From the NCBI GenBank assembly GCA_017618215.1, contig JAFZUQ010000008.1:124001-188000 (forward strand): a DNA stretch of 64,000 bases. The letters are read 5' to 3'. Below, one piece after another: positions 1 through 64,000 of this stretch (positions are counted from its first letter, which is position 1; each line of letters begins with the position of its first letter). Below the pieces are notes generated by a model that saw only the letters and a list, made by a program, of their open reading frames with translations, did not search any database and had not been told where the DNA came from. Origin of the DNA: Elusimicrobiaceae bacterium. GTDB taxonomy: Bacteria; Elusimicrobiota; Elusimicrobia; Elusimicrobiales; Elusimicrobiaceae. The position numbers and the translations under genes were made by a program.

Positions 1-1428
1 AAAATCTTCAAGGTTTGTGTCTTCATCATCACCGATTGGGGTTGAAAGTGATACAGGATCTTGCATAATTTTTAAAATACTTTTAACTTTTTCTTCGGAA
101 AGATGCAAGGTTTTAGTATAGTCCCTAATATCAGGTTCGCGCCCTTGTTCCTGGCGTATTTTGTTTCCTGCTTTTGTTAACTTAGAAACAAGTTCCTTCA
201 TGTGTACAGGTATGCGGATAGTATTTGCTTGGTCAGCGATTGCACGGTTAATACTTTGGCGAATCCACCAAGTTGCGTATGTGGAGAATTTAAAACCACG
301 TTTATACTCAAATTTTTCAACAGCTTTCATTAAACCGAGACCGCCTTCCTGAATCAAATCTGAAAGTTCCAAGCTCGAATTAACATGCTTTTTTGCGATA
401 GAAACAACTAGGCGTAAATTTGCACGTATAAGTTTAACTTTATCTTGCAAAATAGCATTTTCGAAGTTTTCAATACGCTCGTTTAAAATTGCGAAGTCTT
501 TTTCCGTCATCGGCACAATTTGCATTAAACGGTCATAACGCCTTTGTGTGCTTAAAATATTTTCAATACTTCTTTCAAGTTGTTCAGCACTGTCTGCGTG
601 TGTTTGGGTAATTAATTGCCTTTCGGTAATTTTCTTCTTTTTATATTGGTTTAAAAGCTTTTGGGCTTGTTTAAGCGGAACAAAATAATTGTTAAAGCGT
701 TCTATATCATTCCTGCAACTTTCAAGTTTATCGGCTAAATCTTTAATTTTGTTAGTTAAACGCTTAATTTTATTTTGGTTCAAATTAAGTTTTGTAATTC
801 TGTCAACAACTTCTTTTTGTTTTGCATGCAAAGCGGTTGTATATTTGTTTTCCAAAGCTGGGCTTAATTTGCTGTTTTTTAATTTCATCATCAGGGCAGT
901 AATTTCTTTTTCGCGTCTTGCAATTAAGGTGGTGGCTTCTTTTAATTTTTTACGCATGTTGGCGAGTTCACGTTCGGTTCTTTTACCGCGGGGCATGAGT
1001 TCTTTGGTGGTCATTTCATCTTGGTCAACAAGTTCTTCCCAAGAACAAATTTCACGCATGGTAATAGGGGAGGATAAAACAAGCTGCCTTAAATATTGTT
1101 CGCGGTCACGGATATTACGGGCCAAAGTTATTTCTTCGTCACGGCTAAGTAAAGGCACTTTACCCATCTCTGAAAGATACATTCTGATAGAATTTGAAGC
1201 ATCCACAACAGGTAAGGCTTCTTCTAAAGTTATAGGCCTATCATTAATAATTGAAGGATCCAGTTTTTTATCATTTATTACGTCTATACCGAGGTCAATA
1301 AGATCATTAACGTCCTCTGAATCTATTTCAGAAGAACTTAAAGATTTTGATATTTCCTCAGAGGTCAAATAGCCTCTTTCCTTACCTAATTCCGCTAATT
1401 TATTTGATTTTTTACCGTTTTTTGCCAT
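1..1428 (-). CDS. rpoD: RNA polymerase primary sigma factor RpoD (3' end cut by window edge)
   Basis: Housekeeping sigma-70 factor that directs RNA polymerase to -10/-35 promoters. Translating the minus strand from the ATG at 1428 gives 476 codons with no stop before base 1. Visible parts are a short acidic N-terminus, region 1.2 ([17 protein letters not shown]), a long lysine-rich coiled-coil insertion of roughly 200 residues like the sigma-70 non-essential region, then region 2 ([17 protein letters not shown], promoter melting and -10 binding), region 3 (IRIPVHM) and the start of the region 3.2 linker ([11 protein letters not shown]). Region 4, which binds -35 boxes, is outside the window. 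A good Shine-Dalgarno (AAGGAAGG) precedes the ATG. The gene starts 10 nt after dnaG ends, so it is the last visible gene of the HIT-rpsU-dnaG-rpoD operon. Confidence 0.97.
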
Positions 1429-1438
1429 ATTCCTTCCT

Positions 1439-3190
1439 TTACTTTGACTTTAATTTTTTTTGTATTTCTATTTGTTCTTTTAATAATGTTAAGGGTACTT
1501 GCCCCGGGCCGTAAGAACTTAACTGTTGTTGTAATTCTTTATAACGTTTTTGCAAATAAAAATCCTCAATCCTTTTAATAAGGGCTGGAATTTCAACTTT
1601 CGGTTTAAAGCCTTGCGGCACATCTTTTGCTAAAAGTTCCAAAATAAAATCTTTAAACTCCGGCATGGTTTGTATTAATTTTTGTGTTAAACCAAAGCCG
1701 TCAGCGCTTTCTTTATACAAGAGCGCTACATTTTTAAGTATAACGCCAATTTCCGTATTTTTCAAGGGGGTATTTTGTAAATTCTCGCACAAAGTGATAT
1801 AGGCCGGATATTTTAAAATTATTCTCACTATAGAAATTTCCGCCGGTAAAAACTTGCTTATTAGGTTTTGTTTTTCGGTTTTTACTTCCTTAGTTTCTTG
1901 TTTATCTGCCGGCTTTTTTTGTTTATTTAAATTTTCAAGCAATATGCTTTGCTCTATACCTAGGCGGTTCGCGGCAAGGGCGGTCCACTCCGCTTTAATA
2001 ATTTTATCTTGCTGGCGGGAGATTATGTCCATAATTTCAGCTGCAAATTCAGATTTTTCTTTTGCACTTATTGCCTCTGCTCCGTTTAAAAATTTATCTA
2101 ATTGATAATTAATAATATCTTTCCCGTTTTGGGTTATTGCCTTAAACTTATCTGCACCGTATTTTATGATATATTCATCCGGATCTAAACCTTCAGGCAA
2201 TGTGGCAACTGTCACGTAAAAACCTTGCTCAAGTAAAATTAATGCTGTGCGTTTTGAGGCCTTTAGCCCGGCAGCATCTGGGTCAAACAAGACAGTAACA
2301 TTATCTGTATAACGTTTTAAAAGTTTGGCATGGTTTTCATTGAAAGAAGTTCCAAGCGGTGCAATACAATTTCCAACACCGGCTTGATGCGCGGCAATAA
2401 CATCCATATAACCTTCAAGTAAAACGGCACGGCCTTCTTTGCGTATGCTTGGTGCTGCAAAATTTAAGGCATACAAAACGCGGCTTTTGGAAAATAAAGG
2501 GGTATCGGGTGAATTTAAATATTTTGGCATACCATCGCCCAAAACGCGGCCACCCAAAGCTACGGTTTCACCCCTGTGATTTAAAATTGGGAACATCAAA
2601 CGGTTTTTAAATAAATCTGTTTTATTTGAATTAATAAGCCCGGTTTTTTTAAGGTCATCCATAGTAAAACCGGCTTTTAGAGCTGCTTGCGCAAGACCAT
2701 CAAAAAAACTTAAGCCGAGTGCAAACTTTTCTACTGTTTCTTTGGTTAGTGATCTGTTTTTAATATAGTTTCTTGCATTTGCACCGCGTTCTGAAAATAA
2801 TTGTTTATGATAAAAATCTTTTGCAAAATCCATTAATTTGTAGAGTTTTAAACGGGCCTTTTCTTCTTCGGTCAACAGGTCTTCTTGGTGCCAATCAATA
2901 CCGGCACGCTCAGCAAGTTTGCGGGCAGCTTCATTAAAGGACATATTTTCAATTTTCATCACAAAATCAAAAATATCGCCACCTGTTTGGCAACCGAAAC
3001 AATAATAAAGGCCTTTATCCGGGCTGACTGTAAAAGAGGGTGTTTTTTCCTGATGAAAAGGGCAACATGCCTTGTAAGAAGTACCTGAACGCTTAACGGA
3101 AGGCACATATTCTTTTACAAGGTCAAGTATATCAATACTGTCCCTAATTTTTTCAATCAGACTTTGATCCATAGAGGTTTTTACTAACAT
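1439..3190 (-). CDS. dnaG: DNA primase DnaG
   Basis: Makes RNA primers for the replication fork and works with the DnaB helicase encoded at 47211-48608. The 583-residue product has the N-terminal CHC2 zinc-binding domain ([12 protein letters not shown], then YYCFGC), a Toprim catalytic core ([16 protein letters not shown], then [11 protein letters not shown] with the acidic metal ligands) and a C-terminal helical helicase-interaction region. Length is normal for the family. An internal ATG at 3172 (residue 7) puts the CHC2 motif at the usual distance from the N-terminus. Neither start has a clear Shine-Dalgarno, so the start could be 3190 or 3172. It lies between rpsU and rpoD, with a 12 bp hairpin in the rpsU-dnaG gap. 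Confidence 0.96.
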
Positions 3191-3211
3191 TAACAGGCAA
3201 GTTTTTTAGGC

Positions 3212-3246
3212 GCAATAGTCCGCCATAAAATACAGCGGACTATTGC
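3212..3246 (-). promoter_or_regulatory. 12 bp perfect hairpin between rpsU and dnaG
   Basis: GCAATAGTCCGC (3212-3223) pairs without mismatch with GCGGACTATTGC (3235-3246) around an 11 nt A-rich loop. On the transcribed (minus) strand no uninterrupted U-run follows directly, so it is not a textbook terminator. In E. coli the rpsU-dnaG gap holds an attenuator and an RNase processing region that uncouple abundant S21 from scarce primase. The position here suggests the same role, which is an inference. Confidence 0.6.
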
Positions 3247-3257
3247 ACAAATAACAA

Positions 3258-3452
3258 CTAAAAGCGTTTTCTTTTAGTTCTTCTCATTCTGCGTTGTGCT
3301 TCTTGAGATTTAAGTTTTCTCCTAACGCTTGGGGGAACATAGGTTTCCCTTTTCTTAATTTCGCGGAGGATACCGTTCTTTTCACACTCTCTTTTGAAGC
3401 GTTTCAAGGCTTCTTCCAAGTGCTCAGCATCACGAACTTTAACAAACACCAT
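3258..3452 (-). CDS. rpsU: 30S ribosomal protein bS21
   Basis: Small basic 64-residue protein of the 30S subunit, involved near the anti-Shine-Dalgarno region in translation initiation. The typical S21 start ([18 protein letters not shown]) and the arginine/lysine-rich tail are both present at family length. A strong ribosome-binding site (AAGGTGGTG) lies just upstream, unlike the leaderless first gene of the operon. It sits 28 nt after the HIT gene and 67 nt before dnaG. Confidence 0.97.
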
Positions 3453-3480
3453 TACTTTTCACCACCTTTTGTTTGAAAGG

Positions 3481-3819
3481 TTAACCGGCAGGCCACAAAA
3501 AGCGACGCCCTGCCATCAAATGATAATGCAAATGCATCACGCTTTGCCCCGCACCCTTGCCGTTATTGGCGACAAGGCGGAAATCTTTAATATTATTTTC
3601 TTTTGCAATCTTTGCAGCAGCAAGTTGTAATTTACCTAAAACTAAGGCATCATCCTCGCCGGCTGCGGCAATATTTTCAATATGCTTTTTGGGAACTATT
3701 AAAATATGCGTTGGCGCTTGAGGATTTAAATCTTTAAACGCAACGCAAAAATCATCTTCATAGATGATTTGGCTTTTAACTTCACCGGATATTATTTTGC
3801 AAAAGATGCAATCAGTCAT
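3481..3819 (-). CDS. HIT-family nucleotide-binding protein
   Basis: 112-residue histidine-triad protein, a likely purine nucleoside phosphoramidate hydrolase (HinT type). An N-terminal CIFCKI zinc-type motif and the catalytic triad HLHYHLMAGR near the C-terminus are both present. The start is the ATG at 3819 (TDCIFCKII follows). A longer reading from 3867 would begin inside the promoter. The mRNA looks leaderless: TATAAT on the minus strand ends 6 nt before the ATG and there is no Shine-Dalgarno. It is the first gene of the operon leading into rpsU-dnaG-rpoD. Confidence 0.93.
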   Translation of the reverse strand: MTDCIFCKIISGEVKSQIIYEDDFCVAFKDLNPQAPTHILIVPKKHIENIAAAGEDDALVLGKLQLAAAKIAKENNIKDFRLVANNGKGAGQSVMHLHYHLMAGRRFLWPAG

Positions 3820-3834
3820 GTATAAATTATAGCA
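3820..3834 (-). promoter_or_regulatory. Extended -10 promoter of the HIT-rpsU-dnaG-rpoD operon
   Basis: On the minus strand TGC-TATAAT occupies 3834 to 3826 and is followed by 6 nt (TTATAC) and the ATG. Transcription should start at or next to the A of the start codon, giving a leaderless mRNA. Confidence 0.6.
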
Positions 3835-3870
3835 AATGTTCCCGCGCGTACGCAAGAGACAGTGCAAATT

Positions 3871-3899
3871 TTGATATCATATACTTTTTATTATATAAT
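3871..3899 (+). promoter_or_regulatory. Sigma-70 promoter of the 3918 gene
   Basis: TTGATA (3871-3876), a 17 bp spacer and TATAAT (3894-3899), each one mismatch or less from consensus. An AAAGGG ribosome-binding site follows at about 3904-3908. Confidence 0.7.
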
Positions 3900-3917
3900 C
3901 TAAAAGGGATATAGATT

Positions 3918-4679
3918 ATGAAGAACTTACCTATAGTATTTATTCTTTTATTTCTGCCTTTTGTTTGTTTCGCCGGCATTATAAGTAATGATGAAATACA
4001 GATAAAAGGTGCCAAACCATCAGATAATTATACGATATTGGAATTTAACCCCGGCCAAGATATTATAGATGACACTAAAGGTATATCCTCCACTTTTCTT
4101 ACAACAAAATTTTATTATGGTTTTAATGATAAAAAAAATGATATAGGTATTGAAATACCTATGTTAAGAAATGAAGGGAATAATGATGGTTTAAACGGGC
4201 TTGGGGATATCTTGCTTGCCACAAATTATACAGGTACAATTTTAAAACAACTTTTGTACGGTTTGCAACTTGAACTTAATTTGCCTACAGCTACGGAAAG
4301 TGAGCTAGGTTTGGGACGTTTTCAAATAAGCCCGGCTGCGTTTTTGGAATATTCCTTTTCAAATGGTTTTTTTATTGCGGGTGGGGTAAAATATTATCAC
4401 ACTTTTTGGGGTGATTCGGATAGAGTGATAATAAATAAATTGCGCCTTCGCAGTAATTTTGGTTACATTTCACCGACTGATTGGTGGATTATTGTTGACC
4501 CTAAATATTATTTTGATCTTGAAAACGGTAAAAAAGAAATCTACTTGGAATTTGAAGGAGGTTTTATGTTCCGCGGAAATGTTGCATTTTATTTAAAGCC
4601 CGGCTTTCATGTAGCAGGTGCATTACGTAGCAAAGATTGGAATATGCAAATCGGTGTAAAATTTTTTAATTTAATTTAA
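3918..4679 (+). CDS. Predicted outer-membrane beta-barrel protein, function unknown
   Basis: 253 residues. The first 19 or so form a Sec signal peptide (VFILLFLPFVCFA, cleavage before GI). The rest is made of alternating hydrophobic/polar segments rich in Tyr, Phe and Gly (TKFYYGFNDKK, GVKYYHTFWG, IYLEFEGGFMF) and ends in NMQIGVKFFNLI, the pattern of antiparallel beta-strands of an outer-membrane barrel. It resembles proteins annotated as meta-pathway phenol degradation (MetA-like) or transporter, but I cannot assign a substrate. It has its own promoter and stands alone between the divergent HIT operon and rpsT. Confidence 0.75.
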   Translation: MKNLPIVFILLFLPFVCFAGIISNDEIQIKGAKPSDNYTILEFNPGQDIIDDTKGISSTFLTTKFYYGFNDKKNDIGIEIPMLRNEGNNDGLNGLGDILLATNYTGTILKQLLYGLQLELNLPTATESELGLGRFQISPAAFLEYSFSNGFFIAGGVKYYHTFWGDSDRVIINKLRLRSNFGYISPTDWWIIVDPKYYFDLENGKKEIYLEFEGGFMFRGNVAFYLKPGFHVAGALRSKDWNMQIGVKFFNLI

Positions 4680-4705
4680 ATTACCTAAACTTTAAAACTT
4701 TAATA

Positions 4706-4740
4706 AAATACTGGACACAGTATTTAAAAAAAAGTAAAAT
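4706..4740 (+). promoter_or_regulatory. rpsT promoter with a palindrome over the -35 box
   Basis: TGGACA (4712-4717), a 17 bp spacer and TAAAAT (4735-4740) form a good sigma-70 promoter for rpsT. The -35 box is embedded in a perfect inverted repeat, AAATACTG (4706-4713), GACA loop, CAGTATTT (4718-4725). The repeat could be an operator, or a weak terminator for the preceding gene. Confidence 0.6.
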
Positions 4741-4772
4741 ATATAGGTAAGTAATTTTTACAGAGGTACAAA

Positions 4773-5036
4773 ATGGCAAAATTGAAAACTGGGCGTCATA
4801 CAAGCGCCTTAAAAGCACAAAGACAATCTGTCAAGAGAAATTCAAGAAATAAAGGTTTAAAGAAAACCATTCACTTGGCTGCAAAAAAAGTTTTAGCATC
4901 TAAAAATGCAGCTGATTTGAAAAAGGTTTCCTCCGCTTTAGATAAAGCCGCAAAGAAAGGCGTTATCCACAAAAAAGCCGCTGCAAGGAAGAAATCCCGC
5001 TTGACAAAACTTGTCAACAAAGCAGCAAAAAAATAA
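4773..5036 (+). CDS. rpsT: 30S ribosomal protein bS20
   Basis: Basic 87-residue protein of the 30S subunit that binds 16S rRNA. The S20 pattern is clear: an N-terminal Lys/Arg-rich start (SALKAQRQSVKRN), a central helix with AADLKKVSSALDKAAKKG, and the conserved end IHKKAAARKKSRL. Length is standard. The ribosome-binding site AGAGG precedes the ATG. The gene is monocistronic, with its own promoter and a strong terminator immediately downstream. Confidence 0.97.
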   Translation: MAKLKTGRHTSALKAQRQSVKRNSRNKGLKKTIHLAAKKVLASKNAADLKKVSSALDKAAKKGVIHKKAAARKKSRLTKLVNKAAKK

Positions 5037-5055
5037 AAATAAATTATTAAATTTA

Positions 5056-5082
5056 CGCGGGCCTTATAGCCCGCGTTTTTTT
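5056..5082 (+). terminator. Rho-independent terminator of rpsT
   Basis: CGCGGGC (5056-5062), a 6 nt loop, GCCCGCG (5069-5075), then seven T's. A textbook intrinsic terminator 19 nt after the rpsT stop. Confidence 0.93.
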
Positions 5083-5707
5083 ATATAACTTTTTTTAGTG
5101 GTACTAATTTATTATTTTTATCTTTAGTCTTCCAAAAAACTAGGCCGTTTGAATATCTATTTGTAATCGCTCTTGCTGCCGCAGAAGGAGAGAGAAATTT
5201 TTTCTTATTATAACATACAGTATGATCATAGTAATTATATTTAGCAGCATATCTAGTGCCTTTATAGGTAGCTATGATAGAAATAATTTTTTTGTTTCTA
5301 CTTATATTAACACTGGAATTCTTTTTACCCAACAATCTATCTTTTTGTTTTTTCTGATACTCATCTATCAAACTTTCGTATTCATCCTCTAAATTTTTCC
5401 CCTTATTAGGTTTTTGTCTATTACCTTTGGGGTCATTTATTCTTATCAATAATGCTTCCAAATCAGAAATATGCCTTTTATCCCTAACTACAAAAAAGGA
5501 AAATTTATTCCACTTATCTTGATGTCGATCTTTAAGATGCTGTTTCAAACGTCTTTGTAGATCTACCGATTTGCCAACATAGTAGAGATTGTTTTCTTTA
5601 TATAAAGCATATATGCCTTGTTCTTTACCTAATAATTTTTTAAGTAAAAAATGGAATTCGATAACCTCACTAGGTTTCTTTTCTAAATATCCAGGTATTA
5701 TACTCAT
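5081..5707 (-). CDS. GIY-YIG nuclease domain protein with C-terminal RAMA (DUF4357-like) domain
   Basis: 208 residues. Residues 31-95 form a GIY-YIG nuclease fold: GIY at 31-33, YVG at 43-45, candidate catalytic Arg in QRRLKQH (about 52-53) and Glu in SDLEALLIR (E84). Residues about 140-205 look like the RAMA module, with a short beta region followed by the signature SPSAAARAIT and WKTKDKNN. That module is common next to or inside DNA modification and restriction proteins. A Lys-rich linker joins the two. No methylase or restriction gene is nearby and there is no intron or homing context. It is probably a stand-alone DNA-acting nuclease; specificity is unknown. Confidence 0.8.
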   Translation of the reverse strand: MSIIPGYLEKKPSEVIEFHFLLKKLLGKEQGIYALYKENNLYYVGKSVDLQRRLKQHLKDRHQDKWNKFSFFVVRDKRHISDLEALLIRINDPKGNRQKPNKGKNLEDEYESLIDEYQKKQKDRLLGKKNSSVNISRNKKIISIIATYKGTRYAAKYNYYDHTVCYNKKKFLSPSAAARAITNRYSNGLVFWKTKDKNNKLVPLKKVI

Positions 5708-5734
5708 ACTTGTATTGTATCATATTTGATTTAT

Positions 5735-5772
5735 AAAACAAAAATACCCGTGCTTAAAATAGCACGGGTATT
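5735..5772 (-). terminator. Rho-independent terminator of alaS
   Basis: AATACCCGTGCT and AGCACGGGTATT (5743-5772) form a 12 bp stem with a 6 nt loop. On the minus strand the stem is followed by a T-rich tail. It starts 15 nt after the alaS stop. Confidence 0.88.
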
Positions 5773-5787
5773 ATATTACTTAATTTT

Positions 5788-8412
5788 TTACAAACTTTTG
5801 AGTTTTGTTTTCAGTTCTTCAAACGGTAAAACTTGGCCGCCGCCTTGTGCAAAGTCCGGCCTGCCGCCGCCGCGCCCGTCAAGCAAAGCAGAAATTTGCC
5901 CCGTTAATTTGCCGGCATTTGGGCCGCCCACAAAACTCTTAACCACAAAAGATGCCTTACCATCTAATGCGGTTATAACCATAATTACCGTGTTTGGATT
6001 TTTGTTTGCGAAGTTATCGGCTAAATTGCGAAGTTCTTTGATTTCGGTATTTTCCGCATTAAAGCAAATAAGTTTTGAGCCGTCTTTTAAAGTAAAACTT
6101 TCTTGCAAAGCACCGCCGGCACTTCCGCTTAAAATTTGGCGGCGCAAAGCGGAAATTTCTTTTTTAAGATTCTTTTCTTGCTCGAGCAAGCTTTGAATTT
6201 TTTGCGTTAAATTTTCTGGGTGCGTATTAAGCATTACGCCGGCGGTAAGCGTAATATTTGCCATCTTTTTCAAATTATCAATTGCACTTAAACCGGCAAC
6301 ACCTTCAATACGCCTAACACCGCTTGAAACAGCACACTCTTTAAGTACCCTAATTGCCATAATTTCGCCGGTACTTTTAACATGCGTTCCGCCGCAAAGT
6401 TCAAGCGAAACAAAACCTTTTGTATTTATAAAACCTTCACGGGAAATTAAGACAAAGCGGGCAGGATCTGCATAAGTTTCGCCAAGCAACGTTACTGCAC
6501 CCAAAACTTTTGCATCACTTAAAGGGCGGACTTGCGTTTCCACTTTATAATTATTTGCAATAATATCTGCAGCATTGCTCCAAACGGCAATTAAATCTGC
6601 TTGGCTAGGTGCTTTGGAAATTGTGTAGTCAAATCTAAATTTTTCTGCAGAAACAAATGAGCCGGCCTGATGCACCTGATCACCCAAAATTTTGCGGAGT
6701 GATGCATTTATAACGTGTATTGCCGTGTGATTTGAGGACGTCTTAAAGCGGTTAATTTCATCAACTTTTAAAGTAACGATATCATGTTCTTTTAAAGAAC
6801 CTTCGACGATGTTTACTCTATGCAAATAAATTTTTTCAAGCGGTTTTTGTGTATCTGTAACGGTTGCGATATGTTTGCCGTCTTTTAAAATTGTACCGAT
6901 ATCACCGACTTGGCCGCCGCACTCGGCATAAAAAGGTGTTCTGCCTGTAACGACATAACCATTACCCTTTAGCTCCTTAACAGGTTTGAAATCTTTATTC
7001 AGCAAGGCAAAAATTTCCGCCTCACAAGTAAGCATTTCATAGCCGACAAATAAAGTTGACGGGATTTTACTTTCAAGCTGTTGCAAAGTTAAAACATGTT
7101 CTTTTTCGTTTTCATCGGTAAATGCTTTGGAAGATGCTTTGGCTTCTTTTTGCGCTTGGTAAAAACCGTTTTCATCTAGCTTAATATTTTTTTCGGCTAA
7201 AATTTCGCGTGTAAGTTCTAACGGAAAGCCGTAAGTTTCATATAAATTAAATGCTTCCTCACCGCTGAAAGTTTTGCCGGAATTTTCTTTTAAAAGTTCA
7301 TTTAAGCGGGCTTCACCATCGGTTAAAGTTTTAGCAAAAGCACTTTCTTCGCTCTTTAAAGCATCCATAATATGAACAAGGTTCGTTACAAGTTGCGGAT
7401 ATAAATCTTTATAAACGCTTGCCAAAGTCGGTACAAGTTCATGCATAAAAGGTGTTTGGCGGCCCATAAGTTTGCCATATCTAAATGCACGCCTAATTAA
7501 GCGGCGCAAGATGTAACCACGCCCTTCATTAGATGGCAAAACACCTTCGGAAAGTAAAAAAGATGAAGAACGTAAATGATCCGCAACAATGCGTAACGCG
7601 GAAGTTTCCTGTGCTGTTTTACCTTCAATTTTTAAAATCTTTTTTGCATGATTAATTATAGGTAAAAATAAATCTGTATCAAAAGGATTGTCAACATTTT
7701 GCATTACCATACAAAGGCGTTCAAGGCCCATACCGGTATCAATATTTTTTTGCGGAAGCGGTTCAAGTGTACCGTCTTCAAGACGGTTAAATTGAGTAAA
7801 AACCAAATTCCAAATTTCCACATATCTGCCGCAATTGCAGGCAATACCGTTTTTGGCACAATCTGGACAGCCTTTGTCTTCACCGAAATCATAATAGATT
7901 TCAGAGCATGGCCCGCAAGGCCCGGTGGGGCCCATAGTCCAAAAGTTATCATCTTCACCAAATTCGTAAATGCGGCTTTTGTCAATCAGTTGTGCCCACA
8001 TATTATAGGCTTCTTCATCGCGCGGTGCAATACCACCTTTAAAAATACTGACGTAGAGGCGGCTTTTATCAATTTTCAAAACTTCGGTTAAATAAGTCCA
8101 GGCCCAAGTGATGGCCTCTTTTTTAAAATAATCGCCGAAAGAAAAATTACCTAACATTTCAAAAAATGTTAAGTGGCGTTTTGTGAAACCGACATTGTCG
8201 ATATCAGTCGTCCTCAAACACTTTTGGCAAGTGCAGGCATTTTTTAAATTCTTTTTAAGCCCCAAAAAATTGGGTTTAAATTGTACCATCCCGGCGGAGG
8301 TAAAAAGCAAAGTTGGGTCCCCTTGAGGAACAAGAGAGCTTGAAGGTTGCTCGATAAGGCCTTTTTCTTTAAAAAAGGCAATAAAATTTTTACGAATTTC
8401 TTGGCTTTCCAT
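5788..8412 (-). CDS. alaS: Alanine--tRNA ligase
   Basis: Charges tRNA-Ala; its substrate tRNA-Ala(CGC), with the G3:U70 identity pair, is encoded at 29906-29978. The 874-residue class II enzyme has the catalytic core (motif FTSAGMVQFKPNF near the N-terminus, then TMGPTGPCGPCSEIY), the editing domain (TSSNHTAIHV and CGGTHV supply the zinc ligands), and the C-terminal DHHA1 domain ending DGRGGGRPDFAQGG. Full length. The start ATG at 8412 is leaderless-like: TATAAT on the minus strand (8426 to 8421) ends 8 nt before it and there is no Shine-Dalgarno. It diverges from a lipid kinase gene only 24 bp away. Confidence 0.98.
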   Translation of the reverse strand: MESQEIRKNFIAFFKEKGLIEQPSSSLVPQGDPTLLFTSAGMVQFKPNFLGLKKNLKNACTCQKCLRTTDIDNVGFTKRHLTFFEMLGNFSFGDYFKKEAITWAWTYLTEVLKIDKSRLYVSIFKGGIAPRDEEAYNMWAQLIDKSRIYEFGEDDNFWTMGPTGPCGPCSEIYYDFGEDKGCPDCAKNGIACNCGRYVEIWNLVFTQFNRLEDGTLEPLPQKNIDTGMGLERLCMVMQNVDNPFDTDLFLPIINHAKKILKIEGKTAQETSALRIVADHLRSSSFLLSEGVLPSNEGRGYILRRLIRRAFRYGKLMGRQTPFMHELVPTLASVYKDLYPQLVTNLVHIMDALKSEESAFAKTLTDGEARLNELLKENSGKTFSGEEAFNLYETYGFPLELTREILAEKNIKLDENGFYQAQKEAKASSKAFTDENEKEHVLTLQQLESKIPSTLFVGYEMLTCEAEIFALLNKDFKPVKELKGNGYVVTGRTPFYAECGGQVGDIGTILKDGKHIATVTDTQKPLEKIYLHRVNIVEGSLKEHDIVTLKVDEINRFKTSSNHTAIHVINASLRKILGDQVHQAGSFVSAEKFRFDYTISKAPSQADLIAVWSNAADIIANNYKVETQVRPLSDAKVLGAVTLLGETYADPARFVLISREGFINTKGFVSLELCGGTHVKSTGEIMAIRVLKECAVSSGVRRIEGVAGLSAIDNLKKMANITLTAGVMLNTHPENLTQKIQSLLEQEKNLKKEISALRRQILSGSAGGALQESFTLKDGSKLICFNAENTEIKELRNLADNFANKNPNTVIMVITALDGKASFVVKSFVGGPNAGKLTGQISALLDGRGGGRPDFAQGGGQVLPFEELKTKLKSL

Positions 8413-8436
8413 ATAATAAAATTATATCATATTAAT
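8413..8436. promoter_or_regulatory. 24 bp divergent promoter region between alaS and the lipid kinase gene
   Basis: The two start codons (8412 minus, 8437 plus) are separated by only 24 AT-only-plus-one-C bases. Minus strand: TATAAT at 8426-8421, 8 nt from the alaS ATG. Plus strand: best -10 candidate TATCAT at 8425-8430, 6 nt from the kinase ATG. The two hexamers overlap by two bases. Confidence 0.6.
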
Positions 8437-9309
8437 ATGATACGTTTTATAGTTAATCCAAGTGCAGGTAAGCATAAAAACTTAAAAATATTGGAAAAAG
8501 ATATAAAAAAACTTTTCCCGGAAAGTGAAACTATTTACACAAAATACGCCGGTAACGCAAAAGAACTTGCACTTGAAGCCGCACAAAAAAATTATAGTGT
8601 GACGGTAGCTGTCGGCGGAGATGGAACAATAAACGAAGTTACTCAAGGTTTAGTTAATTCAAATACCGCACTTGGAATTATTCCTTGCGGTAGCGGCAAC
8701 GGTTTTGCTCGCATGATAAAAATACCACTTAAAGATACTCTAAAATGTCTTGAAATTATTAAAAAAGGCCGCGCAAGAAGAATTGATGTCGGGCAGGCAA
8801 ATAATGAATATTTCTTAAATGTCGCCGGGTTTGGTTTTGATGCTTTGGTGGCACAAAAGTTTGCCAAATCAAAAAGAAGGGGGAAATTACCTTATTTTAA
8901 AATTGGTATAAAAGAATATTTCAGTTATCAACCGGTAAAATGCAATTTAATTTTTGAAGACGGAATAAAAACGGAATTAAGCCCCTTATGTTTAGCTTTT
9001 GCAAACGGTAATCAATACGGCAGCAATTTCTATATTGCACCAAAGGCTTCATTGGATGACGGGCTGCTTGATATGATAAATTTAGCGCCTGCAAATATAT
9101 TCAAAATACTTTTTGGTTTGCCAAACTTTTTTAAAGAAGGTTTGAGCCCTATCAAATTAACAAATACAAAGAAAATTAAAGAAGTTACAATTTCCGTTAA
9201 TGGGCCATTTGTTTATCATATCGATGGTGAACCTCGTGAATGCCAAAATGGAAAACTTAAAGTAAAAATATGTCCTAAAAGTTTAATAGTTATAGTACCG
9301 GAGGAATAA
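8437..9309 (+). CDS. Diacylglycerol kinase-family lipid kinase (DagK/YegS type)
   Basis: 290-residue soluble lipid kinase that likely phosphorylates diacylglycerol or a related lipid with ATP, feeding phospholipid recycling. Family marks: start IRFIVNPSAGKHKN, nucleotide-binding VAVGGDGTINEVTQG, PCGSGNGFAR, then the FGFDALVA region and the C-terminal FVYHIDGEPRE. The ATG at 8437 is chosen because the family begins right before VNPSAG; an in-frame reading from 8347 would run through the alaS coding region. No Shine-Dalgarno, consistent with a leaderless mRNA. A nuclease gene follows 1 nt after its stop. Confidence 0.9.
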   Translation: MIRFIVNPSAGKHKNLKILEKDIKKLFPESETIYTKYAGNAKELALEAAQKNYSVTVAVGGDGTINEVTQGLVNSNTALGIIPCGSGNGFARMIKIPLKDTLKCLEIIKKGRARRIDVGQANNEYFLNVAGFGFDALVAQKFAKSKRRGKLPYFKIGIKEYFSYQPVKCNLIFEDGIKTELSPLCLAFANGNQYGSNFYIAPKASLDDGLLDMINLAPANIFKILFGLPNFFKEGLSPIKLTNTKKIKEVTISVNGPFVYHIDGEPRECQNGKLKVKICPKSLIVIVPEE

Positions 9310-9310
9310 A

Positions 9311-9826
9311 ATGCCAACCCTAAACAAAAAAACAACTTACCGCAAACGTAAAATTTCAACTTCCAAACAAATTAAATTTTGGGCAAGTGTGATTATTACG
9401 GTTATTTTGTATTTTATGCAACAACAAGGTAAACCTCTTTCACAGCCGGATAAAGCGGAAGATAATCAGGTTTTTGAAAATGTTTCTATTGCCTCAATTT
9501 ATGACGGAGATACTTTTAAAATAAATTTAAATTGTTCGCTCGCGGTATATTGCGAAAAAGTGCCTGTGCGGGTGCGCGGTGTTGATACGCCCGAAATAAA
9601 AGGTAAAACAGAACGCGAAAAAAAATTAGCAAAAGAGGCCAAAGAATTTACTAAAAATTTCTTATCACAAGAACCTATAAATTTATCTAATTGCGGACGT
9701 GATAAATATTTCCGCCTGCTTTGTGATGTTAAGAACGGTCAAGGTAAGAATCTTGCGCGCGAGCTTATCAAACATGATTTAGGTTATTCTTACGAAGGCG
9801 GTACAAAAAGCGACAAGTATCAGTAA
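9311..9826 (+). CDS. Membrane-anchored thermonuclease (SNase)-like protein
   Basis: 171 residues. A basic N-terminus (about 1-22) and one transmembrane segment (about 24-38, FWASVIITVILYFM) precede a staphylococcal-nuclease-like OB-fold domain. Expected active-site elements are present: DGDTF (calcium ligands), VRVRGVDTPEI (the first catalytic Arg and a carboxylate) and GRDKYFRLLCDV (second Arg). It is probably an extracytoplasmic nuclease tethered to the inner membrane. Four cysteines in the domain might form disulfides. It follows the lipid kinase with a 1 nt gap, so the two are cotranscribed, although no functional link is evident. Confidence 0.88.
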   Translation: MPTLNKKTTYRKRKISTSKQIKFWASVIITVILYFMQQQGKPLSQPDKAEDNQVFENVSIASIYDGDTFKINLNCSLAVYCEKVPVRVRGVDTPEIKGKTEREKKLAKEAKEFTKNFLSQEPINLSNCGRDKYFRLLCDVKNGQGKNLARELIKHDLGYSYEGGTKSDKYQ

Positions 9827-10843
9827 TTATTTAATGGGTAGAAGTGCTTTAATTGTTTTGTACTTTTTATTAAATATATACCTAAAAATTGTATTATTCC
9901 ATACAAAAAACGGTGTTAAAAACATAGTTTTATAAATTATTTTTCTGGCAAATTTAGGGCGGTATTTTATATCAAGCAAATTGCGGCTGCATAAAATTGA
10001 GTGGTAGGTTTCCAGTGCCCACAATACAGGCCACATAACCGCTGCGCGCGCAAATACTTTATAAAAAGGTATTTGTTTTAGAAAATCAGGTGCAACGCTG
10101 ATATTATTTAACCCAAAATGGAGCCATTTATATACGATAGGTAAAAATAATTTATAATTTTTCTTTTCATGTAAATCTTGTGGCATAAGGTTGTGTTTAG
10201 TTAAATCGGTTATCGGCAAATAAATGCGGCCGATTTTTATATCTGAGGCAACATCTTTTAAAATATTTGTAATTTGCAATGCCATACCGATTTTCTCAGC
10301 TTCTTTGGTAAACTTGTTATTTTCCTTACCGTTAAGCAAAAGTTTTGCCCAAAAAACGCCCGGTGCACCGCCCATGGCAACACAATAATCAATAGTTTCT
10401 TTGTCACTGGGAACAGCTTTTAAAAGATAAGTTAAATCTTCATCAGCGAAATAATTAAGGTCCCACTCCATAGCATTGGATACTGCAGTAACTACTTCTA
10501 AAGTATCCTCTCTCGCGCGCTCATTTAAGTTTTTATAAGAATCTAAACAAAGAGGTAAGTTTTCAAGTAAAATTATTTCTTTTTCGTATTTTTTGTCTAC
10601 CTGCAGATTTAAAGCTAAGTACTTTGCAAGTAATTCTTTATCTTGTGTTTTAACTAGGTTTGGATAATTATTAACAAAATAAATTCTGTCTTTAAGTGGC
10701 AAAAGAGGTATATCAGCAATAGTATCTGCAATTCTGCAAAGCAAGTATGCGACAGTAAAAATCTGCCTTTGGTTACGGGGCATAATTTTTGCACTTAAAT
10801 ATAAAGTGCGCGCATTTTCTTTTAAAAGGGTACTAAGGTCCAT
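9827..10843 (-). CDS. Squalene/phytoene synthase family protein
   Basis: 338-residue all-helical prenyl transferase that would condense two isoprenoid diphosphates head to head. Both aspartate-rich substrate/Mg sites are visible: CRIADTIAD near residue 36 and QITNILKDVASDIKIGRIYLP in the middle. The residues after about 290 are basic and hydrophobic, suggesting membrane association. The product (squalene, dehydrosqualene or phytoene) cannot be read from sequence, and no desaturase, cyclase or hopanoid gene lies nearby. It is monocistronic and convergent with the nuclease gene (stop codons adjacent). The start looks leaderless: TGT-TAAAAT ends 6 nt before the ATG. Confidence 0.88.
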   Translation of the reverse strand: MDLSTLLKENARTLYLSAKIMPRNQRQIFTVAYLLCRIADTIADIPLLPLKDRIYFVNNYPNLVKTQDKELLAKYLALNLQVDKKYEKEIILLENLPLCLDSYKNLNERAREDTLEVVTAVSNAMEWDLNYFADEDLTYLLKAVPSDKETIDYCVAMGGAPGVFWAKLLLNGKENNKFTKEAEKIGMALQITNILKDVASDIKIGRIYLPITDLTKHNLMPQDLHEKKNYKLFLPIVYKWLHFGLNNISVAPDFLKQIPFYKVFARAAVMWPVLWALETYHSILCSRNLLDIKYRPKFARKIIYKTMFLTPFFVWNNTIFRYIFNKKYKTIKALLPIK

Positions 10844-10858
10844 AATAAAATTTTAACA
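10844..10858 (-). promoter_or_regulatory. Extended -10 promoter of the squalene/phytoene synthase gene
   Basis: Minus strand TGT-TAAAAT (10858 to 10850), then 6 nt and the ATG at 10843. No Shine-Dalgarno. Confidence 0.55.
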
Positions 10859-10920
10859 TATTTAAAAATGAGGTCTGCACTTTTCATTTACTTGCCGTCA
10901 AATTCTTTTTAATAAATTTT

Positions 10921-10997
10921 GATTTTTCTGCTCCTAAAGTACCGAGATGTCGCTTCGCTCCCCGTTCTTTGCGGTACTAGTCGTCGCAGAGAAAATC
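10921..10997 (-). repeat. Dispersed palindromic intergenic repeat, copy 1 (inverted relative to copy 2)
   Basis: Its reverse complement matches 24813-24888. Shared blocks in order: CTG(CG)ACGAC, GTACC, AAGAA, GAGCG(A/T)AGCGA, CGGTACT, TAGGA, AGA, AAAAAT. An outer palindrome, GTACC (10939) to GGTAC (ending 10977), spans 39 bp in both copies. Both copies lie just upstream of a gene. Confidence 0.65.
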
Positions 10998-11078
10998 TAA
11001 ATTCCCTCAAAAATACTTGCCGGATTATTGAGCCCGGTTTTGCTTTATTTTGCATAGCGAAAACGCGTAAAACTTAAG

Positions 11079-11084
11079 TATAAT
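11079..11084 (+). promoter_or_regulatory. -10 box of the YgjP-like peptidase gene
   Basis: TATAAT (11079-11084) ends 6 nt before the ATG at 11091. No Shine-Dalgarno, so probably a leaderless mRNA. Confidence 0.5.
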
Positions 11085-11090
11085 ATAATT

Positions 11091-11777
11091 ATGGCAGATA
11101 TAGATATCGAAACCACTATAAGTGATGTAAAATTATTTCTAGAAAAACTTAAGGGTGAACTTCCTGAAGTTTTTACTAAACCTATGCCCGAAGTTGAAGG
11201 TGAAGAAAAACAAACCCAGCCCGAGCAGGAAACTGCAGGTAAAGTTTTGTACTTAGGTAATTTGTGCGAAGTGGAATTAACTTTAAACCCGGAACAAAGA
11301 GAGCCGACAGTTATTTTGGTAGACAATAAATTTTATGTCACTTTAACAAGTAAAGATCAAAACCCTTCCGTACTTTGTGAAGACTTTTTGCGCCGCCAGG
11401 CTCTTGATTTTTTAACGGCTCGCGCCAAGGAACTGGCAGCGAAAATGGAAGTAACTTTCAATAATCTTACGGTTAAAGACCAAAAAAGTTTGTGGGGAAG
11501 TTGCTCTCAGAAAAATAATTTAAATTTTTCATACCGCTTAATTAAAATGCCGCGTGCGGTTATTGACTATTTAATAGTGCATGAACTTGCGCACCTTATA
11601 CACTTTGACCATAGCGCAGATTTTTGGGCTACCGTTGAAAAGTTTATACCAGATTATAAGCAACACCGCCGTTGGCTTAACAACAATAAATATGCAGTTA
11701 TGGCCCAAAGTAATGTTTCTTTAGATAATTTAAAGCTGGATGAAACAAATACGACAGGCGGTGAAAATAATGTTTAA
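11091..11777 (+). CDS. YgjP/DUF45-like metallopeptidase
   Basis: 228 residues. The C-terminal half carries the YgjP-like (WLM-related) zinc-protease signature: KSLWGSCSQKNNLNFSYRL, then HELAHLIHFDHSADFW (HExxH plus a downstream His) and WLNNNK. The N-terminal 60 residues are acidic and low in complexity, not typical of the family, perhaps a regulatory or interaction tail. The substrate is unknown. The gene overlaps the amidase gene by 8 nt, so the two are translationally coupled. Confidence 0.85.
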   Translation: MADIDIETTISDVKLFLEKLKGELPEVFTKPMPEVEGEEKQTQPEQETAGKVLYLGNLCEVELTLNPEQREPTVILVDNKFYVTLTSKDQNPSVLCEDFLRRQALDFLTARAKELAAKMEVTFNNLTVKDQKSLWGSCSQKNNLNFSYRLIKMPRAVIDYLIVHELAHLIHFDHSADFWATVEKFIPDYKQHRRWLNNNKYAVMAQSNVSLDNLKLDETNTTGGENNV

Positions 11778-13110
11778 AAAACTTATTCTTACTTTGTTTG
11801 CTTGGTTGTTTTTCTGCTCGGTTTTCGCGGCAGATACATTGCCGGTAGTATTTCAAGGTAAAAATAAGACACCTATTGCCACCCGAACTGTTGATGGGGA
11901 GGTTTTTGTTGAAGCGCGCGATATGGCAAAATATTTGCGTTTGCAAACAAATCTGTTTTGGAATTCCGGTCAACTTAATTTGCGTGGAAAAAACGGTTTT
12001 TTTGCCACTTTAAAGCAAGGTGATAATTTCGCAACCGTAAAAGGGAAGCGTGAAACGCTTACTGCAGATCCTTTTATGGAAAAGCGTTCCTTATACGCAC
12101 CTATAACTTTTTTTACGGAAGGCTCCGGTTTTTTTGCAGGCAACTTTCAAGCTGCTTTTGACGGTGAAAAAATTATTATTGAAAAGGCCGGTGAGTTGCC
12201 CGTAATTGAAAAAAAGAAAGAAGAAATTAAAACTCCGGCCCAAGCCGAAATTAAAGAAGAAATAACAGATGAAGAAATTGAGGAAGTAGGGGGGGAATTT
12301 TTTGAGCAAGTTCCCGGCTCAAATTTACCGGCACCTACCGTTATAAATAAACTTGATACATCGAAAAAGAATTTACCGTTTGTTCCAATAGATTTAAAAA
12401 AAGAAAATGTTTTGCGCGTTTGTATTGATGCCGGGCATGGCGGTAAAGATCCGGGGGCCAATTATCGAGGTATTGCAAGGGAAAAAGAACTTAATTTAAT
12501 TGTAGCCAAAGAACTTGAAAAACTTTTGAAGAAAAATAAAAAAATACAAATTAAAATGACACGCAGTACAGATGTCTTTATACCGCTTGGAACTCGTGCA
12601 AAAATTGCAAATGATTTTAAAGCAGATCTTTTTGTTTCCATTCACGCAAACGCTGCACCAAATAAAAAAGCAAAAGGGTTTGAAGTTTATTTTCGGTCTG
12701 ATAAGGCTTCCGATAAAGAGGCTGCCCAAACTGCTGCACTTGAAAACGAGGCCTTAAACTATGAAGAAAAGGGTGTGGGAAGTGTAACTTATGCGGATTT
12801 ACTTTTAAATTCTCTTGCTACCAATGAAAATATAAATGAGAGTTCTAAGCTTGCTGCGCGCATAAGGAATGGGGTATCGGAAAAAAGCAAAACAATAGGT
12901 ATAAATGTTAGTACTGAAAAAAGCATCAAGCAGGCTAACTTTTATGTCTTACAAGGTGTAAAGGCCCCATCCGTATTGGTGGAAATGGGTTATGTTACAA
13001 ACAAAGACGATAAAAAGCGTCTTAACAACAAAAAGATTTTACAGATAATAGCTATGTCTATTAACAATGGAATTTTAAACTATGCCCGCCAAGAAGGCTG
13101 GAAGGTTTAA
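11770..13110 (+). CDS. N-acetylmuramoyl-L-alanine amidase (Amidase_3)
   Basis: 446-residue secreted cell-wall hydrolase that cuts the bond between MurNAc and the peptide stem, typically during cell separation. A signal peptide occupies residues 1-20 (LILTLFAWLFFCSVFAA). Residues about 25-125 resemble a copper-amine-oxidase-N-like domain (ARDMAKYLRL, SLYAPITFF). An acidic Lys/Glu linker follows, then the Amidase_3 domain: CIDAGHGGKDPGA and EKELNL (zinc His and Glu), LFVSIHAN (second His), and VEMGYVTN (catalytic Glu). The ATG at 11770 is preferred over 11740 because AGGCGG lies 8 nt upstream and the signal peptide then begins cleanly. Confidence 0.94.
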   Translation: MFKKLILTLFAWLFFCSVFAADTLPVVFQGKNKTPIATRTVDGEVFVEARDMAKYLRLQTNLFWNSGQLNLRGKNGFFATLKQGDNFATVKGKRETLTADPFMEKRSLYAPITFFTEGSGFFAGNFQAAFDGEKIIIEKAGELPVIEKKKEEIKTPAQAEIKEEITDEEIEEVGGEFFEQVPGSNLPAPTVINKLDTSKKNLPFVPIDLKKENVLRVCIDAGHGGKDPGANYRGIAREKELNLIVAKELEKLLKKNKKIQIKMTRSTDVFIPLGTRAKIANDFKADLFVSIHANAAPNKKAKGFEVYFRSDKASDKEAAQTAALENEALNYEEKGVGSVTYADLLLNSLATNENINESSKLAARIRNGVSEKSKTIGINVSTEKSIKQANFYVLQGVKAPSVLVEMGYVTNKDDKKRLNNKKILQIIAMSINNGILNYARQEGWKV

Positions 13111-13137
13111 TCTCCCACAGTATAATAACCCCAATTT

Positions 13138-13146
13138 TGGTATAAT
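13138..13146 (+). promoter_or_regulatory. Extended -10 promoter of the leuS-lptE-holA operon
   Basis: TGG-TATAAT (13138-13146) ends 8 nt before the leuS ATG at 13155. No recognisable -35 box and no Shine-Dalgarno. Confidence 0.6.
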
Positions 13147-13154
13147 TTATATAT

Positions 13155-15671
13155 ATGTCTATAGTAAACTTTAAAGAAATCGATGCCCGTCAGCAAAAAC
13201 GCTGGCAAGAGGCAAAACTTTTCAAAACAGGCACTTTGCCTAAATCTAACAAAAAATTTTATTGTTTAGATATGTTTCCTTACCCTTCAGGCCAGGGCTT
13301 GCACGTCGGTCACCCGGAAGGATATACGGCTTCCGATATTTTAGTACGCTTTAAAAGAATGAATGGTTATTCCGTATTGCACCCCATGGGCTGGGATGCC
13401 TTCGGTTTACCTGCCGAAAACTATGCTATTGCAACAGGTGTACATCCGGCAATAACAACACAAAAAAATATTGATAATTTCCGCCGCCAAATTAAGTCTT
13501 TTGGTATGGCTTATGATTGGGACCGCGAAATTAATACAACATCCCCTGAATACTATAAATGGACACAGTGGATATTCTTACAACTCTATAAAAAAGGGCT
13601 TGCCTATCAAAGCACTGTTCCAATAAATTGGTGCCCGTCTTGTAAAACAGGTTTGGCAAATGAGGAAGTCTTTGGCGGCCGCTGCGAACGTTGCCAAACA
13701 CCTATTGAGAAGAAAAATCTGCGCCAATGGATGCTCAAAATTACCGCTTATGCACCGCGTTTACTTGAAGATTTAGAAGGGCTTGATTGGCCAGCTTCGA
13801 CCTTGCTTATGCAAAAGAACTGGATAGGGCAGTCCAACGGTGCGGAAGTTACATTTAAAGTTGCAAATAGTGATGCACAAGTTACAGTTTTTACCACGCG
13901 CCCGGATACACTTTTCGGTGCTACATACATGGTACTTGCGCCGGAACATGAACTCGTTTCAAAAATAACTACACCGGAGCAAAAAGAGGCGGTTTTGGCT
14001 TATCAAAAACAAGCTGCAGCAAAAAGTGATATTGAACGCGCCGACGTTGAAAAAGAAAAAACAGGTGCTTTTACCGGCGCTTATGCAATAAACCCCGTCA
14101 ACAATAAACAAATCCCAATTTGGATTGCAGATTATGTTTTGACAGGTTACGGAACGGGCGCAATTATGGCAGTTCCTGCACATGATACGCGCGATTATGC
14201 TTTTGCCAAAAAATTCAATTTACCTTTAATTGAAGTTATTTCCGGCGGCGATATTTCAAAAGAAGCCTATACCGAAGACGGTAAACTTGTAAATTCCGGC
14301 TTTTTAGATGGCTTAAACGTTAATGATGCAAAAGCCACAATGATTAAATTTTTGGAAGAAAACCATATCGGTAAAGCAAAAACAACTTACCGCTTACGCG
14401 ATTGGGTATTTTCCCGCCAACGCTATTGGGGTGAGCCTATCCCGATAGTACATTGTGAAAAATGCGGCGTTGTTCCTTTACCGGAAAGCGAATTGCCTTT
14501 ACGTTTACCTGGAATGGAAAAATTTGAGCCGAGCGGTACAGGTGAATCACCGCTTGCAAATGTGGAAAGTTGGGTTAATACCACTTGCCCAATTTGCGGC
14601 GGCAAAGCCAAACGCGAAACAAATACTATGCCGCAATGGGCCGGCTCCTGCTGGTATTATTTGAGGTATATGGATCCGCATAATGATAATGCTTTTGTTG
14701 ATAAAGAAATTGAAAAAGCTTGGGGCCCGGTTGACTGTTATATTGGCGGTGCGGAGCATGCTGTCTTGCACCTTTTATATGCACGCTTTTGGCATAAAGT
14801 TTTGTATGATTTGGGCCTTGTTCATACCAAAGAGCCTTTTGCAAAACTGCGCCATCAGGGCATGATACTTGCATTTTCTTACCGTGATAGAAACGGCTCT
14901 TATCATCCTTATGAAGACATTGACTTTAAAGACCCTAAAAACCCTTGCTTAAAAGATGGTGGCGGTGCATTAACTTCAATGGTAGAAAAGATGAGCAAAA
15001 GCAAAAAAAATGTCATCAACCCAGACGAAATTTTAAGCGAATACGGAGCTGATGCTTTTAGATGCTATGAAATGTTTATGGGCCCTTTTGATGCAAGCAA
15101 GCCATGGGACACAAAAGGCATTGAAGGTATTTCCCGTTTCTTAAAACGTATTTTTGCTTGGGTGGAAGACCTTAAAATTTCTGATATTAAATTACCGCAG
15201 GAACTTGAGATTTTAAAGAATAAAACCATAAAAAAAGTTACGGAAGATATTGAGAATTTTAGCTTTAATACCGCAATTTCCGCAATGATGATTTTCTTTA
15301 ACGAATTTGGAAAATACAAAGAAGTTAATCAAGATATGTTTGCAAGTTTTATGAAGATTTTGCATCCTTTTGCCCCACATTTAACTGATGAACTTTGGCA
15401 ACAAGCGGGGAATAAAACTTTCCTCTTAAATGAAACATGGCCGACAGTTGATGCCGAAATGCTTAAAGAAGAACAACTTGAAATGGGCGTGCAAATAAAC
15501 GGTAAAATTAAAGATAGGGTTAAAATACCGGCAAGCGCAACTAAAGAAATTCAGCAAGAAGCCGCTTTAAATTCAGTAAAAATAAAAACCTTGCTTGAAG
15601 GACAAGAAATAATTAAAATTATAGTAGTGCCTTTAAAGATGGTCAGCATAGTTGCAAAACCAAAAAAATAA
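13155..15671 (+). CDS. leuS: Leucine--tRNA ligase
   Basis: 838-residue class Ia synthetase. HIGH-equivalent HVGHPEG lies near residue 50, the CP1 editing domain is in the middle ([31 protein letters not shown]), a zinc-type [16 protein letters not shown] region follows, and KMSKS appears as EKMSKSKKN near residue 612. Length matches the bacterial enzyme. Probably leaderless. It heads an operon with lptE (15682, beginning 10 nt after the leuS stop) and holA, an order also seen in E. coli. Confidence 0.98.
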
Positions 15672-15681
15672 CGGAGTATTT

Positions 15682-16263
15682 ATGAAAAAACTCATTTACC
15701 TTTTAGGCTTAATTTTAGCAGTAACGGCGTGTAACGGTTTACAAGATGTATATTACCGCCCAAATGCACAAATTATGCCGCAACATATCACAAAAATTCA
15801 CGTTAGGCCTATTATTAACCGAACGGAAGTCTTTGCTTTAGAAGACCGCCTTGTAATTGAAGTGGTAGATGAATTCGTAAGGAACGGCACTTACAGTATT
15901 GCTCAAGAGGATCAAGCAGACGGTATTTTGGCCGGTGAAATTTTACGTTATATTTCAATTCCTGTTCAATATAACACACAATCTATACCCACTGTGTACC
16001 GTATGGAAGTTTTGCTTAATTTACGATTTATTGATAGAAATTCGCAAGAAACAATTTGGCAGGAACCGGCACTCCAGCAGATATATATTTACTCTGATGC
16101 GACTTTGCCTGGCGGTATGAGCGAAGAACAAGCTCGCGAGGAACTTTGGAAAAACTTTGCCAAAATGATAGTTAAGCGTACGGTAGAGGGGTTTGGTTCA
16201 GTCGCCAGCCCGACACGCCAGCAAAATCAGCTTAACCCAAATCAAACAACAATAACACAGTAA
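15682..16263 (+). CDS. lptE: LPS-assembly lipoprotein LptE-like
   Basis: 193-residue lipoprotein. The signal peptide ends in a lipobox, LAVTAC, so Cys19 should be lipidated. The mature part fits the LptE family (IHVRPIINRT, VIEVVDEF, ADGILAGEIL, YRMEVLLNLRFID), the protein that plugs the LptD barrel during LPS insertion into the outer membrane. Identity is supported by its place between leuS and holA, as in proteobacteria, and by lptA/B/C in the same window. The start at 15682 follows an ACGGAG site; an upstream ATG at 15652 lies inside leuS. Confidence 0.88.
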   Translation: MKKLIYLLGLILAVTACNGLQDVYYRPNAQIMPQHITKIHVRPIINRTEVFALEDRLVIEVVDEFVRNGTYSIAQEDQADGILAGEILRYISIPVQYNTQSIPTVYRMEVLLNLRFIDRNSQETIWQEPALQQIYIYSDATLPGGMSEEQAREELWKNFAKMIVKRTVEGFGSVASPTRQQNQLNPNQTTITQ

Positions 16264-16264
16264 T

Positions 16265-17278
16265 ATGCAAAAATTGACCGCGGAACAACTTAAAAAAAGT
16301 ATTGCTCAAGGTAATATTGCGCCTGTTTATTTGTTTAGCGGTGATGATGTCTTTAGAAAACAAGAAATTACAAAGCAAATTATTTCCGCTTTAAAAGTTG
16401 ATGAATTTAATTTAACACAGGAAGACTGCTTGCAAACCAAAGATATAGGTGAAATTATAACTTTGGCAAATACTATGCCAGCATTTGCAGAAAGGCGCGT
16501 AATCATATTAAATAATATTGATAAACTTACAAAAAACCCAATGGCCGTTTTAGTTAATTATTTGCAAAACCCGTTAAACTCAACTTGCTTAATTTTGTTT
16601 CATAATGACTATAAAAAATTTAAGAAAGATAAAACTCTAACTTCCGCTTTAACAGAAGATTCCGCAGAAGTTTTATTTGATGAGTTAAAAGGCGCAAGTT
16701 TACAAAAATGGCTTAAAGAAAATTTTGCGGCAAAAGGTTTACAGATAAACAGCGATACTTTAATGATGTTAGAAGAACTTGTAGGGGCAGACCTTAATGC
16801 CTTAACAATGGAAATTGAAAAGTTATCACTTCTCCTTACCAAACGTGAAGATAAAACAGTGACGGAAGAAGACTTACTTTCAAGCATAGGTTATTCTAAA
16901 GAGGAAAACCCTTTTGCTTTAAATAATGCCGTTTTAGCTTTAAATAAAAGGGAAGCACTTAAAATAATTGATAATCTTTTAAAAGCGGGGGAAGAACCTA
17001 TTGCCATTTTAAATAAAATCAGCAACCCTGCAATGAAACTCTTTAGAATTAAACGCCTTGCCGAAGCCGGTGTACCTGCTTTTCAAATAACAACTGCAGC
17101 CGGGCTTATGCCTTGGGAATCCCGCCTTGTAAGCTTGGCCAGAAATTTACCGCCAAGCACCGTTATGTTAAGAGCCATAGATAAAATTATTGAAGCGGAC
17201 CTAGCTTTTAAGACTTCAACTGCCGATAATGCCGGTGTAGTTTTAAAGGGTTTAATACTTTCTTTACTTCCTAATTAG
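16265..17278 (+). CDS. holA: DNA polymerase III subunit delta
   Basis: 337-residue clamp-loader subunit that opens the beta clamp. The start NIAPVYLFSGDDVFRKQEI is the family signature; the AAA+-like fold lacks a working Walker A, as expected for delta. The C-terminal helical collar includes KLFRIKRLAEAG. It follows lptE with a 1 nt gap. Its last 8 bases overlap the convergent gene ending at 17271. Confidence 0.93.
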   Translation: MQKLTAEQLKKSIAQGNIAPVYLFSGDDVFRKQEITKQIISALKVDEFNLTQEDCLQTKDIGEIITLANTMPAFAERRVIILNNIDKLTKNPMAVLVNYLQNPLNSTCLILFHNDYKKFKKDKTLTSALTEDSAEVLFDELKGASLQKWLKENFAAKGLQINSDTLMMLEELVGADLNALTMEIEKLSLLLTKREDKTVTEEDLLSSIGYSKEENPFALNNAVLALNKREALKIIDNLLKAGEEPIAILNKISNPAMKLFRIKRLAEAGVPAFQITTAAGLMPWESRLVSLARNLPPSTVMLRAIDKIIEADLAFKTSTADNAGVVLKGLILSLLPN

Positions 17279-17921
17279 TTTGTGTTGTAGTCGATACCGC
17301 GGTTTGTAATGTATTTGAAGAAATGACTTGTGCTGTTTCTGATGAAACAGCTTTTATTGCTTCTGTGGAAATAATTTTTACTGTCTCGGTAGATATTGTT
17401 TTTGCTGTATCGGTTGAAACTGTCAAAACTTCGATATTTTGAAGTGTTTGCGTGCTGGGAATAAGGCTTGGCCTTTCCTCTTTGATAACCAAAACTTCCT
17501 CTTGTGTTTCACGCGGATATAAAGTTTCAATTAATTCAATAAACTTTTTATATTCTTCACGTGCTTTCATATATGGGGTAGTGTTTTCAGGTTGGATTTG
17601 GAGTTTTAAAAGTTCTAACGAATAATTTGCGGCCGCCTCCTTATAATAAAGTTGAATGAGTGTCCTTTTAAAATTATTTTCAAAACCTATAATTTCCTCT
17701 TGATCTTGCCCGGAAGAAATTAAAATATTTTTATATTTGTCTGCTTCTTTTAACACCATGTCAATTTGAGGTACATTATCTACGTTAAAAGATGCTTTAG
17801 GCTTTTGCGGAACGACTATGCTTTTTTGGTCAAAGTTCTTCTGCGGAAGGTATACATTACCGATAATAACCCCCGCTATAAATACAACCAAAATGATTAA
17901 TAAGCGCAATAGATTAGCCAT
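17271..17921 (-). CDS. Membrane-anchored hypothetical protein with Ser/Thr-rich repeat tail
   Basis: 216 residues; no family recognised. One N-terminal transmembrane segment (about 4-24, LLRLLIILVVFIAGVIIGNV), a helical middle (about 45-135), and a tail (about 155-215) of imperfect repeats of the type STETVKIIS/STEAIKAVS/SSETAQVIS. The tail looks like an extended extracytoplasmic stalk. The start is ATG 17921: TATAAT on the minus strand ends 6 nt upstream with no Shine-Dalgarno. It follows the terminator of the preceding minus-strand gene, so it is a separate transcription unit. Confidence 0.7.
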   Translation of the reverse strand: MANLLRLLIILVVFIAGVIIGNVYLPQKNFDQKSIVVPQKPKASFNVDNVPQIDMVLKEADKYKNILISSGQDQEEIIGFENNFKRTLIQLYYKEAAANYSLELLKLQIQPENTTPYMKAREEYKKFIELIETLYPRETQEEVLVIKEERPSLIPSTQTLQNIEVLTVSTDTAKTISTETVKIISTEAIKAVSSETAQVISSNTLQTAVSTTTQTN

Positions 17922-17933
17922 ATATAAATTATA
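17922..17933 (-). promoter_or_regulatory. -10 box of the 17921 gene
   Basis: TATAAT on the minus strand at 17933-17928, 6 nt from the ATG. It comes directly after the T-run of the upstream terminator (TTTTTTTGTATAAT), so terminator tail and promoter are fused. Confidence 0.55.
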
Positions 17934-17934
17934 C

Positions 17935-17969
17935 AAAAAAATAACCCCCTAAATTTTGGGGGTTATTTT
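17935..17969 (-). terminator. Rho-independent terminator of the ECF-vWA operon
   Basis: ATAACCCCC (17941-17949) and GGGGGTTAT (17958-17966) form a 9 bp stem around an 8 nt loop. On the minus strand a run of seven T's follows. It lies 17 nt after the stop at 17986. Confidence 0.9.
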
Positions 17970-17985
17970 GTAGTAAATACGGTTA

Positions 17986-18537
17986 TTATAATAAAGGTAA
18001 TTTAACTTGGAAGCGCTCACCTTTATATACAAGCCATACAGAATCAGTTGTAACGGATACAACTTTGATTTTAAACTTTTCCGGGTTATAATCAATGTCG
18101 CAGCCTTCCAAATCTTTGGCAAGAACAATCGGCACAACAAATTTGCTGCCTTTAGAAAGAATTTGCCCGTTAATTATTGCATCACGCCCCATAATACCGT
18201 CAAGATTTATATTAGTATTAACTAATCTTGCGGGGTGGCGTTTCATTTCATCACACAATAATTTTTTGCGCAATATTTCTTTTTGCTGTTCTTCCCATGC
18301 AATCCTTGCCGCATTTTCCGCCGCTTTTCTTGCATTTTCCGCGGCTATTTTGTCTGCCTCTATTTTATCAGCCTCTTGTTGGGAAATGAAGGGGCTTTTT
18401 GTGGTAGAAGGCAAATCAAATGTAACCTTTTTTACGGGTAAAACATTTGCCGCTTTTGTAGTAGTCTTTGTATCTTGTGCAATTACTAAAAGCGGGAAAC
18501 CTAAAACTAATAAACTTAACAATAATTTCTTTTTCAT
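17986..18537 (-). CDS. Hypothetical periplasmic protein with coiled-coil segment
   Basis: 183 residues; no family recognised with confidence. Signal peptide (LLLSLLVLGFPLLVIA, cleavage before QDTK), a Thr/Lys-rich stretch, a charged alanine-rich coiled coil (about 52-95, EADKIAAENARKAAEN), then a C-terminal beta-rich domain (about 105-183) with two cysteines, LLCDEMK and EGCDID. The C-terminal part (GRDAIINGQILSKGSKF, VWLVYKGERFQVKLPLL) resembles small OB-like or PilP-like periplasmic modules, but that is a guess. It overlaps the vWA gene by 4 nt, so it is the third member of the ECF sigma-vWA operon. Confidence 0.75.
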   Translation of the reverse strand: MKKKLLLSLLVLGFPLLVIAQDTKTTTKAANVLPVKKVTFDLPSTTKSPFISQQEADKIEADKIAAENARKAAENAARIAWEEQQKEILRKKLLCDEMKRHPARLVNTNINLDGIMGRDAIINGQILSKGSKFVVPIVLAKDLEGCDIDYNPEKFKIKVVSVTTDSVWLVYKGERFQVKLPLL

Positions 18538-20621
18538 AATACTACCTCCTTGTGAATCCTTTCCGTTTCCTTAGGAAAAGACTCATATAAAGACATAATT
18601 TTAACAAAGTCCGCCCTGTAACCATCGGCATCTTCGCCTTTGGCTTTGCGTGCTGTTTCAATAACTTTTGTGAGGTCAGTTTCTTTTGAATATCTGCTGC
18701 CTTTTAAAAGTTCTGCAAAAGCGGCAACGCTTAAAGCAAAGCGGGTGTCATCGGAAGTCTTATCAAAAGCCAAATAATCTTTTTCTTTTAAGACTTTGCT
18801 CATAAGTTTGCTTGTATCGCCGTCCGGCTCTTTGTAGCGGAGTTTGACTGTTAGCATTTCATCACTGTCCACCCCTTTGGGTTCTTTTTTAGCACTGTAT
18901 TTAAGTTCGTCAATACCTGCAAGGCCATCCGGCATTTTTACACCGGTCGGAACAATTTCATAAATGACCGTTACCGTATGCCCGGCACCAAGTTCACCGG
19001 CATCTTTTGTGTCATCATTAAAATCTTGGTCATTTAATTTACGTTTTTCATAACCGATTAAGCGGTAAGCCTGCACTTTTGCCGGGTTAAATTCAACCTG
19101 GAATTTAACATCTTTTGCGATGGTAAATAAAGTTGCGCCGAAGTCTTTAACAAGTGCTTTTTTTGCTTCAAATAAGTCATTAATATAGGCATAGTTACCA
19201 TTGCCTTTATTGGCAAGTGTTTGAACTTTATCGTCTTTATAGTTACCCATACCAAAACCGAGTACGCTCAAAAACACACCGCTTTCTTTAGCTTCGGTTA
19301 TTTGCTTTTCAAGCCCGCCGAGTGAGGTATTGCCGATATTAAAATCACCGTCGGTTGCTAAAATTATGCGGATATTGCCGCCTTTAATAAAGTTCTTTTT
19401 GGCGATTTCATAGGCCCTTTTTAAACCTTCAGAGCCGTTTGTTCCGCCGCTTGCACGTAAACTTTCCATAGCAGATATTATGCGTTGTTTCCCGCCTTCT
19501 TCTTTAAGGGATGCGCCGTCTAAAACAACACTTGTGCCGTTTGCATAAGTTACTATGGAAACTTTATCCTGCGGCCTAAGTTTTTCAACGAGCATAGCAA
19601 ATGCTTTTTGTGCCAAAGGCAAGCGGTTTTGCCCGGACATTGAGCCTGAAACATCCACCAAAAATACCAAGTTTGAAGCAGGCAATTTATCCTTATCAAT
19701 ATCTTTTGCTTTTACGCCGATTTTGACAACTTGCAAATCTTCCGTCCACGGGGAATCTGTAAGTTCAGTAATAATATTTACAGGATCTTTGCTGCTTGCT
19801 TTCGGCGCGGCATAATCATAAGTAAAGTAATTGATAAATTCTTCCGTTCTGACTGCATCTTTATTGGGTTTTACGCCCCTTTCAATATCGCGGCGCACTA
19901 TATTATAAGAAGCGGTATCAACATCAGCAGAGAAAGTTGAAAGCGGTTCTTCCTTTACAAATTTGAAAGTATTACCTTCAAAAGATTTATAGCTTTCCGC
20001 GTTCATTGAATCATAATCGGCGGAGTATGAATAATGAGAGCCGGGGTAATAAGAAACTTTGCGCATTGCCATCATACGGCCGCCAAAAGATGCACCGCCG
20101 GCGGTACCTGCTTTAGCGGAAAAGTTAGCCATAGCAGCCCCGTCATAAGCAGCACGAGAATTCATGGATTCAAACCTCATTGACTGTTCTTCTTTTGCCG
20201 CTGCTATTCTTGCCTTTTCTTTTTCCATTCTTATTTTTTGGACATCAATTTCACCTTGAGAGAAGAAAGGATTTCTGTCTGATTTCTCTAACACGGTAGT
20301 AGGCAAAACTTCTTCGCCGGCATCTTTAACAAAGGCAGGGGTTTTAACTTCCTCTTTTGTTATTTCAGGTTTTTCGGTAACGGTTGTTACGGGTTGTTTG
20401 ATTTTGGGTTGTTCAATTTTCTTTTCGCGTTTGAAAACCGGAATCAGTAAGATACCGATTATACAAACCGTTCCTATTGCATAAATAAACTTTTTCATAG
20501 CGTATCTCCTATCGTCTGTTTTCAAAGACAGTTTGGAGTAAATACGATTTTGCCTTGCATTTTGTGGATCAAAATCAAGGGCGGAAAATTTGTTTTTAAT
20601 TTCTTCGTCCGTAAATCTCAT
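18534..20621 (-). CDS. YfbK-like von Willebrand factor A protein with N-terminal cytosolic tail and membrane anchor
   Basis: 695 residues. Order: cytosolic charged tail 1-42, one transmembrane segment about 44-63 (FIYAIGTVCIIGILLIPVF), a linker, a YfbK-type vWA-preceding domain about 210-300 (FSADVDTASYNIVRRDIERG), a vWA domain about 315-490 with an intact MIDAS (D323, S325, S327 in LVDVSGSMSG) and ATDGDFNIG, then a DUF3520-like C-terminal domain. The vWA part should sit in the periplasm and bind ligand through a metal. It overlaps the ECF sigma gene by ATGA. No separate anti-sigma gene exists in the operon, so the N-terminal tail may do that job (inference). Confidence 0.88.
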   Translation of the reverse strand: MRFTDEEIKNKFSALDFDPQNARQNRIYSKLSLKTDDRRYAMKKFIYAIGTVCIIGILLIPVFKREKKIEQPKIKQPVTTVTEKPEITKEEVKTPAFVKDAGEEVLPTTVLEKSDRNPFFSQGEIDVQKIRMEKEKARIAAAKEEQSMRFESMNSRAAYDGAAMANFSAKAGTAGGASFGGRMMAMRKVSYYPGSHYSYSADYDSMNAESYKSFEGNTFKFVKEEPLSTFSADVDTASYNIVRRDIERGVKPNKDAVRTEEFINYFTYDYAAPKASSKDPVNIITELTDSPWTEDLQVVKIGVKAKDIDKDKLPASNLVFLVDVSGSMSGQNRLPLAQKAFAMLVEKLRPQDKVSIVTYANGTSVVLDGASLKEEGGKQRIISAMESLRASGGTNGSEGLKRAYEIAKKNFIKGGNIRIILATDGDFNIGNTSLGGLEKQITEAKESGVFLSVLGFGMGNYKDDKVQTLANKGNGNYAYINDLFEAKKALVKDFGATLFTIAKDVKFQVEFNPAKVQAYRLIGYEKRKLNDQDFNDDTKDAGELGAGHTVTVIYEIVPTGVKMPDGLAGIDELKYSAKKEPKGVDSDEMLTVKLRYKEPDGDTSKLMSKVLKEKDYLAFDKTSDDTRFALSVAAFAELLKGSRYSKETDLTKVIETARKAKGEDADGYRADFVKIMSLYESFPKETERIHKEVVL

Positions 20622-21112
20622 AAACTCTCCATTTTTAACCTAATTTTATCCAAACTTCTTTTTAATATGGTGCCGACATTGCTTTCACTCAACCCCGACA
20701 CTTTTGCAATTTCCCTATTATTTAAAGAGGAAAAGAATTTTAAACTTATTAAATCTCTTTCTCTTTTATCAAGGTCTTGCAAACATTGGAAGAGGAGTTT
20801 TTTGTCTTCTTCCGAGGCAAGGTTTTCAAGCGGCTGTATTTCCAGATGTTGGTGTAATTCTTCTTTACCCGTTAAAGAAAAGAAGTTTTTTATAAAGTAT
20901 AATCTAAAGTAGCTGTTAACTTCATTTCTTGCGATAGTAAAGAGCCATTGTTCAATGTTGCCTTTGCTTTCGTCGTAAGAGGAAAATTTTTCTAATATCT
21001 TTTGCCAGATGTTTAGAGAAATATCCTCCGCCGTCGTTTCATTGCCTGTTCTTGAACAGACATAAGCAAATATACGCTTAAAATATGTTTTATAAGTTTC
21101 CTCAAAGTTCAT
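20618..21112 (-). CDS. ECF-type RNA polymerase sigma factor
   Basis: 164 residues, the length of a minimal ECF sigma factor. Region 2 (TYFKRIFAYVCSRTGNETTAEDISLNIWQKI, read as segments) and region 4 (RERDLISLKFFSSLNNREIAKVSGLSESNVG, a helix-turn-helix) are both visible, joined by a short linker. It is the first gene of a three-gene operon with the vWA protein and a periplasmic protein, and probably controls envelope functions. Its own upstream region has a housekeeping-type promoter (TGC-TATAAT at 21172-21164) about 50 nt before the ATG, with an AAGG site. Confidence 0.93.
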   Translation of the reverse strand: MNFEETYKTYFKRIFAYVCSRTGNETTAEDISLNIWQKILEKFSSYDESKGNIEQWLFTIARNEVNSYFRLYFIKNFFSLTGKEELHQHLEIQPLENLASEEDKKLLFQCLQDLDKRERDLISLKFFSSLNNREIAKVSGLSESNVGTILKRSLDKIRLKMESL

Positions 21113-21163
21113 AAGTACCTTGCTTCACTTAGTATACGCATGGGTTTTAAAAGTATCACAAAT

Positions 21164-21172
21164 ATTATAGCA
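21164..21172 (-). promoter_or_regulatory. Extended -10 promoter of the ECF sigma operon
   Basis: TGC-TATAAT on the minus strand at 21172-21164. The 5' UTR would be about 45 nt. A second TATACT lies nearer the gene and could be an alternative or auto-regulated start. Confidence 0.45.
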
Positions 21173-21265
21173 AATAGGAAGTTCGCAGTTTTTGTATAGT
21201 AAAGCCAAACCGTACATTTATACCCGGCAAAAAAATTAAAGATGCAAATTTCCCTTTAAATATTG

Positions 21266-21271
21266 TATAAT
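21266..21271 (+). promoter_or_regulatory. -10 box of rpmE
   Basis: TATAAT at 21266-21271, preceded by TG. Transcription would begin about 20 nt before the ATG at 21299. A GAGG Shine-Dalgarno lies at 21287-21290. Confidence 0.5.
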
Positions 21272-21298
21272 ATAACTAATCTATTTGAGGTTAATGAC

Positions 21299-21649
21299 AT
21301 GAAAGAAAATATACATCCTAAATACGAAGTTGTTGAAGTTACTTGCGCCTGTGGTGCAAAATTTAAAACACGCTCTACGATGAAAGCAGTAAAACTTGAT
21401 ATTTGCTCTGCTTGCCATCCTTTCTTTACCGGCAAACAAAAAATGTTGGATACCGAAGGCCGCGTTGAGAAATTTAACAAAAAATTTGCCGCAACTAAAG
21501 GTAAAACGGTTGCAAGAAAACCAAAAACCGAAGTCAAAGCAAAAGCAAAAAGAGCAGTCAAAAAAATCGGCCTTTCTACAGCACCTGTCAAACTCGCTGC
21601 TAAAAAGAAAGCCGCTGCTAAAAAAGACGCAAAAAAAGAAGCAAAATAG
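21299..21649 (+). CDS. rpmE: 50S ribosomal protein bL31 with Lys/Ala-rich extension
   Basis: 116 residues; bL31 is normally about 70. Residues 1-68 are a standard zinc-type L31 ([21 protein letters not shown], then [15 protein letters not shown]), with the four-cysteine CxC...CxxC zinc site intact. Residues about 70-116 are a lysine/alanine-rich tail of the kind that binds rRNA or other polyanions. The start at 21299 is chosen because GAGG lies 8 nt upstream and the family begins at MKxxIHP. It leads into prfA-prmC after an attenuator-like hairpin. Confidence 0.94.
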
Positions 21650-21665
21650 CTTTTTAAATACTGAT

Positions 21666-21697
21666 AACAGGCCTCTTTTACGGAGGTCTGTTTGTTT
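21666..21697 (+). terminator. Terminator/attenuator between rpmE and prfA
   Basis: AACAGGCCTC (21666-21675) pairs with GAGGTCTGTT (21683-21692), one G-U wobble, 7 nt loop, followed by TTGTTTT. Likely limits read-through from the highly expressed rpmE into prfA. Confidence 0.75.
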
Positions 21698-21711
21698 TAT
21701 ATAGGTAATAT

Positions 21712-22770
21712 ATGGATATTTCAAAATATAAAAAAGAGTTTGAAGAAATCGAGCGCGAACTTGCCTCCGGCACAGTTGCGCCTGAAGTGTTTAAGGAAAA
21801 AACAAAACGCCATGCTTTTTTAGCCCTCATTATTGAAAAGGCGCAAGAGCTTGAGCAAGTTGAAAAGGCAATAGCGGGCGATAAAGAAATTATTGCAGAC
21901 GGCTCTGATAAAGAAATGGTTTCCCTTGCAGCCGCTGAACTTGCCGAGCTTGAAAATAAACCTGCTGAAATTATGAAGGAACTGCGCTTACTTGTTATTC
22001 CGCCGGATCCGAAAGACTCAAAAAATATTTACCTTGAAATACGCCCCGGCGCAGGGGGGGAGGAAAGCGCGCTTTTTGCCGCCGAACTTTTGCGTGTTTA
22101 TCAACATTTTGCACAAAATAAAGGCTGGAAAACCGAACTTTTGGAATATACCCCAACAGGTTTGCACGGTTGCAAATATGCAAGTATGTTTATTAAAGGT
22201 GACGGTGCTTATTCTTGGCTCCGCGACGAAGCCGGCACACACCGCGTGCAACGCGTGCCTGATACGGAAACATCCGGCCGCGTGCATACCTCAACAGTAA
22301 CCGTTGCAATTATGCCTGAAGCGCAAGATATTGATATTCAGTTAAACCCTGCCGATATTGAAATGGAAACATGCCGTTCCGGCGGCGCGGGCGGCCAAAA
22401 TGTTAACAAAGTGGAAACAGCTGTTCGCTTAATTCACAAGCCTACCGGCATTGTTGTTAGCTGCCGCGAAGAACGCCATCAAAATGCAAACCGCGAAAAG
22501 GCTTTAAGCATGTTAAAAGCAAAACTTTACCAAATGGAAGAAGAAAAACAAAATAAGGAAATTTACGACGCACGCAAAGCGCAAGTGGGTACCGGGGACA
22601 GGTCCGAAAAAATTCGTACTTACAACTTCCCGCAAAGCCGTGTTACCGACCATCGTTTAAATGAAAACTTTTATAATATCACCGAAATTATGGAAGGTAA
22701 TATTGAAAATATTTTGGAACTTCTCCGTAAAAAAAGAACAGAAGAAAAACTTAAAAACCTTGCTTTATAA
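21712..22770 (+). CDS. prfA: Peptide chain release factor 1
   Basis: 352-residue RF1 that terminates translation at UAA and UAG. The GGQ catalytic motif is present ([16 protein letters not shown], about residue 228). The codon-recognition tripeptide is PDT in [10 protein letters not shown], of the RF1 PxT type rather than the RF2 SPF. Only a weak AGG precedes the ATG. It overlaps prmC by one base (TAATG), tying RF1 to its methylase. Confidence 0.97.
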
Positions 22771-23603
22771 TGAAAACCGTCAAACAAGTAGTTTTTGAAG
22801 TTACAAATATTTTAAACTCCGCTAATGTGGCAGAAGCCGCCGCTAATGCGGAGTTTATTGTTTGCAATTTGCTCGGTAAAAGCAGAACGGAGATTTTGGC
22901 TTTCGGCTCATCAGTTTTTCCGAAGGAAAAAGAGAAAATTTTAAATTCTGTAATAAAACAAAAAATTGAAGGTAAACCTCTTGAATATATTTTTAATTCT
23001 GCTAGTTTTTTAGGCCGCAAATTTTATGTTGATGAACGTGTTTTAATACCGCGCTCGGAAACAGAAGAACTTGTTTTAAAAACACAAAAAAAACTTAAAA
23101 CTACACCAAAAAATATTTTAGATTTATGCACAGGCTCGGGGTGTATCGGTATAAGTTTGGCTTTAAATTTTCCGGTGGCGCAAGTAACTTGCAGTGATAT
23201 TTCCGCACCTGCTTTAGAAGTAGCAAAACAAAATGCAGCAACACACAAAGCAAAAATAAATTTCATTGAAAGTGATTTGTTTAATAATTTGCAAGGTAAA
23301 TTTGACCTTATTATCAGCAATCCGCCATATATAAAAGAAGATGATATAAAAACCTTATCTCCCGAAGTAAAAAAAGAGCCGCGCCTTGCCCAAATCGGTG
23401 GCAAAGAAGGTACAGAAATTATTGAAAAAATTATTCAAGCGGCGCCGAAATTTTTAGCACCCGGCGGCCTGCTTGCATTAGAAATAGGCGATAAAGAAGG
23501 TCAAAAAGTGCTACAATTTTTTAGTAGAGATATTTGGAGCAATTATATTTTAGCCCATGATTTTGCGGGCTTAGAACGCTACATTTTTGCGATAAAGCGT
23601 TAA
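22770..23603 (+). CDS. prmC: Peptide chain release factor N5-glutamine methyltransferase
   Basis: 277-residue SAM-dependent methylase that modifies the glutamine of the RF1/RF2 GGQ motif. An N-terminal helical domain, then the SAM motif DLCTGSGCIGISLAL and the catalytic NPPY in IISNPPYIKEDD. The one-base overlap with prfA is the usual arrangement. Length is normal. Confidence 0.96.
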   Translation: MKTVKQVVFEVTNILNSANVAEAAANAEFIVCNLLGKSRTEILAFGSSVFPKEKEKILNSVIKQKIEGKPLEYIFNSASFLGRKFYVDERVLIPRSETEELVLKTQKKLKTTPKNILDLCTGSGCIGISLALNFPVAQVTCSDISAPALEVAKQNAATHKAKINFIESDLFNNLQGKFDLIISNPPYIKEDDIKTLSPEVKKEPRLAQIGGKEGTEIIEKIIQAAPKFLAPGGLLALEIGDKEGQKVLQFFSRDIWSNYILAHDFAGLERYIFAIKR

Positions 23604-23611
23604 TTTTTTTA

Positions 23612-24628
23612 TTATTCCTTTGCCCCGGCGGCTTTTAAAAGTTCCGCAATTTCGGTATAATCATTATTGTCGGCAATATAAAGGGGTGTTTTTTCTTCTG
23701 AATTTTGTTCATTGACATTTGCACCTTTGTCTATCAGTAGTTTGACTATTTCCGGATTTCCTGTGTATACTGCTCTTGTAAGTACTGTTTCACACCACCA
23801 ACAAGAAGGTTGTTTAAAATCAAGATGAAAATTTACATCAGCTCCTTTATTAAGCAATAATTTTACAATTTCTATGCGATCATGGAATACTGCTGATTCT
23901 AACGCCGTACCTTCCGGTTCATGAAAACATATATTATCTTCACAGTTATAGGCGTCAGCCACGTTAACATCTGCACCTTTATCAAGCAAAAGTTTAACAA
24001 TTTCTGTATAGCCTTGTGCCACACCTTTTATTAAGGCAGTAGCCCCATGCCTTTCCTTTAAATTAATTTTTGCACCTTTATCGATTAACAATTTAACGAT
24101 TTCAAAATATCCTTTATATGCCGCTTTCATAAGAGCAGTAGAACCAGCCTCATTTTGAATATTTATATCTGCACCTTTATCAATTAATAGTTTGACAACT
24201 TTTAGATGTCCGTTATATGCTGCACGCATAAGTGGTGTACCGTTATCACGATCATACTGAAAATATTGTTCCACTTGCTCATCTGAATCTTCACAATAAT
24301 CTTCTCCGCAATACCAACCAGTTCCATCATTTGGTTGCATGTAATTTACATCTACCCCGGCATCAAGCAGTTTTTCAACTTGTTTTATATCGCCGTAAGC
24401 AGCTGCTTCACCTAAAGATTTATATTCAGTATTGCTTGTTTCTTCAGCATTATCATCCGCTATATTTTCAGAATCATTTTCTTTAATATTTTGTGAATGG
24501 TGATTCGTTGTGTTTTCCTCTACTTTAGTTTCATTAACCGGTTGTTCCGGTTTTGTGGCTTGTTCATCCTTTTTATTACATGCCAAAAGTAAATTACAAA
24601 CACATAAAAATATTAAAAGTTTTTTCAT
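23612..24628 (-). CDS. Ankyrin-repeat lipoprotein
   Basis: 338 residues. Signal peptide with lipobox NLLLAC (Cys17). A low-complexity acidic/Asn-rich stretch (about 20-70) is followed by about seven ankyrin repeats (EAAAYGDIKQVEKLLDAGVDVN; TPLMRAAYNGHLKVVKLLIDKGADIN; and so on). Two repeats carry inserted loops with cysteines (WYCGEDYCED; YNCEDNICF; PSCWWCE) that could form disulfides in the periplasm. A protein-protein binding role is likely; the partner is unknown. It is inserted convergently between prmC and murA. Confidence 0.9.
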   Translation of the reverse strand: MKKLLIFLCVCNLLLACNKKDEQATKPEQPVNETKVEENTTNHHSQNIKENDSENIADDNAEETSNTEYKSLGEAAAYGDIKQVEKLLDAGVDVNYMQPNDGTGWYCGEDYCEDSDEQVEQYFQYDRDNGTPLMRAAYNGHLKVVKLLIDKGADINIQNEAGSTALMKAAYKGYFEIVKLLIDKGAKINLKERHGATALIKGVAQGYTEIVKLLLDKGADVNVADAYNCEDNICFHEPEGTALESAVFHDRIEIVKLLLNKGADVNFHLDFKQPSCWWCETVLTRAVYTGNPEIVKLLIDKGANVNEQNSEEKTPLYIADNNDYTEIAELLKAAGAKE

Positions 24629-24974
24629 AAATTCTCCGTTATTTTTATTTTTGCAAATTTTTTACTTATAAATAAATTCTACAATTTATCTTCTAAATTT
24701 GCTATTATTTTTTTAAGGTTAAGAAGTTGGTTTTATTTAATAATTTAAAGTTTATTTAATAAAAGCGAAAAAGAATAATATCGCGCCGCGCAGAAAATTT
24801 AAGATGATTTTTAATTTTTATCTGACGACGTGTACCAAGAAGTAAAACGAGCGTAGCGAGTTTGCGGTACTCTAGGAAGATAAAAATAAAAAAGGGTTTA
24901 AATTTACAAGCGCGTTTTGCGCGTTCGTTAGCATAATTCGTAACGTAAACACGTAAAACAAAAGGAGAGTTAAA
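24629..24974. other. 346 bp intergenic region between the ankyrin lipoprotein gene and murA
   Basis: AT-rich; divergent upstream regions of two genes. It contains copy 2 of the dispersed palindromic repeat (24813-24888), a block at 24931-24959 that matches 11052-11073, and the AAGGAG ribosome-binding site of murA. A CGGAG site serves the ankyrin gene. I see no convincing ORF or RNA gene. Confidence 0.6.
24813..24888 (+). repeat. Dispersed palindromic intergenic repeat, copy 2
   Basis: Matches the reverse complement of 10921-10997, with GTACC at 24832 and GGTAC ending at 24870, 39 bp apart as in copy 1. The core GAGCGTAGCGA differs from copy 1 by one base. The downstream flank, GCATA...CGTAAAAC (24931-24959), is shared with copy 1 in direct orientation. 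Confidence 0.65.
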
Positions 24975-26237
24975 ATGGATCAATTTATCATAAACGGTGG
25001 CAGGAAATTAAAAGGAACAGTGGAAATCGGCGGTTCAAAAAATGCTGCCTTACCTATCTTAATTGCAACGCTTTTGACAGACGAAAAATGCGTTATAAAA
25101 CGTGTCCCCAAACTGCGCGACATCAATACAACAATAAAAATTTTGGAAGCACTCGGTAAAAAAGTTACTTTTGAAAACGGCACTTGCACGATAACAAAAC
25201 AAACCGCTTTAAAAATGAAATTGCCTTATGATTTAGTCAAACAAATGCGTGCAAGTTTCTGGGTTGCAGGCCCGCTTTTGGCACGCAAAAAACATGCGGA
25301 AATTGCTTTACCCGGCGGTTGCGCCATCGGCGTAAGGCCGGTTGATATTCACTTAAAAGGTTTTAAAAAACTCGGCGCAAAAGTAATTTTAAATGAGGGT
25401 AATATCGTCTTAAAAGCAAAAAAACTTGCACCCACAAAAATTATTTTGAGTTTCCCAAGCGTCGGCGCAACGCAAAATTTACTGATGTGCGCAAGTTTAA
25501 TTAAAGGCAAAACTATTTTTGAAAATATTGCACGTGAGCCTGAAGTCTTTGACCTTATAAATGCCCTTAAAACCATGGGCGCAAAAATTTGTATGGACCA
25601 GCAGGGCCGCCTTATTGTTGACGGTGTAGAAAAGTTAAAAGGCATGAATCACACCGTCTGTGCAGACCGTATACAAACAGGGACTTTCTTAATTGCAGGT
25701 GCCATAACTAAAGGGGAAATTACCGTCAAAAATTGTGTGCCGGAAGATAATGAAATTTTGCTTGAATATTTGCAAGAAGCCGGCGCAAAAATTACAACGG
25801 GCAAGGACTGGGTTAAAATAAAAGCACCAAAAACAATTAAACCCGTAAATATTAAAACTGCACCTTTTCCGGGTTTTGCGACGGATTTGCAGGCCCCTTG
25901 GCTTGCTTTAATGACTTTGGCAAAAGGCAGTACCGAAGTTAGCGAAGATATTTTTGAAAACCGCTTTATGCATGCACCGGAACTTGTCAGAATGGGCGCA
26001 AATATTGTTATTGAAAAAAATGTAGCCAAAGTTACCGGTGTTACAAAACTCACGCCGGCAACGGTTATGGCCTCTGATTTACGCGGCGGAGCGGCTTTGG
26101 TGCTTGCGGCTTTGGCGGCAAAAGGGCAAAGCTGTGTTGAGCGTGTTTATCATATCGACCGCGGTTATGAGGAATTTGAGCAAAAACTAACTGCGCTCGG
26201 TGCAAAAATTAAACGTTATAACCCCGTACAAATTTAG
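24975..26237 (+). CDS. murA: UDP-N-acetylglucosamine 1-carboxyvinyltransferase
   Basis: 420-residue enzyme that transfers enolpyruvate from PEP to UDP-GlcNAc, the first committed step of peptidoglycan synthesis. Start FIINGGRKLKGTVEIGGSKNA is the family signature. The catalytic cysteine (target of fosfomycin) is present at about C116 in GGCAIGVRPVD. Good AAGGAG site. The folC gene begins 1 nt after its stop. Confidence 0.97.
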   Translation: MDQFIINGGRKLKGTVEIGGSKNAALPILIATLLTDEKCVIKRVPKLRDINTTIKILEALGKKVTFENGTCTITKQTALKMKLPYDLVKQMRASFWVAGPLLARKKHAEIALPGGCAIGVRPVDIHLKGFKKLGAKVILNEGNIVLKAKKLAPTKIILSFPSVGATQNLLMCASLIKGKTIFENIAREPEVFDLINALKTMGAKICMDQQGRLIVDGVEKLKGMNHTVCADRIQTGTFLIAGAITKGEITVKNCVPEDNEILLEYLQEAGAKITTGKDWVKIKAPKTIKPVNIKTAPFPGFATDLQAPWLALMTLAKGSTEVSEDIFENRFMHAPELVRMGANIVIEKNVAKVTGVTKLTPATVMASDLRGGAALVLAALAAKGQSCVERVYHIDRGYEEFEQKLTALGAKIKRYNPVQI

Positions 26238-26238
26238 T

Positions 26239-27348
26239 ATGAATTTCAAACATGCCCTTGCCCTTTTGCTTGAGCGCGGGCACGGAAATAAAAAAAATAA
26301 TTTAGCGGAAGTTAAGAAGACCGCCGCCGCACTCGGCCTAAAAAATTTGGCTTATAAAACTGTGCATGTAAGCGGCAGTAACGGTAAAGGAACAGTTTGT
26401 TTTTTGCTTGCTAAAAATTTAAAATTAAACGGTTTTAAAACAGGCCTTTTTACTTCCCCGCATCTTGTTGATATTTGCGAGCGCGTGCAAATTAACGGCA
26501 AAAAAATTAGCAAGAAAGATTTTGCTTTATACCTATCAAAAGTCCTAAAAAAAGAAACTGTAAAGCTTAAATTTTTTGAACTGTTAACTTTGCTTGCTTT
26601 GCTTTATTTTAAAGATAAAAATGTTGATTTTGCCGTCATAGAGTGTGGTATCGGCGCGCGCAAAGACAGTACAAATATTATTAAACCTTGTTTAAGTATA
26701 ATCACTTCCGTATCTTTAGAACATACGCAAATTTTAGGTAGAACTTTAAAACAAATTGCTTATGAAAAGGCCGGCGTGATTAAACCAAAAACACCTTGCA
26801 TAACAGGTGTTTTGCCTACGTCAGCACAAAAAGAAATTAAAACTATTGCGCAAAAAAACAAAGCACCGCTTTTTACCGTTAAAAAAGAAAAAACAAAATT
26901 AAAAGAAAATCAAAATATAGTTTTAAAATCGGCGGAAATTTTAGGTCTTAAAAAGAACACTTTAAACTTAAATTTGCCTTGCCGTTTTGAAGTGCTTAAA
27001 AGAGGGGGAAAGTGTATTATTAAAGACGGCGCGCATAACCCCGAAGCCATAAAAGAACTTGCGAAAATTTACAAAAATTCACCTTACTATAAAAAAGAAA
27101 ATACTTTAATTTTTGCCTGCTCTGCCGATAAAGATTACAAAAGTATGGCTAAAATTTTAAACCCGCTTTTTAAAAACATAATTTTAACCGAAGCTAGCAA
27201 AAACGCAGTACCGGCCCAAGAGCTTAAAAAATATTTTAAAAATGCCGAAATCTGCCCAACCCCCAAAGCCATAGATTTCAAAAAATTACATGGCAATATT
27301 CTAATTTGCGGCAGTTTTTATTTAGCAGGTATTAAAATCGATATTTAA
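26239..27348 (+). CDS. folC: Folylpolyglutamate / dihydrofolate synthase
   Basis: 369-residue Mur-ligase-family enzyme that adds glutamate to folates. VHVSGSNGKGTVC is the ATP P-loop; TSPHLVDICERVQING, VIECGIGARKDSTN and SLEHTQILGRTLKQIAYEKAGVIKP-type segments follow the family order. It is slightly shorter than typical FolC (about 420). The start at 26239 is preferred because upstream in-frame codons lie within murA. Cotranscribed with murA. Confidence 0.92.
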   Translation: MNFKHALALLLERGHGNKKNNLAEVKKTAAALGLKNLAYKTVHVSGSNGKGTVCFLLAKNLKLNGFKTGLFTSPHLVDICERVQINGKKISKKDFALYLSKVLKKETVKLKFFELLTLLALLYFKDKNVDFAVIECGIGARKDSTNIIKPCLSIITSVSLEHTQILGRTLKQIAYEKAGVIKPKTPCITGVLPTSAQKEIKTIAQKNKAPLFTVKKEKTKLKENQNIVLKSAEILGLKKNTLNLNLPCRFEVLKRGGKCIIKDGAHNPEAIKELAKIYKNSPYYKKENTLIFACSADKDYKSMAKILNPLFKNIILTEASKNAVPAQELKKYFKNAEICPTPKAIDFKKLHGNILICGSFYLAGIKIDI

Positions 27349-27352
27349 TCAT

Positions 27353-27384
27353 TTGACTTGCGTATTTTTTTTTTTTTCTAAAAT
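27353..27384 (+). promoter_or_regulatory. Possible pilin promoter with a T13 tract in the spacer
   Basis: TTGACT (27353-27358) and TAAAAT (27379-27384) flank a 20 bp spacer containing 13 consecutive T's (27365-27377). A second weaker candidate, TATTAT (27406-27411), lies nearer the gene. TAGGAG precedes the ATG. Confidence 0.35.
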
Positions 27385-27429
27385 ATACCCATACGGATGT
27401 GAACGTATTATATAAATTAGGAGTATATT

Positions 27430-27921
27430 ATGAAAAAAGGTTTTACTTTAATTGAATTACTAGTTGTTGTGCTGATTATCGGTATACTTGCTGCTATTGC
27501 TTTACCGCAATATCGCAGATCTGTAGAAAAAGCAAAATTATCTGAAGTCTTAATAAATATCAACACTCTTGAAGAGTCTATAAATAGATATATTCTTGCA
27601 AACCAGCCTAGTGAAATTTTGTTACTATTTAGAGATGAAGTTTCGTTGGATGTGGAAATATCAGGTGGTGAAGAAGATGTGGAAGGGGGCTATATAACTA
27701 AAGATTACGACTATCAAGGGTATATTGCTCCAGACGGTTACGTGATAATAGTAGATCGTTGGAATAATGATAATCATCTCTATACCATTATTGACGATTC
27801 ACGAGAAGAATTAAGTAAAGAATGTTGGGATGAATCTAATGAAATAGGGCAATATATCTGTCACTATTTAGAATCGCAAGGTTGGCAACACAAAGAAGGC
27901 CCTAGTAAACCAACATTATAA
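27430..27921 (+). CDS. Type IV pilin-like protein (class III/N-methylation signal)
   Basis: 163 residues. The prepilin leader is KKG^FTLIE, cut after Gly4, with Glu at mature position 5, and a hydrophobic helix LLVVVLIIGILAAIALPQY. The C-terminal domain is acidic and unusually rich in Asp/Glu, and ends in a cysteine pair (C132 and C144 in ECWDE...QYIC), probably a disulfide-closed D-region. It could be a major or minor pilin, or a type II secretion pseudopilin. No assembly genes are adjacent, as is usual for orphan pilins scattered in such genomes. Confidence 0.92.
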   Translation: MKKGFTLIELLVVVLIIGILAAIALPQYRRSVEKAKLSEVLININTLEESINRYILANQPSEILLLFRDEVSLDVEISGGEEDVEGGYITKDYDYQGYIAPDGYVIIVDRWNNDNHLYTIIDDSREELSKECWDESNEIGQYICHYLESQGWQHKEGPSKPTL

Positions 27922-27982
27922 TTTAATTCACCCAAATAGGATTAGCCGGCACAAAATGAAAGCTATCAATCTCCTTTTTTAT

Positions 27983-28011
27983 TTGTCTATCAACTATAAA
28001 AATATTATAAT
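27983..28011 (+). promoter_or_regulatory. Sigma-70 promoter of yajQ
   Basis: TTGTCT (27983-27988), 17 bp spacer, TATAAT (28006-28011), followed by a strong AGGAGG ribosome-binding site before the ATG at 28032. Confidence 0.65.
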
Positions 28012-28031
28012 TTAGATATATAGGAGGAATT

Positions 28032-28526
28032 ATGGCAGATTTTTCTTTTGATGTCGTATCCAAAGTAGATTTAAATATCGTTGAAGAAGCAATAAATATT
28101 GCAAAAAAAGAGGTTTCAAACCGCTATGATTTTAAGGACGCAAACCCCACTCTTGAATTGCTTTCTAAGGAAAATAAATTAAAACTTTCCTGTAAAGATG
28201 AATATAAAGTCAAAGCACTTTATGACATTTTGCTTACACGCCTTTCAAAACGCGGTATTGCTTTAAAGAATTTTATTCCGCAAAAAATAGAGTCCGGCAT
28301 CGGTGGAAGTGCAAAACAAGAGGTCAAAATCCAGCAAGGTATTCCGGCTGATAAAGCAAAGGAAATCGTCAAAATTATTAAGGAGAGTAAACTAAAAGTC
28401 AATGCAAGTATTCAGGGCGAACAGCTCCGTGTTTCAAGTGCTTCAAAGGATGCTTTACAAAATACTATTGCACTTTTAAGGGGCAAAGACTTCGGCCTTG
28501 AACTGCAGTTTACAAATTACAGGTAA
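28032..28526 (+). CDS. yajQ: YajQ-family nucleotide-binding protein
   Basis: 164 residues, full length for the family (UPF0234/DUF520). Start ADFSFDVVSKVDLNIVEEAI and the motif SNRYDFKD are diagnostic; the C-terminus carries VSSASKDALQNTIALLRG. Family members bind nucleotides or RNA, and some bind cyclic-di-GMP; the cellular role is not settled. It is followed after 3 nt by a TPR gene. Confidence 0.95.
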   Translation: MADFSFDVVSKVDLNIVEEAINIAKKEVSNRYDFKDANPTLELLSKENKLKLSCKDEYKVKALYDILLTRLSKRGIALKNFIPQKIESGIGGSAKQEVKIQQGIPADKAKEIVKIIKESKLKVNASIQGEQLRVSSASKDALQNTIALLRGKDFGLELQFTNYR

Positions 28527-28529
28527 ATT

Positions 28530-29798
28530 ATGAAAAAACTTATAACTTTAACATTATTTTTATTTTGTTTGGCACCGCTTTTTGCTCAAAGTGCCGATAC
28601 GGAACTTGAGTTTTACAAAAGTGAAATTAATGCTGCTGATAAAAAGCAACTGTCTTCTTTAGAGTGGGATTTAAATTCTTGGCTTGAGCGCAATTATTCT
28701 TTGCCTTCTGCGGCAGATGCCATGCTCTATAAAGCAAAAGTGGAATACTTAAATAAGCAATATGCGCCCGCCTATTTGACACTCCTTAAATATGTTTATG
28801 AATTCCCTACAAAAAAAATGCCTAAAGATTTGGCACGACAGATCGTAGTTGAGTTTCCGACCAAACAACAAACAGAACTTATGCAGGCCCTTACACCGGG
28901 GAATTTACCGCAGGCAACAGAGGACCGCTTGAATATGTTTTTTACTACAGCAAATAAATTAAATTTAAAAGATTCGAATGAGCATTTGCTTAAAGATTAT
29001 TCTATGTTTTTTACCCGTTTTCCGGGTTATGAAAACAGAGATAAAATAGAACTTTTGTTGGGTGATTCTTATAGAAATGACGGGAATTATCTGGCTGCTT
29101 TATCAAAGTACGATAAAGTTTGGAAGATTTATCCTTCAACGAAATATAAAGCGGCGTCACTGCGCATGAAAGGTGATATTTATGCAAGTGAACTTAAAGA
29201 TTTCGAAAAGGCCAAAGATTATTATAATAAGGTTTTAAATGATTTCCCAAATTCCGTAGAAATACCTACGGTTTATAAACATTTGGCCTTACTTGAAGCT
29301 GATACAAAAAATTATGAAGTAGCGATGGATGAGGCACAAAAGGCTTATGAAGGTTATTTAAAAGACGGGCAGAAACTTGAAGCTTATAATGCTTTAATGC
29401 TTAAAGCTGAAGTTCAAGAAAAGAATTTGAAAAATTATACTGCCGCTGTAAAAACTTTAAAGGTTGCCGCTGAACTGATGCCGGCTGAGGAACGATATTA
29501 CGTACAGGCCAAACAGAAAGAAGCGCAAATCCAAGCTAAAAAATTAAAAGATAATTATTCCGAACGTACTGTTATGGAAGAAATTGCCGCGCATTTCCCT
29601 ACGACTGAAAACGGTGTTCAAGCTTTGTACAGAGCAGCTGAACTTGCAGAAAAATTCGGTGATGCCGAAAAGGCAAAAAACCAATATAAGCAAGTCATTT
29701 TAAACCGCCCTCAGAGCAAAGCTGCAGTTAAAGCACAAAAGCGTATTACCAAAATTGAAAAGGCTGCTTTAAAATCCGCTAAAAATAGCGAAAAATAA
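28530..29798 (+). CDS. Secreted tetratricopeptide-repeat protein
   Basis: 422 residues. Signal peptide (LITLTLFLFCLAPLFA, cleavage near AQS) and then helical TPR-type repeats throughout (GNYLAALSKYDKVWKIYPS; KDFEKAKDYYNKVLNDFPNS; GDAEKAKNQYKQVILNRPQS). It resembles periplasmic TPR scaffolds such as YbgF/CpoB or BamD-like proteins, but no specific identity is clear. An AGGT site precedes the ATG. The reading frame stays open for another 18 codons past the TAA, to a TAG at 29853. Confidence 0.88.
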   Translation: MKKLITLTLFLFCLAPLFAQSADTELEFYKSEINAADKKQLSSLEWDLNSWLERNYSLPSAADAMLYKAKVEYLNKQYAPAYLTLLKYVYEFPTKKMPKDLARQIVVEFPTKQQTELMQALTPGNLPQATEDRLNMFFTTANKLNLKDSNEHLLKDYSMFFTRFPGYENRDKIELLLGDSYRNDGNYLAALSKYDKVWKIYPSTKYKAASLRMKGDIYASELKDFEKAKDYYNKVLNDFPNSVEIPTVYKHLALLEADTKNYEVAMDEAQKAYEGYLKDGQKLEAYNALMLKAEVQEKNLKNYTAAVKTLKVAAELMPAEERYYVQAKQKEAQIQAKKLKDNYSERTVMEEIAAHFPTTENGVQALYRAAELAEKFGDAEKAKNQYKQVILNRPQSKAAVKAQKRITKIEKAALKSAKNSEK

Positions 29799-29905
29799 AA
29801 AGCCGAAGAACAGGTTAAACCGGTAAAGGAACTGGTAGTTAACGCAACAAAATAGTTAGGAAATTTCTTAAAGCGGGAAATTTTAGGGAAATTTTGAGAA
29901 AATTT

Positions 29906-29978
29906 TGGACGTGATCGGGATCGAACCGACGACCTCCTCGTTGCGAACGAGGCGCTCTCCCAACTGAGCTACACGCCC
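29906..29978 (-). tRNA. tRNA-Ala (CGC)
   Basis: The minus strand folds as a 73 nt cloverleaf: acceptor GGGCGTG/CACGTCC, D-arm GCTC/GAGC, anticodon stem CCTCG/CGAGG with loop TTCGCAA (anticodon CGC, reading GCG), variable loop AGGTC, T-arm GTCGG-TTCGATC-CCGAT. The acceptor has a G3:U70 wobble pair, the classic identity element for alanyl-tRNA synthetase. CCA is not encoded. Confidence 0.97.
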
Positions 29979-29993
29979 GGAATCTACATCTAT

Positions 29994-30002
29994 ATTATAG
30001 CA
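29994..30002 (-). promoter_or_regulatory. Extended -10 promoter of tRNA-Ala
   Basis: TGC-TATAAT on the minus strand (30002-29994), 15 nt before the mature 5' end, giving a leader of about 8 nt. Confidence 0.6.
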
Positions 30003-30032
30003 TTTTTGAAAATTACTTGTGTTTTATCTTTC

Positions 30033-30059
30033 ACGGAGGTTTCGGTACGGAGGTTTCGG
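30033..30059 (+). repeat. 14 bp tandem duplication carrying the ribosome-binding site
   Basis: ACGGAGGTTTCGGT (30033-30046) is repeated at 30047-30059. Each copy contains GGAGG; only the second is at a normal distance from the ATG at 30060. Confidence 0.85.
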
Positions 30060-30821
30060 ATGGTAACAGAAAATAATGAAGCAAAAAAACAATATGATGT
30101 TATTTTCTCTTTAGGGGTAAATTGTGCTTGCGCACAATATTTGCGGGATTATCGACTACGTGTTAAATCAGGCCCTCTAGATTGGGTAATATCTGAAGAT
30201 CTTTATGCCCCTTTTAAAACCTTGTTGGATGAGTTTAAAGTCTTTACCGATTTTTCATATTTATCTATTCAGAAATCAGAGGAAAATTCTTCCAATTTAA
30301 CTTATCTACATACAAAGAATAAATATTCATTATCACATGATTTTTTCAAAAATACTTCTTTTGAAGAACAAACAGAAGAAGTAAAGAAAAAATATTTACG
30401 CCGTATAAACCGTTTATATGATGACCTCAATAGTTCAAAAGACATATTGTTTTGCTGGTACGGCGAAACAGGTAGAATTTTGGATAAAAAAGAAATACTT
30501 TTTTATATAAAAGAAATTAGAAATAAATATAAAGCAAATATTAATTTTTTATTTATATCCTATTCAGATATAGATAAACCTGCCAAGCAAGAACCCGAAC
30601 AGGGTGTTTATTTATATGATTTGCCTAAAATTTATTTAGTCGGTAAAAATTCTAATTTAAATTGGGATAAACAACATATAGGACCGATTCTTTCAAGTAT
30701 AAAATTGAAAAGTAATAAACAGCTAATATTGTTTAAAATTAAGCGTGCGTTTTACAGGATATTGGGTTCTTTTATTTTAGATGAAGTAAAAAGACGTCGT
30801 TTTAGAAAGAAGCATGAGTAA
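30060..30821 (+). CDS. DUF1796-like putative papain-type cysteine peptidase
   Basis: 253 residues. The N-terminal segment FSLGVNCACAQYLRDYRLR followed by SGPLDWV is the hallmark of DUF1796, predicted to be papain-like, with the Cys of NCACA as candidate nucleophile. No signal peptide. The C-terminus is strongly basic (KRAFYRIL, VKRRRFRKKHE). Family members often accompany surface-glycan genes, but none are here. The start at 30060 is chosen because GGAGG precedes it. The lower-GC, Lys/Asn/Tyr-rich composition differs from thrC next door, a weak hint of transfer beside the tRNA. Confidence 0.75.
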   Translation: MVTENNEAKKQYDVIFSLGVNCACAQYLRDYRLRVKSGPLDWVISEDLYAPFKTLLDEFKVFTDFSYLSIQKSEENSSNLTYLHTKNKYSLSHDFFKNTSFEEQTEEVKKKYLRRINRLYDDLNSSKDILFCWYGETGRILDKKEILFYIKEIRNKYKANINFLFISYSDIDKPAKQEPEQGVYLYDLPKIYLVGKNSNLNWDKQHIGPILSSIKLKSNKQLILFKIKRAFYRILGSFILDEVKRRRFRKKHE

Positions 30822-30847
30822 ATTAAATCCAATTTCCCATTTAAAAA

Positions 30848-30856
30848 TGTTAAAAT
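30848..30856 (+). promoter_or_regulatory. Extended -10 promoter of thrC
   Basis: TGT-TAAAAT (30848-30856), then 6 nt and the ATG at 30863. No Shine-Dalgarno. Confidence 0.55.
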
Positions 30857-30862
30857 ATATAT

Positions 30863-32104
30863 ATGAAGAAGATCTTAAACCTCCAATGCGCCATCTGTGG
30901 CAAAGAACATAAAACCCGCGAATCAGATTATGTATGTACTGCTTGCGGCGGGCCGCTCGCTATTAATTACGACTATAAATTAATCAAAAAACGTTTTGAT
31001 TATGATGTGCTTGAGAATAATCCGTCTTATAATATATGGCGTTATTTAGACTTGTTGCCCATAGATGATCATGATGAGTTGCCACCTGTACAAGTGGGTT
31101 GGACACCTTTGTATAGAGCTGATGAACTCGCCGAAAAATTAGGTATTCGTAAATTATTTATTAAAGACGAAGGTAGAAACCCGACCGGTTCAATTAAAGA
31201 TAGGGGTAGTGCCGTAGCAGTTGCACGCGCTTTGGAAGTTGATGCAAAAGTTATTACAGATGCTTCAAGCGGAAATGCAAGTGATTCACTTGCCTGTATC
31301 ACTGCCGGTATAAATTTAAAAACCGTAATTTTTGCACCTAGAAATACACCGGAGCCGAAACTTGTTCAGCTCTATATTTATGGTGCGGAAGTTATTAGAA
31401 TTGACGGTACTTACGACGACGCTTTTGAAATTTGCCGTAAAGCAACCGAACGTTTTAATTGGTATAACCGCGCAGCAGGTTTTAACCCTTATGCAAGGGA
31501 AGGTAAAAAAACCTGTGCTTTTGAAATTTGCGAGCAAATGCAATGGGAAGCACCTGATAAAGTACTTGTTGCCGTTGGTGATGGTACAATTTTAAGCGGT
31601 ATGTGGCGCGGTTTTCAAGATTTCAATAAACTTGGTATCATTGACAAGATGCCGCAAATGATTGCTGTTCAGGCTGAGGGCAGTTCCGCAGTAACAAAAG
31701 CTTGGTTTAATGACGGGAAACTTGAGCCTGTACAAGCTAATACGATTGCAGACAGTATTTCCGTAAATGTTCCGCGCGATGGTTTTTTAGCCTTGCAGGC
31801 TTTAAAAGAATCAGAGGGGAGTGCAGTTACCGTAAGTGATGCGGAAATTATCGCAGCTATCCCGGAACTTGCGCGTGCTTCAAGCGTTTTTGCAGAACCG
31901 GGCGGTGCAGCAGTTTATGCCGGCCTTAAAAAGATGGTAGCGCAAGGCGCTATTAAGAAAGATGAAACCGTTGCTATCGTAGTCGGGGGAAACGGCCTAA
32001 AAGATATTGATGCAGCGGCAAAATCTATACAGATTTCGCAAAATCTTGTGAAACCTGATTTAGATGAGATTGTAAACTTGGGGTTATTACCGAAAGAAAA
32101 TTAA
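30863..32104 (+). CDS. thrC: Threonine synthase
   Basis: 413-residue PLP enzyme converting O-phosphohomoserine to threonine. An N-terminal zinc-ribbon-like segment (LQCAICGKEHKTRE, VCTACGG) is followed by the PLP-lysine region FIKDEGRNPTGSIKDRGSAVAV and the phosphate-binding/glycine loops DASSGNASDSLA and VGDGTILSGM. No other threonine-pathway gene is adjacent. It heads an operon with the DUF4912 and GH57 genes. Probably leaderless. Confidence 0.95.
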   Translation: MKKILNLQCAICGKEHKTRESDYVCTACGGPLAINYDYKLIKKRFDYDVLENNPSYNIWRYLDLLPIDDHDELPPVQVGWTPLYRADELAEKLGIRKLFIKDEGRNPTGSIKDRGSAVAVARALEVDAKVITDASSGNASDSLACITAGINLKTVIFAPRNTPEPKLVQLYIYGAEVIRIDGTYDDAFEICRKATERFNWYNRAAGFNPYAREGKKTCAFEICEQMQWEAPDKVLVAVGDGTILSGMWRGFQDFNKLGIIDKMPQMIAVQAEGSSAVTKAWFNDGKLEPVQANTIADSISVNVPRDGFLALQALKESEGSAVTVSDAEIIAAIPELARASSVFAEPGGAAVYAGLKKMVAQGAIKKDETVAIVVGGNGLKDIDAAAKSIQISQNLVKPDLDEIVNLGLLPKEN

Positions 32105-32113
32105 GGAGGAGTT

Positions 32114-32995
32114 ATGGACGAAAAATTGTCGTCTACCGCCGTAATAAAAATTGATACGGCAGCCGCGCGCGAAGCGCAATACGACTTGCCGCAAAGTTAT
32201 GGCAAAACGGAAAGTTTTTTACTTCCTAAAGACCCAAATTGGATGTTCCTTTTTTGGGAAATCATAAACGAAACTTTTGAACAAATTAAAGACAAAAAGG
32301 GGCAAAATGTCTTTGATAATGCACGCATGGTTATCCGCGTATACGACATAACCGATAAAAATTTTGACGGTGCAAATGCCAATTCCCATTTTGATGTTCC
32401 TGTTGTGTTAGATGCAAGAAGTTGGTATTTGCAAGTACCGAGTGGGCGCACTTATATTTGCGATATCGGTGCAATTTTACCAAACGGGGAGTTTATTATC
32501 TTAACCCGTTCTAATAAAACAACTGTACCGACAGGCCAAATCTCCAATGTAATAGATGAAAAATGGATGATGGTTGAAGGCGAATATGAAAAGATTTTAA
32601 AAATGTCCGGTGCCGATATGTTTGGTACAGGTGCAAGCGAAAGGTTGCAGCATATTTTTGCACAACGCTGGAAAGCATTTGAAATAGGGCGTGATACAAA
32701 CCCGTCTTCACATATTTCTTCCTGGGGTTCGTATACTTTACATAAACCGAAACAAATTGATGACGATATTTGGCTCAAAGCCGCTTGCGAAATAATTATT
32801 TACGGTCAAGCGAGCAAAAACGCCGACGTTTATATCAAAGGGGAAAAGATTAATGTTAATGAAGATGGCAGTTTCTCCTTTCGCTTTCCTTTAAATGCGG
32901 GGCAAAATGTTGATATGCCTATTAAAGCCCAGCATAAAACTAAAGAGGAAAAACAAAGATTCATCACCATCCGCGCAAAACGCGAGGAGGCCTAA
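32114..32995 (+). CDS. DUF4912 domain protein
   Basis: 293 residues, cytosolic. The central part (LLPKDPNWMFLFWEI, then ARMVIRVYDITD, SWYLQVPSGRTYICDIG) matches DUF4912, a beta-sandwich-like domain found next to glycan-metabolism genes; the end (EIIIYGQASKNADVYIKGEKINVNEDGSFSFRF, in segments) resembles a second Ig-like unit. It overlaps the GH57 start by one base, so the two probably act together, perhaps as a glycogen-binding partner (inference). Strong AAGGAGGA site. Confidence 0.85.
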   Translation: MDEKLSSTAVIKIDTAAAREAQYDLPQSYGKTESFLLPKDPNWMFLFWEIINETFEQIKDKKGQNVFDNARMVIRVYDITDKNFDGANANSHFDVPVVLDARSWYLQVPSGRTYICDIGAILPNGEFIILTRSNKTTVPTGQISNVIDEKWMMVEGEYEKILKMSGADMFGTGASERLQHIFAQRWKAFEIGRDTNPSSHISSWGSYTLHKPKQIDDDIWLKAACEIIIYGQASKNADVYIKGEKINVNEDGSFSFRFPLNAGQNVDMPIKAQHKTKEEKQRFITIRAKREEA

Positions 32996-34584
32996 TGGAA
33001 CAGGAAAAGGGTTACCTTTCTTTGGTTTTGCATGCCCATTTGCCGTTTATCCGCCACCCGGAATACCCTGATTTTCTTGAAGAAGATTGGTTTTTTGAGG
33101 CAATGGTGGAAACTTATCTTCCGCTTTTAAATGTCTATGAAAATTTAACTGCGCAAGGCGTGGATTTTAGGGTAACAATGTCTTTAACGCCGCCGCTTTG
33201 TGAAATGATGGCGGATGAAATGCTTATTCAACGTTTTAGACATTATTTAAATCAAAGAATCGAATTATCTGAGAAAGAACTTGAGCGTACAAAAAATACC
33301 GAATTTGCTTATGTTGCAAAAATGTATCATGAGAAATTTCATAGATATCGTGAACTTTTTGAAAATTATTATCACGGCCGAATTTTGGAAGGTTTTAAAA
33401 AGTTCCAAAATATGGGCAAACTTGAAATTATTACCTGCTGTGCCACACACGGTTATTTGCCTTTGCAGGTGCAAGAGCAAAGCATAAAAGCGCAAATTAA
33501 AATTGCAGCCAATAATTACCGCAAACATTTTGGGCGCTCTCCGCGTGGTATTTGGCTTGCAGAGTGTGCCTATAATTATGGCGTGGATAAATATTTAAAA
33601 GAAGAAGGTATAAGATTTTTCTTTATGGAATCACACGGTGTGATGCACGGTGTTCCTCGCCCGAAATACGGTATTTATGCACCGGTTTATACTCCACAGG
33701 GCGTTGCGGCTTTTGCACGTGATATGGAATCTGCCCAACAGGTTTGGAGTGCTGAAAGCGGTTACCCCGGTGATCCGCGCTACCGCGAATTTTACCGCGA
33801 TTTAGGTTATGATCTTGATTACGATTATGTCAAAAACTATTTGCATAGCGACGGTGTAAGAAGAAATATCGGTATGAAATATTATAAAATTACCGGTAAA
33901 GTTGCTTTAAACCAAAAGCAACCTTATTACCCAAGTGATGCTTTGGAAGTTGCCGCCAGCCATGCCGGTAACTTTATGTTTAACCGCCAAAAACAGGTAG
34001 AATATCTATCAAGTGTTATAACGGACCGCAAACCTTTAGTCGTTTCAATGTACGACGCAGAACTTTACGGGCATTGGTGGTATGAGGGGATAGATTTCTT
34101 AGAATTTTTATTCAAAAAAATATACTATGACCAAAAAGATATTAAGTTAATTACACCTTATGAATATCTTGAAAAATACCCTGTTAACCAAGTTGTACAA
34201 CCTTCCCCGTCTTCTTGGGGCGATAAGGGTTATAACGACGTTTGGCTTAATAGCGGAAATGATTGGATTTACCGTCACCTTATTAAAGCGGCAGAACGTA
34301 TGATTGAACTTGCAAACCGCTTCCCAAATGCTAACGGTGTTTTAGGGCGAGCTTTAAACCAATGCGCGCGGGAACTTGTTTTGATGCAATCATCGGACTG
34401 GGCCTTTTTGATGACGGTCGGTACTGCAAAAGAGTATTCCACAAAACGCACCAAAGATCACGTAAAACGCTTCACCGCGCTTTATGAAATGATACTTGGT
34501 AACCGTATTGATGAGAATTACTTAAATGAACTTGAGTGGAAGGATAACATCTTCCAAGATATAGACTACAACGTTTATAGGTAA
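32995..34584 (+). CDS. GH57 1,4-alpha-glucan branching enzyme-like protein
   Basis: 529 residues. GH57 core: start VLHAHLPFIRHPEYPDFLEEDWFFEA (in segments), catalytic nucleophile E190 in IWLAECAYN and acid/base D354 in SMYDAELYGHWWYEG. The C-terminal helical DUF1957-type domain (SDWAFLMTVGTAKEYSTKR) is present, as in archaeal-type branching enzymes. It introduces alpha-1,6 branches into glycogen and would work with the phosphorylase at 50720-53269. It is the last gene before a strong terminator. Confidence 0.93.
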   Translation: MEQEKGYLSLVLHAHLPFIRHPEYPDFLEEDWFFEAMVETYLPLLNVYENLTAQGVDFRVTMSLTPPLCEMMADEMLIQRFRHYLNQRIELSEKELERTKNTEFAYVAKMYHEKFHRYRELFENYYHGRILEGFKKFQNMGKLEIITCCATHGYLPLQVQEQSIKAQIKIAANNYRKHFGRSPRGIWLAECAYNYGVDKYLKEEGIRFFFMESHGVMHGVPRPKYGIYAPVYTPQGVAAFARDMESAQQVWSAESGYPGDPRYREFYRDLGYDLDYDYVKNYLHSDGVRRNIGMKYYKITGKVALNQKQPYYPSDALEVAASHAGNFMFNRQKQVEYLSSVITDRKPLVVSMYDAELYGHWWYEGIDFLEFLFKKIYYDQKDIKLITPYEYLEKYPVNQVVQPSPSSWGDKGYNDVWLNSGNDWIYRHLIKAAERMIELANRFPNANGVLGRALNQCARELVLMQSSDWAFLMTVGTAKEYSTKRTKDHVKRFTALYEMILGNRIDENYLNELEWKDNIFQDIDYNVYR

Positions 34585-34605
34585 TTCTTATTAAAATTAA
34601 TTTAA

Positions 34606-34637
34606 ACACCCTTGGCTAAACCAAGGGTGTTTTGTTT
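34606..34637 (+). terminator. Rho-independent terminator of the thrC-DUF4912-GH57 operon
   Basis: ACACCCTTGG (34606-34615) pairs with CCAAGGGTGT (34621-34630), 5 nt loop, then TTTGTTTT. Confidence 0.93.
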
Positions 34638-34664
34638 TACACGAAAACCTAAAAATAGTAAAAT
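34636..34664 (+). promoter_or_regulatory. Sigma-70 promoter of the A2M-like gene
   Basis: TTTACA (34636-34641), 17 bp spacer, TAAAAT (34659-34664), each one base off consensus. ACGGAG precedes the ATG at 34698. Confidence 0.6.
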
Positions 34665-34697
34665 AAAAGTATATATTCTATCGTATACGGAGATATT

Positions 34698-37600
34698 ATG
34701 AAAAAATTTTTATTTTACTTTTTAATTTTAGCCCTTTTGGTTCTGCCTGCTTTTGCGGCAAACCAAACCCAAACTACAAAACAAAATGATATTGAGCAAA
34801 CCATAACTTTAATAAACCAACACAAATATGATGCAGCACTTAAATTGATATATTCCGTAAAAGTTCCGTCTAATAAAGAAGAAAGAGCGCTTTACTATCT
34901 TGCCAAAATTAAAGCGCTTGAAAGCACCCCTTACTATGCAAATGATTTAGTTGAAAGCAAAACCGATCCTACCAAATTTACAGATAAACAAAAACAAGAT
35001 GCCATAAAGCAGTCTTATAAAGAACTTTGGAATTTACGCACGACACTCGTTAATATGCCTTATCAAGAAAATAAAAAATATTTGGGTTATGGTTATTTTC
35101 AAATTGAGCCGGAAAGTTTGTACGATGCTCTAGTAAATACCTTTATAAACAGGCAGATAGAAACGGAAACTAAAATTTTGGAAGAATCATATAAATTAGG
35201 CGGTAAAAACCGCGATGGTATACGTGAATATTGGCATATACAATATATAAATGCAGAAATTGAAAAACAGAAAACACGAACATCACTTGAATTATATAAA
35301 GAACAGCAAAAAGATTTAGCAGAACTTTTTGCCACAATTTCCGGTTACAATAAAGATTATAACGGTAAATATAAACAATACTTTTTTGAAGCGAAAACTT
35401 TGCGCGGTAAATATGAGGCTGCTTTACAAAGTGCTCAATCTTATCAACAAGCAGAACAATTTTATAAAGCCCATGAAGTTGCCGAATATTGCGCACCTTT
35501 TGAAATAAAAAATAATGCTTGTGTTTTATTAAAAAAGGAAATTGAAAATCCAAGCGCTTATATAACAAACAATGTTCCTCATACTTATAAACCAAATACA
35601 TCTTTGCCAATTAAATTTAAGGCAAATAACTTAAAACAAATAATTTTTAAACTTTATAAATTTTCTTTAAAGCAAACACAAAATGGGGTTGGAGATTTTA
35701 AAAACATTAAACCTTATAAAACTTATACTCAAAATTTAACTTATGATAAGCCTTATACACCTAAAGAATTTGATTTTGAATTACCGAGTTTAGAACGAGG
35801 TTTTTATTATTTAACTCTTAATTATGGAGAGAAAGGATTAGATTCTCGTCATTTACGCATTACCGATTTGGCACTTTTGGCTACAAGCTATTTAAATACA
35901 GATAATTTACAAACCTTAAATTATAAAGATACAAGTGTAAATTTTTATACGCTTTCCGCACATAACGGGCAACCTCTTGTGGCAAGCATTTCGGGTGAGA
36001 AATTGAGCATGGTTCAAACAAATCAATCCGGCCAGGTAAATATAAAAGGAACAGATACTTTACGCAATATCGTGGCTAAATATAAGGATAATTATGCTTT
36101 AATAAATTATCTGTATCCGCAACATTATAGCGTCTCAAATCCAATATCAATTTATATAAATACTGACAGATCAATCTATAAACCTAGCGAGGAAGTAAAA
36201 ATTGTTTTCAATGTAATGGAAAATAAAGATAATAAACATTTTACTTATCAAGGGCAGGATAAATTAGATATTATAATACGTAATGCCTCTTATAAAGAAA
36301 TTGCAAAAGATACTTTAACCCTTGATAGTTTTGGCCAAGCAGTTTATACCTTTAAAGTCCCGCAAGATACAATGCTTGGTAATTTCAACATTAACGCACA
36401 TATTAACAAAGGTAACGGTTATGGTAGTTTCCAAGTGGAAGAATTTAAGCAGCCGGAATTTACTTTAAATTTAAATCAGCCCGATACTGTTTACGGCTTT
36501 AACGAAGACATCACTATTGACGGTAAAGCCGCCTATTATTCCGGCGAGGTTTTGGCAAATGCCAAAGTTAATGTCGTAATAAATAAACAACCTTTTTACC
36601 CTTGCTGTTACAGATGGGATAATTTTGAGTTTGAAAACGAAGACCCCGTTTATATGGAAATGTTGACGGATAAAGACGGTAATTTTAAAATAACCTTTAC
36701 ACCGAAAGCTAAAAAAGAAAAGAAAGTTTTACCTGCTCATTATTTAATTAAAGCGGAAGTTACCGGCAGTAACGGGCATACAATTAAAGGCGAAACAAGT
36801 TTGTATGTCGCAAATCAAAAATACTTTTTTGGCATTGAAAAAGTAAAAGGATTTTTTTTAAATGATACTGAAAATACCTTGACTTTAAAAATGCAAAATG
36901 CCGCCGGTAAACCGCAAAAAGGCAAAGCAACGTTTAAAGTCTTTGAAGCAAAACTTAAAGACAGTAAAAAGATTTCTTATTATCAAGAAAATTATGACTT
37001 GTCTAAAGAACCTATTTTTAGTAAAGAAGTAGAGTTCAGCGGTAATGAAATTACCCAAAAACTCCCTGCTCTAAAAGAAGGTTTTTACGGAGCTAAACTA
37101 AGTGCCTACGGTGATGAAAGCGAAGCGTTTATCTTCCCTGTGTTTAACAGCAAAAACCCTAATTTGGCAGTGGAAGGCAGTGTAACTTTACTTGAAAATA
37201 AAAAATATATTGTGGGTGAAAATGCAAAAATTTTACTTGGTGCAAACAAGGCAAAAGGTCCGAAATTTGTGGAAATTTATAAAAATGGTTTCTTTGTAAA
37301 ACGTATGAAATTATCTAATCAACCCTTGCAAATTTTAACTTTACCAATTTTGCCTGAATATCAAGGCGGTATAAGTTTACGCTGGCTCGGTGTGTATGAC
37401 TATGTAAGTTTCGAAGGAACACTTAATATAGAAGTCCCGTATTTGGGCAAAGATGTTGATGTAAAACTTAATGCACCGGAAAATTTAGAACCCGGCAAAA
37501 AAGCCGAACTTAATTTGATGGCAACTGTAGATAAAAAACCTTTACAAAATGCCCGTGCCATGCTTACTGTTTATGATAAAGCGCTTGATTATTACAGACC

Positions 37601-40139
37601 TCATAATTTCAGTTTACCGTCATTTTATGGGCAAAATTTTAATAGTGGCAGTATTACAAGTTCTTTGCAATCAAACGGCGCTATTTATTTAGGAGAAACG
37701 GCAAATTTCAGTGCTAGAGGGGGCAGGGGTGCCATATCAGAAATGAAATCTATTAGTTTTGCTGCTTCTTTTGACGGTGCTGCTATGGAAGAGAGCATTT
37801 CAGCAGCACCAAGGCTTGCAAAATCTAAAAATGCTATAGTGCAAGATATGGATACGGTACAAAACACCGAAAATAATGGTGTCCGTACAGATTTTGCACC
37901 GACCGCATATTTTAACCCGGGGGCAGATTTGAAAAACGGTAAAACCGCTTTCAATTTCAAAATGCCCGATAGTTTAACGGAGTGGACTGCCGCCGCAATA
38001 GTTTTCAGTAAAACTTTGCAAATCGGCAAAACACAAGTTAATTTTAAAACGCGTAAAGAATTAACCTTGCGCCTTGAAACACCCACATTCTTGCGCCAGG
38101 ATGATAAAATCGTCATAAAAACTTTAGCAAAAAATAATACTAAAAAAACTTTGCAAGGCGAGGTTTCTTTAACCCTTAATGTAAACGGTGAAACGGCGGA
38201 AAATAGTTTCAAACCGCAACAAATTTCCTTAAAGGCAGGGGAAGAAAAAACTCTTACTTGGCCCTACACCACCCCTAAAGATCTTGGGGAAATTACTGTT
38301 ACCGCGGCCATCCGCTCCGGCCAAATTATTGACGGCGAAACAAGAACTTTACCGCTTTTAACAAGCCTTCAATATCTGCCAAACAGCAAAACAATTGCGT
38401 TAAAAGAGGGGGCAAATTCCTTGCAACTTGCGCCCGTTAAAGAGGGGGAAATTTTAAGTGCCGCGCATTTAACTTTGGATACTTCTTTGCTCGTGCCTGT
38501 AATATCTGCAATGCCCTTGCTTAGTGAGCAAACTTTTAAAACAATTACCGGCACTATTGACCGCTATTTGCCGCTTGCAATAATTAATGAACTTTACACG
38601 AAATACCCTGATTTCAAAAAAGCAGCCAAGCAAATTGAGCGCAAAACCAGAACAGAAGAATGGAATAAGCAAACTTCTGAAATTTTATTGAAAGATATGG
38701 AACTCTCACCTTGGTATAACCTTTCAAAAGGTGGGTGTGAAGCTGATAATTTAATAAATATTTTTGATGCCGCAACCGTTGCCAAAAAACAAAAGAATTA
38801 TGAAGAAGACCTTAAAAAATATCAAAATTCAGATGGCGGTTTTACTTGGATAAAAGGCGGCAAGAGCAGTTTATATATTACACTTTATGTCGTAGACCGC
38901 TTAGCGCAGGCTTCATACTTTGGTGTTAAACCGCCGATGACAGTTACACAAAATGCTTTAAAATATCTGCATCAAAAATATAAAGAGTTTGATTTTTCAA
39001 AACCCTATTACCCGTTTGAAGCGATATATTATGCTTATGTAATAAGTGCTTTTGATAAAACTTTACTTGTTCAAGATACACGCAAAAAAGTACAAACGTT
39101 AGCTGATTATATTGATAAACAAAAGGAAATTTTAGCACCTCTCGGACAAGTTTACATGGCAGTTATTTACCATCGTTTAGGCAATCCGCAAAAAGCCAAA
39201 AAGTATATTAATAAACTTTTTGAAACCGCCAAAGAAAATGATATTACCGGCACAAGTTTTGCTATGGAAGAACGCTCTTGGCAGTGGTTTAATGACGGCC
39301 TTAATTTGCATGCTGAGGCCTTACGCATGTTGCTTGAAATTGAGCCAAATAGCCCGCGTATTGATGGCCTTATAAAGTGGATTATGTTTAACAAGAAAGC
39401 GACGATGTGGGGCAGTACAACCAATGCCGCAAAGGCGGTGTATGCCTTGCTTGATGCAATAAAATCCTGGGATATTTTAGGGCAAAATAAACATTATGAT
39501 ATTGCTTGGAACGGGCAAAATTATAACCTTGATTTTGGCCCATTTGCAAAGGAAAGTAAGACGGTGTTTAGCGTGTATGCGCCACAGGCAAATAATGAAA
39601 GTTTGAAAGCGACAATAACACAAAATACAACTGTGGCACAGGGCAAAAAAGCCCAAAAAACTTTGCCGAGTTTTGCAACTTTAAGCAATCTTATTATCAG
39701 CAATTTGCCGCAGGAAGCAAGCCCGAAAGGTGTTTTAAATATTACAAAGAATTATTATTTAATAGAAGGTAACACCGTCAGGCCATTAAAAGAAAATGAG
39801 GAAATCAAAGTCGGTTCCAAAATACAAGTGCGTTTAACTGTTAAAGCGGAACATAACTTTGATTTTGTGATGATTCAAGATCGTAAACCTGCCGCTTTTG
39901 ACACGGAAAAATTGCTTTCCGGTTGGGTGTGGGACGGTTTATCACGTTATGAAGATTTGCAACTTGCACAAACTAATTTCTTTATGGATTATGTGCCTGT
40001 CGGTACTTATGAACTTAAATACATTTTACGTCCGACGGCGGAAGGTGTATTTAATGTCGGAGCAAGCGTGATGCAGAGCATGTTTGCGCCGGAAATTTCC
40101 GCACATAGCAACAGCTTTATAATTAAAGTTGTAAAGTAA
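34698..40139 (+). CDS. Alpha-2-macroglobulin-like protein lacking the thioester cysteine
   Basis: 1813 residues, the largest gene in the window. Signal peptide 1-20 (FYFLILALLVLPAFA), no lipobox. A helical, Lys/Tyr-rich N-terminal 280 residues are followed by macroglobulin domains (MG2 around 490, IYINTDRSIYKPSEEVKIVF), a flexible Gly/Ser/Ala-rich segment near 1000-1060 that could be the bait region, the A2M domain (SLTEWTAAAIVFS, near 1100) and the thioester-domain helical toroid (about 1260-1570). The canonical CxEQ is L1275-S-E-Q, so no covalent trapping by thioester. It is similar in that respect to E. coli YfaS. No pbpC partner adjacent. Probably periplasmic protease-trapping or envelope-protection protein. 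Confidence 0.9.
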   Translation: MKKFLFYFLILALLVLPAFAANQTQTTKQNDIEQTITLINQHKYDAALKLIYSVKVPSNKEERALYYLAKIKALESTPYYANDLVESKTDPTKFTDKQKQDAIKQSYKELWNLRTTLVNMPYQENKKYLGYGYFQIEPESLYDALVNTFINRQIETETKILEESYKLGGKNRDGIREYWHIQYINAEIEKQKTRTSLELYKEQQKDLAELFATISGYNKDYNGKYKQYFFEAKTLRGKYEAALQSAQSYQQAEQFYKAHEVAEYCAPFEIKNNACVLLKKEIENPSAYITNNVPHTYKPNTSLPIKFKANNLKQIIFKLYKFSLKQTQNGVGDFKNIKPYKTYTQNLTYDKPYTPKEFDFELPSLERGFYYLTLNYGEKGLDSRHLRITDLALLATSYLNTDNLQTLNYKDTSVNFYTLSAHNGQPLVASISGEKLSMVQTNQSGQVNIKGTDTLRNIVAKYKDNYALINYLYPQHYSVSNPISIYINTDRSIYKPSEEVKIVFNVMENKDNKHFTYQGQDKLDIIIRNASYKEIAKDTLTLDSFGQAVYTFKVPQDTMLGNFNINAHINKGNGYGSFQVEEFKQPEFTLNLNQPDTVYGFNEDITIDGKAAYYSGEVLANAKVNVVINKQPFYPCCYRWDNFEFENEDPVYMEMLTDKDGNFKITFTPKAKKEKKVLPAHYLIKAEVTGSNGHTIKGETSLYVANQKYFFGIEKVKGFFLNDTENTLTLKMQNAAGKPQKGKATFKVFEAKLKDSKKISYYQENYDLSKEPIFSKEVEFSGNEITQKLPALKEGFYGAKLSAYGDESEAFIFPVFNSKNPNLAVEGSVTLLENKKYIVGENAKILLGANKAKGPKFVEIYKNGFFVKRMKLSNQPLQILTLPILPEYQGGISLRWLGVYDYVSFEGTLNIEVPYLGKDVDVKLNAPENLEPGKKAELNLMATVDKKPLQNARAMLTVYDKALDYYRPHNFSLPSFYGQNFNSGSITSSLQSNGAIYLGETANFSARGGRGAISEMKSISFAASFDGAAMEESISAAPRLAKSKNAIVQDMDTVQNTENNGVRTDFAPTAYFNPGADLKNGKTAFNFKMPDSLTEWTAAAIVFSKTLQIGKTQVNFKTRKELTLRLETPTFLRQDDKIVIKTLAKNNTKKTLQGEVSLTLNVNGETAENSFKPQQISLKAGEEKTLTWPYTTPKDLGEITVTAAIRSGQIIDGETRTLPLLTSLQYLPNSKTIALKEGANSLQLAPVKEGEILSAAHLTLDTSLLVPVISAMPLLSEQTFKTITGTIDRYLPLAIINELYTKYPDFKKAAKQIERKTRTEEWNKQTSEILLKDMELSPWYNLSKGGCEADNLINIFDAATVAKKQKNYEEDLKKYQNSDGGFTWIKGGKSSLYITLYVVDRLAQASYFGVKPPMTVTQNALKYLHQKYKEFDFSKPYYPFEAIYYAYVISAFDKTLLVQDTRKKVQTLADYIDKQKEILAPLGQVYMAVIYHRLGNPQKAKKYINKLFETAKENDITGTSFAMEERSWQWFNDGLNLHAEALRMLLEIEPNSPRIDGLIKWIMFNKKATMWGSTTNAAKAVYALLDAIKSWDILGQNKHYDIAWNGQNYNLDFGPFAKESKTVFSVYAPQANNESLKATITQNTTVAQGKKAQKTLPSFATLSNLIISNLPQEASPKGVLNITKNYYLIEGNTVRPLKENEEIKVGSKIQVRLTVKAEHNFDFVMIQDRKPAAFDTEKLLSGWVWDGLSRYEDLQLAQTNFFMDYVPVGTYELKYILRPTAEGVFNVGASVMQSMFAPEISAHSNSFIIKVVK

Positions 40140-41933
40140 TTATTTTAACTTATTGATTTCTTCAAGCCACAGGTTTGCGTTAACGTCACTCGGTAAACGC
40201 AAATCTGTGCGCGGGCTTAAAGATACTTGCAGAATTTTTGGTCCTTCAGGGCAGCAGGAACGTTTGAATTGTTGCGCAAAAAACCTTCTGAAAAACACCT
40301 CAAGCCAATACTTAATTGTTTGCTTATTAAAATCATTTTTAAAAGTTTGGCAAGCAATTTCGTAAATTTCTTTCGGTCCTAAGTTCTCAACTAAAAAGTG
40401 ATATAAAAAGAAATCGTGCAAAATGTAGGGGCCGACTAAGTCTTCTGTCTTCTGTGTGATTTTACCTTTGCTTGCCGGTTTAAGTTCGGGGGAAATCGGC
40501 GTTGCTAAAATATCTTTTAAAACTTTGCTAACTTTTGCGGGTGCGGACTCTGCATATTCGGCAACAATTTCCTGAATTAAAGTTTTTGGAATACCGGCAT
40601 TTATACCGTACATTGAAAGATGGTCCCCGCCGTAAGTTGCCCAACCGAGGGCAAATTCTGACATATCCCCTGTACCCAAAACCAAAGCGCCGATTTTGTT
40701 TGAAATATCAAATAAAATTTGTGTGCGTTCGCGTGCTTGGGCATTTTCATAGGTGGTATCAATAATATTTTTGTTGTGTTTAATATCTTTAAAATGTTGT
40801 AAAACTGCTGGTTTAATATCAATTTCTTCAAAACTTACACCGAGTGCTTTACATAAAAGTTCAGCATTATTTTTTGTTTTTGATGTAGTGCCAAGGCCGG
40901 GCAAAGTATAAGCAAAAATATTTTTAAGCGGCAAATTTAATTTTTTGAAAGTGTGAACTGCCGCAAGCAAAGCCAAAGTGGAATCAAGCCCGCCGGAAAT
41001 ACCCAAAATAACTTTGTTGATTTTTGTTTGCTCCAAACGCCTTGCAAGTGCAAGCGCCTGCAAATCTAAAACTTCTAATAATTCTTGTTTATTTGATGGG
41101 CTGAAAGGATGTTTCGCATCTTTTTTACAAGTTTGTATTGATTGTATCTTTAATTTTTCGCCTACTTTATAATTAACAATTTGTTCTTGCATTGTTAAGC
41201 GCGGTGCCTCTGCCACGAGCATGCCTTTATCATAAATTAAGGTATTTGCGCTATAAACGACTTCTGCGGAAGATTCCCCAAAAGCAGGTGAGGCGTAAAC
41301 ATAAGTAACAGTTAATTTTGCTGAAATTGCCCTAAGCATATTTTCAAGTTTTGCTTGTTTGCCCAAATATTCATAATTGCTTACCGGGTTAAAGATAATT
41401 TCAACGCCTTTAGCAATTTTTATTAGCGGTTTATTTAGATCAAGCCCGATTTCCACAGCAAAATTTTTATCAAACACATTGAAAATTAAATTTGTACCGA
41501 GTGGTACTTTTTGCCCGAGTATTAAGATTTGATTTTCTTTAATTTGTATGCCTGGTGTAAAATAGCGCATTTCATCTGCGGTAAGATGTTTTTTAGGAAC
41601 AATACCTAAGATATTGCCTTTATGTAAAACGGTGATTGCATTGATAAGTTGTGTATTTATTTGCAAAGGTAAACCAATAATTAAAACGGTATTCAATGTT
41701 TTTGTTTCTTTTAAAATTGTATTTAAGGCTTTTAAAGTATTATCAATTAACAGCGGTTTTAAAAATAAATCCCCGCAAGTAACACCTGTTAAAGAAAGTT
41801 CCGGTGTTGTTATTATTTGCGCACCTTGTTTGGCGGCAAGTTTCGTTAATTTGATTATATTTTTTGCGTTTGTATTGGTATCTGCCACTTTTACGCGTGG
41901 GCAAATTGCAGAAATTTGTATATTGTTTTTCAT
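40140..41933 (-). CDS. nadE: NAD+ synthetase, two-domain type with degenerate amidase site
   Basis: 597 residues. The N-terminal nitrilase-like domain (1-270) keeps Glu45 (TTPELSLTG) and Lys114 (VPKKHL), but the catalytic Cys of the usual EICED motif is Gly163 (EIGLD; codon GGG at 41447-41445). The C-terminal synthetase domain is intact: PP-loop LGISGGLDSTLALL, LGTGDMSEFALGW, and SPRTDLRLPSDVNANLW at the end. It should make NAD from deamido-NAD using free ammonia rather than glutamine. Last gene of the dnaB-to-nadE cluster, 2 nt after radA. Confidence 0.92.
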   Translation of the reverse strand: MKNNIQISAICPRVKVADTNTNAKNIIKLTKLAAKQGAQIITTPELSLTGVTCGDLFLKPLLIDNTLKALNTILKETKTLNTVLIIGLPLQINTQLINAITVLHKGNILGIVPKKHLTADEMRYFTPGIQIKENQILILGQKVPLGTNLIFNVFDKNFAVEIGLDLNKPLIKIAKGVEIIFNPVSNYEYLGKQAKLENMLRAISAKLTVTYVYASPAFGESSAEVVYSANTLIYDKGMLVAEAPRLTMQEQIVNYKVGEKLKIQSIQTCKKDAKHPFSPSNKQELLEVLDLQALALARRLEQTKINKVILGISGGLDSTLALLAAVHTFKKLNLPLKNIFAYTLPGLGTTSKTKNNAELLCKALGVSFEEIDIKPAVLQHFKDIKHNKNIIDTTYENAQARERTQILFDISNKIGALVLGTGDMSEFALGWATYGGDHLSMYGINAGIPKTLIQEIVAEYAESAPAKVSKVLKDILATPISPELKPASKGKITQKTEDLVGPYILHDFFLYHFLVENLGPKEIYEIACQTFKNDFNKQTIKYWLEVFFRRFFAQQFKRSCCPEGPKILQVSLSPRTDLRLPSDVNANLWLEEINKLK

Positions 41934-41935
41934 AA

Positions 41936-43282
41936 TTATAACTTTACCGATAAACTATATAGATCTTCAAGTTGTTCGACTTTAACTTTGGGTGTTTCTT
42001 TTAAAATCGGTGTAAAAATTTCCTTCATGCCAAGGCGCGCGGCTTCTTTGATGCGGCGCTCGGTTAAAGGTACAGGTGCAACTTGCCCCAAAATTCCCAC
42101 TTCACCGATAAATGCGGAAGTGCCGGAAATCGGTTTGTCTTTAACTGAGCTTATCACAGCGGCACAAATTGCAAGGTCAAGTGACGGATCATTAATTTTT
42201 GTACCGCCTGTTAGAGAAATATAGACATCTTTATTATCTAAATTTAAACCGATATGTTTTTCAAGCGCGGCAAGCAGCATTTGGCAGCGGTTTAAATCAA
42301 GCCCTGTTGCTATTCGGCGTGGGTATGGGAAATGCGTTACCGAAGTTAAAACTTGAACTTCAGTTAAAATCGGGCGCGTACCTTCAAGCGCGATAGAAAA
42401 GGCCCTGCCTATAATTTTTTTACTGCGCGAAGTTTGCGCAAAATATGCGCTTGCATCTAAAACATCTTCAAGTCCGGTTGCTGTCATTTTAAATAATGCA
42501 ATTTCAGAAGTTGAACCGAAGCGGTTTTTGTGTGCGCGCAGTATGCGCAAAATATTATCGGAATCGCTGTCAAAATATAAGACGGTATCAACCATGTGCT
42601 CCAAAACTTTTGGGCCGGCAAGGGCGCCGTCTTTGGTAACATGGCCCAAAATAAAAGTTATTATTCCGCTTGGTTTTGTGGCACGTAAAATTTCGCCTGC
42701 ACTTTCACGCACTTGGCTTAAAGTGCCGGATGCTGAGTTAAATTCCGGATGATAAACCGTTTGTATTGAGTCTATTATCAAAACTTGCGGTGCAACTTTT
42801 TTTATGGCTTCCAAAATGCGCTGAATATTTGTTTCAGAGAGTAAAAAAATATTTTCCCCGTCGGCTTTCAAGCGTTTTGCGCGGGATGCAATTTGCTCCA
42901 AAGATTCTTCACCTGAAATGTATAAAACTTTTTTGTTTTTTGATAAAGCAGATGCAATTTGAAGCATCAAAGTGCTTTTACCGATACCGGGTGCACCGGC
43001 AAGCAAAGTTATTTGCCCGTCAACAAGCCCGCCGGAAGTTAAGCGGTCAAATTCCGATATACCTGTTGCGGTGCGTTTTTCTTCTTTTGCGCTGGCGTCT
43101 TTGAGGGGGGTAATTTCTGAAGAAAATTCTGTAAAAGATTTTTTAGTTTTTGCCGTTTTTGATTCTTCTTGTATAACTTCTTCGGCAAAGCTATTCCACT
43201 CCCCGCAATCAGGGCAACGCCCCAGCCATTTTGGAGAGTTAAAACCGCATTTTTGACAAGTATAAATAGTTTTAAATTTCAT
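41936..43282 (-). CDS. radA: DNA repair protein RadA
   Basis: 448-residue RecA-like ATPase that helps process recombination intermediates. N-terminal four-cysteine zinc finger (CQKCGFNSPKWLGRCPDC), Walker A GAPGIGKST, the RadA signature KNRFGS, and a C-terminal Lon-protease-like domain (DPSLDLAICAAVISS). Full length. It lies between mlaD (9 nt upstream) and nadE. Confidence 0.96.
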   Translation of the reverse strand: MKFKTIYTCQKCGFNSPKWLGRCPDCGEWNSFAEEVIQEESKTAKTKKSFTEFSSEITPLKDASAKEEKRTATGISEFDRLTSGGLVDGQITLLAGAPGIGKSTLMLQIASALSKNKKVLYISGEESLEQIASRAKRLKADGENIFLLSETNIQRILEAIKKVAPQVLIIDSIQTVYHPEFNSASGTLSQVRESAGEILRATKPSGIITFILGHVTKDGALAGPKVLEHMVDTVLYFDSDSDNILRILRAHKNRFGSTSEIALFKMTATGLEDVLDASAYFAQTSRSKKIIGRAFSIALEGTRPILTEVQVLTSVTHFPYPRRIATGLDLNRCQMLLAALEKHIGLNLDNKDVYISLTGGTKINDPSLDLAICAAVISSVKDKPISGTSAFIGEVGILGQVAPVPLTERRIKEAARLGMKEIFTPILKETPKVKVEQLEDLYSLSVKL

Positions 43283-43291
43283 AAATACCTA

Positions 43292-44569
43292 CTAATTTGC
43301 CATTCTTGCCAAGCCAAGCAAGGAGGCAAGTTCTTTATCTTCAAACGATAAGTTAGCACCGATTTGTAAGGCAGAGGCCTCCGCAATATCATTATACCTT
43401 ACATTGAAACCTACATTCTTATTAATCCATGCTTGTGCACCGAGTGCATAGAAAGGTTTGTCAAACATACGGCCGTTAATTACGCGTTTGCGACCAAAGT
43501 CAGTTGCCTCCCCATATAAGGCAAAGTTTTTAACAATAAAGTTATTTGCTTTGTAGAAAGGTTTAACTGCTGCACGTACACCGCCTGAACCGCGAATCAT
43601 ACCCACTGCCAAATCACCCCATTGATTGTATACGCCGAGGCGTACATCAATTTGGTTGAAATCCCTGAAATCTTTATCATTCTTTGGCATATTATCTTTA
43701 TTGCCCAAATTAGCAACACCCGCGCTATAATATGTATAGCCGTTACCGGGCACGAATTTAACAAACAAATCGGAAGAACCAAGCCTACCGTTTGGTTGAT
43801 AATAAGCATCATAAAGCCAGAAAATTCTGAATTTAGCCATTTGACCTACAAATTGTTTTGCATCATCCGAAACTTGTTTGATATTTGCCAAAGTTTGCTC
43901 TACATCCTGTCTCATTTTTTCATCAGAAACCAAAGCAGGGAACAAACCTTTACCTGTTTGTAAATCTTGCATAACTTCATTTGAAGCTTTTGTAAGCTCG
44001 CTGACTTCCTGCATAGATTTTGTTAAATAAGGCCTTAAGGAAAAGATTAAATCATTTAAGTTGCCGGAAAGATTACGCAAATTCTCAAGTGCAGCATTTA
44101 AATCTTCAGCAAATTTGCCATTGTCATTTATGCCGCCTGTAAGGTTTTGTATGGAGTTTAAAGCATCGGTAATCATATTTGTAATCGAAGGTAGACTCAT
44201 ACCTGTTACATGGGAACCCGGCTCTAAAATACCGCTTTGTGGGTTGCCCTGTTCAATTTGCAAATAATTTGTACCAATTAAACTTGTGGCTGCTATCGCA
44301 AATTTTGAATTTTTATAAATTATTACACCTTCATTTATTTTAAGGAGTGCTAAAATTTCACCGCCTTCAATTTTTAATTCTTTAACTTTACCGACTTCAA
44401 CACCGTTTAAGCGGACATTTGATTTTGCCGGTAAACCGGAAACATCAGTAAAGTGTACCGTAATATCATAACCTTTTGTTATGGAAAAACTACCCAAGGC
44501 AAAAATACAAAGCCCCAGTAGAACTAAACCTATAAAAGTAAATAAACCGACTTTTGTTTCTGTACTCAT
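43292..44569 (-). CDS. mlaD: MCE-domain protein MlaD with helical stalk and C-terminal beta-barrel-like domain
   Basis: 425 residues against about 180 for E. coli MlaD. Residues 7-29 are a transmembrane helix, 34-118 an MCE domain (YDITVHFTDVSGLPAKSNVRLNGV in segments, SLIGTNYLQIEQG), 120-245 a helical stretch (ITNMITDALNSIQNLTGG, LENLRNLSGNLNDLIFSLRP), and 246-415 alternating beta-strand-like segments rich in Tyr/Gly/Asn (FRIFWLYDAYYQ, YTYYSAGVANLGN, ALGAQAWINKNVGFNVRYND). The protein could span from the inner to the outer membrane by itself. No mlaA, mlaB or mlaC is adjacent. Fused MCE-helix-barrel MlaD proteins are known from Veillonella. Confidence 0.88.
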   Translation of the reverse strand: MSTETKVGLFTFIGLVLLGLCIFALGSFSITKGYDITVHFTDVSGLPAKSNVRLNGVEVGKVKELKIEGGEILALLKINEGVIIYKNSKFAIAATSLIGTNYLQIEQGNPQSGILEPGSHVTGMSLPSITNMITDALNSIQNLTGGINDNGKFAEDLNAALENLRNLSGNLNDLIFSLRPYLTKSMQEVSELTKASNEVMQDLQTGKGLFPALVSDEKMRQDVEQTLANIKQVSDDAKQFVGQMAKFRIFWLYDAYYQPNGRLGSSDLFVKFVPGNGYTYYSAGVANLGNKDNMPKNDKDFRDFNQIDVRLGVYNQWGDLAVGMIRGSGGVRAAVKPFYKANNFIVKNFALYGEATDFGRKRVINGRMFDKPFYALGAQAWINKNVGFNVRYNDIAEASALQIGANLSFEDKELASLLGLARMAN

Positions 44570-44579
44570 AAATACCTCT

Positions 44580-45338
44580 TTAATTTGAGATTTTCATTTG
44601 TATCGGCCCGTTTGCCGAACCTTCTATAAATTGTTTAACATAAGGGTTTTGTGTACGTTTAAATTCCTCTTTTGGTGCCGCAAGCTGCACTTTGCCCTCA
44701 TAAAGCATGGCAAGAGTGTCTGAAATTTCAAAGGCACTTTTCATGTCATGCGTAATAACTATTGATGTTACATCAAGTTTTTTCTTCAAATCTAAAATTA
44801 ATTGGCTGATGATTTCAGACATTATCGGGTCAAGCCCGCTGGTCGGTTCATCATATAGAATTACTTTTGGATTGGTTGCCAAAACACGTGCTAGGGAAAC
44901 ACGCTTTTTCATACCTCCAGAAAGTTCCGAAGGCCTTAAATGTTCAATATCTTTTAAGCCGACAAGCGCAAGTTTTTCTTTTGCTATTTTTGCATATTCG
45001 CTTTTTGGTGTATCAGTTAAATATTTTAAACCAAAAGTTACATTTTCACCCACGGTTAAGGAGTCAAATAAAGCACCCTCTTGGAATAAATACCCAAAGT
45101 TTTTGCGAAGTTTTGCAAGCTGAAATTCATTGTTTATATGTGTAATATCTTTACCATCAACGAGTATTTTGCCGCCATCCGGTTCAAGCAGGCGGATAAT
45201 GCATTTAATTAAGGTGCTTTTACCTGTACCGGAACCGCCGATAATAGTGGTAACTTCGCCGTTTTTAATTTCCAAATTGACGCCGTTTAAAATATGTTTC
45301 GGGCCAAAATGTTTTTGTAAGTTTTCTATCTTAATCAT
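44580..45338 (-). CDS. mlaF: Phospholipid ABC transporter ATP-binding protein MlaF
   Basis: 252-residue ABC ATPase that powers MlaE. Walker A GGSGTGKST, signature LSGGMKKRVSLARV, Walker B VILYDEPTSGLDP, switch His in VITHDM. The ATG at 45338 lies 1 nt after the mlaE stop; an upstream TTG at 45350 would overlap mlaE. The order mlaE-mlaF-mlaD is a complete inner-membrane core. Confidence 0.95.
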   Translation of the reverse strand: MIKIENLQKHFGPKHILNGVNLEIKNGEVTTIIGGSGTGKSTLIKCIIRLLEPDGGKILVDGKDITHINNEFQLAKLRKNFGYLFQEGALFDSLTVGENVTFGLKYLTDTPKSEYAKIAKEKLALVGLKDIEHLRPSELSGGMKKRVSLARVLATNPKVILYDEPTSGLDPIMSEIISQLILDLKKKLDVTSIVITHDMKSAFEISDTLAMLYEGKVQLAAPKEEFKRTQNPYVKQFIEGSANGPIQMKISN

Positions 45339-45339
45339 A

Positions 45340-46116
45340 CTATACCCCAAAAGCGTGTAAAATCGCTGTTAAGAAGTAGTCAATAACCAAAATCATTACC
45401 ATGCTGACGACCACAGCACCTGTTGTCGCTTTACCGACACCTTCCGCACCGCCCCTCGTATTAAGCCCTTTATAGCAGCAAATTACACCGATAGTAAAAG
45501 CAAAAACCGTTGCTTTTATAAGGCCGTGCATTAAATCATCTACACCTAAATAAGTTGTGATATCATTTGTATAAGTGCTTGACGGTACCCCTAAACCTTC
45601 AACACTTACTATAAAACCGCCGAAAATACCCATTATGTCTGAAAATATTGTTAGTATCGGTATAGATACGGTAAAAGCAATTAAACGCGGAATAACTAAA
45701 TATCTTATCGCATTTGTACCGAGTGTGCTTAAAGCATCAATTTGCTCTGTAACTTTCATAGTGCCGATTTCTGCTGTAACGGCAGCACCCGCGCGGCCTG
45801 CTATAACAAAAGCAGTTAACACCGGCCCAAGTTCGCGTACTAAGGAAAAACTAACAAGCAAACCTATGTAAAGAGGTTCGCTTAAAATATTTTGCATAGT
45901 GTTACCTGCCTGCAAAGCAAGTACCATGCCGACGAATAAACCCGTCATCAAAATAACAGGCACACTTTCAACACCGATTTTTACTATTTGTTGCAGAGTT
46001 TGATTAACTTCAAGAGGGCTTTTACGGAACCAAAAAAAAGCATCTTTAATCATTTCGGTAGCTTGGCCGAATTGAGTAAAAAAGAAAATTAAAAATTTCC
46101 CCGTCTTTTTAAACAT
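45340..46116 (-). CDS. mlaE: Phospholipid ABC transporter permease MlaE
   Basis: 258 residues, polytopic (about five to six helices). Family motifs: MTGLFVGMVLALQAG, ELGPVLTAFVIAGRAGAAVTAEIGTMKVTEQIDAL in overlapping segments, then PRLIAFTVSIPIL. The core channel for moving phospholipid between membranes. It starts right at the alr stop (TAA ATG, no gap). Confidence 0.95.
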   Translation of the reverse strand: MFKKTGKFLIFFFTQFGQATEMIKDAFFWFRKSPLEVNQTLQQIVKIGVESVPVILMTGLFVGMVLALQAGNTMQNILSEPLYIGLLVSFSLVRELGPVLTAFVIAGRAGAAVTAEIGTMKVTEQIDALSTLGTNAIRYLVIPRLIAFTVSIPILTIFSDIMGIFGGFIVSVEGLGVPSSTYTNDITTYLGVDDLMHGLIKATVFAFTIGVICCYKGLNTRGGAEGVGKATTGAVVVSMVMILVIDYFLTAILHAFGV

Positions 46117-47214
46117 TTAAACCCCTATACGCGGAACACGGCGCGCAATAGATGTTAATATTTCATAATCAATAGTTCCGCACTTTTCGGCAAGTTCCGA
46201 AGCAGGCAAATTTTTGCCAATTAATGTCACTTCGGTGCCGATTTTAATATCGCCAAGTTCGGTAATATCAACCATCATCATATCCATAGTGATATTACCC
46301 ACTTGCGGGCAACGTTTACCCAAAATTTCCACTTCCGCTTTATTTGATAAAGCGCGAGGGTAACCGTCACCATACCCTATAGGTATAGTAGCAATTTTTG
46401 AAGGTCTTTTGGTAATAAATGTTCTTTGATAACCGACAGACACATTTTCCCTGATATCTTTAATAAACACGACTTTAGATTTTAAGGAAAGGACAGGTTC
46501 AAAACCCGGTTCTAAACCATAGGCAAGATGCCCAAGGCGCACCATATCAAATTGTGCTTGCGGATAGTTTAAAAATGCTTGTGATGCAGATAAATGATTC
46601 AAGCCGGTATTTAAATTTTGTGCTTTTGCTTCTTCTAAAAGTTCTGTAAAATAATTGAACTGTTGTTTGGAATATTCAGTATCATCAGCTTTAGCAAAAT
46701 GGCTGAAAGTTCCTTGCACTTCCACAAAAGGCGCAATATTTAAAATTTTTAGTATTTCTATTGCTGCCGGCCTGCGCGAACCTATGCGGTTCATACCTGT
46801 TTCGTGTTTAACATGTGCGTATGCTTTTATTTTTAATTTAGCTGAAAGTTCTGCCAAAAATTTTGCCGCTCTGACACTAGCTATTGCCACAGATAATTGA
46901 TTTTTGATGGCATATTCAAAACACTCAAAAGGCCAAATACTGCCAAGTACCAAAATAGGTAATGTTATCCCTTTTTGGCGAAGTTCTATGCCTTCCTCTA
47001 TTGAGGCAACACCTAAAAAATCAGCAAGTTTATTGTCTTGTACATATTTGGAAATAAGCCCGGCATCATGCCCGTAAGCATTTGCTTTTGCAAGTAATAA
47101 GATTTTTGTATTTTCTTGCCCTCTTTGTGCGATTAAATCTTTAGCCTTTAAAAGATTATTCTTTAAAGCATTTAAATTTATTTCCGCAACTGTAGGGCGA
47201 AGAATTGGCATCAT
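46117..47214 (-). CDS. alr: Alanine racemase
   Basis: 365-residue PLP enzyme that makes D-alanine for peptidoglycan. PLP lysine in LLAKANAYGHDAG near residue 43, catalytic tyrosine region near VGYQRTF, and IPIGYGDGYPR in the C-terminal beta domain. Two adjacent ATGs (47214 and 47211) overlap the dnaB TGA, so translation is coupled to dnaB. Confidence 0.95.
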   Translation of the reverse strand: MMPILRPTVAEINLNALKNNLLKAKDLIAQRGQENTKILLLAKANAYGHDAGLISKYVQDNKLADFLGVASIEEGIELRQKGITLPILVLGSIWPFECFEYAIKNQLSVAIASVRAAKFLAELSAKLKIKAYAHVKHETGMNRIGSRRPAAIEILKILNIAPFVEVQGTFSHFAKADDTEYSKQQFNYFTELLEEAKAQNLNTGLNHLSASQAFLNYPQAQFDMVRLGHLAYGLEPGFEPVLSLKSKVVFIKDIRENVSVGYQRTFITKRPSKIATIPIGYGDGYPRALSNKAEVEILGKRCPQVGNITMDMMMVDITELGDIKIGTEVTLIGKNLPASELAEKCGTIDYEILTSIARRVPRIGV

Positions 47215-48608
47215 AGCGGTATATCGCCCGGGGCTGCCATAGCTACAGCAGCTTCTTCATCACTTACAAGGGCAGGATTTGTAAATAAAGTGTATTCGCT
47301 GTACCAATTAAGGTCAATGGTACCCACAGGGCCATTGCGTTGTTTTGCTAAAATTAAATTGGCTTTGTTTCTTAAGGTTTCATCATTCCACTTATAGTAA
47401 CCTTCGCGATGTATTAACGCTACGACATCAGCATCCTGTTCAATAGAGCCTGATTCCCTTAAGTCTGAAAGTTGAGGGCGGTTATCTGCACGGCCCTTTT
47501 CGGTATTTCTGTTAAGTTGGGAGAGTGCAAGTACGGGAACATTCATAGTTCTTGCGAGTTCTTTTAACATTCTTGAAATTTCCGAAACTTCCTGTTGGCG
47601 TGATTCAACTTTAGTTTTCCCGCTTCTGATTAAACCGATATAGTCAATCACGATAAGCCCAAGTTCTTTACCGGCTTTTTGAAGTTCACGTGCCAAACGG
47701 CGTGCACGCATGCGGATCTCGGTTATAGTTACGGCCGGGGTATCATCAATATAAAGCGGTTGTTCGCCGAGCTTTTGAATTTTTGAGGCAAGTTCGCGCC
47801 ATCTTGATTTTTGGAAAACTCCCGTGCTTACATTATGTAAACTGACTTGTGCCGCGGTGCAAACCATCCTTTGGTAAATTTGAAAGCGCCCCATTTCTAA
47901 AGAGAATAATGCAACCGGGAAGCCCTTATCAAGCGCGTTTTGAATAATATTTAAAGCCATTGCGGTTTTACCTTGTGAAGGGCGTGCAGCAAGAATAATA
48001 AGGTCGCCTTTCCTAAGACCGCCGGTCATTGTATCAAATTCACTAAAGCCTGTCGGAACACCTTTGATTGGATCTTTATTGACGATAAGTTTTTCAATTT
48101 GTTCCATTGCTTCTTGGGACATATCCTTACTTGAAACAAGCCCCTGTTTAACTTGTTTTTGGTTTAAGGTAAATAATTTACTTTGTGCTTCGTCAATTAA
48201 ATCACTTGGTTCTTGTTCAATATCTTTATAGCAACTTTCAACGGTAGAGGTGGAAATTTTAATAAGTTCCCTAACAAGCGCTGTGTCATAAACAATTTTT
48301 GCATAGTGCTCCACATGTGCGGCGGTGGAAACTTTAGACATAAGTTCGGCTAAATACCTCTCCCCGCCGATTTCGGCCAAAAAGCCTTCGCGTTTTAATT
48401 CTTCGGTTACTGTAATAAGGTCAACCGCCTGGTCTTTATCGGAAAGGGTTTTCATCGCAGTAAAAATCTTTTGATGTGCGGTTTTATAAAAATGTTCTGC
48501 ACTGACTATACCGACAGCGCGTTCAAGGGCATCTTGCTCAATCATCATAGAGCCGAGCAAGGCCATTTCAGCATCTAATGCTTGGGGGGGTAATTTTTCG
48601 TTTAGCAT
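47211..48608 (-). CDS. dnaB: Replicative DNA helicase DnaB
   Basis: 465-residue hexameric helicase. N-terminal domain (PPQALDAEMALLGSMMIEQDAL), linker, RecA-like motor with Walker A ARPSQGKTAMALNI, Walker B LGLIVIDYIGLI and the DnaB motif LSQLNRNTEKR-like LSQLNRNTEKG. No intein. Leaderless-like start with TATAAT 7 nt upstream. It heads a cluster of seven same-strand genes spaced 10 nt or less apart through nadE. Confidence 0.97.
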   Translation of the reverse strand: MLNEKLPPQALDAEMALLGSMMIEQDALERAVGIVSAEHFYKTAHQKIFTAMKTLSDKDQAVDLITVTEELKREGFLAEIGGERYLAELMSKVSTAAHVEHYAKIVYDTALVRELIKISTSTVESCYKDIEQEPSDLIDEAQSKLFTLNQKQVKQGLVSSKDMSQEAMEQIEKLIVNKDPIKGVPTGFSEFDTMTGGLRKGDLIILAARPSQGKTAMALNIIQNALDKGFPVALFSLEMGRFQIYQRMVCTAAQVSLHNVSTGVFQKSRWRELASKIQKLGEQPLYIDDTPAVTITEIRMRARRLARELQKAGKELGLIVIDYIGLIRSGKTKVESRQQEVSEISRMLKELARTMNVPVLALSQLNRNTEKGRADNRPQLSDLRESGSIEQDADVVALIHREGYYKWNDETLRNKANLILAKQRNGPVGTIDLNWYSEYTLFTNPALVSDEEAAVAMAAPGDIPL

Positions 48609-48621
48609 AATATATATTATA
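48609..48621 (-). promoter_or_regulatory. -10 box of the dnaB operon
   Basis: TATAAT on the minus strand (48621-48616), preceded by TG, 7 nt from the ATG at 48608. No Shine-Dalgarno. Confidence 0.55.
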
Positions 48622-48673
48622 CATTTTTATTAGCGTCAAAGTTTTTAGATTTTTGACTCACAATAGAGTAAAT

Positions 48674-49033
48674 CTATTTCTTTAAGAATTTTTTAATTGA
48701 TTGGAAAGTCTTTTCCGATATTATATGTTCAATCTTGCAGGCATCTTTGAGGGCAGTTTTCTCATCGACGCCCATAAACATAAACCATGTAGAGAGGGTT
48801 TGATGTTTATCATAAACCTTTTTTGCAACTGCTTTGCCTTTTGGGGTTAGGGTTATGTGATTATCTTCTACGGAAATGTATTTCTCGTCTTTAAGTGCTT
48901 TCAAGGCGATACTCACACTTGCCCTGGCAAAACCGAGGTAATTTGCAATATCAACGGCATGTACCTCTTTTTGCTTTTTAGCTAAGATGTGTATGATTTC
49001 CAAATAATTTTCTTTAGATTCCGTAACACCCAT
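48674..49033 (-). CDS. DtxR/MntR-family metal-dependent regulator (short form)
   Basis: 119 residues: a winged helix-turn-helix (VDIANYLGFARASVSIALKAL) and a truncated dimerisation domain; no SH3-like C-terminal domain. The metal ligands can be placed by alignment to memory of the family: E12, H77, C99, E102, H103 (DACKIEH), with Asn9 where DtxR has Met10 and MntR has Asp8. The Cys-x-x-Glu-His set is DtxR-like (iron) rather than MntR-like (manganese). It follows an MFS gene by 21 nt but has its own leaderless-type promoter. Confidence 0.85.
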   Translation of the reverse strand: MGVTESKENYLEIIHILAKKQKEVHAVDIANYLGFARASVSIALKALKDEKYISVEDNHITLTPKGKAVAKKVYDKHQTLSTWFMFMGVDEKTALKDACKIEHIISEKTFQSIKKFLKK

Positions 49034-49048
49034 AAGACAATTTTAACA
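49034..49048 (-). promoter_or_regulatory. Extended -10 promoter of the DtxR-like regulator
   Basis: Minus strand TGT-TAAAAT (49048-49040), then 6 nt and the ATG at 49033. No Shine-Dalgarno. Confidence 0.5.
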
Positions 49049-49054
49049 TATTTT

Positions 49055-50251
49055 TTATAGTTCTTGCCCTTTAAAAGTACGACCGGCAAGGTAACAAAAC
49101 ACTATGGCTGGTATTAAAAATACTATGGCTATGAAAACCGCGAGTTGTAAATCAAATACTTGGGAGATTTTACCAATAGTCATTGGGGAAAGTGCATCCC
49201 CCAAAGCATGAATAATAAAAATGTGGAAAGCAAAAGCCATGGATCTTATTTTAACCGAAGTCAAACTTATAATTGCCGCATTTAAAGCTCCTGTTTGGAT
49301 AAAGACAAATGTCATTGCAACACCGAAACAAATCAAAGCAACTGTTTGGCTTTCACATAAAAGTGCAAAAAGCCCAAGCGGCAAAGCCATCATATAACCA
49401 AATAAAGTGGTATAAAAATAAGAGCGTTTTGTCTTTTTTATTAAGAAATCTGCAAGCATGCCGCCGCCGAGAGTGCCGATTAACCCTGCAATAATTACCA
49501 TTATACCGAATTTAGTACCGGCTTCGGCTACGGAAAAACCGTAATACCTGTGGAAATATGTCGGCATCCACGCAGCAAGACCACCGAGGGTGAAAGTTGC
49601 CATTGCTTCGGCAAGGCACACATAAACAAAACTTTTGCTTTTAAAAAACCGTAAATAATTTGAAATTTTGATTTGCTTTTTTTCTTCTTGTGTAGTTTTG
49701 CGTTTATCCTTGATGTAAATAAAAGCCCAAGCGGCAAGTAAAAAACCTGGAACAGATAATATATAAAATGCCATGCGCCAACCGTAATATTGCCCGATTA
49801 GTCCGCCAAGTAAATAACCTAGCGCACTGCCAAGCGGAAGTGCCAATCCCAAAATTGCGAGTATGCTTGCATGAATATTTTTATTGAAACCTTCTGCAGC
49901 AAGGGAGGGGGAAACACTTGTAAACCCGGCCTCGCCAACGCCGATAAAACTGCGTGCAATTGCAATATTATAAAAGTTTTTTGCCATGCCCGTTAAGGCT
50001 GTCGCACCGCTCCATAAGACCGCGCAAACGGAAACCCAAATTTGGCGGGGGGATTTATCCGCAAAATAAGCAATTACAGGTGCGGTTAATGTGTAGACAA
50101 TCATAAAAACCGAACCGAGCAAACCAAGCTGCGCATCATTTAAATTTAAATCTTTTGCAAGTAGCGGAAAAACGGCAAATAATACTTGCCTGTCTATATA
50201 GTTAAACAGATTAATTAAAAATAAAATTATTAATACGACTTTTGGATTCAT
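49055..50251 (-). CDS. MFS transporter, spinster-like
   Basis: 398 residues, about 12 transmembrane helices. Start VLIILFLINLFNYIDRQVL and the loop ADKSPRQIW, then GVGEAGFTSVSPSLAAEGF, match the spinster (Spns) branch of the major facilitator superfamily. In bacteria these carry lipids, organic acids or amphiphilic compounds; the substrate here is unknown. It starts 1 nt after trmL with an AAGGTGA site and is cotranscribed with glgP-trmL. Confidence 0.85.
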   Translation of the reverse strand: MNPKVVLIILFLINLFNYIDRQVLFAVFPLLAKDLNLNDAQLGLLGSVFMIVYTLTAPVIAYFADKSPRQIWVSVCAVLWSGATALTGMAKNFYNIAIARSFIGVGEAGFTSVSPSLAAEGFNKNIHASILAILGLALPLGSALGYLLGGLIGQYYGWRMAFYILSVPGFLLAAWAFIYIKDKRKTTQEEKKQIKISNYLRFFKSKSFVYVCLAEAMATFTLGGLAAWMPTYFHRYYGFSVAEAGTKFGIMVIIAGLIGTLGGGMLADFLIKKTKRSYFYTTLFGYMMALPLGLFALLCESQTVALICFGVAMTFVFIQTGALNAAIISLTSVKIRSMAFAFHIFIIHALGDALSPMTIGKISQVFDLQLAVFIAIVFLIPAIVFCYLAGRTFKGQEL

Positions 50252-50252
50252 T

Positions 50253-50699
50253 TCACCTTGTTTGCCTTAAGGCTTCATACAAACAAATTGCCGCGGAGGT
50301 AGAAAGGTTTAAAGAACGAACATCACCCGGCATAGGAATAGTATACAATTTATCAGCGTATTTTGTGTAAAAATTACGTGGAAGCCCGCAAGATTCAGAG
50401 CCGAAAATTAAATAATCATCCTTTTCAAATTTGATATCCCATAAACATTTTTTACCTTTTGTGGAAAAGAAAAATAAGCGTGCGTTTGCAGGTAAATTAT
50501 CAAAGAATTCATCACAGGTCGGGACCAAAGTATATTTGAGTTTCGGCCAATAATCAAGGCCGCTTCTGCGTATTTCCTTATCATTAATTTTAAAACCGAG
50601 TTTCCCGACAAGGAATAAATGAGTATTTGTTGCAACGCAAGTGCGGCCAATATTACCGGTATTAAACGGAATTTCCGGATTAATAAGAACAATATTCAA
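50253..50699 (-). CDS. trmL: tRNA (cytidine(34)-2'-O)-methyltransferase TrmL
   Basis: 148-residue minimal SPOUT methylase that 2'-O-methylates the wobble base of tRNA-Leu. Start NIVLINPEIPFNTGNIGRTC, then LIFGSESCGLP, IPMPGDVRSLNLSTSAAI: all the knot motifs. The start is TTG at 50699 (AGGTAGG six bases upstream), because an in-frame ATG at 50732 falls inside glgP and adds residues absent in the family. Confidence 0.92.
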   Translation of the reverse strand: MNIVLINPEIPFNTGNIGRTCVATNTHLFLVGKLGFKINDKEIRRSGLDYWPKLKYTLVPTCDEFFDNLPANARLFFFSTKGKKCLWDIKFEKDDYLIFGSESCGLPRNFYTKYADKLYTIPMPGDVRSLNLSTSAAICLYEALRQTR

Positions 50700-50719
50700 A
50701 GTGTACCTACCTGTAAAAA

Positions 50720-53269
50720 CTAAATTTCCCAACGCACAAAAAGCGGCGTAAACGGGTGCGGAACATTTGCATTAAAAGGTAGAATTCTTAAAACATAATC
50801 TTGACGGCCGCTTGTTTCAGGTTGTATTTCAAGTTCATATTTATATATGCCGTTCTCTTGTTTTACAAGGTTCATTGCCATATCTTTAGAACTTTCAAAA
50901 GCCCCGCCCATGCCGCGTGTGCCGACTTGCAATTGCACAACAATATCTTGCGGTTTTAAAGAACCCAAAGTAACGTCAGCCTTAATTTTTATTTTTTGGC
51001 CGACTAAAACTTCCCCATCAATTTGACCGGTTGTATCTGTTATTGATACCTGCGGCCAATTATCCGCAATTTTTTTGCGCCAAATGGCAACTTCCGCGGT
51101 GCGGCCGACTGTGTTTAACATGCTACCGTAGTAATGGGCTTTTGTGTAGAACTTATCATAATATTCCTGCACCATGCGGTGTGTATTAAAGAAAGGTACT
51201 ATTTTAGAAATGGAGTTTTTCATCTTGCTAATCCATTTTTGAGGTAAACCGTCGGGGTCGCGGTCATAATATGTGGGGATAACTTCTTGTTCAAGCAAGT
51301 TATACAAAGCCTGGCTTTCCACTTCATCGCGTTCAGTATCGTCTTTATAAGTATCTGAACCGGTTATTGACCAACTAAAATCACAGGGGCCGACTTCATC
51401 CCACCATCCATCTAAAATTGATAATGCCAAAGCACCGTTTAAAGCTGCTTTCATACCGCTTGTACCGGATGCTTCCATCGGCCTAATAGGGTTATTGAGC
51501 CAAACATCAACACCTTGTACCATGTAACGGGCAAGATTCATGTTATAATCTTCGGCAAAAACAATTTTGCCTTTAAATCTCGGGTCAAGCATATAGGTGA
51601 ATATTTTTTTGATAAATTCTTTACCCGCGCTATCTGCGGGGTGCGCTTTGCCGGCAAAAACAAATTGAACAGGCCTGTTTGGATTATTAACGATTTTTGC
51701 TAACCTTTCCGGATCCTTAAAAAGTAAAGTAGCACGTTTATAAGTAGCAAAACGGCGTGCAAAACCGATAGTCAATACACCTTCTTCCAAAACATTTTCC
51801 GCAAGCTTTACTGTTTGTAAATTTGCCGCCATGCGGTGTGCTTGGCGCACTGCTTTTGCACGGATATATTTAATGAGTTTATCTTTACGTATATTATGTG
51901 TATTCCAAAGTTCATCTGCCGGGATATTTTGTACTTTATTCCAAATATTTTGGTCGAAATTATCCATTACGTTTGTAGAATTATTGAGATATTTTTTGTA
52001 TAAATCATTATATTCATGGCTTACCCAACTTGCAGCATGTACGCCGTTAGTAATACTTGTTACAGGTACTTCGTTTACGTTTAAGTTTGGCCAAACTTTA
52101 TGCCACATTTCGCGGGAAACTTTACCATGTAATTTCGCGACACCGTTTAAGTAAGCGGAAAGTTTTAAAGCAAAAACCGTCATGCAAAACATAGGTGATT
52201 CGGGCGTTTCTTTACCGTAATCTAAAAATTTATCCCATCCGATTCCAAGTTGCATAATATAAGGTTCCATGAATTTTTTGACTAGGTTAAAATCAAAGTG
52301 TTCATTACCGGCAATTACAGGTGTATGGGTAGTAAAAACTGAAGTTGCCCAAACAATTTCGCGTGCTTCGTCAAAGGAAATTCTGCGTTCTTGCATAATT
52401 TCAATAATACGTTCGCAAAGTAAGAAAGCGGAGTGTCCTTCATTAATGTGATAAACAGTCGGTTTTAAACCAAGAGCTTTTAAAGCCTTTACACCGCCGA
52501 CGCCCAAAACAATTTCTTGCTTAATTCTGTTTTCTCTATCACCGCCGTAAAGTTGTTCGGTAATAGTTCTATGTTGGGGTGGGTTTTCCGGCAGATTAGT
52601 ATCGAGTAAAAATAAAGAAGTACGCCCGACAGGTACGCGCCAAATCATTGCTTTAATTGTTTCACGCCCAAGCGGTATATCTACTGTCAAGTGATTACCG
52701 TCTTCTTTCAAAATGGGTTCAACGGACATGTGCGCCCAGTCGTTTTCCGGATACTGTTCACCTTGCCAACCGTCTTTATTCAAAACTTGTTTTACATAAC
52801 CTTTTTGATAAAATAAACCGACACCGATTAAAGGTAAACCAAGGTCGCTGGAACTTTTAATATGGTCACCGGAAAGCATCCCCAAACCACCGGAATAAAT
52901 CGGTAAACCTTCACCGATACCGTATTCCATTGAAAAGTATGCAGTCAGGAAATTATCCTTGCCCTGGCCTTTAATTTTATTAAACCAAGTGTTTTGTTCT
53001 TTTTGATAATTTCTGTATAATGTTTCTACATAATTAAGTTGTGCAATAAAATCTTTATCGCGGCTTAGTTCTTCCAAGCGGCTTTGTGAAACCGTTGCCA
53101 TTAACCATTTTGGCATACGCAAACTTTGTTCCCAAAGTTTTTCGTCGATTTTAACAAACAAATTGATAGCGTCCCAATTCCACGCAAACCACATATTATT
53201 GGAAAGTTCTTCCAAAAATTTCATATTATCCGGCAAATCCGGCGTTACCTTAAATGAATGTATTTTCAT
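50720..53269 (-). CDS. glgP: Alpha-glucan (glycogen) phosphorylase
   Basis: 849-residue GT35 enzyme that releases glucose-1-phosphate from glycogen. It begins with a DUF3417-type domain (NNMWFAWNWDAINLF), as in the short bacterial/archaeal phosphorylases. GGLGMLSGDHIKSSSDLG, the substrate loop, and the PLP-lysine site EASGTSGMKAALNGAL are intact. The C-terminal ~110 residues form an extra beta domain. It has its own promoter (TGA-TATACT at 53305-53297) and an AAGGGGA site. Confidence 0.95.
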   Translation of the reverse strand: MKIHSFKVTPDLPDNMKFLEELSNNMWFAWNWDAINLFVKIDEKLWEQSLRMPKWLMATVSQSRLEELSRDKDFIAQLNYVETLYRNYQKEQNTWFNKIKGQGKDNFLTAYFSMEYGIGEGLPIYSGGLGMLSGDHIKSSSDLGLPLIGVGLFYQKGYVKQVLNKDGWQGEQYPENDWAHMSVEPILKEDGNHLTVDIPLGRETIKAMIWRVPVGRTSLFLLDTNLPENPPQHRTITEQLYGGDRENRIKQEIVLGVGGVKALKALGLKPTVYHINEGHSAFLLCERIIEIMQERRISFDEAREIVWATSVFTTHTPVIAGNEHFDFNLVKKFMEPYIMQLGIGWDKFLDYGKETPESPMFCMTVFALKLSAYLNGVAKLHGKVSREMWHKVWPNLNVNEVPVTSITNGVHAASWVSHEYNDLYKKYLNNSTNVMDNFDQNIWNKVQNIPADELWNTHNIRKDKLIKYIRAKAVRQAHRMAANLQTVKLAENVLEEGVLTIGFARRFATYKRATLLFKDPERLAKIVNNPNRPVQFVFAGKAHPADSAGKEFIKKIFTYMLDPRFKGKIVFAEDYNMNLARYMVQGVDVWLNNPIRPMEASGTSGMKAALNGALALSILDGWWDEVGPCDFSWSITGSDTYKDDTERDEVESQALYNLLEQEVIPTYYDRDPDGLPQKWISKMKNSISKIVPFFNTHRMVQEYYDKFYTKAHYYGSMLNTVGRTAEVAIWRKKIADNWPQVSITDTTGQIDGEVLVGQKIKIKADVTLGSLKPQDIVVQLQVGTRGMGGAFESSKDMAMNLVKQENGIYKYELEIQPETSGRQDYVLRILPFNANVPHPFTPLFVRWEI

Positions 53270-53296
53270 AAAATCCCCTTAACTGATGATACATAT

Positions 53297-53305
53297 AGTA
53301 TATCA
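53297..53305 (-). promoter_or_regulatory. Extended -10 promoter of glgP
   Basis: TGA-TATACT on the minus strand (53305-53297), located just after the smpB stop. The predicted 5' UTR is about 20 nt and includes a Shine-Dalgarno. Confidence 0.45.
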
Positions 53306-53307
53306 AA

Positions 53308-53775
53308 TTACAACTTAAATTTATTTTTAAAATTGCGTTCCATATCACGTGCGACAGCTTTGTCTTTCAAGGTCTTGCGTTTGTCGTATAAGTGTTTACC
53401 TTTTGCCAAAGCAATTTTAACTTTTGCCCAACCGTTTTTAATGTATATTTCAAGCGGAACTATTGTTTGCCCTTTTACTTCGCTTGCGGCGGCAAGTTTA
53501 TTAATTTCACGACGGTTTAGAAGTAATTTACGTGTTCTTGTCGGGTCTAAAGCCGTGTGAGTATTAAAGGCATAGGGCTTAATATTTAGGTTGATAATTT
53601 GTGCTTCGCCATTATCTACACGCACAAAGGCCGCCCTCAAAGAACACTCTTTGTTGCGTATTGATTTAATTTCCGCACCAAGCAAGACAAGACCTGCCTC
53701 AAAAGTATCTAGTATAAAATATTCATGCAGGGCTTGGCGATTGGTGGCTATAACTTCTATGCCTTTATTTCTCAT
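53308..53775 (-). CDS. smpB: SsrA-binding protein SmpB
   Basis: 155-residue partner of tmRNA in ribosome rescue. Family blocks: ATNRQALHEYFILDTFEAGLVLLG, EIKSIRNKECSLRAAFVRV (in segments), and the basic tail LYDKRKTLKDKAVARDMERN. The tmRNA gene itself is not in the window. The start at 53775 fits the family; TGC-TAAAAT ends 8 nt before it with no Shine-Dalgarno. Confidence 0.96.
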   Translation of the reverse strand: MRNKGIEVIATNRQALHEYFILDTFEAGLVLLGAEIKSIRNKECSLRAAFVRVDNGEAQIINLNIKPYAFNTHTALDPTRTRKLLLNRREINKLAAASEVKGQTIVPLEIYIKNGWAKVKIALAKGKHLYDKRKTLKDKAVARDMERNFKNKFKL

Positions 53776-53792
53776 ACATATATATTTTAGCA
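53776..53792 (-). promoter_or_regulatory. Extended -10 promoter of smpB
   Basis: TGC-TAAAAT on the minus strand (53792-53784), 8 nt from the ATG. Confidence 0.5.
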
Positions 53793-53857
53793 TTTTAGGA
53801 GTAAGTTTTTATCTGTTTATATTAAGTTTACATAGGTCTTTTGGGTACTTTCATCTG

Positions 53858-53892
53858 GGGCCAAATATTTGTCTGTTTGGGCCTTTTGGCCC
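53858..53892 (+). promoter_or_regulatory. Two mutually exclusive hairpins upstream of the ankyrin gene
   Basis: The 3' arm TTTGGCCC (53885-53892) can pair with GGGCCAAA (53858-53865), 8 bp, or its GGCCC part (53888-53892) with GGGCC (53879-53883), 5 bp with a TTTT loop. The region lies between divergent genes, so a terminator is not expected. Confidence 0.4.
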
Positions 53893-53950
53893 TCGTTTCT
53901 TATTTCTTTTTCTTGTAAATTTAAAATAAGTAGTCAAATAGGAGATATAT

Positions 53951-54967
53951 ATGAAAACAAAAACAATAATAAGTTCTTTCATAGCATTGGCTTTATGTTC
54001 CGCGCTTTATGCTATGCCTAACTTAGAGCAAAATAATTTTAAAGAACTCAGAATAGAAATCGGGGACATTATCCAACAATCTGTACCTCAAGATGATATT
54101 AACAAACAAGATGAAAATGGTAGAACGGCTTTAATTAGGGCTGCTATAGCAGGTGATACAGAAACTGTTAGATTCTTAGTAGAAGAAAAAAAGGCTAATT
54201 TAGATATTCAAGATAGATATGGCTCTACGGCTTTAATATTGGCTGCTTATTTCGGTCATACAGAAATTGTTAGAATCTTAGCAGAAAAAACTAATTTAGA
54301 TATTCAAGATGAAGATGGCAAGACGGCTTTAATATTGGCTGCTTATTTCGGTCATACAGAAATTGTTAGAATCTTAGCAGAAAAAGCTAATTTAGATATT
54401 CAAGATGAATATGGCGATACGGCTTTAATATTGGCTGCTTATTTCGGTCATACAGAAATTGTTAGAATCTTAGTAGAGAACAATGCTAAGTTAAATATTA
54501 AAAATGAACATGGCGATACGGCTTTAATATGGGCTGCTTATTTCGGTCATACAGAAATTGTTAGAATCTTAGTAGAGAACAATGCTAAGTTAAATATTAA
54601 AAATGAACATGGCGATACGGCTTTAATATGGGCTGCTTATTTCGGTTATACAGAAATTGTTAGAATCTTAGCAGAAAAAGCCAACTTAGATATTCAAGAT
54701 AGACACGGCGATACGGCTTTAATATTGGCTGCTATGAAAGGTCATGTAGAAATTGTTAGAATCTTAGCAGAAAAAACTAATTTAGATATTCAAGATGAAG
54801 ATGGCAAGACGGCCTTAATGTGGGCTATAGAGAAAAATCTTACAGAAATTGAAACGATATTAACTGAAGCCGAAAAAGCAAGAAAGCAAGCAAGAAAACA
54901 AAAATGGAAGCAAATCGGACAACAAGCTTTAGAAGGTATTGTAGCAGGTGGGCAAACTGCTAAATAA
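53951..54967 (+). CDS. Secreted ankyrin-repeat protein with nearly identical tandem repeats
   Basis: 338 residues. Signal peptide (IISSFIALALCSALYA, cleavage before MPN), then about eight ankyrin repeats of 32-33 residues (for example GDTALIWAAYFGHTEIVRIL), and a basic Gln/Lys-rich C-terminal tail (KARKQARKQKWKQ). The repeats are nearly identical even at DNA level. A periplasmic or secreted protein-binding role is likely; it has no lipobox, unlike the ankyrin lipoprotein at 23612. TAGGAG precedes the ATG; a strong terminator follows. Confidence 0.9.
   Translation: MKTKTIISSFIALALCSALYAMPNLEQNNFKELRIEIGDIIQQSVPQDDINKQDENGRTALIRAAIAGDTETVRFLVEEKKANLDIQDRYGSTALILAAYFGHTEIVRILAEKTNLDIQDEDGKTALILAAYFGHTEIVRILAEKANLDIQDEYGDTALILAAYFGHTEIVRILVENNAKLNIKNEHGDTALIWAAYFGHTEIVRILVENNAKLNIKNEHGDTALIWAAYFGYTEIVRILAEKANLDIQDRHGDTALILAAMKGHVEIVRILAEKTNLDIQDEDGKTALMWAIEKNLTEIETILTEAEKARKQARKQKWKQIGQQALEGIVAGGQTAK
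54473..54670 (+). repeat. 99 bp tandem duplication inside the ankyrin gene
   Basis: 54473-54571 and 54572-54670 are identical at 98 of 99 positions (ggtcat versus ggttat). Neighbouring 96 bp units are slightly more diverged. Confidence 0.95.
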
Positions 54968-54994
54968 CAACAAACTAAAAATCAACAAAATTTA

Positions 54995-55022
54995 CCTCGT
55001 GGATTTACACACGGGGTTTTTT
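54995..55022 (+). terminator. Rho-independent terminator of the ankyrin gene
   Basis: CCTCGTG (54995-55001) pairs with CACGGGG (55010-55016), one G-U, 8 nt loop, then TTTTTT. Confidence 0.85.
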
Positions 55023-55071
55023 AATCGCAGAAAATCCACACAGCAATACCTAAAATATATTCATTTTTTAG

Positions 55072-55077
55072 TATAAT
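55072..55077 (+). promoter_or_regulatory. -10 box of the DUF1646-to-antiporter operon
   Basis: TATAAT (55072-55077), 16 nt before the ATG at 55094, with an AAGGGG Shine-Dalgarno between. No clear -35. Confidence 0.45.
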
Positions 55078-55093
55078 ATAAAAAGGGGAATTT

Positions 55094-56137
55094 ATGAGTA
55101 CGCTCGTAATAATAATTTTGACTATTATAATTTTATTGGCTCTGTTCTTACCTTTTATGGTACACACCGTCGAGCAACAACTTGAAGCCTTCTTATTTAT
55201 ATTAGGCCTGATAGCTGTTACATCTATTGGGGCTTGGAATTGGCATTTAGTAAAAGATGCAATTACAGAACCTATAAAAATCTCTTTAGCGGTTTTAATT
55301 GTCGGCTTACTTTTCAAACATTTTAGGTTAAATATAACACACTTTATTGAGCATATCGAACAAAAAATAGGTTTACAAAAAACCATTATTTTATTGGTCG
55401 CTGTTTTAGGGTTTTTATCAAGCATAATAACAGCCATCGTTGCCGCTTTAGTTTTATGTGAAATCGCCGCTACTTTACGTCTAACGAGGCGCGATACTAT
55501 CCATGTAATAGTTATGGGTTGTTTTGCTATCGGGTTTGGCGCAATTTTAACACCGATAGGCGAACCACTTTCAACAATAGTTATCAGTAAACTTTCTGGT
55601 GAACCGCACCATGCTGGTTTCTTCTATTTATTTCATTTGCTTTGGTATTTGATTATTCCGGGTGTTATATTTTTTGCTTATATGGCGGGGCGCACAAAAG
55701 ACGAGCAAATTAAAAATCAACAACATGTTGATATGGACAGTTCAAAAGATATTTTAGTGCGTGCGGCAAAAGTTTATTTATTTATTATGGCTTTGGTTTT
55801 CTTCGGGCATGGGCTTACGCCTTTGGCCGAAATCAGTATTATGAAATTGCCTTTGGCGGCTTTGTATTGGGCGAACTCTATTTCCGCAATCTTAGATAAT
55901 GCAACTTTGGCCGCTGCAGAAATCGTACCGACTATGACAAATGTTCAAATAGAATTTTTGCTTATGGGTTTGGTAATTTCAGGTGGTTTTTTAATACCTG
56001 GGAATATTCCCAACATTATTTGTGCTTCAAAATTTAAAATTAAAAGTAAGGAGTGGGCAAAACAAGCTCTACCGATAGGCGTAGCTTGTATGTTGGTTTA
56101 TTTTATATTGCTTGAACTTTTGCCTAAGGTGAAATAA
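55094..56137 (+). CDS. DUF1646 family predicted cation transporter
   Basis: 347-residue polytopic membrane protein with about nine to ten helices. The segment GFGAILTPIGEPLSTIVISKLSG and the C-terminal ISAILDNATLAAAEI / GGFLIPGNIPNIICA are characteristic of DUF1646, distantly related to ArsB/NhaD-type ion transporters. Two helices near the middle carry Asn/Asp/Pro residues typical of ion sites. The ion is unknown. It heads a tightly packed operon through 62211. Confidence 0.88.
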   Translation: MSTLVIIILTIIILLALFLPFMVHTVEQQLEAFLFILGLIAVTSIGAWNWHLVKDAITEPIKISLAVLIVGLLFKHFRLNITHFIEHIEQKIGLQKTIILLVAVLGFLSSIITAIVAALVLCEIAATLRLTRRDTIHVIVMGCFAIGFGAILTPIGEPLSTIVISKLSGEPHHAGFFYLFHLLWYLIIPGVIFFAYMAGRTKDEQIKNQQHVDMDSSKDILVRAAKVYLFIMALVFFGHGLTPLAEISIMKLPLAALYWANSISAILDNATLAAAEIVPTMTNVQIEFLLMGLVISGGFLIPGNIPNIICASKFKIKSKEWAKQALPIGVACMLVYFILLELLPKVK

Positions 56138-56779
56138 ATGATAACTTTAACAGATGCTATAATTCGTTTGGCAGTATCTTTTTTCTTAGGTGCTATCGTA
56201 GGTTTTGAAAGGCAGTACCATGAAAAGCCAGCCGGTTTTTCTACAAATACTTTGATTTGTATAGGTTCAACTGTTTTTGCTATGATTTCTTTAATGTCTG
56301 CACAATATTACGGTGGCGATCCGGCAAGAATTGCAGCGCAAATTGTAACCGGCGTAGGCTTCCTTGGTGCAGGTTCAATTATCAGGGAAGGCAATAAAAT
56401 TTCCGGTCTAACAACTGCAGCAGGCATTTGGGTTGTAGCTGCTATCGGTATGGCAACAGGTTACGGGGAATTCGGTATTGCAGGTTTTGCTGTTGTGTTG
56501 GCTTTAGTTTTACAAATTTTCCGCCGTAAAATTTTAAGTGCCTTTGAATCTGTTAAAACTTTTGAATATATAACAATTAAGTGCGAACCTGATTTGCAGA
56601 TGGTCACAAAAATAGAGGATGTTATCAAAAGTGAAGGCGTAACCGTAATCAAAAGCCATTTCTATAAAATGGAAGGCAAACTTGTTATAAAACTTGCTAC
56701 GGATATGTCTGAAAAAACTTTTAAAACGATTTTTAAAAAATTGATGGCGTTTAAGGAAATTATAAGTTTGGATCGTTAA
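56138..56779 (+). CDS. MgtC/SapB family membrane protein
   Basis: 213 residues: four or five helices with the MgtC signature (LAVSFFLGAIVGFERQYHEKPAGFSTNTLICIGS in segments; GVGFLGAGSIIREGN; GLTTAAGIWVVAAIG), and a cytosolic ACT-like C-terminal domain (about 140-213). MgtC proteins modulate Mg2+ or phosphate/ATP homeostasis in several bacteria. It abuts DUF1646 with no gap. Possible functional pairing with the DUF1646 transporter. Confidence 0.9.
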   Translation: MITLTDAIIRLAVSFFLGAIVGFERQYHEKPAGFSTNTLICIGSTVFAMISLMSAQYYGGDPARIAAQIVTGVGFLGAGSIIREGNKISGLTTAAGIWVVAAIGMATGYGEFGIAGFAVVLALVLQIFRRKILSAFESVKTFEYITIKCEPDLQMVTKIEDVIKSEGVTVIKSHFYKMEGKLVIKLATDMSEKTFKTIFKKLMAFKEIISLDR

Positions 56780-56781
56780 TT

Positions 56782-57624
56782 ATGAAAAATACAAAACAAA
56801 AAACAGTAACAGTCGGAAAAATCAAGTTTTCAAACACTTTGCCGTTGGTGTTTATCGGCGGTCCTTGCGTTATTGAAGGGGAAAAGATATTTTTAGATAC
56901 CGCTAAACAAATTTGCACTTTGATGAAAAAGGCTAATGTCCCTTTTATTTTTAAAGCATCTTTTGATAAAGCGAACAGAAGTTCAATAAATGCGTATCGT
57001 GGTGTCGGGCTTAAAAAAGGTCTTGAGTTATTAGCCGAAGTTAAACAAAAATATAATGTACCGATTCTAACCGATATTCATGAACCTTACCAAGCAAAAG
57101 AAGTTGCAAAAGTTGCAGATATTTTGCAAATTCCTGCATTTTTATGCAGACAGACAGATTTGGTAATAGCCGCCGCAAAAACCGGCAAAGTTATAAATGT
57201 AAAAAAGGGCCAATTCTTAGCACCGCAAGGTATTAGTGAAATAGTCAAAAAAATTGAAAGTACAGGCAATAAAAATATTTTGCTTACCGAACGTGGTGCA
57301 TCTTTCGGTTACGGCGATTTAGTTGTTGATATGCGCAGTTTTGAAATTATGCGCCGCACAGGATACCCTGTCATTTTTGATTTAACACATTCCATGCAAA
57401 AGCCTACCGGTGCAGGATCTACAGGTGGGGATAAAACCGTTTCATTAACTTTGGCCCGCGCTGCAGCCGGTGCCGGTATTGCAGGTGTGTTTTTTGAAGC
57501 ACATCCGCACCCGGAAAAAGCACTTTCCGATAAAGCCAATACTTTAAATTTAGCGGAATTAAAAGAAGTTATAAAGCAAATGATTGCTATTGATGAGGTT
57601 ACAAAATGCCAAAAGATGAATTAA
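56782..57624 (+). CDS. kdsA: 3-deoxy-8-phosphooctulonate synthase
   Basis: 280-residue enzyme condensing PEP with arabinose-5-phosphate to KDO-8-P, the first committed step to KDO of LPS. FIGGPCVIEGEK, FKASFDKANRSS, PILTDIHEP, LCRQTDLV and DLTHSMQKP are all in place. Its substrate is made by KdsD two genes downstream. Confidence 0.97.
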   Translation: MKNTKQKTVTVGKIKFSNTLPLVFIGGPCVIEGEKIFLDTAKQICTLMKKANVPFIFKASFDKANRSSINAYRGVGLKKGLELLAEVKQKYNVPILTDIHEPYQAKEVAKVADILQIPAFLCRQTDLVIAAAKTGKVINVKKGQFLAPQGISEIVKKIESTGNKNILLTERGASFGYGDLVVDMRSFEIMRRTGYPVIFDLTHSMQKPTGAGSTGGDKTVSLTLARAAAGAGIAGVFFEAHPHPEKALSDKANTLNLAELKEVIKQMIAIDEVTKCQKMN

Positions 57625-57776
57625 AGGAAACTTTATCTAAAACTTTAAAGGCAGTTCTTATTATCTATGCTGTTTTACTTGCACTGTTTTTTGCCGTCAA
57701 TGCAATAACAGATAAATTACCGAAGCCTTACCATAAAAGAACAATTTCAGCGGAGGTTACCCCATGGCTAAAATAA
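57606..57776 (+). CDS. 56-residue single-span membrane protein in the KDO/Lpt operon
   Basis: Too short for many gene callers. ATG 57606 (GAGG 8-9 nt upstream) to TAA 57774-57776; overlaps the end of kdsA by 19 nt and the start of kdsD by 13 nt. N-terminal charged segment (PKDELKETLSKTLK), one hydrophobic helix (AVLIIYAVLLALFFAVNAI) and a basic C-terminal tail (DKLPKPYHKRTI). No family recognised. Packing and ribosome-binding site suggest it is translated. Confidence 0.7.
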   Translation: MPKDELKETLSKTLKAVLIIYAVLLALFFAVNAITDKLPKPYHKRTISAEVTPWLK

Positions 57777-58762
57777 ACCAAAAAATGCAAAGCTCTGATA
57801 TTTTAAAAATTGCAAAAGAAGTTTTTATTTCAGAAGAAAACGCACTTAAAGATACATCGAAAATTTTAGGTAAAGATTTTGTCAAAGCGATTATGCTTGT
57901 CAGTAAATCAGGCGGTAGGCTTGTGGTTGTAGGTATCGGTAAAAGCGGGCATATAGGGCGCAAAATTTCAGCTACTTTAGCATCAACCGGAACACCTTCA
58001 TTTTTTGTACATCCCACGGAAGCTTTACATGGCGATTTGGGAATGATTACTGATAAAGATATTGTCTTGGCTTTGTCATTTTCCGGAGAGACTGAGGAAC
58101 TTAGTAAAATTTTAACACCTCTTAAAAAAGAAAAAATAAAAATTATTGCTTTAACTGGGCATAAGAATTCTACACTCGGTAAAATGGCCGATATTTGCCT
58201 TGAAGTTAAAATTAAACGCGAGGCTTGCCCCTATAATTTAGCGCCGACATCTTCCACAACCGCTATGCTTGCTTTAGGTGATGCTTTGGCAATTTGTTTA
58301 ATGAAAATCAAAAATTTCCATAAAGAAGATTTTGCTTTTTTCCACCCAGGCGGAACGCTTGGTAAACTTTTGACTTACTTTGTAAAAGACATTATGTTTA
58401 AAGGCAAAAATCCGACTGTTTTGGAAGGTGCAACCGTTCAAGATGCTTTGTTTGTTATGACAAAAAATAAAACGGGTGCGGCTGCTATTGTTGATAAAAA
58501 AGGTTTATTAAAAGGCTTTTTTACCGATGGTGATTTAAGAAGGCTCTTGCAAAAAAAACAAAGTGTTCTTAACTTAAAAATTACCGAAGTCATGACTAAA
58601 AAACCTTTTGCTTTTCCGCAGGATATGTCGGCTATTGAAGCAGCAAAAATAATTAATGCACGCAAATTTGATAATGCACCTGTCGTGGATAAAAAGAATA
58701 AAGTTATAGGTTTTTTGGATAAAGATAATTTAATTGAGTTTATTGCTCTTGCAAAAAAATAA
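57764..58762 (+). CDS. kdsD: Arabinose-5-phosphate isomerase (KpsF/GutQ family)
   Basis: 332 residues: SIS sugar-isomerase domain (about 40-190; VVVGIGKSGHIGRKISATLASTGTPS in segments, HPTEALHGDLGM) and two CBS domains (about 205-325). Makes arabinose-5-P for KdsA. SD CGGAGG before ATG 57764. An intact catalytic His-Glu set of the SIS domain is visible (HPTEA). Confidence 0.95.
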   Translation: MAKINQKMQSSDILKIAKEVFISEENALKDTSKILGKDFVKAIMLVSKSGGRLVVVGIGKSGHIGRKISATLASTGTPSFFVHPTEALHGDLGMITDKDIVLALSFSGETEELSKILTPLKKEKIKIIALTGHKNSTLGKMADICLEVKIKREACPYNLAPTSSTTAMLALGDALAICLMKIKNFHKEDFAFFHPGGTLGKLLTYFVKDIMFKGKNPTVLEGATVQDALFVMTKNKTGAAAIVDKKGLLKGFFTDGDLRRLLQKKQSVLNLKITEVMTKKPFAFPQDMSAIEAAKIINARKFDNAPVVDKKNKVIGFLDKDNLIEFIALAKK

Positions 58763-58763
58763 A

Positions 58764-59282
58764 ATGAAAAAGCTTTTAATATTAACCTCTTTAATTTTGC
58801 TTAGTGCTTGCCAGAAAAATACTTCAGGCGACGGTGCCGTTATACCTGCGCAACGAGCAGAAGGGGTTATTATGAGGGAAACTGCCGCCGGCGAAAGTAC
58901 ATGGCAATTAAAGGCAACTGCTGCAGATTTTTATGATAATCAAGATGTTTTAATGGATAACCCAAAAATCACATTTAATCAGGAAAAGGGAGATGCTGTT
59001 TTAACTGCCAATAAAGGGAGTTTTAAAGACGGCATAATAACTTTTATTGGATCTGTGATGATTACTTCCAAAGAAGAAGATTTGAAACTGACAACTTCCA
59101 AACTTTATTATAACACACAAACAAAGGTAGCGTGGACGGATGTTTCATTTGTTTTAAAACGAAGCGGTATCACGGTTAAAGGTAAAGCATTAAAAGCAGA
59201 TAAAGGGTTTTCAAATATTGAAATTTTTAAGCAGGTTACAGATTTACCTACTGATCTAAAGGGGTTGCAAGCATTAAAATGA
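58764..59282 (+). CDS. lptC: LptC-like lipoprotein / LPS export
   Basis: 172 residues. Signal peptide with lipobox LLLSAC. The mature part forms a beta-jellyroll-type sequence (GVIMRETAAGESTWQLKATAADFYD, then GDAVLTANKGSFKDGIITFIG in segments), matching LptC/OstA-like periplasmic bridge proteins. Unlike E. coli LptC, which keeps a transmembrane anchor, this one would be lipid-anchored. It sits between kdsD and lptA as in proteobacteria. Confidence 0.85.
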   Translation: MKKLLILTSLILLSACQKNTSGDGAVIPAQRAEGVIMRETAAGESTWQLKATAADFYDNQDVLMDNPKITFNQEKGDAVLTANKGSFKDGIITFIGSVMITSKEEDLKLTTSKLYYNTQTKVAWTDVSFVLKRSGITVKGKALKADKGFSNIEIFKQVTDLPTDLKGLQALK

Positions 59283-59989
59283 AGAAATTGTTTTTACTTT
59301 TTATCTTTATTTCACTCACGCCGTTAATTTATGGCCAGACGGAAGAAGATTTATCTATGCTTCTTGGAGGAATGGTAAAAAGTGATAAGTGGATTATAAG
59401 GAAAGATGCTTTTGAAGAAGAATTTATCGGTAATGTTTATTATGAAAATGAAATGTATAAAATCGCAGCCGATAAAGCCCTTTCAAAAAGAAAAGACAAA
59501 ACATATGAACTTTCCGGTAATGTTTTTTTGTCTCGCACAGAAGATAATACAACCATAACTCTAAGTGCCGGGCGCGTATTCTATAATCAAAAAAAAGATA
59601 CGGGTTTTGCACTTGCTGCCAAAAAAGCGCAGGTTAAAATAGTTTATACGACTCCGGAAAATGTTTATACTTTGCTTGCGAATAAAGTGGAATTTTCAAA
59701 CAAAGCGAATTCTTTTAAAGCGAGCGGTAAAGTTCAGTTAAGCGATAAAGAAAATACTTTAAAAGCTGAGGAAGTAACATTTGATAGAGATAGCGGAATT
59801 TTTGAGGCATTATCGGTTCGGCCTATAATGCTTGGTAAAAATAAAGATGGTAGTTATGCTTTAGAAGCTGATAAAATGGTTGTAAATACTACAACAGGAA
59901 AATTTAACGCAACAGGTAAACCTCAAGGTTGGCTAACTATGGAAAAAAGCTTAATAACACAGGAAAATTTTAAACATTCAAGGAAATAA
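59279..59989 (+). CDS. lptA: LptA/OstA-like periplasmic LPS transport protein
   Basis: 236 residues. Signal peptide (LFLLFIFISLTPLIYG, cleavage before QTE) then two OstA-like repeats (FIGNVYYENEMYKIAADKAL, YELSGNVFLSRTEDNT, FKASGKVQLSDKENTLKAEEVTFD, in segments). It would form the periplasmic bridge for LPS. Overlaps lptC by 4 nt; lptB follows after 2 nt. Confidence 0.88.
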   Translation: MKKLFLLFIFISLTPLIYGQTEEDLSMLLGGMVKSDKWIIRKDAFEEEFIGNVYYENEMYKIAADKALSKRKDKTYELSGNVFLSRTEDNTTITLSAGRVFYNQKKDTGFALAAKKAQVKIVYTTPENVYTLLANKVEFSNKANSFKASGKVQLSDKENTLKAEEVTFDRDSGIFEALSVRPIMLGKNKDGSYALEADKMVVNTTTGKFNATGKPQGWLTMEKSLITQENFKHSRK

Positions 59990-59991
59990 TT

Positions 59992-60711
59992 ATGGAACTT
60001 AAGGGCGTAGATTTAAAAAAAGCATATAAAGAAAGACTTGTAGTTAAAGGTGTATCTTTAAAAATAAATTCCGGCGAAATTGTGGGGCTCCTCGGCCCAA
60101 ACGGTGCAGGGAAAACGACATCATTTTATATGATAGTTGGTTTTATTGCAGCGACTTCTGGGAAAGTCTTTATTGATGGTAAAGATGTAACTGCTTTGCC
60201 AATGTATGAACGTGCGCGTTATGGGCTTGGCTATTTGGCACAAGAGCCTACAATATTCCGCGGTTTAACCGTAGAAGAAAATTTGCTTGCCATCTTAGAA
60301 CGCCTTGAGCCCGACGCTAAAAAACGTTCTGATAGAGTGGATCAACTTTTAACTGAGTTCGGCTTAACAAAACTTGCAAAACAAAAAGCATGGACATTGT
60401 CAGGTGGTGAAAAGCGCCGTATGGAAATTGCCCGTTGTATGATAAGTAATCCAAAAATTATTTTGCTTGATGAACCTTTCGTTGGTATTGATCCCATAAC
60501 AGTCGCGGAACTTAGGGAAATGATATTTAAACTTAAAAGCCGTGGTCTTGGTATTTTGATTACAGACCATAATGTCCGTGAAACTTTACCTTTAACCGAA
60601 CGTGCATATCTTATATACGATGGCAAAATCTTAGTTGAAGGTAGCCCGGATAAACTTTTAAAAGATGATAATGCTCGTAAATTGTATTTAGGTGAAAGCT
60701 TTAAAATGTAA
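59992..60711 (+). CDS. lptB: LPS export ABC transporter ATP-binding protein LptB
   Basis: 239-residue ATPase. Walker A LGPNGAGKTTSFYM, signature TLSGGEKRRMEIARC, Walker B ILLDEPFVGIDPIT, and the LptB-type end ILITDHNVRETL. Partner permeases LptF/G are not in the window. Confidence 0.97.
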   Translation: MELKGVDLKKAYKERLVVKGVSLKINSGEIVGLLGPNGAGKTTSFYMIVGFIAATSGKVFIDGKDVTALPMYERARYGLGYLAQEPTIFRGLTVEENLLAILERLEPDAKKRSDRVDQLLTEFGLTKLAKQKAWTLSGGEKRRMEIARCMISNPKIILLDEPFVGIDPITVAELREMIFKLKSRGLGILITDHNVRETLPLTERAYLIYDGKILVEGSPDKLLKDDNARKLYLGESFKM

Positions 60712-60720
60712 GAGGTTTTG

Positions 60721-62211
60721 ATGACACTCAGTGCAGGGAATTTTTTATTAATTGGATCTATTTTGTTGTTTGTCAGTATCTTGGCTGGGAAAACAGGATA
60801 TCGTTTTGGAATACCGGCTTTACTTTTATTTTTACTCGTCGGTATGCTTTTTGGCAGTGATGGACTTGGTATACAATTTTCCAACTATAAAGTAACCCAA
60901 TTTATTGGTATGGTGGCTTTAAGCATTATCTTGTTTTCAGGTGGTATGGATACACGTGAAACTGATATTAAGCCTATTGCGAAAGAAGGCATAATTTTAT
61001 CAACATTCGGCGTTATTTTAACTGCTTTATTTACGGGGGTATTTGCTTATCTTTTCCCGTCTCTAAAATTAGAACTTGGTTTAACAGGGTGTCTGTTACT
61101 TGCGGCGGTAATGTCATCAACAGATTCAGCCTCGGTTTTCTCAATTTTAAGGGCAAGGAATTTACATATTCAAGGTAATGTTCGGGCTTTGCTTGAACTT
61201 GAAAGCGGTAGTAATGACCCTATGGCCTATATGTTGACGATTATGTTGATTAGTTTCATTAAACTCAGTAACCTAAGCTTTGGTATTATGTCTTGGACTT
61301 TAGCTATACAATTCTTTTTGGGTATAATTTTAGGATATATTTTAGGGCGTATTACCGTATTTATAATGAATCATATAAATTTGGATTATTCTTCTTTATA
61401 TTCTATTCTGCTTTTGGCAATTTCTTTATTTATATTTTCCGTTACGGATGTTTTGCACGGTAACGGTTTTCTGGCAGTTTATATAGCAGGGCTTGTTGTG
61501 GGAAATAATAAAGTAGCATATAAAAAGAGTGTGACGGTATTTTTTGACGGTATTGCTTGGCTTTGCCAAATAGTAATGTTTTTAGCGCTCGGGCTTTTGG
61601 TTAATCCCAGTGAACTTGTCTCTATCGCGCCTTTAGCAATAGGTGTTGCTTTATTTATGATTTTTATTGCAAGACCGCTAACGGTATTCTTATGTTTGTT
61701 TCTTTTTAAAAAGATTACGAGAAAAGGGCAAATATTTATCTCTTGGGTTGGGCTGCGCGGTGCGGTACCTATAATTTTTGCCACTTATCTCTATGTCGCC
61801 GAATTGCCTTTCGCAAGAACAATTTTTAACATAGTGTTTTTTATAACAATTATTTCTTTAGTTTTACAGGGTACAACAGTTCCTTTATTTGCACGCCTAC
61901 TTGGTTTAATAGAGGAAGATTATAAGCATAAAGATTTTGCCGTATATGTACCTGAAGATATTGCAATTACTTCTGAAATTAGAGTTACGCCGGAAATGCT
62001 TAAACACGGTAACACTATCCGTCAACTTGGGCTTGAAAATAATGCTCTTCCGATAATGTTAAAGCGCGGTGGAAAATATATAATTGCGCGCGGTGCAACT
62101 GAGCTCCAAGAAGACGATAAAATTTTACTTATCGCAAAGGGTGAGGACGATTTAAATGCATTGTGTGCAAATTTAGATATCCAGAGTTGCGAAATATACC
62201 GAGATGAATAA
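60721..62211 (+). CDS. CPA1-type K+(Na+)/H+ antiporter with TrkA-C domain
   Basis: 496 residues. About 12 transmembrane helices (1-395); LELESGSNDPMAYMLTIM holds the ND ion-binding pair typical of NhaP/CvrA antiporters. A cytosolic regulatory TrkA_C domain (about 420-490; NTIRQLGLENNALPIMLKRGGKYIIARGATELQEDDKILL in segments) follows, which in relatives senses nucleotides or ions. The ATG at 60721 follows an AAGAGGT site; an in-frame TTG just before it is less likely. Last gene of the envelope operon. Confidence 0.92.
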   Translation: MTLSAGNFLLIGSILLFVSILAGKTGYRFGIPALLLFLLVGMLFGSDGLGIQFSNYKVTQFIGMVALSIILFSGGMDTRETDIKPIAKEGIILSTFGVILTALFTGVFAYLFPSLKLELGLTGCLLLAAVMSSTDSASVFSILRARNLHIQGNVRALLELESGSNDPMAYMLTIMLISFIKLSNLSFGIMSWTLAIQFFLGIILGYILGRITVFIMNHINLDYSSLYSILLLAISLFIFSVTDVLHGNGFLAVYIAGLVVGNNKVAYKKSVTVFFDGIAWLCQIVMFLALGLLVNPSELVSIAPLAIGVALFMIFIARPLTVFLCLFLFKKITRKGQIFISWVGLRGAVPIIFATYLYVAELPFARTIFNIVFFITIISLVLQGTTVPLFARLLGLIEEDYKHKDFAVYVPEDIAITSEIRVTPEMLKHGNTIRQLGLENNALPIMLKRGGKYIIARGATELQEDDKILLIAKGEDDLNALCANLDIQSCEIYRDE

Positions 62212-62228
62212 CTTATTATCATTATCCT

Positions 62229-62762
62229 CTATTTTTTACTAAATTCACATCCACAGTATTTTTGAAGATATAACCCAAGTTCTTTAACGGTTTTTAGGCC
62301 TTCTTGCTCACCGGAATTTTTGCGCCAGTTGGTAAAATTATAAGCAATTTTAAATTCTTTTTGCGCAATTTCCGCGGCGGCATTTACACTTTCCAGATCT
62401 TTGTAGCGGGAAATACCAAGCACGGAACTAAACTCCATAAACCCGTTTTCTTTGGCATATTTTGCGGCTTGTCTCAAGCGATATAAAAAACATATTTTGC
62501 AACGCTTACCCCGTTCCGGTTCGTCTTCAAAACCTAGAGCGACTTCTTTAAGCCAAGTATCGTGATTATAAGGCAATTCAATAAAATCTATCCCGAAATG
62601 TTTACAGAGGTTTTTGTTGGCTTCCAAACGCTTTTTGTATTCTTCAAGCGGTGTGATATTAGGATTAAAAAATAAAACGGTAAACCGCTTGTCTTCGGCG
62701 GCAAGTTTTTTAATCACACCTGCACTGCAAGGCGCACAACAGGAAAGTAAAAGTAAAGCCAT
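62229..62762 (-). CDS. queH: Epoxyqueuosine reductase QueH
   Basis: 177 residues. The QueH cysteine clusters are all visible: LLLSCCAPCSAG, RCKICFLYRL, and LQKYCGCEFS. It reduces epoxyqueuosine to queuosine at the wobble base of tRNAs using an Fe-S cluster and is unrelated to QueG. The start lies 35 bp from a divergent radical SAM gene, with TATAAT on the minus strand ending 5 nt upstream and no Shine-Dalgarno. Confidence 0.94.
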   Translation of the reverse strand: MALLLLSCCAPCSAGVIKKLAAEDKRFTVLFFNPNITPLEEYKKRLEANKNLCKHFGIDFIELPYNHDTWLKEVALGFEDEPERGKRCKICFLYRLRQAAKYAKENGFMEFSSVLGISRYKDLESVNAAAEIAQKEFKIAYNFTNWRKNSGEQEGLKTVKELGLYLQKYCGCEFSKK

Positions 62763-62797
62763 AATTAATTATATCAATTAAATTGTATAATTTATAT
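62763..62797. promoter_or_regulatory. 35 bp divergent promoter region of queH and the radical SAM gene
   Basis: Minus-strand TATAAT (62773-62768) lies 5 nt from the queH ATG; plus-strand TATAAT (62786-62791) lies 6 nt from the radical SAM ATG at 62798. The boxes are 12 bp apart and no -35 fits without entering the opposite gene. Confidence 0.6.
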
Positions 62798-63412
62798 ATG
62801 ACCACTGTTTATCAGTTTAAGGAGTCTCTATATATAAATCTGACTAATCGTTGCCCAAATGCTTGCGTATTTTGCGCTAAAAGCAAGGGTAACAAAATGT
62901 TTAATGGTTATAATTTAGACTTGGGTGAAAAAGAACCCTCCGCACAGGAAGTTTTAACGGAAATTGATAAACAAATTTCTGCCGGTTTTACTCCTAAGGA
63001 AATTATTTTTTGCGGTTATGGGGAACCTACAATGGCACTCCCGGTTTTGCTTGAAGTAGCCAAAAACTTGAAGGCAAAATATTCTTATTCGTTACGTCTT
63101 AATACACTAGGGCTAGGTTCACTGGTTTGGGGGCGTGATATTACAAAAGAACTTGCCCCATATATCGATAAAGTAAACATAAGTTTAAATGCTACCGACG
63201 AGAAAACTTGGCTTAAAATCGTGCGCCCGGCCCCAAAGTATGCAGAAGAATCTTTTAAAGCCATGCAAGATTTTGTGCGTTCTGCTACTAAAAACATAAA
63301 AGAAGTTGCGGTATCTGTTGTCAGTAATCAGGGTATTGATGCAGAAAAAGCCAAGAAACTTGCGAACTCACTTGGCGCTAAATTTTTTGTAAGGGAGTAT
63401 TTTGATGCATAG
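62798..63412 (+). CDS. Radical SAM protein, TatD-associated type
   Basis: 204 residues. The cluster-binding CxxxCxxC is in NRCPNACVFCAKS, followed by the GYGEPT segment of the radical SAM barrel. It resembles the small proteins annotated as TatD-associated radical SAM; the reaction is unknown. No tatD is nearby. The start at 62798 is chosen because the family begins there and the ATG is leaderless-like. Overlaps the CBM48 gene by 8 nt. Confidence 0.88.
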   Translation: MTTVYQFKESLYINLTNRCPNACVFCAKSKGNKMFNGYNLDLGEKEPSAQEVLTEIDKQISAGFTPKEIIFCGYGEPTMALPVLLEVAKNLKAKYSYSLRLNTLGLGSLVWGRDITKELAPYIDKVNISLNATDEKTWLKIVRPAPKYAEESFKAMQDFVRSATKNIKEVAVSVVSNQGIDAEKAKKLANSLGAKFFVREYFDA

Positions 63413-63842
63413 TAAAGCCCTAAATATTCCTGCTCTTATTTTTTATGGCCTTTTATGCGGTGCCTTGGTAGTGGTACTTATAGTCAGTTTTCAGCATTTT
63501 AACAGTTTTTATTCACCACAAATTATTGTACGCCCTAAGTATAAACAAACATCTGCACAGGAAAAAGCAGTTGAAAATTTAAAACCGCAAAGGGTGGCAT
63601 TTTCTTATGTTTCGCCTTCGGCAAAAGAAGTGCAGGTGGTCGGGGATTTTAATGCATGGGGCGCTTATCCTTTAACTTTAAATAAAAGTGATAATGATAT
63701 TGAAATTTTTACTTTAAACCTTGCTTTGCCGAAGGGAAAATATAAATTTCGTTTTTTAGTTGATGGCCAAGTCGCTATTGATGAAAGTTCTGCAAAAATA
63801 AAATCGGGTAATGAAATTTTTAATATTTTAGAGGTTAAATAA
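63405..63842 (+). CDS. Membrane-anchored CBM48 (glycogen-binding) protein
   Basis: 145 residues: one N-terminal transmembrane helix (about 9-30, IPALIFYGLLCGALVVVLIVSF), a linker, and a CBM48/AMPK-type carbohydrate-binding module (about 65-145; VAFSYVSPSAKEVQVVGDFNAWG, then GKYKFRFLVDG). With the N-in orientation typical for such a short charged N-terminus the module would face the periplasm. Nothing enzymatic is attached. AAGGGAG precedes ATG 63405. Followed by tsaE with a 1 nt overlap. Confidence 0.85.
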   Translation: MHSKALNIPALIFYGLLCGALVVVLIVSFQHFNSFYSPQIIVRPKYKQTSAQEKAVENLKPQRVAFSYVSPSAKEVQVVGDFNAWGAYPLTLNKSDNDIEIFTLNLALPKGKYKFRFLVDGQVAIDESSAKIKSGNEIFNILEVK

Positions 63843-64000
63843 TGCAAAGTTTGAAATTAACTTCTTTTAGCCCTGCGGAAACAAAAGTAATAGCAAGCGA
63901 AATTGCCATGCTACTTAAAGGGGGGGAGATTTTGTTTTTTGAAGGCCCCATCGGCGCAGGTAAAACGGTGATGGTTAAAGAAATTGTCAAAAATTTCGGA
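63842..64000 (+). CDS. tsaE: tRNA threonylcarbamoyladenosine biosynthesis protein TsaE (5' part, cut by window edge)
   Basis: 53 codons visible. The P-loop region LFFEGPIGAGKTVMVKEIV matches TsaE, the ATPase of the t6A-forming complex, which normally begins with a few strands before this motif. The TAATG overlap with the CBM48 gene suggests translation coupling. The remaining two thirds are outside the window. Confidence 0.85.
   Translation, partial: MQSLKLTSFSPAETKVIASEIAMLLKGGEILFFEGPIGAGKTVMVKEIVKNFG

Follow-up and report, generated by a model that had tools for sequence, protein, structure and literature searches.

A two-domain NAD(+) synthetase (NadE), the enzyme of the final step in NAD formation, is encoded in a 64,000-nucleotide stretch of the genome of an Elusimicrobiaceae gut bacterium (the window) and carries a glycine at the position of the catalytic cysteine of its glutaminase domain, which raises the question of which nitrogen donor such an enzyme uses, whether the altered domain still has a role and whether the loss is confined to this locus.

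The nadE gene and its glutaminase pocket

The nadE open reading frame (Table 1) starts with ATG, ends with TAA and reads, in part, FAVEIGLDLNKP. Its product belongs to the NAD(+) synthase family PRK02628 of NCBIfam (663.1 bits, cut-off 473) and is matched by Pfam NAD_synthase and CN_hydrolase, the latter with 49.6 bits (cut-off 23.2) over residues 15-246. The single-domain NH3-dependent class is characterized by the absence of a glutaminase domain; with CN_hydrolase present the window protein falls outside it, and two single-domain models stay under their cut-offs (PRK00768, 45.6 of 250; PRK13980, 93.9 of 255). The synthetase domain, which had been described as intact in an earlier note on this DNA, retains the SGGLDS and TGDMSE motifs together with its Pfam match, and both motifs are kept in 4/4 species of the window clade.

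The gene adjoining nadE upstream, which we take to be radA/sms-like on the basis of its motif, is also found at 2/3 sister loci. Convergent to nadE lies an ORF of 1813 aa with a signal-like N-terminus (window 34698-40139), presumably alpha-2-macroglobulin-like, and three consecutive genes upstream of radA (43292-46116) resemble, as we assume, the MlaD, MlaF, MlaE lipid-transport set.

Table 1. Features of the nadE locus in the window (tbNadE, NadE of Mycobacterium tuberculosis).
Feature	Coordinates	Strand	Basis
nadE, two-domain NAD(+) synthetase, 597 aa	40140..41933	-	ORF and translation; NCBIfam PRK02628
Synthetase domain, residues 275-597	40143..41111	-	Pfam NAD_synthase
TGDMSE motif, intact, residue 421	40656-40673	-	Alignment
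SGGLDS motif, intact, residue 313	40980-40997	-	Alignment
Putative pseudo-glutaminase domain, nitrilase fold, residues 1-262	41148..41933	-	Pfam, model, missing nucleophile
Leu164 to Asn167, Glu177 and gate Trp/Phe (Phe180) of tbNadE substituted	41433..41444	-	Alignment
Gly163 (GGG), at catalytic-cysteine position (Cys176 of tbNadE)	41445..41447	-	Sequence and alignment
Glu121, second glutamate kept (Glu132 of tbNadE)	41571..41573	-	Alignment
4-residue deletion in YRE loop, between Ala119 and Asp120	41574..41579	-	Alignment to consensus
Lys114, triad lysine kept (Lys121 of tbNadE); alanine in L002 and L003	41592..41594	-	Alignment
Glu45, triad glutamate kept (Glu52 of tbNadE)	41799..41801	-	Alignment
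radA/sms-like gene (presumed), neighbour only	41936..43282	-	Upstream ORF, 2 bp from nadE

The sequence EIGLD occupies residues 161-165 of window NadE. The earlier note had read the GGG codon at 41447-41445 as the loss of the nucleophile, and the alignment with tbNadE, in which Gly163 falls on Cys176, agrees. A substitute nucleophilic cysteine was sought and rejected, as the 20 residues on either side of Gly163 contain no cysteine; among the other cysteine-less (Cys-less) sequences a nearby cysteine occurs at +1 in L035 and at +4 in L125, the rest being at least 3 residues away and outside the motif. The two remaining triad members, Glu45 and Lys114, had also been reported as intact and align to Glu52 and Lys121 of tbNadE, a statement that holds for the window species, the lysine being replaced by alanine in the sisters L002 and L003.

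The pocket has suffered losses beyond those described before, including a deletion in the YRE loop (consensus PKTYLPNYNEFYEKRWF vs PKKHLTA----DEMRYF in window NadE) and the replacement of the residues equivalent to Tyr58, Glu177, Phe/Trp180 and Ser203 of tbNadE by Val51, Leu164, Asn167 and Asn186, respectively, according to the alignment. The serine replaced by Asn186 is here assumed to be Ser203 of tbNadE. In Cys-bearing sequences, glutamate at the Glu177 site and tryptophan at the gate site are each present in 150/150. Among the features of glutamine-dependent NadE, then, the triad Glu and Lys are present, and the Cys, the YRE loop and the gate residues are missing. For the functions ascribed to the YRE loop, Tyr58, Glu132, Phe180 and the triad we follow PMC6946656. 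Judged by the missing nucleophile and the dismantled wider pocket, the proposal that the amidase would be dead gains support.

Distribution of the cysteine loss

The NadE of the three nearest species, which belong to the same genus and are 72-82% identical to window NadE, all carry glycine with the identical GGG codon. Glycine is thus fixed in 4/4 species of the lineage, which settles a check proposed in the earlier note, and the codon shared by three further species indicates that Gly163 is neither a chance event nor a sequencing slip. In seven other congeners (L005-L008, L017-L019) the two-domain NadE keeps its motif, as EICED or ELCED. In four more (G004, G008, G012, G015) NAD_synthase is matched at full strength by a frame just 265-272 aa long; in these genomes a single-domain-sized NadE replaces the two-domain one, so that three NadE designs occur within one genus.

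On the synthetase tree the window clade stands beside the clostridial sequence L045 (SH-aLRT 83), the deeper branches being unsupported (0-32). Its synthetase domain groups with clostridial sequences (L045, L047, L240) and not with other NadE of its genus. Descent from a same-genus Cys-bearing NadE was rejected on this placement, which may reflect gene transfer or long-branch attraction, the two being indistinguishable here.

The survey covered 181 distinct sequences of the PRK02628 type, one from the window and the others from 180 further loci; 30 duplicates were left out, as were 41 loci (L020-L030, L059-L088) that belong nearly all to other genera of the same order and fall outside this type. 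In this non-random set, in which families were picked for holding a Cys-less member and loci were mostly best matches, the nucleophile site is Cys in 150 sequences and something else in 31 (26 Gly, 1 Ala, 1 Ser, 1 Phe and 2 gaps), the alignment near the site being uncertain in the gappy rows L223, L224, L240, L225, L229, L053 and L046. For the Elusimicrobiaceae coverage was near complete: a match was found in 62/90 genomes, 61 were read (a partial gene in G419 was left out) and 14/61 were without the cysteine. Cys-less NadE are spread over Elusimicrobiaceae, Clostridia and Bacteroidales.

Based on a tree of the synthetase domain (180/181 sequences, L058 being too short), the fewest changes that account for this distribution are at least 16. 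Counting losses only gives 18 lineages, and 16, 13 or 8 when weak branches are collapsed at SH-aLRT 80, 90 or 95, respectively. Read from these sequences, the loss of the cysteine, nearly always to glycine, appears to have been repeated in other gut bacteria, with about 13-18 separate lineages in all. Glycine is present in 16/18 inferred loss lineages, a bias with a chance of ~3e-12 on the crude assumption of seven equally likely single-base changes from TGY. The glycine codons are mixed (GGG 8, GGA 8, GGT 6, GGC 3 in the 25 loci other than the window), which indicates that many of these glycines are not fresh mutations. Median genome size is smaller in Cys-less members of two families, 1.7 Mb (n=8) vs 2.75 Mb (n=38) in the first (p 0.0003) and 1.85 Mb (n=4) vs 2.65 Mb (n=46) in the second (p 0.017), with kinship ignored in both comparisons. 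NadE frames with one in-frame stop were observed at L011 (G027:C3, TAG), L215 (G400:C22, TGA) and G441:C18 (TAA).

The residues that disappear with the cysteine were defined by comparing the glutaminase columns conserved in the 150 Cys-bearing sequences with the 26 Gly sequences. The steepest falls affect the YRE-loop columns (4-15%), Trp/Phe180 and Ser203 (15% each), Glu177 (19%) and Tyr58 (46%), suggesting that the positions that relax alongside the cysteine tend to be known glutamine-contact and gating residues. Structural positions of the domain are 96-100% kept in the Gly set; Glu45 and Lys114 are each retained in 24/26 Gly sequences (92%) and in 28/31 Cys-less sequences, and Glu121 in 22/26 (85%). 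The retention of Glu45 and Lys114 in Cys-less NadE exceeds what is expected from plain decay. For columns conserved at >=90%, mean conservation in the Gly set is 91% in the synthetase vs 72% in the glutaminase domain. Relaxation also reaches the synthetase side, affecting C-terminal loop residues and the tunnel lysine Lys644 (tbNadE numbering), the latter dropping from 148/150 Cys-bearing to 19/31 Cys-less sequences.

Selection, predicted fold and genomic context

In the window clade dN/dS is 0.20-0.31 for the glutaminase and 0.06-0.11 for the synthetase domain, and the glutaminase/synthetase ratio of amino-acid distances is 2.0-3.6; in 240 comparably distant Cys-bearing pairs this ratio has a median of 1.32 (range 0.57-2.89). 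Purifying selection on the glutaminase domain of this clade therefore persists, relaxed relative to that on the synthetase domain. A general excess of glutaminase divergence was considered and rejected, since the ratio measured against the nearest Cys-bearing relative is just slightly higher in the 31 Cys-less sequences (median 1.70) than in the comparison set of 128 (1.59; p 0.01). Outside the window clade, the relaxation is site-specific and not domain-wide.

The AlphaFold model of window NadE is a confident two-domain structure (pLDDT 87.8, pTM 0.88), with pLDDT mostly >85 in the glutaminase domain and structural matches of the nitrilase fold, so that the pseudo-glutaminase domain is predicted to fold still. 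The best PDB matches of the model are NadE entries, among them 3ilv (Z 37, 2.1 A over 534) and human NadE (Z 34, 2.5 A over 567); the match to tbNadE (Z ~40, 36% identity) has an rmsd of 20 A, indicating that the domains are differently placed.

A NAD_synthase search (E 1e-15) in all 31 Cys-less genomes and 31 Cys-bearing genomes found one NAD synthetase gene in 30/31 of the former, with three in G388, and a second gene in 5/31 of the latter. Being the sole NAD synthetase in 30/31 genomes, the Cys-less enzyme must work in most such cells, unless NAD is imported. G452, counted with one gene, has an extra partial synthetase match (a 235-aa frame, protein search) besides its Gly-type NadE. No second NAD synthetase was found in the draft window genome; a further PF02540 match (28.6 bits) was rejected as a redundant NadE, being a separate 352-aa ORF starting FMKVVVGISGG, which presumably encodes MnmA. 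The in-frame TAA reported at this ORF sits just ahead of its start.

With regard to nitrogen supply, a single class-I glutaminase gene was found in each of the genomes G000 (that of the window), G010 and G014; by its ORF start and GICLG motif it is read as CTP synthase with the cysteine intact, and glutamine would thus still be in use elsewhere in the window genome. G001 and G011 have a further GATase gene, GuaA-like and 519 aa long, that is absent from G000, G010 and G014. Neither the window genome nor any of 14 genomes of the genus yielded an ammonium transporter (Amt), so that ammonia would have to come from diffusion or internal deamination. A search for glutamine synthetase found none in G000, G010 and G014; the enzyme is missing also from 6/7 Cys-bearing congeners tested, and present in G003 and in each of the three single-domain genomes examined (G004, G008, G015). 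Glutamine synthetase and Amt were rejected as the cause of the switch, as neither separates Gly species from Cys species.

Nitrogen donor and comparison with known systems

The reading that best accounts for these observations is that window NadE is a two-domain NAD(+) synthetase with a pseudo-glutaminase N-terminus that would use ammonia, to which we assign a probability of about 0.85; by extension, the Cys-less NadE of gut bacteria probably run on free ammonia. The synthetase site would adenylate NaAD in the usual way, and free cytoplasmic ammonia, in place of ammonia derived from glutamine, would then attack the product. The dead domain would be retained as part of the two-domain oligomer and support the synthetase, and where ammonia is available the glutaminase could be lost with NAD synthesis preserved. 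Human two-domain NadE is reported to work with ammonia (Km 42 mM, kcat 20 per s) and with glutamine (8.3 mM, 3.7 per s; PMC6946656). The choice of glycine may have a structural origin: in nitrilases the nucleophile is located at a tight elbow and forced into an unfavourable conformation (PMC4812014), which would make glycine a natural replacement, relieving the strain of the turn once the thiol is unneeded.

The dominance of glycine, against an expectation of 1 in 7 under equal single-base changes, and the persistence of Glu45, Lys114 and Glu121 among pocket neighbours reduced to 4-46% could also point to a converted pocket, in which glycine and the shortened loop open the old active site to solvent as an ammonium intake port and ammonium is bound or deprotonated by the Glu-Lys-Glu cluster, from which ammonia enters the tunnel. 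According to PMC6946656, the constriction and gate separating the glutamine tunnel from the ammonia tunnel are made up of the YRE loop and Trp/Phe180, both lost here. On the other hand, the lysine is gone in 2/4 species of the window clade, the buried Glu-Lys pair may persist for stability alone and the relaxation of Lys644 resembles tunnel decay, so that we consider this conversion doubtful; the broader proposal, that the cysteine loss was a repeated adaptive switch and that Cys-less NadE are re-purposed ammonia-port enzymes and not decayed ones, appears unlikely as well.

A separate glutaminase subunit acting in trans, of the kind known from Thermus thermophilus with its two-subunit NadE, has a precedent (PMC3376133), but it is very improbable here, as no amidase gene adjoins nadE in the listed window region and, in the predicted model, the dead domain sits where the glutaminase of solved NadE sits. 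The source genome, whose named close relatives are Elusimicrobiaceae metagenome-assembled genomes, is a 1.34-Mb draft in 19 contigs, 92.8% complete, which would leave room for an assembly error, a pseudogene or a redundant copy; this is already contradicted by the intact reading frame, the low dN/dS, the same codon in four species and the search for a second NAD synthetase, which found none, and we give it hardly any weight.

Ammonia use by two-domain NadE would bear on how these enzymes are annotated. Family models label the Cys-less proteins as plain two-domain NAD(+) synthases. In PMC3376133 every two-domain NadE is regarded as glutamine-using, with interface elements implying glutamine use, a rule that would misassign the Cys-less enzymes, and the patchwork of single- and two-domain NadE is attributed to gene transfer and loss, with no further fusion or fission; the present data suggest that two-domain NadE revert to ammonia in place, many times. 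In the open-access literature, to which the search was largely confined (subscription journals being mostly outside its scope), no paper was found on NadE with an inactive glutaminase. Close Gly/Cys pairs, the closest being L009 and L144 with synthetase domains ~86% identical, make the physiological nitrogen donor of NadE directly testable, and the near-uniform glycine offers a clean case of what succeeds a strained catalytic residue after catalysis is dropped.

Among known systems, M. tuberculosis NadE (PDB 3dla, 3szg, 6ofc) belongs to the same two-domain family (phmmer E ~1e-98) and matches the predicted fold as given above; it differs in that Cys176, Tyr58, the YRE loop, Glu177, Phe180 and Ser203 are all altered in window NadE, which is ~80 aa shorter. 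The C176A mutant of tbNadE (3sdb, 3seq, 3sez, 3szg) likewise has its nucleophile removed and, according to the entry titles, a synthetase site that still binds substrates, but it is laboratory-made and the rest of its pocket is intact, whereas window NadE lost the nucleophile and most of the pocket by evolution. Single-domain NH3-dependent NadE share the predicted nitrogen donor, ammonia, and differ from window NadE, which still has its glutaminase domain. A functional parallel may be found in human CPS1, described in PMC4655335 as an ammonia-using synthetase with an inactive ancestral glutaminase-like domain in which Cys is replaced by Ser; an adaptation of CPS III towards ammonia has also been reported (PMC7657897). 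Window NadE may be likened to CPS1 by function and not by homology, with an inactive domain deduced from its sequence and a presumed use of ammonia: fold and pathway are unrelated, the replacement is Ser in CPS1 and Gly in window NadE, and the loss in NadE, unlike that in CPS1, recurs across many bacterial lineages.

What the first reader, a model, noticed from the sequence alone, without database searches (positions are those of the whole stretch)
43292..44569. MlaD carries its own stalk and outer-membrane-like barrel: a one-protein lipid bridge
The protein has TM helix, MCE domain, about 125 helical residues and then about 170 residues of beta-strand pattern, all in 425 residues. The operon has only mlaE, mlaF and mlaD, with no mlaA, mlaB or mlaC. 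A fused MlaD of this kind with a minimal MlaEFD operon is known from Veillonella. Its presence here suggests an ancestral trans-envelope form in another diderm phylum.
Basis: partly seen in the sequence, partly recalled or inferred. Interest (0 to 1): 0.65.

Follow-up and report, generated by a model that had tools for sequence, protein, structure and literature searches.

The report
One-protein lipid bridge in Elusimicrobiota
A gut bacterium of the phylum Elusimicrobiota carries a three-gene lipid transporter whose MlaD protein seems to reach from inner to outer membrane on its own, as proposed for Veillonella; nearly the whole phylum keeps it at one conserved chromosomal site, and some members have replaced it there with a different, shuttle-type lipid system.

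Summary
The 425-aa protein at 43292-44569 (-) has a TM helix, an MCE domain (PF02470, 1.1e-17), an amphipathic helical stalk and a C-terminal domain of ten beta strands. It is last in a tight mlaE-mlaF-mlaD unit. This Elusimicrobiaceae genome (92.8% complete) has no other MCE protein, no MlaA and no MlaC; LpxC and Omp85 are present. The barrel domain matches no Pfam or PDB sequence. Three results support it: strict in/out alternation across the phylum, coevolution of neighbouring antiparallel strands (p about 3e-4), and a domain model (pLDDT 65) whose structural matches are almost all outer-membrane barrels. Barrel closure is only weakly supported; OM insertion and lipid transport are untested.

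This is the Veillonella-type long MlaD of Grasekamp 2023, not a new kind. New here: 308 of 341 genomes of the phylum match; 221 of 231 aligned sequences keep the barrel; the locus dnaB-alr-mlaEFD-radA is conserved; one lineage is barrel-less there. In genomes lacking MlaD, an mlaA-mlaC-MMPL(RND) cassette appears, in four of them exactly between alr and radA. That in-place exchange suggests that bridge and shuttle do the same job.

The parts
43292..44569 (-). mlaD, long form, 425 aa
   Evidence: PF02470 E 1.1e-17
44489..44563 (-). N-terminal inner-membrane TM helix, residues 3-27
   Evidence: helix in model; hydrophobic sequence
44246..44476 (-). MCE/MlaD domain, residues 32-108
   Evidence: Pfam
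43835..44185 (-). helical periplasmic stalk, residues 129-245, with a conserved break near 206-216
   Evidence: helices; helical moment at 100 degrees, permutation p 1e-4 for 152-205
43340..43834 (-). ten-stranded predicted outer-membrane barrel, residues 246-410
   Evidence: alternation p 5e-5, strand coevolution p 3e-4, AF2 domain model pLDDT 65, Foldseek to OM barrels
43295..43339 (-). C-terminal tail after the last strand (DKELASLLGLA...), short helix, conserved
   Evidence: conservation, helix
44580..45338 (-). mlaF-like ABC ATPase, 252 aa from the ATG at 45338
   Evidence: PF00005 2.7e-37; MlaF model NF008809 1.8e-55, below its cut-off
45340..46116 (-). mlaE permease, 258 aa
   Evidence: PF02405 3.7e-80; TIGR00056 over cut-off
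46117..47214 (-). alr, conserved upstream neighbour of the cluster
   Evidence: conserved order
41936..43282 (-). radA, conserved downstream neighbour

Best explanation
mlaEFD is a minimal glycerophospholipid trafficking system. MlaD is anchored in the inner membrane by its TM helix, where its MCE domains ring the MlaE-MlaF ABC transporter, probably as a hexamer. The amphipathic helical stalks bundle into a conduit across the periplasm. The C-terminal ten-stranded domains insert in the outer membrane and dock the conduit there, so no MlaA lipoprotein and no MlaC shuttle is needed. MlaF ATP hydrolysis moves lipid between the membranes, most likely from outer to inner (retrograde), keeping the LPS-bearing outer membrane asymmetric. 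Shown: domain order, operon, absence of MlaA/C, conservation, ten antiparallel strands with barrel-like faces. Inferred: hexamer, OM insertion, conduit, substrate, direction.
For: Domains and operon; single MCE protein, no MlaA/MlaC, LpxC and Omp85 present. Strand faces: one 75% hydrophobic with 8% charge, the other 26% with 34% charge and conserved Gly, permutation p 5e-5. Neighbouring antiparallel strand ladders coevolve more than other strand pairs, p 3e-4, confirmed with model-derived strands, p 2.5e-4. Model with ten long strands; nearly all of the 50 listed PDB matches are membrane barrels, best E 1.5e-4. An even strand number places the stalk and C-terminus on the same, periplasmic, side, with several short turns there. 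Same architecture, length (419 aa), ten strands and minimal operon as V. parvula MlaD, where the separate domains fractionate to inner and outer membranes and mutants suggest retrograde lipid traffic (PMC10665443). In-place exchange with mlaA-mlaC-MMPL in MlaD-lacking relatives.
Against: The barrel region has no sequence match to any solved or curated barrel. The full-length AF2 model failed there; the domain model is moderate, only one of five models was good, and TM-scores to PDB barrels are low, mostly 0.2-0.4. Closure S1-S10 ranks only 4th-7th of 36 strand pairs. Families f16-f18 keep the locus without a barrel, so the barrel is not indispensable. TamB, the antagonist in Veillonella, was not found in this genome.
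Confidence: 0.7

Rival explanations
1. The C-terminal domain is a periplasmic beta domain that touches the outer membrane, peptidoglycan or a porin without inserting; the protein is a long MCE tube ending below the OM, like barrel-less long MlaD.
For: No sequence match to known barrels; weak closure; barrel-less versions exist at the same locus.
Against: One face of the strands is nearly free of charge while the other carries conserved charges and glycines; structural matches are almost all membrane barrels.
Confidence: 0.15
2. The system imports exogenous lipids or sterols from the gut or host, as Mce systems do in mycobacteria, rather than recycling the cell's own phospholipids.
For: TIGR00996 Mce-family similarity, below cut-off; the profile aligns with an Mce1 chain over residues 5-244; many relatives are host-associated (inference).
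Against: Kept as a housekeeping cluster across about 90% of the phylum, larger genomes included; exchange with an MlaA/MlaC system.
Confidence: 0.12
3. The direction is anterograde: MlaEFD exports phospholipid to the outer membrane, perhaps standing in for TamB, which was not found in this genome.
For: No TamB by PF04357; the exchanged MMPL protein is related to RND-type lipid exporters, below cut-offs.
Against: V. parvula mla mutants accumulate PE in OM vesicles, consistent with retrograde traffic (PMC10665443); the genome is incomplete and other AsmA-like proteins were not searched.
Confidence: 0.15

Closest known systems
Veillonella parvula MlaEFD with transenvelope MlaD (Grasekamp 2023, PMC10665443)
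   Same: TM-MCE-long helix-ten-stranded C-terminal domain, 419 vs 425 aa, mlaEFD only, no MlaA/MlaC
   Different: Different phylum and locus (dnaB-alr-mlaEFD-radA here; tolC-tamB there); TamB not found here; sequences not compared because the Veillonella sequence was out of reach
E. coli MlaFEDB-MlaC-MlaA
   Same: MlaE, an MlaF-like ATPase and an MCE protein in one cluster
   Different: MlaD 183 aa without stalk or barrel; shuttle and OM lipoprotein present; window MlaD misses the TIGR04430 cut-off (67.8 of 135 bits)
Mycobacterial Mce1 (8fed)
   Same: MCE domain plus long helical stalk; profile aligns over residues 5-244
   Different: Heterohexamer; each chain gives one strand to a shared barrel (stated in PMC10665443); no ten-stranded domain per chain

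Membership tests
MCE/MlaD family (PF02470) | MCE domain above the curated cut-off | tested here: met
   64.5 bits vs 25.1
Veillonella-type long transenvelope MlaD | N-terminal TM helix, MCE, then a long helical region | tested here: met
[quoted passage not shown]
Veillonella-type long transenvelope MlaD | Closed barrel inserted in the outer membrane | tested here: inconclusive
   closure weak; matches are OM barrels but TM-scores are low; insertion needs fractionation
Veillonella-type long transenvelope MlaD | mlaEFD cluster, no MlaA or MlaC in the genome | tested here: met
   genome 92.8% complete; MlaB checked only in the cluster
Veillonella-type long transenvelope MlaD | Barrel homologous in sequence to V. 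parvula MlaD | not tested
Veillonella-type long transenvelope MlaD | Hexamer and retrograde lipid transport | not testable with these tools
   needs biochemistry
E. coli-type MlaD (TIGR04430) | equivalog cut-off 135 bits | tested here: not met
   67.8 bits
E. coli-type six-part Mla system | MlaA and MlaC present | tested here: not met
HpnM/HpnN hopanoid cassette (for the mlaA-mlaC-MMPL cassette of relatives) | TIGR03481 and TIGR03480 cut-offs | tested here: not met
   82.8 of 160.1 and 84.1 of 751.85 bits

The most novel reading that the evidence does not exclude
Within one phylum, a trans-envelope MlaEFD bridge has been replaced in place, between alr and radA, by an MlaA-MlaC-MMPL (RND-type) shuttle cassette: two unrelated engines for the same inter-membrane lipid task, one ATP-driven and one presumably proton-driven.
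Probability: 0.5. Interest if true: 0.65.

Novelty: new member of a known kind. Interest (0 to 1): 0.48.

Why it matters
It extends the barrel-bearing long MlaD to nearly all of a diderm phylum that the 2023 paper's main text does not name, supporting the view that the E. coli Mla system is the exception. The in-place exchange with mlaA-mlaC-MMPL gives a natural comparison of bridge against shuttle and a candidate alternative lipid route for diderms without MlaD.

Tried and rejected
Full-length AF2 with 6 sequences: C-terminal pLDDT about 25, uninformative. Only sequences allowed by the predictor's stated rule were sent; loci from the genome search were not used for it. C-terminal profile against PDB and members against Pfam: nothing credible. 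Plasmid tblastn: only MCE/stalk-level matches. First pseudolikelihood script timed out; a faster one worked. An early alignment script gave one row because of a truncated table and was redone. Paper searches for a described MlaA-MlaC-RND/HpnN cassette found none.

Full report
The observation. The ORF at 43292-44569 (-) encodes 425 aa with an MCE domain at residues 32-108 (PF02470, E 1.1e-17). Directly upstream are an MlaF-like ATPase (44580-45338 from its likely ATG) and MlaE (45340-46116, PF02405 3.7e-80). alr abuts mlaE, and radA starts 9 bases after mlaD.

The host. The genome is 1.34 Mb in 19 contigs, 92.8% complete. Named close relatives are uncultured Elusimicrobium / Elusimicrobiaceae MAGs at 90-94% protein identity. 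It has one MCE protein, no MlaC, no MlaA, LpxC and Omp85, so it very likely has an LPS-bearing outer membrane. TamB was not found with PF04357. MlaB was not searched genome-wide.

Is the C-terminal domain an outer-membrane barrel? It has no credible match in Pfam or among PDB sequences. I collected phylum-wide sequences and tested ten strands that I had marked by eye on the window sequence before the coevolution run. On 221 aligned sequences the two faces of the strands differ strongly: 75% against 26% hydrophobic and 8% against 34% charged, permutation p 5e-5; the polar face holds conserved Arg, Asp, Glu and Gly. Because the strands were chosen from a member of the same family, that p value overstates independence. 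Coevolution (mean-field plus pseudolikelihood couplings, effective number about 116) did not enter that choice: the sequential antiparallel pairs plus S1-S10 outscore the other strand pairs, p 3.1e-4, ring-order permutation p 2.5e-4. Strands taken from the later model give p 2.5e-4. The S4-S5 pair is weak, S1-S9 scores unexpectedly high, and closure S1-S10 ranks 7th or 4th of 36, so closure is suggested and not proven.

Models. The full-length model failed in this region. The domain alone, with 6 sequences, gave pLDDT 65 and pTM 0.56 with ten long strands and a C-terminal helix, but only the best of five models was good. Foldseek against the PDB returned almost only outer-membrane barrels or designed transmembrane barrels (OmpA, NspA, OmpX, Ail, OmpG; best E 1.5e-4), with low TM-scores. 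Topology fits: ten strands return the chain to the side of the stalk. In the window the last strand reads QIGANLSF, which resembles the BAM C-terminal signal (own knowledge); across the phylum only the last aromatic is well conserved.

The stalk. Hydrophobic periodicity peaks at 100 degrees in all three helices. The two helical segments either side of the break (129-205 and 217-245, about 77 and 29 residues) would span roughly 115 and 43 Angstrom (own arithmetic at 1.5 Angstrom per residue), enough with the MCE ring to cross most of a typical periplasm. A hexameric conduit is inferred from other MCE proteins.

Distribution. The full-length profile matches 308 of 341 genomes of the phylum, 186 of 192 good ones. 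221 of 231 distinct aligned sequences hold the barrel region. The order dnaB-alr-mlaE-mlaF-mlaD-radA recurs across families. MlaA was found in 2 of 199 and MlaC in 4 of 199 sampled genomes. Families f16-f18 have 272-302 aa MlaD at the same locus, with no barrel; on a tree of residues 1-245 they need one change (support 79/0) and sit among barrel-bearing families on the midpoint-rooted tree, which favours one loss, though the root is not known. Several small Endomicrobium-like genomes (0.4-0.9 Mb) lack MlaD, as expected of reduced endosymbionts (lifestyle is inference).

In-place exchange. Genomes G121, G330, G223 and G233 (family f8) lack MlaD and carry mlaA-mlaC-MMPL between alr and radA, exactly where the others have mlaEFD; G277 shows MMPL next to radA at a contig edge. 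G237, G278 and G219 also lack MlaD and carry the cassette, without alr or radA nearby. G287 of the same family keeps mlaEFD at the site. G204 has both mlaEFD at the site and mlaA-MMPL elsewhere. MlaA and MlaC assignments are by Pfam for G121 and by similarity to it elsewhere. The MlaC is nearer to HpnM and the MMPL protein to HAE3/HpnN, all below cut-off. These genomes were picked for lacking MlaD, the MlaA count of 2 in 199 shows the cassette is rare overall or undersampled, and I had no searches left to confirm that they lack MlaE as well. The cassette's mechanism and substrate are inference. No paper in the library was found that describes it.

Comparison with the known. Grasekamp 2023 (PMC10665443) describes a 419 aa V. 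parvula MlaD with TM, MCE, about 150 helical residues and a ten-stranded barrel, an mlaEFD-only operon, inner/outer-membrane fractionation of its parts, and wide distribution of long MlaD. Its main text never names Elusimicrobia; its supplement could not be read. The window protein works like that one and meets its testable features, so it is a new member of a known kind. The exchange with mlaA-mlaC-MMPL is the part I consider new.

Noticed in passing
L091 3061-11121; L290; L291; L292: In MlaD-lacking genomes an mlaA-mlaC-MMPL cassette sits between alr and radA, the site of mlaEFD elsewhere.
   Followed up: partly
L098 6937-7845; L099 6510-7325; L100: Families f16-f18 have barrel-less 271-302 aa MlaD at the same locus, often with a second MCE protein in the genome.
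   Followed up: partly
L077 5449-8298: A second, separate mlaE-mlaF-MCE cluster in G045 encodes a 386-aa MCE protein without the barrel pattern.
   Followed up: no
G124, G130, G137, G139, G142, G163, G173; G150, G184, G190: Small Endomicrobium-like genomes lack MlaD, and some others show it in several fragments, suggesting decay in reduced genomes.
   Followed up: no
window 34698-40139: 1813-aa secreted protein that looks like a bacterial alpha-2-macroglobulin; not tested.
   Followed up: no
whole genome G000: No TamB by PF04357 although LpxC and Omp85 are present; the anterograde lipid route is unidentified.
   Followed up: no
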